DNA of 36,813 nt from an uncultured Bacteroidia bacterium (lineage in GTDB: Bacteria; Bacteroidota; Bacteroidia; Bacteroidales; F082): contig CACXQV010000021.1 of NCBI GenBank assembly GCA_902769875.1, forward strand, positions 1 through 36,813, given 5' to 3'. This document shows, piece after piece, positions 1-36,813 of this stretch. Each line of letters begins with the position of its first letter. Positions within the stretch are counted from its first letter, which is position 1. The notes beneath the pieces are model-generated. The model was not told the DNA's origin. It saw nothing but the letters and a program-made list of their open reading frames with translations, and did not search any database. Made by a program: the position numbers and the translations under genes.

Positions 1-3000
1 TTCGCGCAATGAGGGTTTCGGGGATGGGAGTCAACAAATCCACATCCGCGCCCGTCAGGTTGTCAATCAGGTGGAGGTAATCCAAATCCAAGTTTTCAAT
101 GTCGAAGGAAAGGGTGTAGGTGCCGTCCTTCGCGGCCTTGAAATTCAGGGGCATCTCCGTAGAGACGGTGCATACACCGTCTGTGCAACCTGTACCATTC
201 GTGGAGACGGTGCATGCACCGTCTCTACCAACTGAGACGATGGCGTAGTCCTTCCCGCCTTGCGGGATGTAGACCTTCGCATCGGTGCGACCAAAGTCGA
301 ATTTCTCCAAGGTGCCGCCATCCTTGAAATTGATGATGGCGTTGTCCAACAAGGTCGTCGACGAGGCCTCTCCTCTTTGCTCGGCTTCTTGGTTCACCGT
401 GATTTGCAATTGTTTGGGCTGGGGGGCTGCGGCATCAGGATTGACCCTCTGGAAGTGGACGTTCGAAGAAGTCGTCTGCACCATCACGCCCTCGCCCGGA
501 GCGATAATCTTGATCCCTTCGGTGTAGGCCACCACCGCACCATTATCGATAACGTATGCCGTGGCGTTTATTCTCGCATTATGGAGGAAGGGGTTGCCCA
601 CAAGGTTGAACCCGTTCAAGACCTCAGCCTCATGCGTCAGACCGTATTTTTGGACATAAAGTTCGCTCATCCTAACCTTGCCGCTGATTTTGAGCGTCGT
701 GCCCTCGTCGTTGGCGTAGAGGTAGCCCCTGCCGTAGGAGAGGCCGAAGCCGCTGTTCGAGTTGCCGGGCTTGTGGTTCATCCAGTAGTGGGTAGGCTCG
801 TCGTAATAGTAGAGGTCGTAGTCGTTGACGAGGAAACCGTTCTCTGCCGAGGGCGTCACGCTGTTCGCTCCTACCACGGGTGAGCCGATGAAGTACCAGC
901 CGGCACTGCTGCTGCCGTCGTGGCCCGCTATTTCCTTCTCCAAGGTCACCGTGATATTCTGGTTGTTGATGTTTTGGTAATGGAAGAGCTGGCCGCCGTC
1001 CTTCAGGGTGAGTGTGTGCTCGTCGGTGCCTTTGATGGCGTTGGCATAGGCCACGATGCCTGCGGGGATGGTGGCGTTGGCGCGGAGAAAGACGTTGTCG
1101 CTCGCCGTGGGCACACCTGCGGGCACCCAGTTGCCGGCCTCGTTCCAGTTGCCTTCGTAGAAGAAGAACTTGCCCGCGTTCTGATCAAGGGTCTTGAACA
1201 TGAGGACATCGCTCCAGTTGTCGCATTCGTCGAGGTTGCTCTTCACCTGCGCTTCGTATCTCATGCCTGCCGTGAGGCCGGAGAGGCTGTGCATGTTGCC
1301 CGTCACGGTAACGGGGTCTGTCCACTCGCCTGCGGCCACGGCAACCGGATTGCCGATAAGGACGTTGTCGATGTGAAGGTCATTCACCCAGTCGTAATTG
1401 TTGTCGGTGCGCACGCAGTGGAAGGCGATGCGGACATTCTGGCCCTCATAGTCGGCAAGACTTATGCCGCTCACGTTTTGGCCCGTGTGGGGAATGCTGT
1501 TGAGGACATATTCGGAGCCGGAGTTGTTCCATTCGCGGAGGGTTTGCCACGACGACATGTTGTCGGTGGTAATCTTCACAATGAACATGGTTTGGTCGTT
1601 GCATGGCGTGGCGGGCGGGTTGCTGTTGTCGTGGTCGGTGAGGGCGACATCGAAACTGAGGGTGTAGTTTTCGCCGACGGTGAAGCCGGGCGTAATCAGC
1701 CAATAGTTGGTGTTGGGGTCGTAGAGGCGGCAACGCATGTTGTAGGCGCCCAATCCGTAGGTGGTGAATAGCCAGCCGAACTGGGTGGGCAAAAACGACC
1801 CGATGGATGTGATTTGGTAGCGGTCCCAGCCGGCGGGCAATTCGTCCGTGCTGAAAGGCTCGTCGATGACGGTGCCATCGTAATGGGCCGCCGTCCTGTG
1901 GCGCACCGCATAGTTGCCGAGCAGCCCTTCCCAAGTGATGTCGGCGGTCTCTTGCGTGAGGTTGCCGACGGCGAGGTTGAAGGGCATGGGACAAGGATTG
2001 AGGGAAACCGTCACATCGTCAACGAAGCAGCGGTAAAAACTTGTCGTGCTCCACTTGAAAGCCAAACGCTCGGCCTCGGCGGGCACGTTTTCCAACACCG
2101 TGCTATGCTGTATCTGGTTACCGTTGTTGTTGCTGTAAGTGACGATAGTGGTAAAACTGCTGCCGGTGCCGTCGTCCTCGGCGGTGAGGTAGCCCAATTG
2201 GAGTGTGCCATTGTTGCTGTCGGTCTTCATCCAGAAACTGACTTGCAGTTGGTTGAGGGGATTGCTGAACTCGGGAAGCATGGCGTATGCGTCGCCATCG
2301 TTATAGAACGCCAACGACTGTGTGCCGTCGTGGTGCCAACTGGTACTGTTGTGCGGCCTGATTCCTTCGGTTGACGTGCGGTATCCCAGCCAACAATCGG
2401 GGAGTGGGCCTGAAAAATTGTAGGGGCCTCCCTCGGGGCTTTCAAAGCCTTGCGTGTAAGGCGCATCTAAGGTTATCTCGTATGACCCGCAAAGGGTGGT
2501 GAAGCCGATGACATTCCAAAGGTCGGTATTGCATGTGGGCTTCACGCGCACATAGTAATAGGTTCCTGGGCTGAGGCCTTCCAACAGGTAGTTCTCGTGG
2601 CTGTCGGTTTCTTCGTCGACCAAGATGTTGCTGAAGGCCGCATCGGTGGCCAATTGCACGTTCCATGCCTCTTGGCTGTCGTCAAACAATTCCCAACTCA
2701 GGCAGGCGGAAGTGGAGGACAAATTGTCCACGCTCAAATTGCCCACCGGGAAGCAGTCGAGCGCACAAATCGACACTTCCACATCGTCAATGACGCAACT
2801 CAAATCGCTTTCGCTCCATTTGAAGGCCAAACGGTGCGCCGCCTCGGGCACATAGAGCAGGTAGGCGGTGTGCTGCGTCCATTCACCGAAAGTCGGCTCG
2901 AAGTCTGCAATGGCCGTAAAGGTGTTGCAGTTGCCCTCGTCCTCGGCAGTGAGGTAGCCCAATTGAAATCGGCCATCACCGCATCTCAACCAAAAACTGA

Positions 3001-4105
3001 TTTGCAGTTCGTTTAAGGGATAGCTGAACTCAGGCAGGATGGCGTAGGTATCATCACTGGTTCCACTTTTGAACGAAAGGAATTGTGTGCCGCCGTGGAC
3101 GTTCGCGGAGCCTGCGGTTGTATTGTGCGGGCCGACACTGCCTGTCGTGTACGACTCCCAGCAGGCAGGAAGGCGGCCTAACACATTATAATTGGTTCCT
3201 TCGGGATTTTCAAAGCCTTCCGTGTAAGGTGCATTGGCAGTCACGGTGATTGGACCGTTGCATGGGGGCATGGTCCAGAACTGGACGGTGTTGCTCCAAA
3301 GGTCGTCGCTGCACGAGGGCTTCACGCGCACATAGTAATAAGTGTCGGGGTCGAGGCCTTCCACAAGATAGTTCTCGTGGCTGTCGGCCTCAAGGTTGGC
3401 CACGTTCTCGGTGAAGTTGGCATCGGTGGCCACTTGCACGTTCCATGCGGTTTGGTTGTTGTCCATCAACTCCCAACTCAGGTAGGCGGAGTTTGAGGCC
3501 ACCCTGCCCAAATCCAAATTGCCTACGGGAGAGCAAAAACCAAGGGGAATAACCGAAACTTCCACATCGTCAATGTCAATAGATAAAAAAACTCCTTCCA
3601 TGATTTTGAACGCCAAGCGGTGCGCCGTTGCAGGCACATTAAGCAGATAGTTGGTGTACTGAACCCAAGATCCAGAAGTGTAATCTGCAATGGCCGTAAA
3701 GGTGTTGCAGGTGCCGTCGTCCTCGGCAGTGAGGTAGCCTAAGCGGAGTTGGCCTGAACCGACGCCAGCCGTTCTCATCCAAAAACTGATTTGCAACTCG
3801 TCCAAAGGGTTGCTGAACTCCGGCAGGACGGCATAGCCTGTAGGCTCAATATTCAGGCTGTAAGATCCACTGTGTGGGTCAGAATTATTAACAGACGGGG
3901 CATAATAGCCTGTCGTAGGATATACGTCCCAGCAATCGGGGAGCACCCCATCTTCAAAGCCTTGGGAGTATGGGGCATCGGTGGCAATGGCGATAGGCCC
4001 GTTGCAGTCGCGGCTTTGCGCCCATGCCGCCAAGGGCAGCAAGAAGCCGAGCATCAAGAGCAGCGCGGCGGCGCGTTTTGTTTTGGTTTTCAGGTTGTTG
4101 TTCAT
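1..4105 (-). CDS. Large secreted multidomain protein (repeated choice-of-anchor/MAM-like and fibronectin III-like modules), C-terminus outside window
   Basis: The frame is open from an ATG at 4105-4103 to the left edge, so at least 1368 residues are visible and the stop is not. Residues 1-29 form a signal peptide (Lys/Arg start, Leu-rich core, AAWA before the mature end). Three modules of about 250 residues follow, starting near residues 34, 283 and 536. Each has a lectin-like jelly-roll segment (APY-QGFE, PxCW, LPEFSxPLxxLQISFWM, LGYLTAEDxG, IDDVEV) and a fibronectin III-like segment. A fourth related domain ends in HIDNVLIG, followed by another FN3-like stretch and a beta-rich region ending LDYLHLIDNLTGADVDLL, typical of the part just before a T9SS sorting domain. 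I infer a cell-surface or secreted protein sorted by T9SS; the tail itself is not in view. Enzymatic function is unknown. A palindromic repeat at 159-228 encodes part of the protein. A Bacteroidota-type promoter lies at 4226-4256. Confidence 0.85.
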   Translation of the reverse strand, partial: MNNNLKTKTKRAAALLLMLGFLLPLAAWAQSRDCNGPIAIATDAPYSQGFEDGVLPDCWDVYPTTGYYAPSVNNSDPHSGSYSLNIEPTGYAVLPEFSNPLDELQISFWMRTAGVGSGQLRLGYLTAEDDGTCNTFTAIADYTSGSWVQYTNYLLNVPATAHRLAFKIMEGVFLSIDIDDVEVSVIPLGFCSPVGNLDLGRVASNSAYLSWELMDNNQTAWNVQVATDANFTENVANLEADSHENYLVEGLDPDTYYYVRVKPSCSDDLWSNTVQFWTMPPCNGPITVTANAPYTEGFENPEGTNYNVLGRLPACWESYTTGSVGPHNTTAGSANVHGGTQFLSFKSGTSDDTYAILPEFSYPLNELQISFWLRCGDGRFQLGYLTAEDEGNCNTFTAIADFEPTFGEWTQHTAYLLYVPEAAHRLAFKWSESDLSCVIDDVEVSICALDCFPVGNLSVDNLSSTSACLSWELFDDSQEAWNVQLATDAAFSNILVDEETDSHENYLLEGLSPGTYYYVRVKPTCNTDLWNVIGFTTLCGSYEITLDAPYTQGFESPEGGPYNFSGPLPDCWLGYRTSTEGIRPHNSTSWHHDGTQSLAFYNDGDAYAMLPEFSNPLNQLQVSFWMKTDSNNGTLQLGYLTAEDDGTGSSFTTIVTYSNNNGNQIQHSTVLENVPAEAERLAFKWSTTSFYRCFVDDVTVSLNPCPMPFNLAVGNLTQETADITWEGLLGNYAVRHRTAAHYDGTVIDEPFSTDELPAGWDRYQITSIGSFLPTQFGWLFTTYGLGAYNMRCRLYDPNTNYWLITPGFTVGENYTLSFDVALTDHDNSNPPATPCNDQTMFIVKITTDNMSSWQTLREWNNSGSEYVLNSIPHTGQNVSGISLADYEGQNVRIAFHCVRTDNNYDWVNDLHIDNVLIGNPVAVAAGEWTDPVTVTGNMHSLSGLTAGMRYEAQVKSNLDECDNWSDVLMFKTLDQNAGKFFFYEGNWNEAGNWVPAGVPTASDNVFLRANATIPAGIVAYANAIKGTDEHTLTLKDGGQLFHYQNINNQNITVTLEKEIAGHDGSSSAGWYFIGSPVVGANSVTPSAENGFLVNDYDLYYYDEPTHYWMNHKPGNSNSGFGLSYGRGYLYANDEGTTLKISGKVRMSELYVQKYGLTHEAEVLNGFNLVGNPFLHNARINATAYVIDNGAVVAYTEGIKIIAPGEGVMVQTTSSNVHFQRVNPDAAAPQPKQLQITVNQEAEQRGEASSTTLLDNAIINFKDGGTLEKFDFGRTDAKVYIPQGGKDYAIVSVGRDGACTVSTNGTGCTDGVCTVSTEMPLNFKAAKDGTYTLSFDIENLDLDYLHLIDNLTGADVDLLTPIPETLIAR
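159..228. repeat. Palindromic repeat pair embedded in the coding frame of the large secreted protein
   Basis: Two copies of a hairpin unit lie head to tail. The second contains a perfect 22-base palindrome at 204-225 (arm GAGACGGTGCA) flanked by GTAGAG/CTCTAC-type ends. The first copy, 159-184, has the same stem with one changed loop base. The frame stays open and yields a duplicated DG-CTVST motif. Related units occur at 10929-10954 and 21667-21693. Confidence 0.7.
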
Positions 4106-4225
4106 GATATTTTTGGTTTGAATCAAGGCAATCATGGGCGCCTTTGCTGTTGTTGGTAAGTTTGTGTCCATGGTTAGGGTTGATTTTGTTTGTGAATAAT
4201 AAATTAAAGAACTATTTGTCGGGCG

Positions 4226-4256
4226 CAAAGATAGGGAATTTTTCGGGAAAGTCAAG
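4226..4256 (-). promoter_or_regulatory. Promoter of the large secreted protein gene
   Basis: On the minus strand, TATCTTTG (4233-4226) matches the Bacteroidota -7 box TAnnTTTG. CTTG (4256-4253) sits exactly 19 bases upstream as the -33 element. The start codon follows about 120 bases downstream after an AT-rich leader. Confidence 0.7.
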
Positions 4257-4608
4257 GGAAAGTTTCGCCCCAGCCCTTGCGGAATGGGGGAAAGGTGTAA
4301 CATTAATGGGGTATCAAAACCAAGGTGGCGACGGCCAGGGGCTTTTCTTTTTTGCTTCGGTTGATAAAGCTACAAATTATCCCCAAAATTCAAATCACAA
4401 TGGTATTTGAGGCGGCAGCATTGGATAGCCTTTGCGGAGATGATTCGGCGGATTGTCTGATGCAGTGTGATTGATTGGAACCTCAAAACAACATGATGGG
4501 CCTTTCGGCAAAACAGCAAGTCTTGCGCGAACCGGCCATCCCATGGCTTCCGAAACGGTTCATGCAAGACTTGCTTGGTTGCGGGTGGCTACCCGAGAAG
4601 CGCCGCAT
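4257..4608. other. Intergenic region with a long nested hairpin
   Basis: No credible gene is seen here. The main structure is an interrupted palindrome at 4515-4575: perfect 12-base outer arms (AGCAAGTCTTGC, 4515-4526 and its complement 4564-4575), then GAACCG/CGGTTC and GCCAT/ATGGC inner arms around a three-base loop, with one 8-base bulge. It lies 33 bases past the stop of the peptidase gene and could act as its 3' structure or terminator, although there is no strong T run. It may equally be a small non-autonomous repeat. Confidence 0.55.
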
Positions 4609-6255
4609 TTACTTCAGCAGCACCTGAGGCCCCATCTCAAAATAGATGTCGGTGGGAATGCCAGCTTTGTTCACACGGTCGAGGTCGGCTTGCAGCTCAG
4701 GCTTGATAACGCTCATCTCACCCATCCAGGCCTTGGTGGCTTCATAGTCGCCATTGCCTTGGTGCACGAGGATGTCGCCAGCGAGCTTTTCAACAGCCAC
4801 TTTCATCTTCCCGAAGTCGATGGCATAGCGGCCTTCTTCGTTGCGCACAAAAGCACCTTCGTTCTTGAAATAGTTGAAGGTAAGCATGTTGGCCTTGCCA
4901 TGGGCACTGGCCGCACCGAAACGCACCGAGCGGAAAATGCCCGCCATGAAAGTGGTGTAGTTGTCTTCCATCGTGGTAGTGGTGTATTCGCCCATTTCGG
5001 CCAATTTGGTCACCAAGTAGAGACCCAACACATCGGCTTTGGCTTCTTCGAGGGCATTGTATTGGTTGCCAAGGGCTTCGCGCACGGTGCCCTTGCCCGT
5101 GATGGTGTTCTTGATGCCCATGCCGTGGGCGGTTTCGTGGAACATCACGTTTGAGAAGAAGGCGTCAAACTTGATGTGCTCCATCGATTCGGGAGTCATC
5201 AGTTCCTTGGAGATGGGTTCCAGAATCTTCTCGAACTTGGCCTGCATGGCGTTCTTCAGTTGCAGTTTGCGGGTGCCGCGTTGCAGTTGCACGCGCTCGT
5301 CGTTGGGCAGGTTGATGGCGATGGTCTTCGAGTTGGCGTTGCAGTCGCCGGCGTAATACACCACGTCGTAGGCGGCAAGGTCGACATCGGAGCCGGGCAC
5401 TTCCTTCTTGTATTCGGCGGGCACAGGCAGTTGCTTTTGCAGTTCAGGCACAAAAGCAGCGTAACGGGCCAATTTCTTGGTCCAATCCTGATCCTTGATG
5501 AGGATGAAAGCCTCGTGCGAAGCCTTGATACCATAGCGGGCATCGGTGTAGTTCTCGATGGGGCCAATCACCATGTCGATGTTGTTGTTGCGCACGTCCA
5601 TCCATTGCATGTCGCTCTCGAAATACTCGTCGGTGCGAAGGGCTTTGGCACGGAGGCGGAGGTATTCGGCAAATTCTTCATCGCCAGCAAGTTCAGAGGC
5701 ATCGTCAAGCAGCGAAGCGGCCTTCTTGATTTGCTCGGCAAAGTAGTCGTGATACCACACGCACTTCAGCGCACCGTTCTCGTCGCGCACAATCATGGTG
5801 TACTGGCTGGTCTTGTTCGGGTCGTCGAAGGCGTTCCACTCGTCCTCGGTCATGTCGGCGGGATAGAATTGTGCGCCGGCGGGTTTCGGGCCAATGCCAT
5901 CCACGAAGGGCTTGTTGCCGTCTAAGCCGTCCCAAGGGCCGTAGGCGATGGTGGCCAATTTCTTGATGTCGGCGTTGTCGCCAATCATTTCCATAAGTTG
6001 GGCTTTGTCGCCGTAGTTCTCACACCAGAAAAGCTGGTCCATGATGTCGGCGGCTTCAAAGAGCAGCGGCATCATTTGTTTCTCGTTGTCGCTCAGGTGG
6101 TCGATGTTGGTCGTCAAAGTATACAGGGCATACTTGTCCGACAGATGCGTTTCTTGCTTGACAGGCTCGGCGGTCTGTTCAGGCTTCTTGTTGTTGTCGC
6201 AGGCGGTGGCAGCGATGGCCAAGGCCGCAATGATTGCTAAATGCTTGATTTTCAT
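4609..6255 (-). CDS. M49-like (dipeptidyl peptidase III-like) zinc metallopeptidase, lipoprotein
   Basis: The protein has 548 residues. The N-terminus is a lipoprotein signal: hydrophobic residues 6-18, then Cys19 in an A-T-A-C lipobox, followed by a charged linker, so it should be anchored in a membrane facing the periplasm or surface. The zinc site is visible: HETAH at 373-377 (HEXXH) and EEAKAD at 403-408, the second M49 motif (EExRAE/D in dipeptidyl peptidase III). Classical family members use a longer HEXXGH motif; this one has the five-residue HEXXH form, as some bacterial members do. Relatives are sometimes misnamed in databases because of fusions to other enzymes; nothing here suggests another activity. 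The likely role is removal of short peptides from the N-terminus of peptides, but substrate range is inferred. It appears monocistronic: its own promoter lies at 6322-6329 and a long hairpin follows the stop. Confidence 0.85.
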   Translation of the reverse strand: MKIKHLAIIAALAIAATACDNNKKPEQTAEPVKQETHLSDKYALYTLTTNIDHLSDNEKQMMPLLFEAADIMDQLFWCENYGDKAQLMEMIGDNADIKKLATIAYGPWDGLDGNKPFVDGIGPKPAGAQFYPADMTEDEWNAFDDPNKTSQYTMIVRDENGALKCVWYHDYFAEQIKKAASLLDDASELAGDEEFAEYLRLRAKALRTDEYFESDMQWMDVRNNNIDMVIGPIENYTDARYGIKASHEAFILIKDQDWTKKLARYAAFVPELQKQLPVPAEYKKEVPGSDVDLAAYDVVYYAGDCNANSKTIAINLPNDERVQLQRGTRKLQLKNAMQAKFEKILEPISKELMTPESMEHIKFDAFFSNVMFHETAHGMGIKNTITGKGTVREALGNQYNALEEAKADVLGLYLVTKLAEMGEYTTTTMEDNYTTFMAGIFRSVRFGAASAHGKANMLTFNYFKNEGAFVRNEEGRYAIDFGKMKVAVEKLAGDILVHQGNGDYEATKAWMGEMSVIKPELQADLDRVNKAGIPTDIYFEMGPQVLLK

Positions 6256-6321
6256 TTTGGTAAAATTTTAGGATTTCATATTTCAGATTTCAAATTTAAA
6301 GACCGAAGTGGGTTTGAGCCG

Positions 6322-6329
6322 CAAAGATA
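6322..6329 (-). promoter_or_regulatory. -7 promoter element of the M49-like peptidase gene
   Basis: TATCTTTG on the minus strand matches the Bacteroidota -7 consensus TAnnTTTG and lies about 70 bases before the start codon. No clear -33 element is present. Confidence 0.5.
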
Positions 6330-6337
6330 GGCAAAAG

Positions 6338-7474
6338 TCAGATATAATCCGAATAATTATTCATATTCACCACCGTAAATTGTGCCTCTGGATAAGCCTC
6401 GGCAAAGGCTTTTGGTGCCGCTGGCGACTTCTTCCCCGACTTCATCTCAAAGGCGTTCATAACTCCCGAGCCAATCTCTATCAGGTCAATCTCTTGTTTG
6501 TCGTAGGTGCGCCAAAAGTGGAACTCAAGCCCAAGTCGCTCATTTTGATTGCGTTTCATTCGCTCGGTGATGATGTAGTTCTCCCAAAGTGCGCCACGGT
6601 CGGCATCGGTACGAAGCGAAAGTGGCTCGAAATTGCGGATGACCGCATTGCGAACCCCGTTATCGGTATAATACCACTTGCTCGATTTCGTGACCTCTTT
6701 CCGAAGGTTCTTGGAGAAGCCGCCCAAACGATACAACACGAACACCTTTTGCAGCAAGTCCAAATAACGCTCGACCGTGTTCTTGCTGATTCCCAACTGT
6801 TTGCCTACCTCCTCACAGGATAGTTCATCGCCCATTTGGTAGGCCACCAAGCGCAGCAAGTCACGAATCTTGGCCGAGTTCTTGATGCCATCGACGGCGA
6901 GAATGTCTTTGAGCAGATACGACTCCACTATATCATTAATGTATTCCTTTTTCTCCGCAAACGTGTCCAACATAACCACCTCGGGATAGGAGCCGTAAAT
7001 CAGTCGCGCCTCCAAATTCCGTTTGCTCTCGATGGGCGACTCCACCGTGGCAATCTCCTGTTGCGAAAAAGGCAACAAAACAAACTGCGTTCCTCGGCCC
7101 ACCAAAGGCTCGCCGGCCTGGTTTTTCAGGTCGAAGGAAGATGAACCGCTCGCAATGACGCGGATGCCGGGAACTTCGTCCACGATGAGTTTCAACTTCT
7201 TCCCGATGTCGGGGATGTGTTGCGCCTCGTCGATGGCCAACAGATCCACACCCTCCAACACATGGCGATAGTTGGCAATGCTTATCGGCTCCAACATGGC
7301 AATGGAATCGGCATCCTCGCCGTTGAGCATGAGCGACTTGCCTTTAAACGATTGCACGATTTGCTTAAGCAGGAAAGTCTTCCCCACTCGGCGCGGCCCG
7401 AAAACCAGCATGACCTTTTGTGGCTTCATGCGCTCCTCCACCCGCTGTTGCGATGCCCTTTGAATCGTATCCAT
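6338..7474 (-). CDS. ATP-binding protein, AAA domain plus DUF4143
   Basis: The protein has 378 residues from the ATG at 7474. A longer frame extends to 7528, but the promoter -7 box (7495-7502) lies inside that extension, so the downstream start is preferred. Walker A is GPRRVGKT at 26-33 and Walker B is LLAIDEAQ at about 78-85. A winged-helix-like stretch (LGISKNTVERYLDLLQK) and a C-terminal region ending in an EIGSGVMNAFEMKSG segment match the DUF4143 family, whose C-terminal fold resembles restriction-type nucleases. These solitary ATPases are common and scattered in Bacteroidota; their cellular role is not established. The gene lies between the double palindrome terminator of the acyl-CoA dehydrogenase and the peptidase gene, with its own promoter. 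Confidence 0.85.
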   Translation of the reverse strand: MDTIQRASQQRVEERMKPQKVMLVFGPRRVGKTFLLKQIVQSFKGKSLMLNGEDADSIAMLEPISIANYRHVLEGVDLLAIDEAQHIPDIGKKLKLIVDEVPGIRVIASGSSSFDLKNQAGEPLVGRGTQFVLLPFSQQEIATVESPIESKRNLEARLIYGSYPEVVMLDTFAEKKEYINDIVESYLLKDILAVDGIKNSAKIRDLLRLVAYQMGDELSCEEVGKQLGISKNTVERYLDLLQKVFVLYRLGGFSKNLRKEVTKSSKWYYTDNGVRNAVIRNFEPLSLRTDADRGALWENYIITERMKRNQNERLGLEFHFWRTYDKQEIDLIEIGSGVMNAFEMKSGKKSPAAPKAFAEAYPEAQFTVVNMNNYSDYI

Positions 7475-7494
7475 ATCATTGAGAATTAACGGTG

Positions 7495-7525
7495 CAAAAG
7501 TACGATAATTTCTCCTTCTGACAAG
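7495..7525 (-). promoter_or_regulatory. Promoter of the DUF4143 ATPase gene
   Basis: The minus strand reads TACTTTTG (7502-7495) as the -7 box with CTTG (7525-7522) 19 bases upstream. Transcription should start near 7488, which supports the start codon at 7474. Confidence 0.7.
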
Positions 7526-7535
7526 CAAAAAACAA

Positions 7536-7595
7536 AAATTCCGTCAGTCAACTGACGGAATTTAGCTAAATTGCGTCAGTTGACTGACGCAATTT
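7536..7595 (-). terminator. Twin perfect palindromes, probable tandem terminator of the acyl-CoA dehydrogenase gene
   Basis: Two 28-base palindromes sit 4 bases apart: 7568-7595 and 7536-7563. Each has perfect 13-base arms around a 2-base centre, and they differ at one position per arm (AAATTGCGTCAGT against AAATTCCGTCAGT). Read on the minus strand, the second stem ends in AATTTTTGTTTTTT, a good intrinsic terminator tail, 21 bases past the stop of the dehydrogenase gene. Being symmetric and just upstream of the next promoter, they could also bind a dimeric regulator. Confidence 0.65.
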
Positions 7596-7615
7596 ACGAT
7601 TTTCACATTCAAAAA

Positions 7616-8758
7616 TCAGCACCCAATGGCCCTCGAAATCACCAAACGGAGGATTTCGGAAGTGCCTTCGCCAATTTGCAGGATGCGCTGGTCGCGGTAG
7701 AAACGCTCCATGTCGAACTCCTTCAGCAGCCCGTGACCGCCCATCACCTGAACGGCGTTGTCGCACACTTCGGCAGCCACCTCGGAGCAATAGAGCTTGG
7801 CCATTGCAGCCTCTTTCCCGAAGGGACGGTGTTGGTCCTTGAGCCAGCAGGCGTGATAGAGCAGATTTCTGGCAGCCTCAATCTTCACGGCCATATCGGC
7901 CAACTTGAAGGCCACGGCTTGGAACTTGCTCACGGGCTTGCCGAACTGCACGCGCTTCTTCGAGTAGGCCAAAGCCATCTCGTAGGCGCCTTGCGCACAG
8001 CCCAAACCCATCGCGGCAATCGACAGGCGGCCCGAATCCAACGTAGCAAGCATAATGTGAGAGCCTTCGCCGGGCTTGCCGAGAATGCAGTCGTCGCCGA
8101 GGCGCACATCATTGAATACGAGCTTGCCCGTGTTGGAGGCGCGCCACATCATTTTGTCGTGCATAGGTGTCTGGGTGTAACCACCTTTCGAGTTCTCGAC
8201 GAGCAGGGCCGTAAACTCCGGTTTGCCGTCCTTTTCGCCCGAAATCGCTTGGACGGTGGTGCCCAAGGTGAGCGGGGTCGCGCTGTTGGTGATGAAGATT
8301 TTGAAGCCGTTGAGGTGCCACAGCGTGCCGTCGTATTTGGCGGTGGTCTTGGTGCCGCGCGAGTCGCTGCCGGCATCTTCCTCAGTCAGGCCGAAGCCCC
8401 AAAGACGGTCTTTGCAGAGGCGGGGCAGATAGCGTTGTTTTTGCTCCTCGGTGCCATAGTCCTTGATGGGGCCAATGCCCAATGAGTTGTCGGCGGCGAT
8501 GGTGGCGGCAGTGGAGCCGTCCACACGGGCCAATTCCTCCACGGCGATGATATAACTCAGATTGTCAAGCCCTTGGCCGCCATATTCTTTCGGAACGGTC
8601 ATACCCAAAAGGCCAAGTTCGGCCATTTTCAGGGTCAGTTCAACATCGAAATGCTGGTCTTCGTCGTTTTGGCGAGCCACGGGTTTCACTTCCTGTTCGG
8701 CGAAGTCGCGCACACGCTGGCGCAGGACTTCTTGTTCGTTTGTCAAGTCAAAGTTCAT
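7616..8758 (-). CDS. Acyl-CoA dehydrogenase
   Basis: The protein has 380 residues, the usual length of a soluble acyl-CoA dehydrogenase. Family signatures are in order: N-terminal helical domain with KEYGGQGLDNLSY, the middle beta domain with GFGLTEEDAGSDSRGTKTTA (FAD and substrate binding) and KIFITNS, and a C-terminal helical domain with YSKKRVQFGKPVSKFQAVAFKLADM and VQVMGGHGLLKEF. The catalytic base is predicted to be Glu364 in IGEGTSEI. It removes two hydrogens from an acyl-CoA to form the 2,3-enoyl-CoA, passing electrons to an electron-transfer flavoprotein not seen here. Chain-length preference cannot be fixed; short or branched substrates are plausible given the neighbouring biotin-dependent carboxylase. 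It lies 99 bases downstream of that gene on the same strand, with no promoter motif in the gap, so co-transcription is likely. Confidence 0.92.
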   Translation of the reverse strand: MNFDLTNEQEVLRQRVRDFAEQEVKPVARQNDEDQHFDVELTLKMAELGLLGMTVPKEYGGQGLDNLSYIIAVEELARVDGSTAATIAADNSLGIGPIKDYGTEEQKQRYLPRLCKDRLWGFGLTEEDAGSDSRGTKTTAKYDGTLWHLNGFKIFITNSATPLTLGTTVQAISGEKDGKPEFTALLVENSKGGYTQTPMHDKMMWRASNTGKLVFNDVRLGDDCILGKPGEGSHIMLATLDSGRLSIAAMGLGCAQGAYEMALAYSKKRVQFGKPVSKFQAVAFKLADMAVKIEAARNLLYHACWLKDQHRPFGKEAAMAKLYCSEVAAEVCDNAVQVMGGHGLLKEFDMERFYRDQRILQIGEGTSEILRLVISRAIGC

Positions 8759-8775
8759 AATATATTGTATTTTAA

Positions 8776-8862
8776 GCTCTTGGCTCTTGGCTTTTGACTC
8801 TTGGCAGCTTTTATTTTGTTAGTTGCCAAAAGCCAATGGCCAACGGCCAAAATCCAACTATT
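8776..8862. repeat. Imperfect inverted repeat in the gap between carboxylase and acyl-CoA dehydrogenase genes
   Basis: The plus strand contains GGCTCTTGGCTTTTGACTC and, some 30 bases later, GCCAAAAGCCAATGGCC. Together they form a long imperfect inverted repeat built from TTGGC/GCCAA units. It may be a dispersed intergenic repeat or an RNA-level structure affecting the downstream gene. Confidence 0.45.
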
Positions 8863-10849
8863 CTAACTCAATTAACTGCATTTTATTGTCCACCATCTGG
8901 CCTTCAACGACCAAGATCTTCTTCACCTTGGCCTTGCTCGAAGCGGTGATGTTGTTCTCCATCTTCATTGCCTCCACCACCATCATAATAGTGCCATCAG
9001 TCACTTCATCGCCTTCTTTCACGTTGATTTTCACCACCTTGCCCGGCATTGGCGAAACCAGCCGCGACTTGTCGTTGACCGATTCCTTGCAGGCATAATC
9101 CAAGGTGTCGTTCAGTTGGTCGGTGCGGAAACAAGTGAAATTCAAGCCTCTGAAATTGACGATGGTTTTTTGTTCGTCGTTGACCGAGCAGTAGACCGTT
9201 TCGGTCCTGCCGTTGAGCATAATTTTCAGCTGCTTGTTGTCATATTGTTGGAATTCCACCTTGAAAGGCACACCATTGATCACACCGATTATCCTTCCTG
9301 CCTCTGCCGCCTCGATGCTCACAGGCACTTTTACACCTTCCACATCGACGGTCAGTTGCATGTGATAGCGCCAATAGCCGATTTCTTCCCACACGTTTTC
9401 GGTACGGTCTTCAATCTGTTTCTTACAGAAATCGAAAATGAGGAACGAAGCCGCTATATCATTGACATTCTGGGCTTTTCGGCTCTCATTCAAAGCATCG
9501 AGCAAGACTTCCTGATGGGTGTCGCAAAACGAAGTGTCAATCTTGTTGCCGATGAAATCGGGATTCTTGATGACTTCCCACAGATAGGCTTTGTTGGTGG
9601 TCAGGCCTTGTATGATGAACTCCTTCAAGGCTTGGCGGGCAGTCTCGATAGCCGCCTGACGGTTTTTGCCGTGGCAAATCAACTTGGCAATCATCGGGTC
9701 GTAAGCCTCCGAAACCACCGACGGCCGGTCAATGCTACTGTCGACGCGAGCGCCACGCACCTGCGGCTCGTGGTAGGCCGTCACTTTGCCAGGCGTGGGC
9801 AGGAAACCGTTTTCAGGATTCTCGGCATAGATACGCAGCTCAATGGCGTGGCCTTGGGCGTGGATGGCATCTTGCGTCCAACCCATTTCCTTTCCTCTTG
9901 CGATGCGGATTTGCTCCTCCACGATGTCCAAGCCCGTGCGCATCTCGGTGACGGGATGCTCCACTTGGATGCGTGTGTTCATTTCAAGGAAGTAGAAGTT
10001 CATATCCTTGTCGACCAAAAACTCCACCGTGCCCGCGTTGCGATAGCCAATGGCCTTACAGAGGCGCACGGCGGTTTCAAGCATCTGCTGGCGTTTCTCT
10101 TCGGTCAAGGTCGGTGAGGGCGATTCCTCGATGATTTTCTGATAGCGTCGCTGTATGGTGCATTCGCGCTCATGCAAATGGATGACGTTGCCGAAATGGT
10201 CGGCCAGCACCTGCACCTCTATATGGCGCGGGTTTTCAATATATTGCTCGACGAATACCGTGCCGTCGCCGAAATACTTCTCCGCTTCGCGTGAGGCACG
10301 TTCCAACTCGTCTTTCAAATCCTCTTTCCTGCGGACGATGTGCATTCCTTTGCCGCCGCCGCCCGAAGCTGCCTTGATCAAGACAGGGTAAGGCATAGCA
10401 TCGGCTTGTTGCAGAATCTCCGTTTGGCTTCCCGTCAGGCCGAAAGTGACGGGAATGTCGTTTTCGATGGCGATTTTACGGGCTTCAATCTTGTTGCCCA
10501 TCAGCCGCATCGAATGTGCATCGGGGCCGATGAATATGATGTTGTTGGCTTCGCAAGCCTCCACTAATTCGGGACTCTCGGAAAGGAAGCCGTAGCCCGG
10601 ATGAATGGCATCGGCACCGGCATCCAAGGCGGCATCTATGATTTTCTGGACATTGAGGTAGGTATCCTTCAACGTGCCGCTTCCGAGCGGACAAGCCTCA
10701 TCGGCCAAACGGCGATAAAGGGCATTGGCGTCGTTGTCGGCAAAGATTCCCACCGAGTCGATATGCAACTTGCGCAACGTCTTGATGATTCGCACCGCGA
10801 TTTCGCCTCGGTTGGCGATGAGAACTTTATGGATTCGTATACTGTTCAT
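8858..10849 (-). CDS. Biotin carboxylase fused to biotin carboxyl carrier domain (acyl-CoA carboxylase alpha-type subunit)
   Basis: The protein has 663 residues from the ATG at 10849; the frame extends to 10963 but the promoter and upstream terminator lie in that extension, and MNSIRIHKVLIANRGEIAVR is the standard start of the family. Residues 1-450 are biotin carboxylase: IANRGEIAVR at 11-20, the ATP-grasp loop GGGGKG at 163-168, and EMNTRIQVEHPVTE around 289-302. The C-terminal 75 residues form the biotinyl domain with EAMKMEN, where Lys629 is the predicted biotin site. It carboxylates biotin using ATP and bicarbonate; a separate carboxyltransferase beta subunit is needed and is not in the window. 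Family members serve propionyl-, methylcrotonyl- or acetyl-CoA; the partner here is undetermined. The acyl-CoA dehydrogenase gene follows on the same strand. Confidence 0.92.
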   Translation of the reverse strand: MNSIRIHKVLIANRGEIAVRIIKTLRKLHIDSVGIFADNDANALYRRLADEACPLGSGTLKDTYLNVQKIIDAALDAGADAIHPGYGFLSESPELVEACEANNIIFIGPDAHSMRLMGNKIEARKIAIENDIPVTFGLTGSQTEILQQADAMPYPVLIKAASGGGGKGMHIVRRKEDLKDELERASREAEKYFGDGTVFVEQYIENPRHIEVQVLADHFGNVIHLHERECTIQRRYQKIIEESPSPTLTEEKRQQMLETAVRLCKAIGYRNAGTVEFLVDKDMNFYFLEMNTRIQVEHPVTEMRTGLDIVEEQIRIARGKEMGWTQDAIHAQGHAIELRIYAENPENGFLPTPGKVTAYHEPQVRGARVDSSIDRPSVVSEAYDPMIAKLICHGKNRQAAIETARQALKEFIIQGLTTNKAYLWEVIKNPDFIGNKIDTSFCDTHQEVLLDALNESRKAQNVNDIAASFLIFDFCKKQIEDRTENVWEEIGYWRYHMQLTVDVEGVKVPVSIEAAEAGRIIGVINGVPFKVEFQQYDNKQLKIMLNGRTETVYCSVNDEQKTIVNFRGLNFTCFRTDQLNDTLDYACKESVNDKSRLVSPMPGKVVKINVKEGDEVTDGTIMMVVEAMKMENNITASSKAKVKKILVVEGQMVDNKMQLIELE

Positions 10850-10866
10850 AGGCCAATAATAACAGC

Positions 10867-10874
10867 GCAAAAAT
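10867..10874 (-). promoter_or_regulatory. -7 promoter element of the carboxylase gene
   Basis: TATTTTTG on the minus strand matches TAnnTTTG and lies 17 bases upstream of the start codon at 10849, giving a very short leader. It abuts the terminator tail of the preceding gene. Confidence 0.6.
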
Positions 10875-10908
10875 ACAAAAAGAAAGACAACCTTTGCAGA
10901 TTGTCTTT
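10875..10908 (-). terminator. Intrinsic terminator of the T9SS beta-propeller gene
   Basis: Perfect 9-base arms (GAAAGACAA at 10881-10889 and its complement at 10900-10908) close a 10-base loop. On the minus strand the stem is followed by TTTTTG. It lies about 50 bases after the stop codon at 10960. Confidence 0.7.
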
Positions 10909-10928
10909 CCTTTTTTGCATCCATTTGC

Positions 10929-10954
10929 AGAAACGTTGCACGCAACGTCTCTAC
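10929..10954. repeat. Short palindromic repeat
   Basis: Near-perfect stem (GAAACGTTGC and GCAACGTCTC) followed by TAC. It resembles the units at 159-228 and 21667-21693 in stem layout and the CTCTAC end, and lies just past the stop of the beta-propeller gene. Confidence 0.5.
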
Positions 10955-10959
10955 GGGAA

Positions 10960-13818
10960 TCAATACACCATAAACTTCACGCTTTGGTTCTTGGCACCCT
11001 GGCTGAGGCGCAGGATGTAAGAGCCTGAGCTGAGGTTCTCGGCTTGGATGTTGATTTGGTGTTCGCCTTCGGCGAGACGACCCACGTTCTGGTTCATCAC
11101 CATACGGCCAGTCAGGTCAAACACTTGGTAGCTGACGTTGCCAGCCTCATTGAGGTTGAAGCTCAGCGTGGCTTGACCCTGAACCGGATTGGGATACAGG
11201 CTGACGCTCATCATGTCGGCCAAAGCAGGGCTCTCAGGAACAGCTTCGAATTCCTTCTTGTAGTTCTCGCAACGGAACACGCCTCTGCCGTAGGTGGCGG
11301 CATAGATGACGCCAGTGTTGTAGATGCCGGGATACACCGTGGTCATGGTGCCTTCTTCGTTCTCAATGACGACAGTCTTGTTTTCTTCGAAGAGAATCTG
11401 TTGCTTGAGTTCCATAACCGGCACTTCGCCAAGCAGATAAGTGTCGGCAGTCCATTGGGCGCCAGCAATGTCCTTCGTCCTGTAGATACCACGCTCGGTA
11501 CCGAGAATGACATCACCAGTGGTCATTTCGATCAAGCTGGAATAGACGGGCATCTTAGGCAGGTTGCCTTGCTTTGAAACAAACGTAGGCTCATCGGCCA
11601 AAGCGTTAGTGGCATAGAACACATAGGCATCGTTGCCATAGTTTCCACAAGTGACAACAACCTTGTTGGCATCACGCGGATCGACGGCAACGCTGGTGAC
11701 GCATTGTCCGCTGACAGGCAGAGCAATTTCGGTGGTGGTTACTGAGAACAGCGAATCGCCAATGGTGCCGTGAGCATCGTCGACAACGGTCTTCAGGCCA
11801 GAGACGCGGAAGAATCTGCCATCCTTGGTGCCGATGAACATATTGTCGCCATCGGCAGAAATGGCCATACCGAGAGGCTCGCCGGCGAAACCAGTGTGAA
11901 CCTTGTCGGCCACTTTGTACCAATAGGTTTCAACAGCGAAGTCGAGCGGGGTGAGGGTCATATACAAGGCATCCTTATAGCCGACGAAGAATCTGGCGCT
12001 GATCGGGTCATGCACCAAGATGGAGTCGCCAGCGGCAAGAGGAGCGGTCAGTGTGTGCTCAAACGGATAATTGCAGTGGCTCATAGCCTGAACCGTGGTG
12101 CCGGCATTCAAAGTGTGGTCAGTCGTGTTGAAGAGCCATACTTCGACGGGATTCATTTCATCGTTGTAGTTTTCGAACAGCACGACGGGGCTGCGGAACG
12201 AAGAAGTGCTGATCGTAAGGCTCGAGCTGGAAGTGAAGTTGGTGGAAACCCAGTCTTCGGCAGCGGTTTCAGTACGAGCGAGGCCACCAGCCTTATAGGT
12301 GACGAAGAACGTGTTCGGGTTGATGGTGGAGATGGCGCAAGGACCGCCATGAGTGGCATCGGAGAACATACCCATCACCATACCGTCAGGATTGATCCAT
12401 TCGCCATAGCCGGGAGTGTTGGCGTTGGGGTTGTTTTCGATCAGGACGATGCCGTGGTCAAGGCCGGAAGCAATGATGCGGTTGCCGCCCGAATAAGCCA
12501 CGTTGAACATACGAGTGGTGGGATAGTTTCTGTTGCAGTCAACGAAAGTGAACCTGCCAGTGCCTTTGTAGACACCGCCATCGGTACCCACATAGCATTC
12601 GTCGGAGTTCTTGGGATTGAAGGCCATTGTGTGCATACCCACATGGACATATCCGCTCGGATCATAAATCAAGGTATTGGAAGTAATTTGCTCGCAGAGG
12701 TAGTAGCCAACGCCGCTCTCAGGCTTCGTGATTTTCCAAATGTCATAGCCAAGAATGTAGAGGATGCCTTCGTCATCGGGATCCACAACAATGGCGTGGT
12801 TGTAGAGGCCGAAACCGGCAAACACGTTATGGCCTTGGATAGCCGTCACATTCGGGAGAGCCACATTCCAGTTGTCACCCTTGTTTTCGGAGACATAAAT
12901 GCCGGTATGGTTACCATTGGCATCAATGCCGACGACATAGATGAGGTTGGGGTTGGACGGAGCAATGGCGATGTCGAGCAGACCGGCGGGTTGGGGAAGG
13001 ATGGTGTCGCCCTGCATGACCGTGGAAGTGCCTGAATGGCATTCGAGGTTGGCAACGTCTTGGCCGATGTAGAGTTGACGATCGACGGCAGCAGCGATGG
13101 TGTTGTCGCTGGCCACCTTCACGCAAGTGGCTTTGCCTTCGATGGCGGTTTCCCAAGTCTGGCCCTTGTCGGACGAATACATCAGACCTTCGTCGGTAGC
13201 GGCAATCAAAACGGTGTCAGCAATGGCGAGGTCGTTGATGTAAAGCCATTCGTTCTCGGTTGGAGCCTTTACGAGATTGAACACGTCGTTTTTCAACGTG
13301 TAGAGACCGGTACCGATAAAGCTGTTGGAGTAGCCTTGCTGGCTGAGGCCGTTGTAATTGATGGAGCCGTTGCCGTCGCCGGTGCCCACATAGATGGTGC
13401 CGTCGGCATCTTGGGTCATGCAGCTGACCATCAGGTTGAGGTCACCGACTTGATGCCAAGTGGTACCGAAGTTGTAGGTCTTGTAGACGCCACCGCCTTT
13501 GGAGCCGACATAAACCACATTCGATTGATTGTCATACAAAACAGCTGTGGTTTGACCGCCCATATTGTCGGGACCCATATTGATCCAGTACAAAGGATCG
13601 TTCGGGGCTTTACGGGTTTGCGCCTTCATAGCCCTGAACATGTCGGCAGGGTCGATAAGGCCTGTCTGTTGATTCGCGCGAAGGCTTCCCATGAAGCTCT
13701 CAGCATCGTTGTTTTGAGTGCGCGGGACATAGTGTCCTCCTTGGTCAGCGATAGCCATCGATTGACCTAAGACCATGATTACCAGAAGTAAACTGAAAGG
13801 TAAAAATCTCTTTTTCAT
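10960..13818 (-). CDS. T9SS-sorted beta-propeller protein (BNR/sialidase-like repeats)
   Basis: The protein has 952 residues. Residues 1-24 are a signal peptide (MKKR start, hydrophobic core, S-M-A-I-A). The body has repeated propeller blades with the Asp-box pattern S-x-D-x-G-x-T-W, for example SSDKGQTWE and SENKGDNWN, plus YVGSKGGGVYKT and VGTGDGNG loops; this is typical of two-propeller VPS10/sialidase-like folds. The last 80 residues (YPNPVQGQATLSF to the final SVKFMVY) are a type A T9SS sorting domain that sends the protein across the outer membrane. No sialidase catalytic residues can be assigned, so a binding or structural role is as likely as an enzymatic one. It stands alone with its own -7 box at 13888-13895 and a terminator at 10875-10908. 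Confidence 0.88.
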   Translation of the reverse strand: MKKRFLPFSLLLVIMVLGQSMAIADQGGHYVPRTQNNDAESFMGSLRANQQTGLIDPADMFRAMKAQTRKAPNDPLYWINMGPDNMGGQTTAVLYDNQSNVVYVGSKGGGVYKTYNFGTTWHQVGDLNLMVSCMTQDADGTIYVGTGDGNGSINYNGLSQQGYSNSFIGTGLYTLKNDVFNLVKAPTENEWLYINDLAIADTVLIAATDEGLMYSSDKGQTWETAIEGKATCVKVASDNTIAAAVDRQLYIGQDVANLECHSGTSTVMQGDTILPQPAGLLDIAIAPSNPNLIYVVGIDANGNHTGIYVSENKGDNWNVALPNVTAIQGHNVFAGFGLYNHAIVVDPDDEGILYILGYDIWKITKPESGVGYYLCEQITSNTLIYDPSGYVHVGMHTMAFNPKNSDECYVGTDGGVYKGTGRFTFVDCNRNYPTTRMFNVAYSGGNRIIASGLDHGIVLIENNPNANTPGYGEWINPDGMVMGMFSDATHGGPCAISTINPNTFFVTYKAGGLARTETAAEDWVSTNFTSSSSLTISTSSFRSPVVLFENYNDEMNPVEVWLFNTTDHTLNAGTTVQAMSHCNYPFEHTLTAPLAAGDSILVHDPISARFFVGYKDALYMTLTPLDFAVETYWYKVADKVHTGFAGEPLGMAISADGDNMFIGTKDGRFFRVSGLKTVVDDAHGTIGDSLFSVTTTEIALPVSGQCVTSVAVDPRDANKVVVTCGNYGNDAYVFYATNALADEPTFVSKQGNLPKMPVYSSLIEMTTGDVILGTERGIYRTKDIAGAQWTADTYLLGEVPVMELKQQILFEENKTVVIENEEGTMTTVYPGIYNTGVIYAATYGRGVFRCENYKKEFEAVPESPALADMMSVSLYPNPVQGQATLSFNLNEAGNVSYQVFDLTGRMVMNQNVGRLAEGEHQINIQAENLSSGSYILRLSQGAKNQSVKFMVY

Positions 13819-13887
13819 ATCACGAAATTTTAATTGATTTTCTGTTTTATGCGTGTTTGGTCAGTTTTTCACTTTAAATACGGTCTG

Positions 13888-13895
13888 CAAATATA
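13888..13895 (-). promoter_or_regulatory. -7 promoter element of the beta-propeller gene
   Basis: TATATTTG on the minus strand matches TAnnTTTG, 69 bases before the start codon. The -33 position shows no clear TTTG. Confidence 0.5.
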
Positions 13896-13925
13896 GGACA
13901 TTCTATCAAAGAAATTACATTTTAG

Positions 13926-13950
13926 GCAAAAAAAAATCATTTTTTTTCGC
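13926..13950 (-). terminator. Possible terminator after batE
   Basis: An A/T hairpin (GC, A-run, TCA, T-run, CGC) lies about 30 bases after the batE stop, in an otherwise T-rich stretch on the transcribed strand. It is weak because the stem is almost all A-T. Confidence 0.35.
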
Positions 13951-13979
13951 AAAAAAGTCATTTTAACCCCAAAAAACGG

Positions 13980-14738
13980 TCAAAAAGGCTGCATCTTGTC
14001 CGTTTCAAGCCATCCTATACTGCCATTGGCGATTCGAACCTGATTCCATCCGTTTGAACCATCCAAAATGTCCACTTTAGAACCTTCGTGCAAAACGAAG
14101 AGGTCGACACTCTCAACGCTCGGCGAGCTCTTCACAGTCACGGTCGGAGCCATGATGATGGCTTGGTCTTGGGTGGAAGACGACTTCCTGAGCTGGGCGG
14201 CAAAAACCACCGAAACGGCCAAAACCACAGCAAAGACAAGCCCCATGAAGAAGCCGAATTTGCGCCATCCCATCCGCCGCCCACGCAAAAACATGAACAA
14301 CGCGACCAACAGCAGCGCGAAGGCGGCAACCGAGCACCAAGCCCACTGGTCGCCCGAAAGCCAAGCCCGTGTGTTGCGCCATCCTTTGACATAGAAAGGC
14401 TGTGGCACAGGCTCAATCTTGTCGACGATGGCCTGATTGGCGATGGCGAGGTTGGCCTGCACATCATTGTCGGACGGGTCGATCTTCAAGGCCTTCTCGT
14501 AACAATAGATGGCCATCGGGTAGTTGTGCCTCTTGTAGTAGGCATTGCCCAAGTTGTAATAGACCGGCACCGACTCCATATCGGTAGCGAGGATTTTCTC
14601 GTACAGCACCACAGCGGTGTCGTAATTGCCTGAATTATATGCCGTATTGGCTTGTTCGAACCAAGTCTCGCCCATATCTTGCGCGAAGGCGCAACTCATG
14701 GCGGCCAGCAAGTATATTAATAAGGTGTATCTTTTCAT
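13980..14738 (-). CDS. batE: BatE, TPR and SH3-like domain membrane protein
   Basis: The protein has 252 residues. A signal peptide (1-19, ending CAFAQ) is followed by two tetratricopeptide repeats at about 24-57 and 58-91 (YYNLGNAYYKRHNYPMAIY, YEKALKIDPSD). Two membrane segments lie at 134-152 and 161-181. A C-terminal bacterial SH3-like domain at about 193-250 includes VTVKSSPSVES, VLHEGSKVDILD and WNQVRIANGSIGWL. This order is that of BatE, the last Bat protein. The TPRs should face the periplasm and serve protein contacts within the Bat assembly. The gene starts 27 bases after batD and is the last gene of the operon. The biochemical role of Bat proteins is not settled; aerotolerance and stress functions are reported for the family. 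Confidence 0.88.
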   Translation of the reverse strand: MKRYTLLIYLLAAMSCAFAQDMGETWFEQANTAYNSGNYDTAVVLYEKILATDMESVPVYYNLGNAYYKRHNYPMAIYCYEKALKIDPSDNDVQANLAIANQAIVDKIEPVPQPFYVKGWRNTRAWLSGDQWAWCSVAAFALLLVALFMFLRGRRMGWRKFGFFMGLVFAVVLAVSVVFAAQLRKSSSTQDQAIIMAPTVTVKSSPSVESVDLFVLHEGSKVDILDGSNGWNQVRIANGSIGWLETDKMQPF

Positions 14739-14765
14739 TGCTTTGTTCCTTTCGTTATTGATTGT

Positions 14766-16625
14766 TCACAGCACTTTTTCCGCTTTCGAAATCACATTGA
14801 TGCCTTTTTGATAGAGTTCGTCCATCTTTTCTTCGGCATTGCCGGGGGCGAAGCGGGCAAACTCGCAGCTGTTGAGCGTGTCGACAAACTGTTGCGTCAG
14901 TTCGTCGGGGACGTTCTTGCCTTTCATCGTCTCACTCACCGTGTCCATCGAGAGCTTCGAGCGTTCGATGCCCAACTTGTCGGCAATATAGCCCCACAAC
15001 GCCTGCGACATTTCGATGTAGAATTTTTCCTGTTCTTTGGCTTTCAAGTAGTTGAAGGCATTCTTCAGTCGGCCACGAGCCACCTTGTCGGCCTTACGGT
15101 TGCGGTTGGCTGCCGTGTCTTGGCTCAGTTGCTCACGTTTGCGCAACACGAAGAGCAGGATGATGAAGAGCAGCAGAAGGATGAGCAAGGCCACAAAATA
15201 GGCTGGCGAGCCGAAAAAGACGGAATGGACCGGCCTCAGCTTTGCATCGCCGCGCATGATGTGGCGGATGTCGCTGCCTAGATACTTGATGTCTTCTTGG
15301 TTGGAGGCATAGATGCCGCCTTCCGTTTCGCCGCCTTTGCCTTTCAGCACGTTGATGTCGTAGGCGTCCGACTTCAAGGTTTGGTATTGTCCCGTCGCGG
15401 GGTTGAAGAACGAGAACTCCGTTGCAGGCACGTTGAAGCTGCCGGCCCGACGTGGTATCACCAAATATTCCGCTTTCTTTGAACCCGTCAGTCCTTGCGC
15501 ATTGGCGTTGACGTTGGCAGTGATTTTGGGGTCGTAAACCTCGAAATCGGGCGGGAAGCTCAATCCGGGCATTTGCAGCAGCTCGATGTTGCCCGAACCC
15601 GAAACGGTGAGCGTCAGGGTGAGCGCCTCGTTGGTGCCCAGCTCGGTCTTGTCGATCTCCGACTTGAAGTTGTAGTTGCCCACGGCTCCGGCAAACGAAG
15701 CGGGTTTGCCGCTTTCGGGAAGGCTTTTCACCTCTATGGCTAACGAATGCGACGACAATTCTTTTTTCACGTTGACGATGTTCCGATTGAAGAAGGGGTC
15801 GTTGAAGAAGGCCTCGAAGGGGTCCATGCTTTGGCGATTGCTTCGCTCGGTACGCACTTGGGCGATGCATTCCATCGTCATCGGGTCGAGGGTCAGCTTG
15901 CCAGAACGTTGCGGCACCACCACGATTTTCTGGATTTCGGCGGTGGTGTATTCTATGCCGTTGATGTATTCGCTGCTTTGGCGAAGCGTGCCGTTGTTGT
16001 CGGTGAGGTCTTTGGTCCAAAAGCCTGCGTAGGAAGGCATCTTTTCGATGGAAACCGACGACACGGGCACCTTGGTGTAAAGTTTATAGGTCAGCACGAC
16101 CTGTTCGCCGACATAGACCGACTTTTTCGAAGGTATGACTCTGAGGAACAAGTCCTTGCCACTGACTTGCGGGTCATCGGTGTTTTGTTGCGACTGTCCC
16201 TGATGGGTGGCGCCTCCCCCACCCGATGGCGCGGCATGGCTGCCGTCGTCGGGCAAGACCTTGATTTCGAAAGGCTCGCTGCTCACCTTCTTTCCCTTGA
16301 CGGTCAGCGATGCAGAACCGATACGGAAAGAGCCTTCCTTTTGAGCCTGCAAGGCGAAGGTATAAGTCACTTTGACGGTGTGCGACATCGAGCCGTTGAC
16401 CATCGAGAAGCTGGAACTCGTCGAGGTGAACGGGCCGCCCACCACTGTGAAGCCCTCAAACGAAGGCGCTTGGAAATTCTTGCCTTCGGCATTGGCCTCA
16501 AACACCACTTGGAAACGCTCGCCCACCATGACCTGTTTTTTGGTCGAGACGCTGAGTGTAGGGTCATCTTGCGCCCACAGCCATAACGGGCATAACATCA
16601 AAAACAAAATGATTCGCTTATTCAT
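14766..16625 (-). CDS. batD: BatD, oxygen-tolerance protein
   Basis: The protein has 619 residues from the ATG at 16625; an upstream in-frame ATG at 16661 adds a hydrophilic stretch before a normal signal peptide (MNKRIILFLMLCPLWLWAQ), so the inner start is chosen. The large periplasmic part contains Ig-like beta domains: VGERFQVVFEANAEGKNFQAPSFEGF near the N-terminus, SKKSVYVGEQVVLTYKLYTKVPV, then GNYNFKSEIDKTELGTNEALTLTLTVSG and LPGLSFPPDFEVYDPK-like patterns typical of BatD. One membrane helix lies at about 474-494, followed by a basic cytoplasmic tail of about 125 residues. It is separated from batC by 166 bases that carry dispersed hairpin repeats. BatD is thought to be the large periplasmic partner of the VWA proteins BatA and BatB. 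Confidence 0.9.
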   Translation of the reverse strand: MNKRIILFLMLCPLWLWAQDDPTLSVSTKKQVMVGERFQVVFEANAEGKNFQAPSFEGFTVVGGPFTSTSSSFSMVNGSMSHTVKVTYTFALQAQKEGSFRIGSASLTVKGKKVSSEPFEIKVLPDDGSHAAPSGGGGATHQGQSQQNTDDPQVSGKDLFLRVIPSKKSVYVGEQVVLTYKLYTKVPVSSVSIEKMPSYAGFWTKDLTDNNGTLRQSSEYINGIEYTTAEIQKIVVVPQRSGKLTLDPMTMECIAQVRTERSNRQSMDPFEAFFNDPFFNRNIVNVKKELSSHSLAIEVKSLPESGKPASFAGAVGNYNFKSEIDKTELGTNEALTLTLTVSGSGNIELLQMPGLSFPPDFEVYDPKITANVNANAQGLTGSKKAEYLVIPRRAGSFNVPATEFSFFNPATGQYQTLKSDAYDINVLKGKGGETEGGIYASNQEDIKYLGSDIRHIMRGDAKLRPVHSVFFGSPAYFVALLILLLLFIILLFVLRKREQLSQDTAANRNRKADKVARGRLKNAFNYLKAKEQEKFYIEMSQALWGYIADKLGIERSKLSMDTVSETMKGKNVPDELTQQFVDTLNSCEFARFAPGNAEEKMDELYQKGINVISKAEKVL

Positions 16626-16680
16626 ATTGTCAAATCTTTCTTTTGGGTTGCAAAAACACAATTTGTCATTTACTCTTTTT

Positions 16681-16791
16681 GTCGGCAGGGGTTTACACCA
16701 CCGGCCATATCATCAACCATTACTGGTTTCGTCGTATGTCTGTCGGCAGGGGTTTACACCGCCTGCCTACTATCTGTCACCCCTACGGGGT
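16681..16791. repeat. Two copies of a dispersed hairpin repeat in the batC-batD gap
   Basis: Copy A (16681-16706) and copy B (16742-16791) share CGGCAGGGGTTTACACC. In copy B it forms the imperfect palindrome GGCAGG/CCTGCC, and a second small hairpin CCCCTACGGGG follows. A third copy is at 22649-22697 in the same operon. Copy B reaches to within a base of the batC stop codon. Confidence 0.7.
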
Positions 16792-18420
16792 TCACCAATC
16801 CTTGTCGCTTTTACGCTTGGGCTGCTGCCTCACCTTTTGTTCGTTGACCTTCTCCATCGTTTTCTTTTCTTGGTTTTCAAGGGCATCCAACATTCGCTGG
16901 GCATCTTCCTTCGACATTTGCTGGCTTTGTTGTTGCTGCTGTTGCTGGTCTTGATTTTGTTGGTTTTGCTGCTGCTGATCCTGCTGATCCTGCTGGTCTT
17001 GTTGATCCTGTTGCTGGTCCTGCTGCTGTTGCTGTTGGTCTTGGTTTTCGCCTTCGCTCTTCTCAAAGATGGCCGAAATCTCCACGTCGAAGTCGGGCAT
17101 AGTGAAGAAGTTGCCCATAGGCTGCACCTTCACCGACGTGTCGCCCACCTGATGGATGACATATTCCTTGAACTGATAGCCCGGCTCCGGCGCGTTGTCA
17201 AGTTTGACGGTCTCACGGCGTGTGGCCTCCACTTGGTCCAAGCGGATGTGACCACCCTTCAGCGTGGTGTCGGCTTGCACCTTATAATAATTGGTGGCCT
17301 CCACGAATTCGGCTTTCACGGTGACGTCGCTGTCGAGCATCTGGAACACATTGTCGTCGCTGACGGGTGCCGACTCGGTGGCATCGAGGTTGCTGACCAC
17401 ACGCAAGTCGCCCAGCTGGAAGCCTTTGGCAGGTTTCACGATAATGCCGACATTATCGCCCGCCTTCACCAAGCTATCCGTCACCGAAATCGTACCATTC
17501 GAAACGCTATCAATGCTGACTCTCAGGGCGGTACGGAATGTAGCCGTCACAGTCACATCATAATCAGGCATTTGGAAAACATCTTTGTTGACCTGAACCG
17601 TATCTTTGGGGCTGCCCGTGCGATAAACGGTGAATTTGTCGAGCACATAGTCCTCCGCGCCTTGGGCCTCCAATTTGACTTGCTGCCCTTCAATGGCTCT
17701 TTGCCTGTCGGCTCGAACCGTGCCGTTCTTGATGTTCTTTTCGATTTCAACCTTGTGTGCCTCCTTAAACTCTGCCGTCACCAGCACATTGAACTTCGGC
17801 ATGATGAAGCTGCTACCGTTCACTTGCACCTGAACTTGCTGATCGTCAGCCTTCACCACAACATATTGCGACAAGGCATATTTCTCGTCAGGCTGGGTCG
17901 TCAAAGTGACACGCTGACCGTTGAAAGCCTCTTTCTCCTTGGCCTCCACCCTGCCGTTTTTGGGCTGCACCACCCAAATCTGGCTCTTGACGAGATGGGC
18001 GCGGCAATATTCGAGGTTGTAGAGCGCATCGGCATTGTCGGGATTCAGCTTGAGCGACACCTTATATATATTATAGGCATCGTAGAACTTGTCCTGTGCG
18101 AGGAGGCAGTTGCCCATATTGTAGGCCGCACTCGACTTCAACTTGGCATCGGGCGACATCTCCAGCACCTTCTGGAACTCGGTGTAGGCCGTGTCGTAGG
18201 ATTGCTTCGCGAAATACACATCGGCAAGGTTGAACTGCGCCTTGGCATTGTTTGGCCTGATTTCCAAGGCCTTCCCGTAATCGGCGATGGCCTCGGCATA
18301 GTTTGCCCTATTGTAATTGCGGTTGCCTTTCCTGATTTGCTTCTCGTCGCTTTGTGCAGACGCAGAAATCACGGAAACAAACAACACTATGACTGTCAAA
18401 TATTTACGCAATGTTTTCAT
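16792..18420 (-). CDS. batC: BatC with four inserted beta-repeat domains and a glutamine-rich linker
   Basis: The protein has 542 residues from the ATG at 18420, which begins a clear signal peptide (to SASAQ, residue 23) and overlaps the batB end by 17 bases; the frame extends upstream into batB but that part is batB read in another frame. TPR repeats fill about 28-140 (NYAEAIADYGKALEIRPNN, AAYNMGNCLLAQDKFYDAYNIY). Four beta-repeat units follow at about 148-218, 222-295, 298-372 and 377-452; three end in F-x-M-P-x-[FY]-[DN]-V and the third varies (FQMLDSDV), as in InlB B-type/bacterial repeat domains. Residues 459-505 are almost only Q, D and N. The last 37 residues (SKEDAQRMLDALENQEKK to SDKDW) are the standard BatC tail. 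Typical BatC proteins have just TPRs and the tail, so this one is about twice the usual size. It may form an extended periplasmic spacer. Confidence 0.88.
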   Translation of the reverse strand: MKTLRKYLTVIVLFVSVISASAQSDEKQIRKGNRNYNRANYAEAIADYGKALEIRPNNAKAQFNLADVYFAKQSYDTAYTEFQKVLEMSPDAKLKSSAAYNMGNCLLAQDKFYDAYNIYKVSLKLNPDNADALYNLEYCRAHLVKSQIWVVQPKNGRVEAKEKEAFNGQRVTLTTQPDEKYALSQYVVVKADDQQVQVQVNGSSFIMPKFNVLVTAEFKEAHKVEIEKNIKNGTVRADRQRAIEGQQVKLEAQGAEDYVLDKFTVYRTGSPKDTVQVNKDVFQMPDYDVTVTATFRTALRVSIDSVSNGTISVTDSLVKAGDNVGIIVKPAKGFQLGDLRVVSNLDATESAPVSDDNVFQMLDSDVTVKAEFVEATNYYKVQADTTLKGGHIRLDQVEATRRETVKLDNAPEPGYQFKEYVIHQVGDTSVKVQPMGNFFTMPDFDVEISAIFEKSEGENQDQQQQQQDQQQDQQDQQDQQDQQQQNQQNQDQQQQQQQSQQMSKEDAQRMLDALENQEKKTMEKVNEQKVRQQPKRKSDKDW

Positions 18421-19465
18421 TTCTCTTCCCAAAAATGTTAAACTTGGTTTCCCATTTCCTCTTGCCCGAAGAAACCACGATTTCGATGAGCAGCAGGATG
18501 ATGGCAGCCGCCACAAACCATTGGAACTGGTCCTCGTAATCGGTGAATACCTTGGCCTCGATTTCCGACTTCTCGAGCTTGTTGATGTCTTCATAAATCT
18601 TCTCCAAGCCCACGTTGGAATTGCTTGCGCGGACATAGATTCCATTTCCCGCAGCCGCAATCTTTTGCAGCATTTGCTCATCGAGGCGGGTGATGATGGT
18701 GTAGCCGTTGTTGTCTTTGCGGTAGCCCGTTTGCTGTCCGTATCTGTTGTATTCCGGAATGGGGGCGCCTTCGGCCAAACCCATGCCTATCGTATAGATA
18801 TGCACGCCCTGCTTGGCCGCCTCTTGAGCCGCTTTCACGGCAGCGTCGTTTTCGTGGTCTTCACCATCAGATATGATGACGATGGCACGGCTGTGGGCCT
18901 CATCGGGGAACGACTTCAGTGCCAAGTTGATGGCCTCGGCGATGGCCGTTCCCTGCGAAGCCACGAGTTTGGTGTTGATAGTCGAAAGGAACATCTTCGC
19001 TGCCGAATAGTCAGTGGTGATGGGCAGCTGCACGAAGGCCTTGTCGGCAAAGACGATGACACCGATGCGATCGCCACGCATATCGCTGATGAGTTTGTTG
19101 ATGGCTTGTTTCGAGCGTTCCAGTCGGCTCGGGACGATGTCCTCAGCGTTCATCGAATTGGACACGTCGACAGCGATATACAAGTCGATGCCTTCGCGCT
19201 TCACTTCCTCCATCTTGCTGCCGCTCTGCAAGTTGGCCAAAGCCAAAATGCTGCACGCAATTGTCAGAAGGAACACGATGAACTTGAAGTTGGCGCGGCG
19301 GGTGGAATAGGCCGGCACCAGATTGTCGCGCATCTCAAGGTTGGCAAAACGCTCGAAACGCTTCCTCTGCCCGATGCGGAACAGGATATACACAATGACC
19401 AATACCGGGATGATGACCAACCAGTAGAGGTATTCGGGGTGTTCAAATCGCAATACGTTTTCCAT
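18404..19465 (-). CDS. batB: BatB, VWA-domain membrane protein
   Basis: The protein has 353 residues from the ATG at 19465 (MENVLRFEHPEYLYWL, the usual BatA/BatB beginning); an ATG 24 bases upstream is in frame but adds nothing recognisable. Membrane helices lie at about 12-30 and 60-78, and one near the C-terminus (FQWFVAAAIILLLIEIVV). The von Willebrand factor A domain spans about 92-290, with the metal-ion site D100-x-S102-x-S104 (DVSNS) and IVIISDGEDHEND. The VWA domain should face the periplasm. The 3' end overlaps batC by 17 bases, indicating translational coupling. The small ORF at 19471-19623 ends 5 bases before the start. Confidence 0.9.
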   Translation of the reverse strand: MENVLRFEHPEYLYWLVIIPVLVIVYILFRIGQRKRFERFANLEMRDNLVPAYSTRRANFKFIVFLLTIACSILALANLQSGSKMEEVKREGIDLYIAVDVSNSMNAEDIVPSRLERSKQAINKLISDMRGDRIGVIVFADKAFVQLPITTDYSAAKMFLSTINTKLVASQGTAIAEAINLALKSFPDEAHSRAIVIISDGEDHENDAAVKAAQEAAKQGVHIYTIGMGLAEGAPIPEYNRYGQQTGYRKDNNGYTIITRLDEQMLQKIAAAGNGIYVRASNSNVGLEKIYEDINKLEKSEIEAKVFTDYEDQFQWFVAAAIILLLIEIVVSSGKRKWETKFNIFGKRNENIA

Positions 19466-19470
19466 AACAA

Positions 19471-19623
19471 TTATATTGACGCGGAACACGGGGCTTTTTG
19501 GCCATGACCATCGACTTTGACAGCTTTTACGCAGGATGGAAAACCCACGGCTTCGTTTATGCTGCCATTGTCATACTCACAAGTCACAGTCCAAAAGTCT
19601 CGTGCCAAAAGAATAACCTTCAT
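19471..19623 (-). CDS. Candidate 50-residue protein between batA and batB
   Basis: An ATG-to-TAA frame of 50 codons fills the only gap between batA and batB: it starts 9 bases after the batA stop and ends 5 bases before the batB start. The predicted protein begins MKVILLARDFWTVTCEYDNG, contains three cysteines (in TCEY, PSCV and PCSA) and has no signal peptide or membrane helix. I do not recognise a family. Its exact fit to the gap in an otherwise tightly packed operon argues for a real gene. It could instead be a decayed remnant or chance frame, because a 153-base open frame is not rare. Confidence 0.5.
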   Translation of the reverse strand: MKVILLARDFWTVTCEYDNGSINEAVGFPSCVKAVKVDGHGQKAPCSASI

Positions 19624-19632
19624 TTTTCTGAA

Positions 19633-20631
19633 TTAATCTGTAAGTGTCCTGAAAATGGTTTTGCGTAACAGGAATTCGAGCAGCAGCAAGGCCAAAGCCC
19701 AAGCCACCAAAGGATAGAACTCCTCGTGGAGGCGGCGAAACTCCGTCACCTCGATTTTGGAGCGTTCCAACTTGTCGATTTCCTGATAAATCTCGTCCAA
19801 CTTTTGGTTGTTGTTGGCGCGGAAATACTTGCCTCCCGTCGAGTTGGCGATCGTGGAAAGCAACTTCTCGTCAATGTCGACCTTCATTTGGACGATTTGC
19901 GTGCCAAACGGGGTCTGTTGCGGGAAAGGTGCTGTGCCATAGGTGCCTACACCAATGGTATAGACACGAATGCCAAAAATCTTGGCCATCTCGGCAGCGG
20001 TGTACGGGTCGACGGAACCGGCATTGTTCATACCATCGGTAAGCAGAATGACCACCTTCGAGATGGCTTCGCTGTCCTTGAGTCGGCTGATGGCCGTGGC
20101 CAAGCCGTCACCAATGGCGGTGCCGTCGTCGAGGAGGCCGTTTTTCATCTCGGCAAGCATATTGAGCATCACGCCATGGTCGGTGGTCAGCGGCACTTGC
20201 GTAAAGGTCTCGCCTGAGAAAATGACCAATCCCATACGGTCGCCCGGACGGTCTTTGACGAAGTCGGAAGCCACACGCTTGGCCGCAGTGAGGCGGTCAG
20301 GCTTGAGGTCACGGGCCAACATAGAACCCGAAACGTCCATGGCCATCACAATGTCGATGCCCTCGATGTTGGAAGTCGAGTTGGTCGACGAGCTTTGCGG
20401 ACGCGCCAAGGCCACGATGAGCAAGGCCAAAGCGGCAACTTTCAACACGAAAAGAAGGTGACGAAAATAGGCCTTCCAAGTCGTGGGCAGGTTGGCAAAA
20501 CCTTTCAAATCGGAGAAGTTGAGCGAGGCTTCCTGCTTTTTGTGGCGCAACACATACCAAAGGATGGCCAACGGCACCAATAGCAAGAGCCACAGCAGTT
20601 TAGGATTCGCAAATTCGATGTTTTCAAACAT
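19633..20631 (-). CDS. batA: BatA, VWA-domain membrane protein
   Basis: The protein has 332 residues, a typical BatA length. It starts MFENIEFANPKLLWLLLLVPL, with membrane helices at about 11-28 and 58-77 and a C-terminal helix (PLVAWALALLLLEFLL). The VWA domain at about 90-290 has the intact metal-ion site D99-x-S101-x-S103 (DVSGS), followed by GDRMGLVIFSGETFTQVPLT and VVILLTDGMNN. BatA and BatB resemble each other throughout and are thought to be partners in one complex. The start overlaps the end of the upstream membrane-protein gene by 8 bases. Confidence 0.92.
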   Translation of the reverse strand: MFENIEFANPKLLWLLLLVPLAILWYVLRHKKQEASLNFSDLKGFANLPTTWKAYFRHLLFVLKVAALALLIVALARPQSSSTNSTSNIEGIDIVMAMDVSGSMLARDLKPDRLTAAKRVASDFVKDRPGDRMGLVIFSGETFTQVPLTTDHGVMLNMLAEMKNGLLDDGTAIGDGLATAISRLKDSEAISKVVILLTDGMNNAGSVDPYTAAEMAKIFGIRVYTIGVGTYGTAPFPQQTPFGTQIVQMKVDIDEKLLSTIANSTGGKYFRANNNQKLDEIYQEIDKLERSKIEVTEFRRLHEEFYPLVAWALALLLLEFLLRKTIFRTLTD

Positions 20632-21739
20632 GGCTTACCTCCTTTCCCACTGTCGCTGACGGCGTCCCGCTGTCAGAACCATTCATCTGCGAGGACGCAG
20701 ATGACGACAATGATTCAGCTGATGACGACGTTGATTCCATCTGCGGGGACGCAGATGGCGACAATGTCTGTTGATAATGCGCGTAGCTTTCGTTCACGAA
20801 ATCGGTCATACGGTTCAAGCAAGTGTCGCTTTCCAAAGCCGAAGCCGAATATTTTGCAAACTTCACCAAATCAGCCACTTCCATCGTATCTTTCAGCTTG
20901 TTGTAAACCTCTTTGGGGAAATGCAACGGCTTGATTTCCTCCAAAATGTCATCCGTGGTCATCTCGACGGCATTCACGCCGAATTGCCCTTCGATGTATT
21001 CGCGTGCGATGTCGGTGAGCGAGGAGAAATATTCCTTCACCTTGCCCGACTGCCAAATCTTTTCTTCGCGCAAGCGTTTCAGGTCGCCAACGGCCTTGTC
21101 GTAAGGCGGAATCACGGGACCTTTGACAACATTGCCATCGGCATTGACTGTGGACTTACGGCGTTTGACGAAAAACCAAATGCCCAAGCCAACCAACACG
21201 GCCAACAACACGGCCAACAGCCACGGAAACACCTCTTCCATCGTGACTGGAGCTGCCAATGGCTCCACGATAGGCTTGTAGGCCATAGTGGTATCGACTG
21301 CTATCGTATTGGCATATAGATCAATAGGTTCGGTAAAGGCCTGAAAGCGCATCGGATCCTCAAACGAGCGGGCGTAGGTCAGGCCGACGGCAGGCAATTG
21401 GATTTGACCCGTGTCGAAGGTCATCAGTGTAAGTTGTTGTTTCACAATGACATTGCTGTCGGCATCGGCGGTGCGTTCCACGTTGCCGCGTTTCAGGATG
21501 TCGATTTGCTCCGAGAGCGTGTCTTGAGCGAAATCGTTCCACTCGACGAACCAGCCGTAGGGCACCTTTAGGCTCAAATCGAGCGTGAAGGGCTTGCCGA
21601 CCTGCACATCTTGGCTTGCCACCTTGCCTTCCACCTCAACGTTTTGGGGTGAAAGACCATCGTTTTGGGGAGATGCAAAGCATCGCATCCCTACAGCCAT
21701 AGCAACAACCATCAACCCTAACAAAATGTTTCTTTTCAT
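20624..21739 (-). CDS. Bat-operon single-pass membrane protein (hypothetical, between DUF58 and BatA)
   Basis: The protein has 371 residues from the ATG at 21739, which overlaps the DUF58 gene stop by 4 bases (ATGA); the longer frame upstream is DUF58 coding sequence in another frame. Residues 1-22 form a signal peptide, then a beta-rich periplasmic part, one membrane helix at about 171-192 and a cytoplasmic domain at about 205-320 (YDKAVGDLKRLREEKIWQSGKVKEYFSSLTDIAREYIEG). Proteins of this kind occupy this slot in Bat operons and resemble the cytoplasmic part of BatD/DUF4381-type proteins; no function is known. Two parts come from palindromic repeats: the end of the signal peptide (MRCFASPQN, DNA 21667-21693) and a Ser-rich tail with a twice-repeated LSxSASxQM (DNA 20684-20766). 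Confidence 0.8.
   Translation of the reverse strand: MKRNILLGLMVVAMAVGMRCFASPQNDGLSPQNVEVEGKVASQDVQVGKPFTLDLSLKVPYGWFVEWNDFAQDTLSEQIDILKRGNVERTADADSNVIVKQQLTLMTFDTGQIQLPAVGLTYARSFEDPMRFQAFTEPIDLYANTIAVDTTMAYKPIVEPLAAPVTMEEVFPWLLAVLLAVLVGLGIWFFVKRRKSTVNADGNVVKGPVIPPYDKAVGDLKRLREEKIWQSGKVKEYFSSLTDIAREYIEGQFGVNAVEMTTDDILEEIKPLHFPKEVYNKLKDTMEVADLVKFAKYSASALESDTCLNRMTDFVNESYAHYQQTLSPSASPQMESTSSSAESLSSSASSQMNGSDSGTPSATVGKEVSHV
20684..20766. repeat. Two direct copies of a hairpin repeat inside the 3' end of the Bat-operon membrane protein gene
   Basis: Copies at 20684-20712 and 20738-20766 differ at two positions over 29 bases. Each contains CATCTGC/GCAGATG arms around a short loop. They encode the repeated LSxSASxQM segment of a low-complexity serine-rich tail. 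Confidence 0.7.
21667..21693. repeat. Palindromic repeat inside a signal-peptide coding region
   Basis: On the minus strand GTAGGGATGC is followed by GATGC-TTT-GCATC and TCCCC, a hairpin in the style of the 159-228 and 10929-10954 units. It encodes the residues around the signal-peptide cleavage site of the Bat-operon membrane protein. Confidence 0.55.
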
Positions 21740-22614
21740 CTTCTCGCCTCCCTTTTCTTGAAAAGTTGCATCATAGGCTTCACATAGTCTTCGCCAGTGT
21801 AAATCAGCGCGTTGTCGATGCCTTGTTTGGTGAACTCGCGGTTCAGTTCCGCCGACTTGCGATGGATCATTTCGCTGTAGGCTTCGCGCCAGGCAAGGCT
21901 TGAGGTGTCGGCCCAGCGTTCCTTGCCGGTCTCCGCGTCGCGGAATTTCACCAAACCCACCTTCGGGATGTCCATCTCGCGGCGGTCGGTGATGCGCAAC
22001 GCGACCAAGTCGTGCTTGTTGGCGCAAATCTGCATTTCCTTCTCGAAACTTTGGTCCGTCATGAAGTCGGAAATCAGGAAGGCCGTGGTGCGCCGCTTGA
22101 TGGCCGAAGTCATGAAACGCAAGCCCTCGCCGATGTCGGTTCCGCGCTCCGTAGGCTTGAAATCAACGATTTCGCGAATGATGCGAAGGATATGCGAACT
22201 GCCCTTCTTGGGCGGGATGAATTTTTCGATTTTGCTGCTGAAGAAAATCACGCCAACCTTGTCGTTGTTTTGGATGGCAGAAAATGCCAAAACGGCAGCC
22301 AACTCGGCTGTCAGGTCTCGTTTCGACTGACTCTGTGAGCCGAAATCGTTGGAACCCGACACGTCGATGAGCAGCATCACCGTCATCTCGCGCTCTTCCT
22401 CAAAAATCTTGACGAAAGGCCGGTTGAAACGGGCGGTGACGTTCCAGTCGATGTTGCGGATGTCGTCGCCGTACTCGTACTCACGCACCTCGCTGAAGGT
22501 CATGCCACGCCCCTTGAAGGCACTGTGGTATTGCCCCGAAAAGATGTGGTTCGAGAGGCCTCGCGTCTTGATTTCGATTTTGCGGACTTTCTTGAATATT
22601 TCTGTTGATTCCAT
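21736..22614 (-). CDS. DUF58 domain protein (VWA-like)
   Basis: The protein has 292 residues. It shows the DUF58 signature around 47-62 (YEYGDDIRNIDWNVTAR) and a VWA-like metal site DVSGS at 84-88, followed by LAFSAIQNNDKVGVIFFSS and TTAFLISDFM. It has no signal peptide or membrane helix and should be cytoplasmic. DUF58 proteins are regularly paired with MoxR ATPases and are thought to be their adaptor or substrate-linking partner. The gene is 85 bases downstream of moxR and overlaps the next gene by 4 bases. Confidence 0.92.
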   Translation of the reverse strand: MESTEIFKKVRKIEIKTRGLSNHIFSGQYHSAFKGRGMTFSEVREYEYGDDIRNIDWNVTARFNRPFVKIFEEEREMTVMLLIDVSGSNDFGSQSQSKRDLTAELAAVLAFSAIQNNDKVGVIFFSSKIEKFIPPKKGSSHILRIIREIVDFKPTERGTDIGEGLRFMTSAIKRRTTAFLISDFMTDQSFEKEMQICANKHDLVALRITDRREMDIPKVGLVKFRDAETGKERWADTSSLAWREAYSEMIHRKSAELNREFTKQGIDNALIYTGEDYVKPMMQLFKKREARR

Positions 22615-22648
22615 ATTTTAAACCATCTATTGTATCCTATTTCGTTAT

Positions 22649-22697
22649 CGGCAGGGGTTTACACCGCCTGCCTATTGCGCTGTCGTCCCTACGGGAC
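22649..22697. repeat. Third copy of the dispersed hairpin repeat, in the MoxR-DUF58 gap
   Basis: CGGCAGGGGTTTACACC followed by GCCTGCC and, after a variable stretch, a GTCCCTACGGGAC hairpin. It matches copy B at 16742-16791 in layout. It occupies most of the 85-base gap. Confidence 0.7.
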
Positions 22698-22699
22698 TA

Positions 22700-23692
22700 T
22701 TACGGGACTTCGATGGTGTTCAGGATTTCGTTGATGATTTCTTCTGTGGTAATATTCTCAGCCTCAGCCTCGTAGGTCAATCCGATACGGTGACGGAGCA
22801 CATCGGGAGCCACGGCACGAATGTCTTCGGGGATGACATAGCCACGGTGCTTGATGAAGGCGTAAGCCTTGGCCGCCAATGCCAAATTGATGGTGGCACG
22901 CGGCGAACCGCCGTAACTGATCATTTTGGCAAACTTCTTCAACTTGTAGTCGCTCGGGAAACGCGATGCGAAAACGATGTCGGTGATGTAGTTTTCAATT
23001 TTTTCGTCCAAATAAATCTCGCGGCACACCTCGCGGGCGCGGATGATGTCGTTGGGCTTCACCACAGCGTCGATTTTCGCACCGGCGTTGGCAATGTTCT
23101 GACGCAGAATGAGTTTCTCCTCCTCTTTCTTGGGGTAATTGATGATGACTTTCAGCATAAAACGATCCACCTGAGCCTCAGGCAGCGGATAAGTTCCCTC
23201 TTGCTCAATGGGGTTTTGCGTTGCCATCACAAGGAACGGATCCGGCAGTTGGAAGGTTTCGTCGCCGATGGTCACCTGATGCTCCTGCATGGCTTCGAGC
23301 AATGCGCTCTGCACCTTGGCAGGCGAGCGGTTGATTTCATCTGCCAAGACGAAATTGGCGAAGATGGGGCCGCGACGCACCACAAATTCCTCCTTCTTTT
23401 GGCTGTAAATCAGCGTGCCGATGAGGTCGGCGGGCAGCAGGTCTGGGGTGAATTGGATGCGGGCGAAGTCGGCATCGATAGCACTCGCCATCGACTTGAT
23501 AGCCAAGGTTTTGGCCAATCCAGGCACACCTTCAAGCAGAATGTGTCCGTTGGCCAACAGGCCGATCAAAAGTCTTTCGGTCATCTGTTTCTGCCCGACG
23601 ATGACCTTGTTCATTTCGAGGTTGATGAGGTCGAGGAATTGGCTCTCTCGTTGGATTTTTTCGTTCAGTTCACGAATGTCAGTCTCTATCAT
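22700..23692 (-). CDS. MoxR-family AAA+ ATPase (BatF-like)
   Basis: The protein has 330 residues from the ATG at 23692 (MIETDIRELNEKIQRE); an in-frame ATG at 23794 lies only just after the predicted transcription start and would translate a repeat, so it is rejected. Walker A is GVPGLAKT at 55-62, Walker B LADEINRSP at about 116-124, sensor region VMATQNPIEQEGTYPLPEAQVDRFMLK, and sensor 2 GGSPRAT. This is the MoxR type. It acts in the cytoplasm as an ATP-driven chaperone that probably acts on the VWA proteins encoded downstream. It is the first gene of the Bat operon, with its promoter at 23803-23832. Confidence 0.92.
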   Translation of the reverse strand: MIETDIRELNEKIQRESQFLDLINLEMNKVIVGQKQMTERLLIGLLANGHILLEGVPGLAKTLAIKSMASAIDADFARIQFTPDLLPADLIGTLIYSQKKEEFVVRRGPIFANFVLADEINRSPAKVQSALLEAMQEHQVTIGDETFQLPDPFLVMATQNPIEQEGTYPLPEAQVDRFMLKVIINYPKKEEEKLILRQNIANAGAKIDAVVKPNDIIRAREVCREIYLDEKIENYITDIVFASRFPSDYKLKKFAKMISYGGSPRATINLALAAKAYAFIKHRGYVIPEDIRAVAPDVLRHRIGLTYEAEAENITTEEIINEILNTIEVP

Positions 23693-23730
23693 TTTATGTT
23701 GATTGTTTGATTGTTTAGTCGTTGTTTGTT

Positions 23731-23790
23731 GGCGCGGGGAATGAATTCCCCGATGACATCGGCTCGTCCTTTCAGGACTTTTTGCGCCCG
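23731..23790. repeat. Hairpin-rich repeat in the leader of the Bat operon
   Basis: The stretch contains GGGGAAT/ATTCCCC, CGATG-A-CATCG and GTCCTTTCAGGAC hairpins packed within 60 bases. The layout resembles dispersed intergenic repeats of Bacteroidota. It lies between the transcription start and the moxR start codon, so it would be part of the mRNA leader. Confidence 0.5.
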
Positions 23791-23802
23791 TCAAAAAGCG
23801 TG

Positions 23803-23832
23803 CAAAAGTAGTCGTTATTCAGGATGAATAAC
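23803..23832 (-). promoter_or_regulatory. Promoter of the Bat operon with overlapping palindrome
   Basis: TACTTTTG (23810-23803, minus strand) is a good -7 box. Just upstream, 23814-23832 is a perfect palindrome with 8-base arms (GTTATTCA and TGAATAAC) around three bases. It covers the spacer up to the -33 position, where a repressor or activator dimer could bind. No good -33 TTTG is present, which fits activator dependence. Confidence 0.5.
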
Positions 23833-24042
23833 TACTATTTAATAAAAATATTGCAGTTGGAATATAGAAAAATCCTCCTACCGTTTGATTTCAGCAGGAG
23901 GATTTGTAGGGCTGTCGTACCACGGCAGCCGTTTTGTCGTTTCATTTTTGACGGCTGCCACAAATCGTAAGATTCGACGATGCGAAGCAAGTCAACGTGA
24001 CAGCCCTATAAATATCAAATCAAAAACATACCATTATTCTTG
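23833..24042. other. Intergenic region with a nested inverted repeat element
   Basis: No gene is seen. The element at 23907-24008 has perfect 10-base outer arms (TAGGGCTGTC and its complement) and a perfect 9-base inner hairpin (GGCAGCCGT at 23924-23932, complement at 23951-23959). A related, more degenerate element with the same TAGGGC ends is at 32217-32288. It follows the stop of the small lipoprotein gene and may serve as terminator, or be a small mobile element. Confidence 0.55.
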
Positions 24043-24516
24043 TCACTTCGATAGATTATCATAAGTCTCGGCATCAACAACTTCCATAATCATTTGGCCT
24101 TCTTTTATTCGAGCAACATAATAAGTTGTTTCTTCACTATTACAGCCATTTAGATCAACAAGATTGGGATCGACAAGGACTGTCCCTTCTATGGAATAGC
24201 CTATTTGACCATACAGGAACCACCATTCTCTATACCGCACAACAGCATCAACAAGCGCTACTCCCCCAGGAACTTTTTCTATAGCTTGATCAACAGCATC
24301 CTCGATTGTTGGATTAAATTGCGTAGGTATAAATATGATAATATGGGCTAAATCTTTCCCCTTTTTCTTATCAAAAGTGCTTCTTGTATAAGTACTTGCT
24401 CGACTCCAATCTATGTTTTTTGTCGAAATTACAGAAAAGGTTCCAAGCCGTGCAACACAACTATTTAGAATCATTATACTACACAATGATCCAATTAGTA
24501 ATACTCTTTTTCTCAT
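24043..24516 (-). CDS. Small lipoprotein of unknown function
   Basis: The protein has 157 residues from the ATG at 24516. That start begins a lipoprotein signal (MRKRVLLIGSLCSIMILNSC, lipid-bearing Cys20) and has an AAGGAGG ribosome site 9 bases upstream, unusual in this phylum; the frame is open further upstream to 24726 but that part overlaps a structured leader. The mature part includes DLAHIIIFIPTQFNPTIEDA, VDQAIEKVPGGVALVDAVV, and a YGQIGYSIEGTVLVDP stretch, a pattern of a small beta-rich lipoprotein seen in Bacteroidota; I cannot name its family with confidence. Base composition is visibly more AT-rich than in neighbouring genes, which together with the Shine-Dalgarno site hints at recent transfer. 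Confidence 0.75.
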   Translation of the reverse strand: MRKRVLLIGSLCSIMILNSCVARLGTFSVISTKNIDWSRASTYTRSTFDKKKGKDLAHIIIFIPTQFNPTIEDAVDQAIEKVPGGVALVDAVVRYREWWFLYGQIGYSIEGTVLVDPNLVDLNGCNSEETTYYVARIKEGQMIMEVVDAETYDNLSK

Positions 24517-24858
24517 TTTATAATCCTCCTTTTTTGATTGATAAATAAGCAAGTTTTCCAGCCTCATCAAGCTGAAACGCTCATCATAAAAGCAAGGAAA
24601 CTCCGTGATACGAAAGAGGGCGGAATTGTCCTTCGAAATTCGCTTATTTCTTATCCAGGCTCTGGAAAACACCTTATACCAAATAAGCAGGAATAATCCT
24701 CGCCCCACGGCGAGAACCGTCCGCAATGCTTATTCTCGGTATGAAATTTTCCAGATTTCGGATAAGGAGAATAAGAGCGTCAGCTCTGTGTATGTCTATG
24801 TGTTAGTTTTCTATTCTTTCGTTTGTTGTGGGTTTTGTTGTTTATGGGTGCAAAAGTA
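24517..24858 (-). promoter_or_regulatory. Promoter and long structured 5' leader of the small lipoprotein gene
   Basis: TACTTTTG (24858-24851) is a -7 box on the minus strand, about 335 bases before the start codon. The leader contains a large stem: arms 24662-24688 and 24728-24754 pair through CTGGAAAA, ATACC and AATAAGC blocks, enclosing a second hairpin (TCCTCGCC 24698-24705, GGCGAGAA 24709-24716). A third copy of the AATAAGC-n-TTTTCCAG block is at 24546-24561, just before the AAGGAGG site at 24526-24532. Alternative pairing between copies could expose or hide the ribosome site, which is an attenuator-like layout. Confidence 0.5.
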
Positions 24859-25027
24859 GTCATTTTTCCAAATGAAATGAAAAAGATGGGTGATTATTTT
24901 CAGGGAAAACTTTCATTTGGAGAAAACAATGTATTTTTGTCCAAATTTAAAGTGAAACTTTAATATTGTCCAATTATTATACAACTACTTATGTAACAAA
25001 TGGTTACAAAATCAAAACAAGAACCCA
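24859..25027 (+). promoter_or_regulatory. Promoter region of aspartate kinase
   Basis: TATTTTTG at 24932-24939 matches the -7 consensus on the plus strand and is followed by an AT-rich leader of about 85 bases ending in AAAACAAGAACCCAATG. No other structure is seen here. Confidence 0.5.
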
Positions 25028-26308
25028 ATGATCAAAAAAATCTATAAATTCGGTGGCGCGTCGGTGAAGGATGCCGAGGCTGTGCGCAATTTGGCTGACA
25101 TTGTGGGCCAACATAAAAACGAGGATATTTTGTTGGTGGTTTCGGCTATGGGCAAGACTACCAATATGTTAGAGAAGGTTTTGGCCGACTTCCGCGAACA
25201 CGACGGCAACCTCGGTATGGAAGCCCTGCACGAGGTCATCGCCTACCACGACGGCATTATCCAAAACCTCTTCGGCGAGGATGCCAACCCTGAATTTGGG
25301 GAGAACATAGCGGGTCTTTTCATCGAACTTTGGGAGAAACTGCAAAAGACCGATGCACCCTACGACTACCAATACGACCAAACCGTTTGCTACGGCGAAC
25401 TGATTTCGACCAGCATCATCCACGAATACCTCAGCAAATGCGACATCCCCACGCGCTGGCTTGACGCCCGGAAATATGTCATCGCCGAGGATGAGGCCCA
25501 CTACCGCGCCGCCAACCCAGATTGGGACGAAACGAGGCTGAAAATCAGCAAACTGAACGATGAACATATTCGGGGAATCGTCTGCCTGACGCAAGGTTTC
25601 ATCGGCGGTACTGCCGATGGCAAGCACAGCGTCACCCTTGGGCGCGAAGGCTCTGATTTCACTGCGGCCATCTTCGCCAACTGCTTAGATGCCGAGGAAG
25701 TGACCATTTGGAAGGACGTGGACGGCCTGCTCAACGCCGACCCGAAACGCTTCGCCGACACGGTTCAACTGCCACATATCCCCTACTCCGAAGCCATCGA
25801 ATTGGCTTTCTACGGTGCGACCATCATCCACCCAAAGACCATCAAACCACTGCAAAACAAAGGAATAACACTGAAAGTGCAATCGTTCCTCCACCCCGAC
25901 CACACACCAACGATTATCGACGGCACACGGCGCAAAGACGACGAAAACATACCTTCTTATATAATAAAGGACAACCAAACGCTGGTCAGCATTTCGCCCC
26001 GCGACTTCTCCTTTATGGACGAACACAACCTGAAGACCATCTTCTCCATTTGCGTCGAACTGAACATCCACGCCAATATGATCCAAACCTCGGCTTTGAT
26101 GCTTTCGTTCTGCTTCGACAGCGAAAAAGGCAAACTCAATCAACTAATGGCTTGCCTCAACGACGATTTCAGCATCAAATACAATGACGGCCTACAACTT
26201 TTCACCATCCGCCATTACCAAGACGGCTTGGAAAACGACTTCATCAAGGGGAAAAAGATTTTGGTGAAGCAAAGCAGCCGTAGCACGATGCAGTTTGTTC
26301 TCAGTTAG
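25028..26308 (+). CDS. Aspartate kinase (monofunctional)
   Basis: The protein has 426 residues. KFGGASV at 7-13 is the aspartokinase signature; TLGREGSDFTAAIFANCL and VTIWKDVDGLLNADPKRF form the nucleotide and aspartate site. The region after about residue 300 (LVSISPRDFSFMDEHNLKTIFSICVELNIHANMIQTS) is an ACT-type regulatory portion, shorter than in enzymes with two full ACT domains. It phosphorylates aspartate, the first step to lysine, threonine, methionine and diaminopimelate, in the cytoplasm. No homoserine dehydrogenase domain is present. It is monocistronic: promoter at 24932-24939, convergent with the next gene. Short regulatory domains suggest altered feedback control, but this is inferred. 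Confidence 0.93.
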   Translation: MIKKIYKFGGASVKDAEAVRNLADIVGQHKNEDILLVVSAMGKTTNMLEKVLADFREHDGNLGMEALHEVIAYHDGIIQNLFGEDANPEFGENIAGLFIELWEKLQKTDAPYDYQYDQTVCYGELISTSIIHEYLSKCDIPTRWLDARKYVIAEDEAHYRAANPDWDETRLKISKLNDEHIRGIVCLTQGFIGGTADGKHSVTLGREGSDFTAAIFANCLDAEEVTIWKDVDGLLNADPKRFADTVQLPHIPYSEAIELAFYGATIIHPKTIKPLQNKGITLKVQSFLHPDHTPTIIDGTRRKDDENIPSYIIKDNQTLVSISPRDFSFMDEHNLKTIFSICVELNIHANMIQTSALMLSFCFDSEKGKLNQLMACLNDDFSIKYNDGLQLFTIRHYQDGLENDFIKGKKILVKQSSRSTMQFVLS

Positions 26309-26343
26309 GAGTTGGGAGTTTCGGGTTAGGAGTTTGATTTGAA

Positions 26344-27891
26344 CTAAATGATGGCTTCAAAAAGCCGTTTTCCGTTGTGTTCAATCCAATGGGGTTCGGC
26401 CTCGACTTTGTTTTTCGAGAAGTCGAAAGTCACCAAATAGCCTTCCTCTAATCCTTTAACGGCAAGGTATTCAGAGAGTTGGTCGCGTCCTGACTGCTCG
26501 TATTTGTCGCCGTGCCAGATTTTCAGTTCGACGATGAATTCCTTTTTGCCGTATGTGACCACCAAATCCATTCGGCGGTTGTCGCGGGTCTGAGGCTCAA
26601 CATAATAGAATCCCGTTCCGTTGATGACCGGCTTGAGGAAAGTGAGGAACAACAAACGACCTTCGCGCTCAAGGAAAGGCACCGTGCTCTCGCGGTACTC
26701 CTCGTGCATCAAATCCGCGAAACGCCTGACAACCATTTCCATATCCAGCACATCATCCTTCACATAATTGTATTGGAGCCTCAGTTTGCCCATATCGGCG
26801 ATGCTCTGCTCTGCAATGAAATAGTTGTTCAACACCTCCTCAAAAATGATGTTGTGAATCCTGACTTTGCGGTTGGCGTCGTACTTGATGATGCTGAACA
26901 TTGTGGCAAAATCCATCACGGGATTGTTGATGTCGTAGGTCACCGTGTCGCCCAAAATGGAGATGGAATAGATAAAACGCTTCAGTTCGGGATATTCCTC
27001 AAGGCTTTTGGTAAGGCTCGTGAACAGCGTGTTTTTTTCCAAAATGGTCTGTTTTGTGGCCTCTTGCACGCCTTCAATGGTCCAATTTTGGTCCAATTCC
27101 TCGTCAATCACCTTGCAGAGTTTGCTCACGAGGAAGGGATAGCCGAAAGTGTATTTGTAAATCTCCTCGCTCACCGCCTTGATGTCCATACCCGTGTGCA
27201 TATCGTTCTCGTAATCGCCCAACATCTGCGCGATTTCTTCGGGATGGAAGGTCATATCCACCTTGAAATCGGCGGCGATGTTCCACGGCGAGTTGTATTT
27301 CCTTTCCGCATCGGGGCGAAGTTTCAGTTTGAGGTTCTTGACATCGTAAACGCCAGCGAGAACTACGCTGTGGAAAGTATAGTTCATACCGTTTTCGTCC
27401 CTTCCCAAATACAAATCGCGCAACATTCCGATAAAACCGACAAAAATCTGGTTATTGGAACTCTTGTCCACTTCGTCTATCAATAGTACAACCGGTTTGG
27501 GAAACGCTCGGCAGAAAGCGATTATGGCTTGGCCCAAACTGTCAAAACTCATAATATCAGGGTTTTTCCAAATGGATGCATATTGCTCATTTTCAGCAGT
27601 TTTGATTTCCCTAAGTATTCTTCCCGAAAACATCTTTGCAAATGATTCTTCATCTTTGAAAGGAGCATCGCCGACACCCTCAAAACTGGTTTTTATGACC
27701 AAATATCGGTCAGACAATTTGCGCCAAATCATACTTAAAGTGGTCGTTTTCCCATACTGCCGCGCACGGTTGATGGTGAAATATTTGCCTCGGTCAATCA
27801 GGTTCTCGACTGATTTGAAGCGTTTTGTGGTATCCACCATATAATGCCATTGGGGATTGCAACTGCCCGTGATATTGAATTCCTTTCTCAT
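26344..27891 (-). CDS. AAA-ATPase-like protein with C-terminal PD-(D/E)XK nuclease-like domain
   Basis: The protein has 515 residues. The N-terminal part has a Walker A-like RARQYGKTTT at 42-51 and Walker B VVLLIDEVDKS near 133-143, matching the AAA-ATPase-like family (PF09820 type). The C-terminal domain carries a PD-(D/E)XK core: Asp442 in RRMDLVV, then Glu455-x-Lys457 in FIVELK. This two-domain protein occurs in many scattered copies in Bacteroidota; role unknown, with proposals linking it to mobile elements or defence. It is convergent with aspartate kinase (35-base gap), and a -7 box TATTTTTG lies at 27912-27919 on the minus strand. Confidence 0.88.
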   Translation of the reverse strand: MRKEFNITGSCNPQWHYMVDTTKRFKSVENLIDRGKYFTINRARQYGKTTTLSMIWRKLSDRYLVIKTSFEGVGDAPFKDEESFAKMFSGRILREIKTAENEQYASIWKNPDIMSFDSLGQAIIAFCRAFPKPVVLLIDEVDKSSNNQIFVGFIGMLRDLYLGRDENGMNYTFHSVVLAGVYDVKNLKLKLRPDAERKYNSPWNIAADFKVDMTFHPEEIAQMLGDYENDMHTGMDIKAVSEEIYKYTFGYPFLVSKLCKVIDEELDQNWTIEGVQEATKQTILEKNTLFTSLTKSLEEYPELKRFIYSISILGDTVTYDINNPVMDFATMFSIIKYDANRKVRIHNIIFEEVLNNYFIAEQSIADMGKLRLQYNYVKDDVLDMEMVVRRFADLMHEEYRESTVPFLEREGRLLFLTFLKPVINGTGFYYVEPQTRDNRRMDLVVTYGKKEFIVELKIWHGDKYEQSGRDQLSEYLAVKGLEEGYLVTFDFSKNKVEAEPHWIEHNGKRLFEAII

Positions 27892-27911
27892 AATGTGTCG
27901 TTTTCTGTCGG

Positions 27912-27919
27912 CAAAAATA
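27912..27919 (-). promoter_or_regulatory. -7 promoter element of the AAA-ATPase-like gene
   Basis: TATTTTTG on the minus strand, 21 bases upstream of the start codon at 27891. It is divergent from the promoter at 27982-27989. Confidence 0.5.
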
Positions 27920-27961
27920 AGCAGATTTTCGTTTTTTTGACTAAAAAATGCGCCAATTATG

Positions 27962-27989
27962 TTTGCTTTTTATGTTTTTCCTAAATTTG
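27962..27989 (+). promoter_or_regulatory. Promoter of the multidomain flavoprotein gene
   Basis: TTTG at 27962-27965 and TAAATTTG at 27982-27989 match the -33 and -7 elements, with a 16-base spacer that is a little short. The start codon follows 35 bases after the -7 box. Confidence 0.55.
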
Positions 27990-28023
27990 CGGTCGCTTTT
28001 TACGACTCAAAAATTCATTCTAT

Positions 28024-31000
28024 ATGTACAAAATCGAAAAACACCCTATTTTGGACATCCCGCAGGAAGACCTTGTGGAATTCCAATATGAAGGCAAGAC
28101 CGTGAAAGGTCAGCGGGGCAAGACCATCGCCGCCGCCCTTCACCAAGCCGGCTATCCCGTTCACAGCCACAGCCTTGACGGACGCAACCGAAGCCTCAAC
28201 TGCGGCATCGGCAAGTGCGGTGCCTGCGAAATGCTCGTCGACGGCAAAGTCCGCCGTATCTGCATCACCCTCGTCGATGGTGTCAAGGAAGTGCGCTCCA
28301 TCAACAACGAAGCCAACATCCTTCCCGAGCCTAAGGAACACCAGCCCCGCGAAGTGAAAATCTACAAGACCCAAGTCGCCATCATCGGTGCGGGTCCTGC
28401 CGGTCTCGCCTGCCGTGAGCAACTGAACGCCTTCGGCATCAGCAACATCGTCATCGACAACAACGCCCGCATTGGCGGACAGTTCAATATGCAGACCCAC
28501 CAGTTCTTCTTCTTCGAGAAGGAGAAGAAATTCGGCGGAATGCGCGGTTTCGACATCGCCAAGACTTTGGCCGGCGACAACCACGAGGGCATTTTGCTCA
28601 ACAACACCGTTTGGGACTTGCTTGAAGGCGGTCGTGTGGCCATCAAGAACATCGAAAACGGTGAGATAGGCTACATCGACGCGCAACATTTGGTGGTCGC
28701 CACGGGTGCAGTTCCCTTTATGCCGACCTTCGAGAACGACGACGTGCCGGGCGTTTACACTGCCGCCGTGTTCCAAAAGATGATGAACCAAGAGCACACC
28801 TTATTAGGTAAGAAAGTCCTCACCGTGGGTGCAGGCAACATCGGCTACTTGACCTCTTATCAAGGAATGCAGGCCGGAGCCACCATCAAGGCCATCATCG
28901 AGGCAATGCCCCGCGAGGGCGGCTTCCCCGTGCAGGCCAACCGCGTGCGCCGTCTCGGCATCCCGATTATGACAGGCTACACCCTCGTGCGCGCCATTCC
29001 GAACAAGGACAAGACGGGCGTGGTGGGTGCCGTCATCGCCAAGTGCGAAAACTTCAAGGCCATCCCCGGCACTGAGCAAGTCATTGACGACATCGACATC
29101 ATCAATATTTGCACGGGCTTGATTCCTGACAGTCAGTTGCTTGTCAAGGGTCGCGAGGTTTTCGGACTCAACACCTACGGTGCTGGCGATGCCATCCGTA
29201 TCGGTGAAGGCACCAGCGCGGTTTTGCGTGGTAAGCAAGTCGCTTACGAGGTGGCTCAAGCCATTGGCGTGAGGTTCAATTATGACGACTATCTCGAAGT
29301 TTCGAGACAATATATCGACTCGCAACAGCATCCCGTCAGGGTGTTGGAGAAGCCCAACCTGCCTACGCCTGAGCGTATGCAACTCAAGGCTTTCGTGCAG
29401 GCCGACTGCCTCTACGGCTTCGCTTGCAATCCTTGCTCGTTCAGTTGCCCGCAAGGCGCCATCAGCAAGCCCTCGACCAACACCGTGCCGACTATCGACT
29501 ACGACAAGTGCATCGGCTGTATGCTATGCGTCTCCAGTTGTCCGGGCTTGGCCATCTTCGGCTACGACGTGAAGAAATCCACCTGCTTCCTGCCTATCGA
29601 ATACGAAGCACAAGAAGGCTCGGAAGTCTATCTCGTTGATAATGACGGACAAAAGATTGGCGAAGGTGTCATCGAAAAAATCCTCAAGAAATCGAACAAG
29701 ACCAACGTGGCCCGCGTGAAAGCTCGCTCCTCGCGCCCCTCTGGAGAGGCGAGTATGGTGTTTGAGTTGACGGATGTGAAGGGCTTTATCCTGAAAGACC
29801 GTTACAACGCCAACAAGGAACTCACCACTCCCCTTTCCTCAAGAAAAGAAGCCGAGGGCGAGGGCGAGACCTACGTCTGCCACTGCGAGGACATCAAACT
29901 CGACCGCGTGTTGCGCGTCATCGGCAACCGCAAGACCATCTCCGTGGACGAACTGAAGCACATCACCCGTATGGGTATGGGCCCGTGCCGTGGAAAGCGT
30001 TGCATCCCACGCGCCCGCCAGATTTTGCGTTCCTACGGCATCGAATTGGTCGGCGACGCCACGCCGCGTGCCCCGCTGTCGAACCAAGTCACCCTTGGCG
30101 ACCTCTACAACCCGCACACCAAAGAAGTCTTTGTCTTCCCCGAAATGAACGATGTGAAGAAAGAACAGGTCGAAGTGTTCATTGCTGGTGGCGGTATTGC
30201 GGGCAGCGCTTTGTTCCGCTACTTCTCGGAAGCCGGCAAGAAGCCCGTGATGATCAACTACAGCCGTGGCGCTTCGTGGCGTTGCATTGGTGGCGGTCGT
30301 CCTGCCTTCTCCAACCCCGACATCGCCGACATCGCCGTACACAACCACGAGATTTTCAAGAATATGCAGAAGGAGCACAACATCAACTACCACCCGACGC
30401 ACTATGTCAACTTGGTACACGATGAGGCGACCTACAACTCCCTTGATGCCTCTCGCGCTTGGAGCGATGCCTATATGATTGAGCGCAAGGACTTTAAGAA
30501 GGAGATTTCGCCGCTGTGGGACGACAGCAAGGACACCTATAGCCACGCCCTCATCACCCGCGACTGCTGGCAGGCCACTCCCGGTCGCGTCATCGACTAC
30601 ATCCGTTGGATTGGTGTACAACAGGGAGGACGTTATTTCGAGGACTGCGAACTGCTCCACGTGCAGAAAGCCAATGGACATTACATTGCCTTGGTGCGCA
30701 CTCATGAGGGCGAGTTCATCGAATACACCTGCGACCACTTCGTCAACGCGATGGGTTGGGGTGCCGAGAAGTTCAACGATATGCTTGGCTTAGATACAGG
30801 GCTTTATCCCGTGAAGCACCAAGCCTTCATTACGCGCCGTCTGCCTATGATGGGACCCAATGGCGGCCCGTTGGATATGATTATCGACCGCCGTCACTAC
30901 AAGGGCTTCAGCGCCGTCTACGGACAGCAATGGGCACACACCGGCCAAATCATCGGCTGCGCCAGCCCCGACACCGACGCTTACGAGGCACGTCAGAACA

Positions 31001-31293
31001 TCAAGTACAACAGCAAGGAGTTCTTGGAAATCGTTTCCGAGGTTTTCGCCGAATGGATTCCGAACTTGGGCGAAGTCAGCTTCTTGGCTTGCTGGGCTGG
31101 TCGCTACACAGAGCCGCGTTACATCGTCGACCCAGAGGTCGGTATCCTCACCGGCTTGCGCGGCCACGGCTTTATGCTCGGCCAATACTTAGCCAAACTA
31201 TATGTGGACAAGTACCTTGGCAAGGAGGTTCCAGGCTATATGAAGGATCTCGCCTTGAGCGGAAAGGGACTGAGCGAGAATGCGTTTAAGTAA
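28024..31293 (+). CDS. Single-chain multidomain iron-sulfur flavoprotein dehydrogenase (opine/proline/hydroxyproline dehydrogenase or cyanide synthase subunit types fused)
   Basis: The protein has 1089 residues with six recognisable parts. (1) Residues 15-100: 2Fe-2S domain with Cys60, 65, 68 and 80 (CGIGKCGAC...C). (2) 115-420: FAD/NAD(P)-binding pyridine nucleotide-disulfide-type oxidoreductase with GAGPAG at 122-127, VVATGAVPFMP, and a second dinucleotide motif GAGNIG at 269-274. (3) 455-510: two 4Fe-4S ferredoxin motifs, Cys462/468/471/475 and Cys496/499/502/506. (4) about 530-600, linker. (5) 615-670: BFD-like 2Fe-2S with Cys619, 621, 655, 660. (6) 715-1075: DAO-type FAD oxidase with AGGGIAG at 721-727 and a C-terminal GLRGHGFMLGQYLAK. 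Parts 1, 2/5 and 6 correspond to HcnA, HcnB and HcnC-type or opine/hydroxyproline/proline dehydrogenase subunits; part 3 matches the ferredoxin subunit of archaeal dye-linked proline dehydrogenases. The likely reaction is oxidation of a secondary amine such as a D- or L-proline compound; substrate is inferred. It has no signal peptide. Confidence 0.88.
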   Translation: MYKIEKHPILDIPQEDLVEFQYEGKTVKGQRGKTIAAALHQAGYPVHSHSLDGRNRSLNCGIGKCGACEMLVDGKVRRICITLVDGVKEVRSINNEANILPEPKEHQPREVKIYKTQVAIIGAGPAGLACREQLNAFGISNIVIDNNARIGGQFNMQTHQFFFFEKEKKFGGMRGFDIAKTLAGDNHEGILLNNTVWDLLEGGRVAIKNIENGEIGYIDAQHLVVATGAVPFMPTFENDDVPGVYTAAVFQKMMNQEHTLLGKKVLTVGAGNIGYLTSYQGMQAGATIKAIIEAMPREGGFPVQANRVRRLGIPIMTGYTLVRAIPNKDKTGVVGAVIAKCENFKAIPGTEQVIDDIDIINICTGLIPDSQLLVKGREVFGLNTYGAGDAIRIGEGTSAVLRGKQVAYEVAQAIGVRFNYDDYLEVSRQYIDSQQHPVRVLEKPNLPTPERMQLKAFVQADCLYGFACNPCSFSCPQGAISKPSTNTVPTIDYDKCIGCMLCVSSCPGLAIFGYDVKKSTCFLPIEYEAQEGSEVYLVDNDGQKIGEGVIEKILKKSNKTNVARVKARSSRPSGEASMVFELTDVKGFILKDRYNANKELTTPLSSRKEAEGEGETYVCHCEDIKLDRVLRVIGNRKTISVDELKHITRMGMGPCRGKRCIPRARQILRSYGIELVGDATPRAPLSNQVTLGDLYNPHTKEVFVFPEMNDVKKEQVEVFIAGGGIAGSALFRYFSEAGKKPVMINYSRGASWRCIGGGRPAFSNPDIADIAVHNHEIFKNMQKEHNINYHPTHYVNLVHDEATYNSLDASRAWSDAYMIERKDFKKEISPLWDDSKDTYSHALITRDCWQATPGRVIDYIRWIGVQQGGRYFEDCELLHVQKANGHYIALVRTHEGEFIEYTCDHFVNAMGWGAEKFNDMLGLDTGLYPVKHQAFITRRLPMMGPNGGPLDMIIDRRHYKGFSAVYGQQWAHTGQIIGCASPDTDAYEARQNIKYNSKEFLEIVSEVFAEWIPNLGEVSFLACWAGRYTEPRYIVDPEVGILTGLRGHGFMLGQYLAKLYVDKYLGKEVPGYMKDLALSGKGLSENAFK

Positions 31294-31306
31294 GAATGAT
31301 GAATGA

Positions 31307-31329
31307 GGCTGTCGCGGTTTGCGGCAGCC
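31307..31329 (+). terminator. Terminator of the flavoprotein gene
   Basis: GGCTGTCGC, loop GGTTT, GCGGCAGCC, then CTTTG. The hairpin begins 14 bases after the stop. The T run is short, so strength is uncertain. Confidence 0.5.
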
Positions 31330-31348
31330 CTTTGTATTGACGGAAAAA

Positions 31349-31403
31349 CTACAGAAACGTGCCAAATCTATGATTTGTTTCAAGATTTGGCACGTTTCTG
31401 TAG
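31349..31403. repeat. Perfect 21-base inverted repeat upstream of the small gene/kinase-like gene pair
   Basis: Arms 31349-31369 and 31383-31403 are exact complements (core AACGTGCCAAATCT) around a 13-base loop. It lies 31 bases before the -7 box TATATTTG at 31435-31442 of the next genes. It may be a hairpin terminator, an operator for that promoter, or the end of a mobile unit. Confidence 0.75.
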
Positions 31404-31434
31404 GAAATTTGTTTATTTTCCTACCAAATTGTTG

Positions 31435-31442
31435 TATATTTG
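31435..31442 (+). promoter_or_regulatory. -7 promoter element of the small gene/kinase-like gene pair
   Basis: TATATTTG matches TAnnTTTG. The start codon of the first gene is 33 bases downstream. A TTTG lies 23 bases upstream of it, slightly farther than usual. Confidence 0.6.
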
Positions 31443-31475
31443 CACCCGATAATCATAAAATTGAAATGTGGCTGT

Positions 31476-31676
31476 ATGGAAGAAAAATTATTGACACTCT
31501 CTTTAAGAGACGGGCAAAACGCCCTCCAATATGTGCGCAGTTTGAACCAAGGAGTGAGGCAGATAGCGACCGAAGCGATATTGGAATGTTCGAGGTTGGG
31601 CTATCCATTGAACGATATGGAAATCACGAGCAAGGCACGGGAAATGCAGCGCAAGAAGCGGAAAGCAACCGCTTGA
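31476..31676 (+). CDS. Small protein, first gene of a candidate toxin-antitoxin pair
   Basis: The protein has 66 residues from the ATG at 31476; an upstream in-frame ATG at 31440 lies inside the -7 box, so it cannot be used. It begins MEEKLLTLSLRDGQNALQYV, is mostly helical by its pattern, and ends in a basic stretch (REMQRKKRKATA). I know no named family. Its 3' end overlaps the next gene: the stop TGA sits in TTGA, where TTG can start the kinase-like gene. A small basic gene with a translationally coupled partner is the layout of antitoxin-first modules; this is inference. Confidence 0.65.
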   Translation: MEEKLLTLSLRDGQNALQYVRSLNQGVRQIATEAILECSRLGYPLNDMEITSKAREMQRKKRKATA

Positions 31677-32209
31677 TTTCCATCGCAAAAGAAAACGGAT
31701 GCTTCATCTCCCGAGAAAAATGGGACATATTTGGAGACCGCAAACGGTTACCATCAGGTGAGAGCATAGTCTATTTGGACGAAAAAGGCCAAAAAGTCAC
31801 AAAGGTGCGTAATCCGTTTGCCAAATCCGCCATCAAACAGATGCGTGCGTATGATGCCATTTATGAGCATTTAGTTCATAATGTGCTTTTCCCCAACACG
31901 AAATACCACTTCGAAGGCATCGGAGAAGATGTGGATGGAGTACGCATCATTTTAAGTCAGCCCTACATTTCAAAGAAATTCCTGACACCTTCTCAACAAG
32001 AAATCGACCGTTATTTAGTGGAAGGACTTGGACTGAAGCCTGAGAATCGATATTTCTATGGAAATGAGTATTTGGCCATAACGGACGTGTCGGCAGAAAG
32101 CGACAATGTACTGACTGATGGAGAGCAACTTTATTTCATTGACCCCATCATCAAAATGAAAAAACCTGCTGTTCAGGTATTAGAACACTATTATAAACAT
32201 TTGACATAG
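31586..32209 (+). CDS. Kinase-like protein (polyvalent-protein kinase family resemblance), candidate toxin
   Basis: From the ATG at 31586 the protein has 207 residues and overlaps the upstream gene by 91 bases. A TTG at 31673, overlapping that gene's stop by 4 bases (TTGA), is an equally good start, giving 178 residues that begin ahead of ISIAKENGCFISREKW. The body shows a kinase-like order: a lysine in GQKVTKV (residue 73), HNVLFPNTKYHFEGIG, a linker with IILSQPYI, DVSAESDNVL (residues 167-176) as the catalytic loop and FID (Asp186) as the DFG equivalent. This matches the Kinase-PolyVal family, first described in phage and mobile-element polyvalent proteins; stand-alone copies may act as toxins. 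The DVSAESDN loop is two residues longer than the usual D-x4-N, so activity is uncertain. Convergent with the next gene. Confidence 0.6.
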   Translation: MFEVGLSIERYGNHEQGTGNAAQEAESNRLISIAKENGCFISREKWDIFGDRKRLPSGESIVYLDEKGQKVTKVRNPFAKSAIKQMRAYDAIYEHLVHNVLFPNTKYHFEGIGEDVDGVRIILSQPYISKKFLTPSQQEIDRYLVEGLGLKPENRYFYGNEYLAITDVSAESDNVLTDGEQLYFIDPIIKMKKPAVQVLEHYYKHLT

Positions 32210-32216
32210 TTTATCA

Positions 32217-32288
32217 TATAGGGCATATCACGGTAGCAGCTTTTCGTCATAGCTAAATATGCAGTTGCCACAGCGTGACAGCCCTATA
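32217..32288. terminator. Inverted repeat between convergent genes, possible bidirectional terminator
   Basis: Outer arms TATAGGGC (32217-32224) and GCCCTATA (32281-32288) pair, extended by ATCACG/CGTGA. It sits exactly between the two convergent stop codons. It resembles the element at 23907-24008 in the TAGGGC ends and in the GTGACAGCCCTATA right side. Confidence 0.5.
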
Positions 32289-32298
32289 TGATTGCGTT

Positions 32299-34281
32299 TT
32301 ACCTCACCACAATTTTCCGCGTCATATCGCCCACGGTGATGAAATACATCCCTTTCGGCAAACCCGAAACATCAATCTGCTGGTTTTCAGCGTTGATATT
32401 GCCCGTGAGGACAGTTTGACCCATCATATTACCAATGCGATATTCACCCATCGGGAATCCCGAAATGGTAATTATGCCTTCGGTCGGGTTGGGATAGAGA
32501 TTGAATTGGTCCTCAATTGTTTCTTTTTCATCAACACCGACTGGCCATTGGTTGGCAAAAAGCGGGAAGCCGCCGTTGCACAATTGTGTGTCCTCGCGCC
32601 AACGGTTCACCGAGCCGAGAGCGGGAAAGACCGTTTCGATTTGCCCTGCACCGACATTCAAGGCGGTGAGCAGGTCTTCCGTATCGTGCAAAGGCGTTTC
32701 GAGTTGCCACACTGAAGGCGAATTGGTGGCGTGGAAGGCACTCGAATTAACAAGTTCGGGGCCTTGGCCGTTGCTGCCGTGTTCACTGCTGGCCAACCAA
32801 TAGCAACTGCTGAATTGCTCGTTGGTTTGGGAACGGCCAATGATGTTTCCCATCGGGCAAACATAGGTGTCGATTTCGTGGTCAAGTTCACCTACACTAT
32901 AGGCATTGATGACCAAATCGCTCGACAAGCCCAATTCGCCTGCGATGCCACCCAACACCGACCTCGCGCTGACATTGCCCGTATTGTAAACATTCAGCAA
33001 TCGCATCACATAGCCATTGCTGTCGCCCAAAATGCCGCCTGAGCAAATCGAATTGTAAATCCTTCCCGTATTGCTACAATCCACAATGAACAGTTTTTCA
33101 ATCCCGACACCTTCGGCAAAGCCTACGATACCTCCGGCATTATTACCGGCATACGAAATCTCCTCGTGGTTGTGGCAATTGCGAATGAAATTCTCGCAAG
33201 GCGACCCTCCAAGCAACGGGTCAGGCTCATAATGTCCGACCATTCCACCCACTTTCGAAATGCTACTCAGGCCTGCACCTTGAATCCCTCCATAGTTATC
33301 GCAATTCGTCAGATTTCCGCCATACAATTTGCCCGCCATTCCGCCACAATGGTAATTACCAGTCACATAGGCATTGTTTTGGCAATCGTTGAAGTCGACA
33401 TTTATGCCCATACCCACCAATCCTCCTGCATATTGGCCGCTATGCACCTCGTTCCAACAACGGCACGCCTCCACCCTACCGTTTCGCATAAATCCGGCAA
33501 TACCGCCAACCTCTTCAGAACCCATCATAACAGCCCTGCTCGAACAGTCAGACACGACCGACGGCACCGAAGGCCCCCAAAGAAGGAACTCCGTGATTTC
33601 GCCCACCAATCCGCCTACCATCTTTCCATACACCGTCACGCCTTCCATAGCGTGGCAATTGACGATATGGCAGGTATCGTAAGAGTTTTGGCTCACGCCA
33701 TAGGGCAAGCCAAGAAAACCGACCAAGCCGCCCGCCGACCGTGCTTCACAAGTCACAGAAGCATCAGCGACATAGCAGTCGGAAATGTCGGTCAAGCCAG
33801 CGCAACCGACCAAGGCTCCCACGTATTGCGAACCTGTCACCCTACATCCGGAAACGCTGACATTGCGGATTTCGGCTCCATTGGTGCAACCGAACAAACC
33901 TACAACCTCATCGTTGCTTCCGTCTTCAAAATACAAACCCGAAACAATCTTTTTGTTGCCATCGAAACGGCCTGTGAAGAAATAAGGCACTGTGTCAACG
34001 AGTCGACCAATGGGTGTCCAATTGTGCGGGTTCACGTTCAAGTTGTCGTTCAGGCAAATATCATTGGTCAAGACATAATAGGCATTGCCTCCCGTGCCAA
34101 AGTTGGTTTGCTGTGCAAGCAAGGCCAACTGTTGCGGGGTGGCGATTTGAAAGGGGTTTTCGGGCGTGCCGTTGCCGCCAGCGTATGATTCTGCCACACT
34201 GCCGTCCCAACAATCGGGTTGCTGCGCCATACCGACAATGGCGAAGGCAAACAAGATAAGTGTTGATAATAGCTTTTTCAT
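32299..34281 (-). CDS. T9SS-sorted surface protein with GLUG repeats
   Basis: The protein has 660 residues. A signal peptide (MKKLLSTLILFAFAIVGMAQ) is followed by many beta-helix-type GLUG repeats from about 75 to 500, for example VGALVGCAGLTDISDCYV, AGGLVGFLG, VGGIAGFMRNGRVEACRC and AGGLVGMGINVDFNDC. The last 70 residues (YPNPTEGIITISG through KGMYFITVGDMTRKIVVR) are a type A T9SS sorting domain. Cells should export it to the outer surface; GLUG repeats occur in adhesins and other surface proteins, so adhesion is a guess. It starts 28 bases after the preceding gene on the same strand, so the two are probably co-transcribed, and their sorting-tail DNA is nearly identical. Confidence 0.88.
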   Translation of the reverse strand: MKKLLSTLILFAFAIVGMAQQPDCWDGSVAESYAGGNGTPENPFQIATPQQLALLAQQTNFGTGGNAYYVLTNDICLNDNLNVNPHNWTPIGRLVDTVPYFFTGRFDGNKKIVSGLYFEDGSNDEVVGLFGCTNGAEIRNVSVSGCRVTGSQYVGALVGCAGLTDISDCYVADASVTCEARSAGGLVGFLGLPYGVSQNSYDTCHIVNCHAMEGVTVYGKMVGGLVGEITEFLLWGPSVPSVVSDCSSRAVMMGSEEVGGIAGFMRNGRVEACRCWNEVHSGQYAGGLVGMGINVDFNDCQNNAYVTGNYHCGGMAGKLYGGNLTNCDNYGGIQGAGLSSISKVGGMVGHYEPDPLLGGSPCENFIRNCHNHEEISYAGNNAGGIVGFAEGVGIEKLFIVDCSNTGRIYNSICSGGILGDSNGYVMRLLNVYNTGNVSARSVLGGIAGELGLSSDLVINAYSVGELDHEIDTYVCPMGNIIGRSQTNEQFSSCYWLASSEHGSNGQGPELVNSSAFHATNSPSVWQLETPLHDTEDLLTALNVGAGQIETVFPALGSVNRWREDTQLCNGGFPLFANQWPVGVDEKETIEDQFNLYPNPTEGIITISGFPMGEYRIGNMMGQTVLTGNINAENQQIDVSGLPKGMYFITVGDMTRKIVVR

Positions 34282-34288
34282 TGGTCTG

Positions 34289-34303
34289 ATTATTTGATTG
34301 TTA
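34289..34303 (-). promoter_or_regulatory. Shared AT-rich leader motif before the GLUG gene
   Basis: Minus strand TAACAATCAAATAAT ends 7 bases before the start codon. The identical 15 bases lie at the same distance before the start of the neighbouring LRR gene (36777-36791). A similar AACAATCAAA stretch precedes moxR. It may act as a translation enhancer, since no Shine-Dalgarno site is present. Confidence 0.4.
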
Positions 34304-34309
34304 CTCAGT

Positions 34310-36769
34310 TCACCTCACCACAAACTTCCGCGTTTCGCCTGCAAAGGTAATGAAATACATCCCCTTCGGCAAAGCCGAAACATCAATCTGCTGGTTTTCA
34401 GCGTTGATATTGCCCGTGAGGACAGTTTGGCCCATCATATTACCAATGCGATATTCACCCATCGGGAATCCAGAAATGGTAATTATGCCATTGGTCGGGT
34501 TGGGATAGATGGTGAAGGTCCCTATACCTGTCGAAGGGCCGTCTTCCTCAATGCCGTTGTGCCATTCCTCATACACCTCGTTGCAGTCGCGGTTGCCGTA
34601 TTTGAAGAACAGTTCGCCTTCGCGCCAATAGCAGCGCATACCTTCCACGCGATAATTCTTGCTTCGGCTCATCAGCCTTTCGGGGAAGAAACTGCTGAGG
34701 TGGCCGATGCCGCACACGATGGTGCCACCGAAGAGGTCTTGGTCGTCGCTCACTTGCAGCATTCTGAACACTCGGCCTTCATATTCGTATTGCTCAACCG
34801 CGTCGACGTGCATCGTGAGGCTCGCCGTGCCGACCTTGATGACCCAACTGTCGCCTTCTTGGGCACCAAAATCATAGAGCACGGTAAACTCCTGCAAATC
34901 CTTGTTCCACCAATACACCTTATTGTCTCTCAGCCTTTCTTCATAGATGTATTCCCGTGTCACTTCCGTGTGTTCGCCCTTGTCGTACAAGGTGTTTGTG
35001 CGGATGATGACAGTCACGTTCTTGTGGTTGATGGTGGTGTCGGCGGCATATTCCAGATGCTGGTAGGTGATACTGCCGTTCTCGTTTTGGATTTCGTAGT
35101 ACCATTCGGGTTGGCCTTCGCCGATGTTCAGATACTCGAAATCCGCCTTTACCGTCACATCGAAATTGGGCATCACAAACTTGTTGTCAGCCACGGGAAT
35201 CCTGAAGGTTTCATCGTCAGCCTTGTAAACCACGACCCCGATAAACACATAATCAGGCTGAACCTCAACGGAATAGGTGACTTCCTCGCCCAACATCGCC
35301 GAATTGACCGAAAGCGCGACTTGTCCACCGTTTTCATCTCCTATAACATTGATATTGTGCTGGTTGCAGTCTTCCTCAACATAGTTGATGTACTCATAAA
35401 ATCCCTCATAGGCTTCTCGCGCACCACAAGGCACAATCAAACGGACAGAATCATTGCAATCCCTGAATGAACTTCCGCCATCAACTGGAGGCGTAGGTGT
35501 CATAAATGTGACCGTCTGCAAAGCCGTACATTCATTGAAAGCAAAGCCTCCTATGGCTTCAACTGCACTCCCTAAAACCACGTGTTCCAAATGGCTGCAT
35601 TTGGCGAACACGCCGCCACTGAGTCCTCGTATCGAATTGGGCAGCATTATGGAGGTCAAGTTGTCGCACGAACTGAATGCCGCTTGAATGCTTTCCACCA
35701 TATTGCCTTCGAACTCCACCGAAGACAATCCCGTATTGGAGAAAGCCGAATCTTTGATAATCCGCACAAACCTCGGAATGACAATGTGCTGCAACGACGA
35801 GCAATTGCTGAAAACAGTCGCGTTGATTGTGGTGAGGTATTTGGGCAACACAATGGAAGACAATGCCTCGCAGTCAGCAAACGCCGCATTACCGATAGTT
35901 GTTACGGAATTGGGCAGATTGATCTCCGTCAAATTGATGCAAGCATTAAACGCAAAGGCACCGATGGAGATTACCGATTCGCCAAGCGTAACGGAGGCAA
36001 TATGAGTGTTGTAAATAAACGCATTGTCGCCAATAGCAGTCACCGTACTGGGCACAGAATAATGCTCTCCCGTTTTCCCGCGAGGATAATACAGCAACAT
36101 ATTCTCATTGTGGTCAAACAAAACGCCATCTATCGACTTGTAAAACGGATTGTTTTCCGAGACTTCAATCGTTTCCAATGCGCCGCACCCGATGAAAGCA
36201 TAAGTTCCAATGGTTTCCACCGAAGCCCCAAAGAAAACGTAAGTCAAAGACGAGCAATTATAAAACGCATCTTCCCCAATAAAACTGACTGCATCAGGCA
36301 AGACAATGGAAGTCAAGGCGGTGCATCCATAAAACGCGCCACCATAAATGTGAGTTACAGAATTTCCGATACTCACCGATGACAAAGCGCTACAATATTC
36401 AAAAGTGCCATCGTCAATGTAAATCACCGAATTGGGAATCTCAATGGAAGTCAATCCCGAACAACCTCTAAAACCAGACAGATACAACAAGGAATTGGGA
36501 AGAATCACCGAGGTCATTCCCGATTGGTTAGCGAAGGCATTCGTATCAATACCTACTACTTTATATTCCACATCGTTGTATGAAACGGTTTCGGGTATCT
36601 CCACTGCACCTTCCACACCATAATAGACCATCTCCACATAAACTGTAGAGTCGCTGATAATTGAATAACAAAGTGTCTGTCCCGTTGGGGCAACGCTTTC
36701 AAAATCATAGGCCAAGGCTTGCACGGCGAAGCCAGCCAAAATCGCTAAGGTAAAGAATAATTTTTTCAT
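34310..36769 (-). CDS. T9SS-sorted BspA-type leucine-rich repeat protein
   Basis: The protein has 819 residues. A signal peptide (residues 1-20, ending VQALA) is followed by BspA-like leucine-rich repeats from about 60 to 430 with the pattern L-x-x-I-x-[LI]-P-N-S-V-x-x-I-x-x-x-A-F-x-x-C-x-x-L. Near 465-540 lies one beta-repeat unit ending VADNKFVMPNFDVTVKADF, the same kind as the four in BatC. The last 75 residues are a type A T9SS sorting domain ending GETRKFVVR. Proteins of this type are commonly surface-exposed binding proteins. The stop is 28 bases before the downstream GLUG gene. The start leaves only 44 bases upstream in the window, so a promoter cannot be judged. Confidence 0.9.
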   Translation of the reverse strand: MKKLFFTLAILAGFAVQALAYDFESVAPTGQTLCYSIISDSTVYVEMVYYGVEGAVEIPETVSYNDVEYKVVGIDTNAFANQSGMTSVILPNSLLYLSGFRGCSGLTSIEIPNSVIYIDDGTFEYCSALSSVSIGNSVTHIYGGAFYGCTALTSIVLPDAVSFIGEDAFYNCSSLTYVFFGASVETIGTYAFIGCGALETIEVSENNPFYKSIDGVLFDHNENMLLYYPRGKTGEHYSVPSTVTAIGDNAFIYNTHIASVTLGESVISIGAFAFNACINLTEINLPNSVTTIGNAAFADCEALSSIVLPKYLTTINATVFSNCSSLQHIVIPRFVRIIKDSAFSNTGLSSVEFEGNMVESIQAAFSSCDNLTSIMLPNSIRGLSGGVFAKCSHLEHVVLGSAVEAIGGFAFNECTALQTVTFMTPTPPVDGGSSFRDCNDSVRLIVPCGAREAYEGFYEYINYVEEDCNQHNINVIGDENGGQVALSVNSAMLGEEVTYSVEVQPDYVFIGVVVYKADDETFRIPVADNKFVMPNFDVTVKADFEYLNIGEGQPEWYYEIQNENGSITYQHLEYAADTTINHKNVTVIIRTNTLYDKGEHTEVTREYIYEERLRDNKVYWWNKDLQEFTVLYDFGAQEGDSWVIKVGTASLTMHVDAVEQYEYEGRVFRMLQVSDDQDLFGGTIVCGIGHLSSFFPERLMSRSKNYRVEGMRCYWREGELFFKYGNRDCNEVYEEWHNGIEEDGPSTGIGTFTIYPNPTNGIITISGFPMGEYRIGNMMGQTVLTGNINAENQQIDVSALPKGMYFITFAGETRKFVVR

Positions 36770-36813
36770 AATTGTAATTATTTGATTGTTAATGATTTGA
36801 TTTCTTTATTCAA

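Follow-up and report, generated by a model that had tools for sequence, protein, structure and literature searches.

A single-polypeptide flavo-iron-sulfur dehydrogenase, possibly of proline type, in gut and rumen Bacteroidales

Introduction

The window analysed here, a stretch of 36,813 nucleotides of contig CACXQV010000021.1 from an uncultured member of the Bacteroidales, contains an open reading frame whose product had been described as an all-in-one fusion of a dehydrogenase complex usually made of separate subunits. The locus raises the question of whether the fusion is genuine, and of which substrate and which electron route such a chain would serve. Our tentative answer, which we consider possible and short of probable, is a single-polypeptide, probably FMN-less, proline-type version of the heteromeric DAO-type imino- and amino-acid dehydrogenases (L-proline, opine and D-hydroxyproline dehydrogenase, HcnABC).

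Gene and domain layout

The sequence bore out the reading frame of the preliminary description, and Pfam searches its domain order. Models for Fer2_4, Pyr_redox_2, Fer4, Fer2_BFD and DAO matched in this order, all five above the curated cut-off (Table 1), and 4Fe-4S dicluster models reached the first cluster motif too (from residue 467), though below cut-off. All 16 cysteines named in that description were present, as were the GxGxxG FAD motifs GAGPAG (122-127) and AGGGIAG (721-727), N-terminal in the alpha-type and beta-type part, respectively. The cysteine motifs were also conserved among homologues. In an alignment of 114 full-length sequences 16 of 16 cluster cysteines were invariant; this alignment omitted L062 and L083 (absent from the ORF list, genes complete by tblastn), the partial L012, L016 and L029, the duplicates (L001 and the window), L002, L003, L104 and L105. 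In a second set of 116 sequences 15 of the 16 were invariant, and Cys80 was Cys in 115 and Tyr in one row. Mean identity to the window protein across the family was 60% for the stretch that links the 4Fe-4S motifs to BFD (residues ~513-600) and 49% for the junction (673-709), the lowest among seven stretches compared. Full-chain structure prediction, from a 41-row alignment that was too shallow, gave a mean pLDDT of 56.7 and a pTM of 0.37.

Table 1. Features of the locus, in positions of the window
Feature	Position	Strand	Evidence
Candidate promoter TTTG-N18-TAtgTTTG, 58 bases upstream of start codon	27936..27965	+	Only perfect pattern match in window
Single-chain flavo-iron-sulfur dehydrogenase, 1089 aa	28024..31293	+	ATG start; Pfam domains; full-length homologues
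HcnA-like [2Fe-2S] domain, residues 1-110, Cys 60/65/68/80 (C-x4-C-x2-C-x11-C)	28024..28353	+	Fer2_4 17-90; conserved cysteines
HcnB-like FAD/NAD oxidoreductase, residues 111-455; GAGPAG at 122, second GxGxxG 269-274	28354..29388	+	Pyr_redox_2 117-378
First 4Fe-4S motif, C462-x5-C468-x2-C471-x3-C475	29407..29448	+	Invariant 116/116; spacing as in split relative P0002
Second 4Fe-4S motif, C496-x2-C499-x2-C502-x3-C506	29509..29541	+	Fer4 489-511; invariant 116/116
Intervening domain, residues 513-600, predicted mostly strands	29560..29823	+	Aligns with P0002; strands from low-confidence model
BFD-like [2Fe-2S] domain, residues 617-669, Cys 619/621/655/660	29872..30030	+	Fer2_BFD; invariant 116/116
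Junction, residues 673-709	30040..30150	+	First part matches split-module C terminus (P0002 aligned to its residue 1276)
DAO-type FAD dehydrogenase domain, residues 718-1062	30175..31209	+	PF01266 E 1.9e-31; 1y56_B by sequence and fold
Place of beta-subunit Arg-X-Trp motif (proposed FMN site); here Ala-Cys-Trp	31087..31095	+	Ala 112/116, Ser 4/116
Candidate terminator hairpin, 10 pairs, weak T tail, after stop	31307..31329	+	3 such hairpins in region vs 4.3 in shuffles

Distribution of the fusion

The fusion was present in 113 of 295 sampled Bacteroidales genomes and in none of 389 sampled genomes of other Bacteroidota, so that neither chance nor an assembly join can account for it. One full-length match was seen in 109 of the 295. 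As had been claimed, the fusion is genuine and conserved, and joins parts that elsewhere occur as separate subunits. The 113 genomes are the 115 matching ones minus G533 and G552, which carry an FlpD type, and include four with the gene in pieces (G452, G540, G571 and G675). Among 118 listed matches, 109 ran from query residue 6 or earlier to 1087 or later in one uninterrupted ORF; the other nine were seven pieces in the four fragmented genomes and two of the FlpD type. The preliminary description had asked about confinement to Bacteroidota. Among Bacteroidota, the fusion appeared restricted to the order Bacteroidales in the genomes sampled; for other phyla, the search covered plasmid records. 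The best 80 of at least 575 relatives in a genome-contig search were all titled Bacteroidetes, Bacteroidia, Bacteroidales, Prevotella(ceae) or Ca. Colimorpha, and none of six peptide patterns matched any stretch of the viral contigs. The domain order is not rare. The homologues include one from Parabacteroides distasonis (WP_048927274.1). Our literature searches gave no description of this single-chain enzyme, and the sole annotated copy seen among the homologues is labelled only as 'FAD-dependent oxidoreductase'.

Kinship of the catalytic domain

Comparison of the DAO domain with PDB sequences gave 1y56_B, the L-proline dehydrogenase beta subunit, at E 3.8e-13 and DMGDH next at 1.4e-4. Foldseek with the DAO model also ranked 1y56_B first (E 4.1e-21; next 3.9e-17), followed by glycine and sarcosine oxidases and DMGDH; the model was moderate (mean pLDDT 68.8, pTM 0.70), and such matches back the family and not fine detail. 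Identity to 1y56_B was ~25%, which weakens the proline reading; the fusion consensus WAGYY equals WAGYY of 1y56_B, residue 1027 being Tyr in 104 of 116 sequences. A DAO tree of the kind proposed in the preliminary description gave the same nearest reference with support of 85/72; it is a weak tree of 18 rows with long branches, whose references were plasmid sequences and one PDB chain, HcnC not included. Of the solved chains and the few references used, both sequence and predicted fold place archaeal L-proline dehydrogenase closest to the catalytic domain.

The same architecture may instead serve another substrate (glycine, sarcosine, a D-amino acid, pipecolate or an opine), in which case the proline signals would be lineage or genome-lifestyle effects. 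This is a serious alternative that we nevertheless hold to be somewhat improbable: glycine and sarcosine oxidases and DMGDH do follow in the fold list, but the lead of 1y56_B is some nine orders of magnitude in E-value by sequence and some four by fold. Enzyme families of this type switch substrate easily, and a subfamily near the archaeal L-proline dehydrogenase is inactive on L-proline, according to PMC4575208.

Comparison with known systems

The heteromeric L-proline dehydrogenase PDH1 of Pyrococcus horikoshii (1y56; PH1363 alpha / beta) is the nearest solved relative of both halves, its beta subunit matching the DAO domain and its alpha subunit the HcnA, HcnB and BFD parts; for the HcnB-like domain, the nearest solved chains were 1y56_A and sarcosine oxidase alpha. 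Unlike the fusion, PDH1 has separate subunits, and in the printed alignment its HcnA part has none of the four cysteines and no 4Fe-4S pair lies between HcnB and BFD. It also has an inter-subunit FMN with Arg-X-Trp (PMC4575208), the Arg of which is lost in the fusion. Opine and D-hydroxyproline dehydrogenases and HcnABC resemble the fusion in a gamma subunit with an HcnA-like C-x4-C-x2-C-x11-12-C motif, present in the fusion as C60-x4-C65-x2-C68-x11-C80, an alpha subunit of HcnB and BFD and a DAO-type beta subunit, as set out in that paper. They differ in being encoded by three genes, in aligned alpha subunits without the 4Fe-4S pair and in keeping the Arg of Arg-X-Trp, and DAO identity to the opine- and hydroxyproline-operon sequences used was 17-19%. 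The BFD spacing of the fusion is C619-x-C621-x33-C655-x4-C660 against the C-x-C-x15-20-C-x4-C given there for the alpha type; the opine-type alpha subunit of L130 has 32 residues at this gap (hand count), so it is outside the printed 15-20 too.

PRODH/PutA (PF01619) would share the proposed reaction but is another protein family, absent among the 17 families listed for the fusion protein. GlpABC-type anaerobic dehydrogenases share DAO, HcnB-like and BFD parts; in contrast to the fusion, the Fusobacterium example has BFD after DAO in one chain and a separate Pyr_redox_2 protein. The match to GlpA (TIGR03377) was weak at 60.7 bits against a cut-off of 552.8, and the sarcosine oxidase alpha family (TIGR01372) gave 67.7 bits against 1164.

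Loss of the Arg of the proposed FMN site

Arg-X-Trp in the beta subunit is the putative FMN site of the heteromeric family (PMC4575208). Arg was kept at this column in 10 of 11 outside sequences and is replaced in the fusion (Table 1), which is probably an FMN-less single-chain enzyme. The claim that the whole electron path lies in one chain needs change because this proposed FMN holder is gone, although the parts are indeed fused.

Split relatives and a possible origin

Two Bacteroidales (L104 and L105) carry three-gene sets of a NuoF-like gene, a module of FlpD-HcnA-HcnB-4Fe-4S x2-BFD and a DAO gene, which lies directly downstream of the module with a 4-base overlap in L104 and 2 bases apart in L105. 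The module includes the C-x5-C-x2-C-x3-C motif and the 513-600 domain of the fusion; unlike there, DAO is separate, the module is N-terminally fused to FlpD and extra Fe-S domains, and a NuoF-like partner is present. The separate DAO proteins had their highest scores, short of the cut-offs, with ThiO/SoxB models, and they keep Arg-x-Trp. The five-residue first spacing noted as odd is thus real and not peculiar to the fusion; since it recurs in the split relative P0002, it marks the wiring module. The nearest module relative, with 29% identity over 722 columns, belongs to such a NuoF-like/FlpD set, and by sequence the wiring module is closest, of those compared, to this 4Fe-4S-bearing version with separate NuoF-like and DAO genes. 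The shared spacing and the module-then-DAO order suggest a route by which a wiring-module gene (HcnA-HcnB-two 4Fe-4S-BFD) may have fused with the DAO gene directly downstream.

This kinship would also fit an electron-confurcating enzyme, in which the internal clusters would collect electrons from the substrate and from reduced ferredoxin for a joint reduction of NAD+. The second GxGxxG of the HcnB-type domain was invariant in 41 sequences, and the electrons of proline alone can reduce NAD+ only uphill. The single chain, however, lacks the NuoF, FlpD and extra ferredoxin domains of the split relatives, and none were among the neighbour families listed (25 of 99 and 25 of 80), and we consider confurcation very unlikely.

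Gene neighbourhood

Neighbours were compared at 115 loci, from 108 of the 113 fusion genomes, six contigs and one plasmid, omitting G000 and the four genomes with fragmented genes. The profile scan used one neighbour of 120-1300 aa per cluster with clusters 1-7 omitted, and covered 66 of 72 and 65 of 70 listed, 6 and 5 being omitted by hand. No conserved operon was found around the gene at these loci. A DUF177-like gene lay directly downstream in 21 of the 115 (13 family codes), a divergent glycogen-synthase-like gene upstream in 12, and PlsX-like and FabH-like genes further along in many loci sharing the downstream gene (all named by eye); we read these as a common chromosomal site.

Canonical PRODH (PF01619) was a direct neighbour in 5 of the 115 loci, 107 of which show both flanks, under four family codes and with two PRODH types in three arrangements. 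About 0.05 would be expected on a rough estimate with the loci taken as independent. Two genes of one common site aside, PRODH was the commonest direct neighbour family, which speaks against another substrate; the next adjoined the gene in 4 loci under 3 codes, which is the count for cluster 14, a family of no evident proline meaning whose presence tells against the proline reading. The remaining 110 loci had no adjoining PRODH and favour that alternative. On the gene tree the PRODH-neighbour label changed four times, at least three of the changes being forced by starred branches, a count in which gains and losses are not distinguished. Several of the five PRODH neighbours occupy a chromosomal site common to many loci, and the short-type adjacency could therefore be one old arrangement with losses.

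The gene looks monocistronic, with weak promoter and terminator evidence. With up to one mismatch, the Bacteroidota-type promoter pattern matched 6 times in the window against 3.5 expected, and 16 of 100 shuffles reached 6. Riboswitch or other RNA control was rejected, as no Rfam model reached its gathering score within the window and eight relatives yielded no more than two tRNAs.

Co-occurrence across genomes

P5C dehydrogenase was found in 96 of 113 fusion genomes and 79 of 182 others (175 calls, all at E 1e-100 or better, 172 above cut-off). In PRODH-negative genomes the counts were 26 of 38 with the fusion against 14 of 80 without it. When each family was represented by a single genome, they were 42 of 52 and 27 of 64, respectively. 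The link persisted after adjustment for PRODH, hutH and ornithine aminotransferase (p 0.0015; one genome per family, p 0.042), and the same adjustment made the association of the fusion with PRODH negative (p 0.017). Among P5C-dehydrogenase-positive genomes there was no significant exclusion between fusion and PRODH (OR 0.58, p 0.15; one per family OR 1.2, p 0.79). Seventeen of the 113 fusion genomes had no P5C dehydrogenase match, 12 of these also without PRODH, and 14 genomes had P5C dehydrogenase with neither fusion nor PRODH. The window's genome (83% complete) and three sampled congeners (99%) had the fusion and P5C dehydrogenase, and PRODH was not found in them.

Over 203 genomes the fusion tracked two controls, ornithine aminotransferase (OR 12.8) and any match to hutH, which is unconnected with proline (OR 9.0), more closely than P5C dehydrogenase (OR 6.4), which favours another substrate; the link with strict hutH was weaker at OR 4.4. 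For hutH, 103 genomes scored above the cut-off (strict) and 150 gave any match. The 203-genome set and the one-per-family set (116) were assembled from the handle numbers and family codes shown. Since ornithine aminotransferase itself makes P5C, P5C dehydrogenase may serve ornithine, and much of its co-occurrence with the fusion tracks general amino-acid catabolism, including ornithine aminotransferase.

A D-4-hydroxyproline dehydrogenase, acting between the epimerase and the deaminase and dehydrogenase steps of the hydroxyproline pathway, was also considered. Heteromeric D-Hyp dehydrogenases share these subunit types, and split relatives on Priestia and Deinococcus plasmids adjoin proline-racemase-family, DapA-like and aldehyde dehydrogenase genes. 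This reading was rejected as most unlikely: proline racemase/hydroxyproline epimerase occurred in 7 of 113 genomes with the fusion and 17 of 182 without it (24 genomes counted from 70 bits upwards, with 29 above the curated cut-off and 41 at E 0.001) and was not found in the window's genome, no pathway genes were among the scanned window neighbours or the neighbour families listed elsewhere (25 of 99 and 25 of 80), and the DAO domain fell outside the Deinococcus/Priestia group in the tree.

Proposed function and significance

As a proline-type dehydrogenase, the protein would oxidise proline or a near analogue at the C-terminal DAO FAD to an imine (delta1-pyrroline-5-carboxylate, P5C, in the case of L-proline). 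The internal Fe-S clusters, taking over from the FMN relay present in the split enzymes, would carry the electrons from this FAD to that of the HcnB-type part, which would hand them to NAD+, to a different soluble carrier or to a quinone; P5C would go to P5C dehydrogenase. The full form of this proposal, with a single gene for a proline-type dehydrogenase and an internal 4Fe-4S pair instead of the FMN relay of the multi-subunit enzymes, is one we regard as rather unlikely.

This natural one-chain form of a complex that is multi-subunit elsewhere has two FAD sites, is predicted to hold four Fe-S clusters, and is conserved across a bacterial order that is abundant in gut and rumen. As all parts are in one chain, electron transfer of the enzyme family is directly testable on one protein. 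The gene marks a widespread anaerobic amino-acid breakdown step for which we found no name. If the proline reading is true, the enzyme would be a further route to P5C for amino-acid-fermenting Bacteroidales, beside canonical PRODH and ornithine aminotransferase, and a PRODH stand-in for lineages such as the window's own genus. If the intact NAD site is used as well, the uphill reduction of NAD+ could be coupled within a single chain.

Architecture and conserved residues of the fusion protein

The product of the fusion gene matched the Pfam models Fer2_4, Pyr_redox_2, Fer4, Fer2_BFD and DAO in that order, all above cut-off. The 16 cluster cysteines were all at the positions assigned to them in the preliminary description and were invariant in 114 full-length sequences. 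The earlier observation of a single-chain fusion was right. In a second set of 116 sequences (55–96% identical to the window protein, median 64%), 15 cluster cysteines were invariant and Cys80 was replaced by Tyr in one sequence. An extra conserved stretch was found at approximately residues 513–600, between the 4Fe-4S motifs and the BFD domain.

Features of the window and of the compared loci
Feature	Location	Strand or orientation	Remarks
Fusion gene	window 28024-31293	+	single open frame, 1089 codons
MoxR-like AAA ATPase, DUF58 protein and two further ORFs	window 18404-23794	-	
AAA-ATPase-like protein	window 26344-27891	-	C-terminal PD-(D/E)XK nuclease match; just upstream of fusion gene, antisense
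Kinase-PolyVal ORF	window 31319-32209	+	PF18762, E 1.4e-35; directly after fusion gene
NuoF-like / FlpD-HcnA-HcnB-multi-4Fe-4S-BFD (1290 residues) / DAO	L104 1-6337 (G533); L105 104-6854 (G552)		three-gene set
PRODH neighbour, short type	L134, L168, L135	divergent	
PRODH neighbour, short type	L210	convergent	
PRODH neighbour, long type	L136	divergent	
Second copy of last 63 codons of fusion gene	L009 6469-6657		isolated, 95% identical

Distribution

The fusion is common in Bacteroidales, being present in 113 of 295 sampled genomes, with one full-length match in 109 and pieces on separate contigs in four. The raw count at E 1e-30 was 115 genomes, from which G533 and G552 were removed since they carry a different protein; the genus tally of 76/183 with a match precedes this removal. 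Across a sample of the phylum, searched at a stricter threshold (E 1e-50), the window's own genome was the sole match among 395, five others of which belong by their listing to the same order. The best 80 of at least 575 loci in a contig search were 76–100% identical at the best segment, and their titles were mostly ruminant MAGs. A Parabacteroides distasonis record labelled plasmid held a full-length copy (63% identical), the only one with at least 80% query coverage among 225 matching plasmid records.

Genomes with the same family code mostly grouped in the gene tree, as vertical descent would give. Families f57 and f136 were the clear exception, their fusion genes lying on two well-separated branches (L141 with L142 and L143; L147 and L154 with L144), a pattern that points to lateral transfer or to an ancient duplication followed by losses. 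In addition, one locus (L009) carried a partial copy approximately 1.4 kb beyond the complete gene on its downstream side, a duplication or an assembly effect.

Kinship of the catalytic domain

Among PDB sequences, the DAO domain matched the beta subunit of Pyrococcus horikoshii L-proline dehydrogenase (1y56_B) first (E 3.8e-13), followed by DMGDH (1.4e-4) and glycine oxidase (0.012). In a fold search with a DAO-only AlphaFold2 model (mean pLDDT 68.8), 1y56_B again ranked first (23% identity, E 4.1e-21), ahead of DMGDH, glycine oxidase and sarcosine oxidase, whose E-values start at 3.9e-17. The N-terminal half of the fusion protein matched the alpha subunit, 1y56_A, best. In a DAO tree of 18 rows, the fusion domains joined 1y56_B in a weak placement (support 85/72), with opine-type and hydroxyproline-operon sequences apart from them.

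Arg-X-Trp in the beta subunit of opine, D-hydroxyproline and L-proline dehydrogenases is described as a putative site for FMN, which lies between the alpha and beta subunits (PMC4575208). The Trp was invariant in the fusion family (116/116), whereas the Arg column held Ala in 112 sequences, Ser in 4 and Arg in none. By contrast, 10 of 11 outside sequences had Arg in that column (R-X-W in eight, RSY in one and RWV in one, DMGDH-like), and in a DadA-like sequence Arg was shifted one place on. Judging from this beta-side column, FMN is probably missing from the fusion protein and the internal Fe-S clusters would carry the electrons instead.

A split relative

The Bacteroidales genomes G533 and G552 encode a 1290–1292 residue protein whose C-terminal approximately 680 residues match residues 2–694 of the window protein (29% identity over this module for the G533 copy). 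Both the C-x5-C-x2-C-x3-C motif and the 513–600 stretch were present, and the N-terminal region adds another 2Fe-2S domain along with FlpD and several 4Fe-4S motifs. A NuoF-like gene lies upstream, and a separate 387-residue DAO dehydrogenase directly downstream, with a 4-base overlap in L104 and 2 bases apart in L105; its top scores were with ThiO/SoxB models, below their cut-offs. The set looks like an NAD-linked amine dehydrogenase complex, possibly bifurcating. Since the split and fused forms share the module-then-DAO order, loss of a single stop codon between the neighbouring genes would give the fusion. The two proteins are relatives of the fused form and not necessarily its ancestors.

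Genomic neighbourhood

No conserved operon was found around the fusion gene. Two genes that belong to a chromosomal site shared between loci were the most frequent direct neighbours (21/115 and 12/115 loci), followed by canonical proline dehydrogenase (PRODH, PF01619) in 5/115 loci (both flanks visible in 107) spanning four family codes. Cluster 14, with no recognised link to proline, was nearly as frequent (4 loci, 3 family codes), and two more clusters adjoined in 3 loci of 2 family codes each. A rough expectation, which ignores relatedness, was approximately 0.05 PRODH neighbours for the 75 genomes with both genes. The PRODH-neighbour label required four changes on the gene tree, at least three of them being forced by well-supported branches, with gains and losses indistinguishable. 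Because several such loci are located at the shared site, part of the adjacency may go back to a single old arrangement that some loci have since lost. Chosen representatives of the neighbours were scanned, 66 from the upstream and 65 from the downstream side. PRODH had two matches among the former and one among the latter; PdxA, MatE and ABC_tran each had one match per side, and Peptidase_S8 had two on the downstream side.

In the window itself, the ORF after the fusion gene matches a kinase domain of polyvalent proteins. On visual inspection, the two further ORFs grouped with the MoxR-like ATPase and the DUF58 protein look like membrane proteins of the von Willebrand A kind, and we take this locus to be BatA/B-like.

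Co-occurrence with amino-acid genes

Delta1-pyrroline-5-carboxylate (P5C) dehydrogenase (TIGR01236) was found in 96/113 fusion genomes against 79/182 others (p 5e-13; all co-occurrence p values are too small because the genomes are related). The proportions were 26/38 with and 14/80 without the fusion in PRODH-negative genomes (p 1.7e-7), and 70/75 and 65/102 in PRODH-positive ones. With one genome per family (116), they were 42/52 and 27/64 (p 2.6e-5), and 11/18 and 8/32 in the PRODH-negative subset (p 0.016). No clear association of the fusion was found in the 295 genomes with PRODH (75/113 vs 102/182, p 0.09) or proline racemase (7/113 vs 17/182, p 0.39).

In controls on 203 genomes, the fusion also tracked ornithine aminotransferase (OR 12.8) and hutH, the latter with OR 4.4 for strict matches and 9.0 for any match. 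Much of the co-occurrence is thus accounted for by a general axis of amino-acid catabolism, and ornithine is another source of P5C besides proline. In a joint model the link with P5C dehydrogenase persisted (p 0.0015; p 0.042 with one genome per family), and with the others held the fusion was negatively related to PRODH (coefficient -0.94, p 0.017). Unadjusted, the two were not mutually exclusive among P5C-dehydrogenase-positive genomes (p 0.15).

Proposed electron path and substrate

The analysis shows the domains, the cluster ligands, the kinship, the missing Arg and the genomic associations; the electron path that follows is a proposal. The DAO FAD would form an imine from the substrate. 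Electrons would then pass, in one order or another, through the BFD, two 4Fe-4S and HcnA-like 2Fe-2S clusters and leave from the HcnB-type FAD, whose second GxGxxG is intact. By their potentials, electrons from proline would pass easily to quinone but to NAD+ only uphill. Proline is the best-supported guess for the substrate, with a chance somewhat short of even. No report of such a fusion or of this Bacteroidales gene was recognised in the titles and abstract starts of open-licence papers; as far as searched, the single-chain architecture is an undescribed, new form of a known type of enzyme complex.
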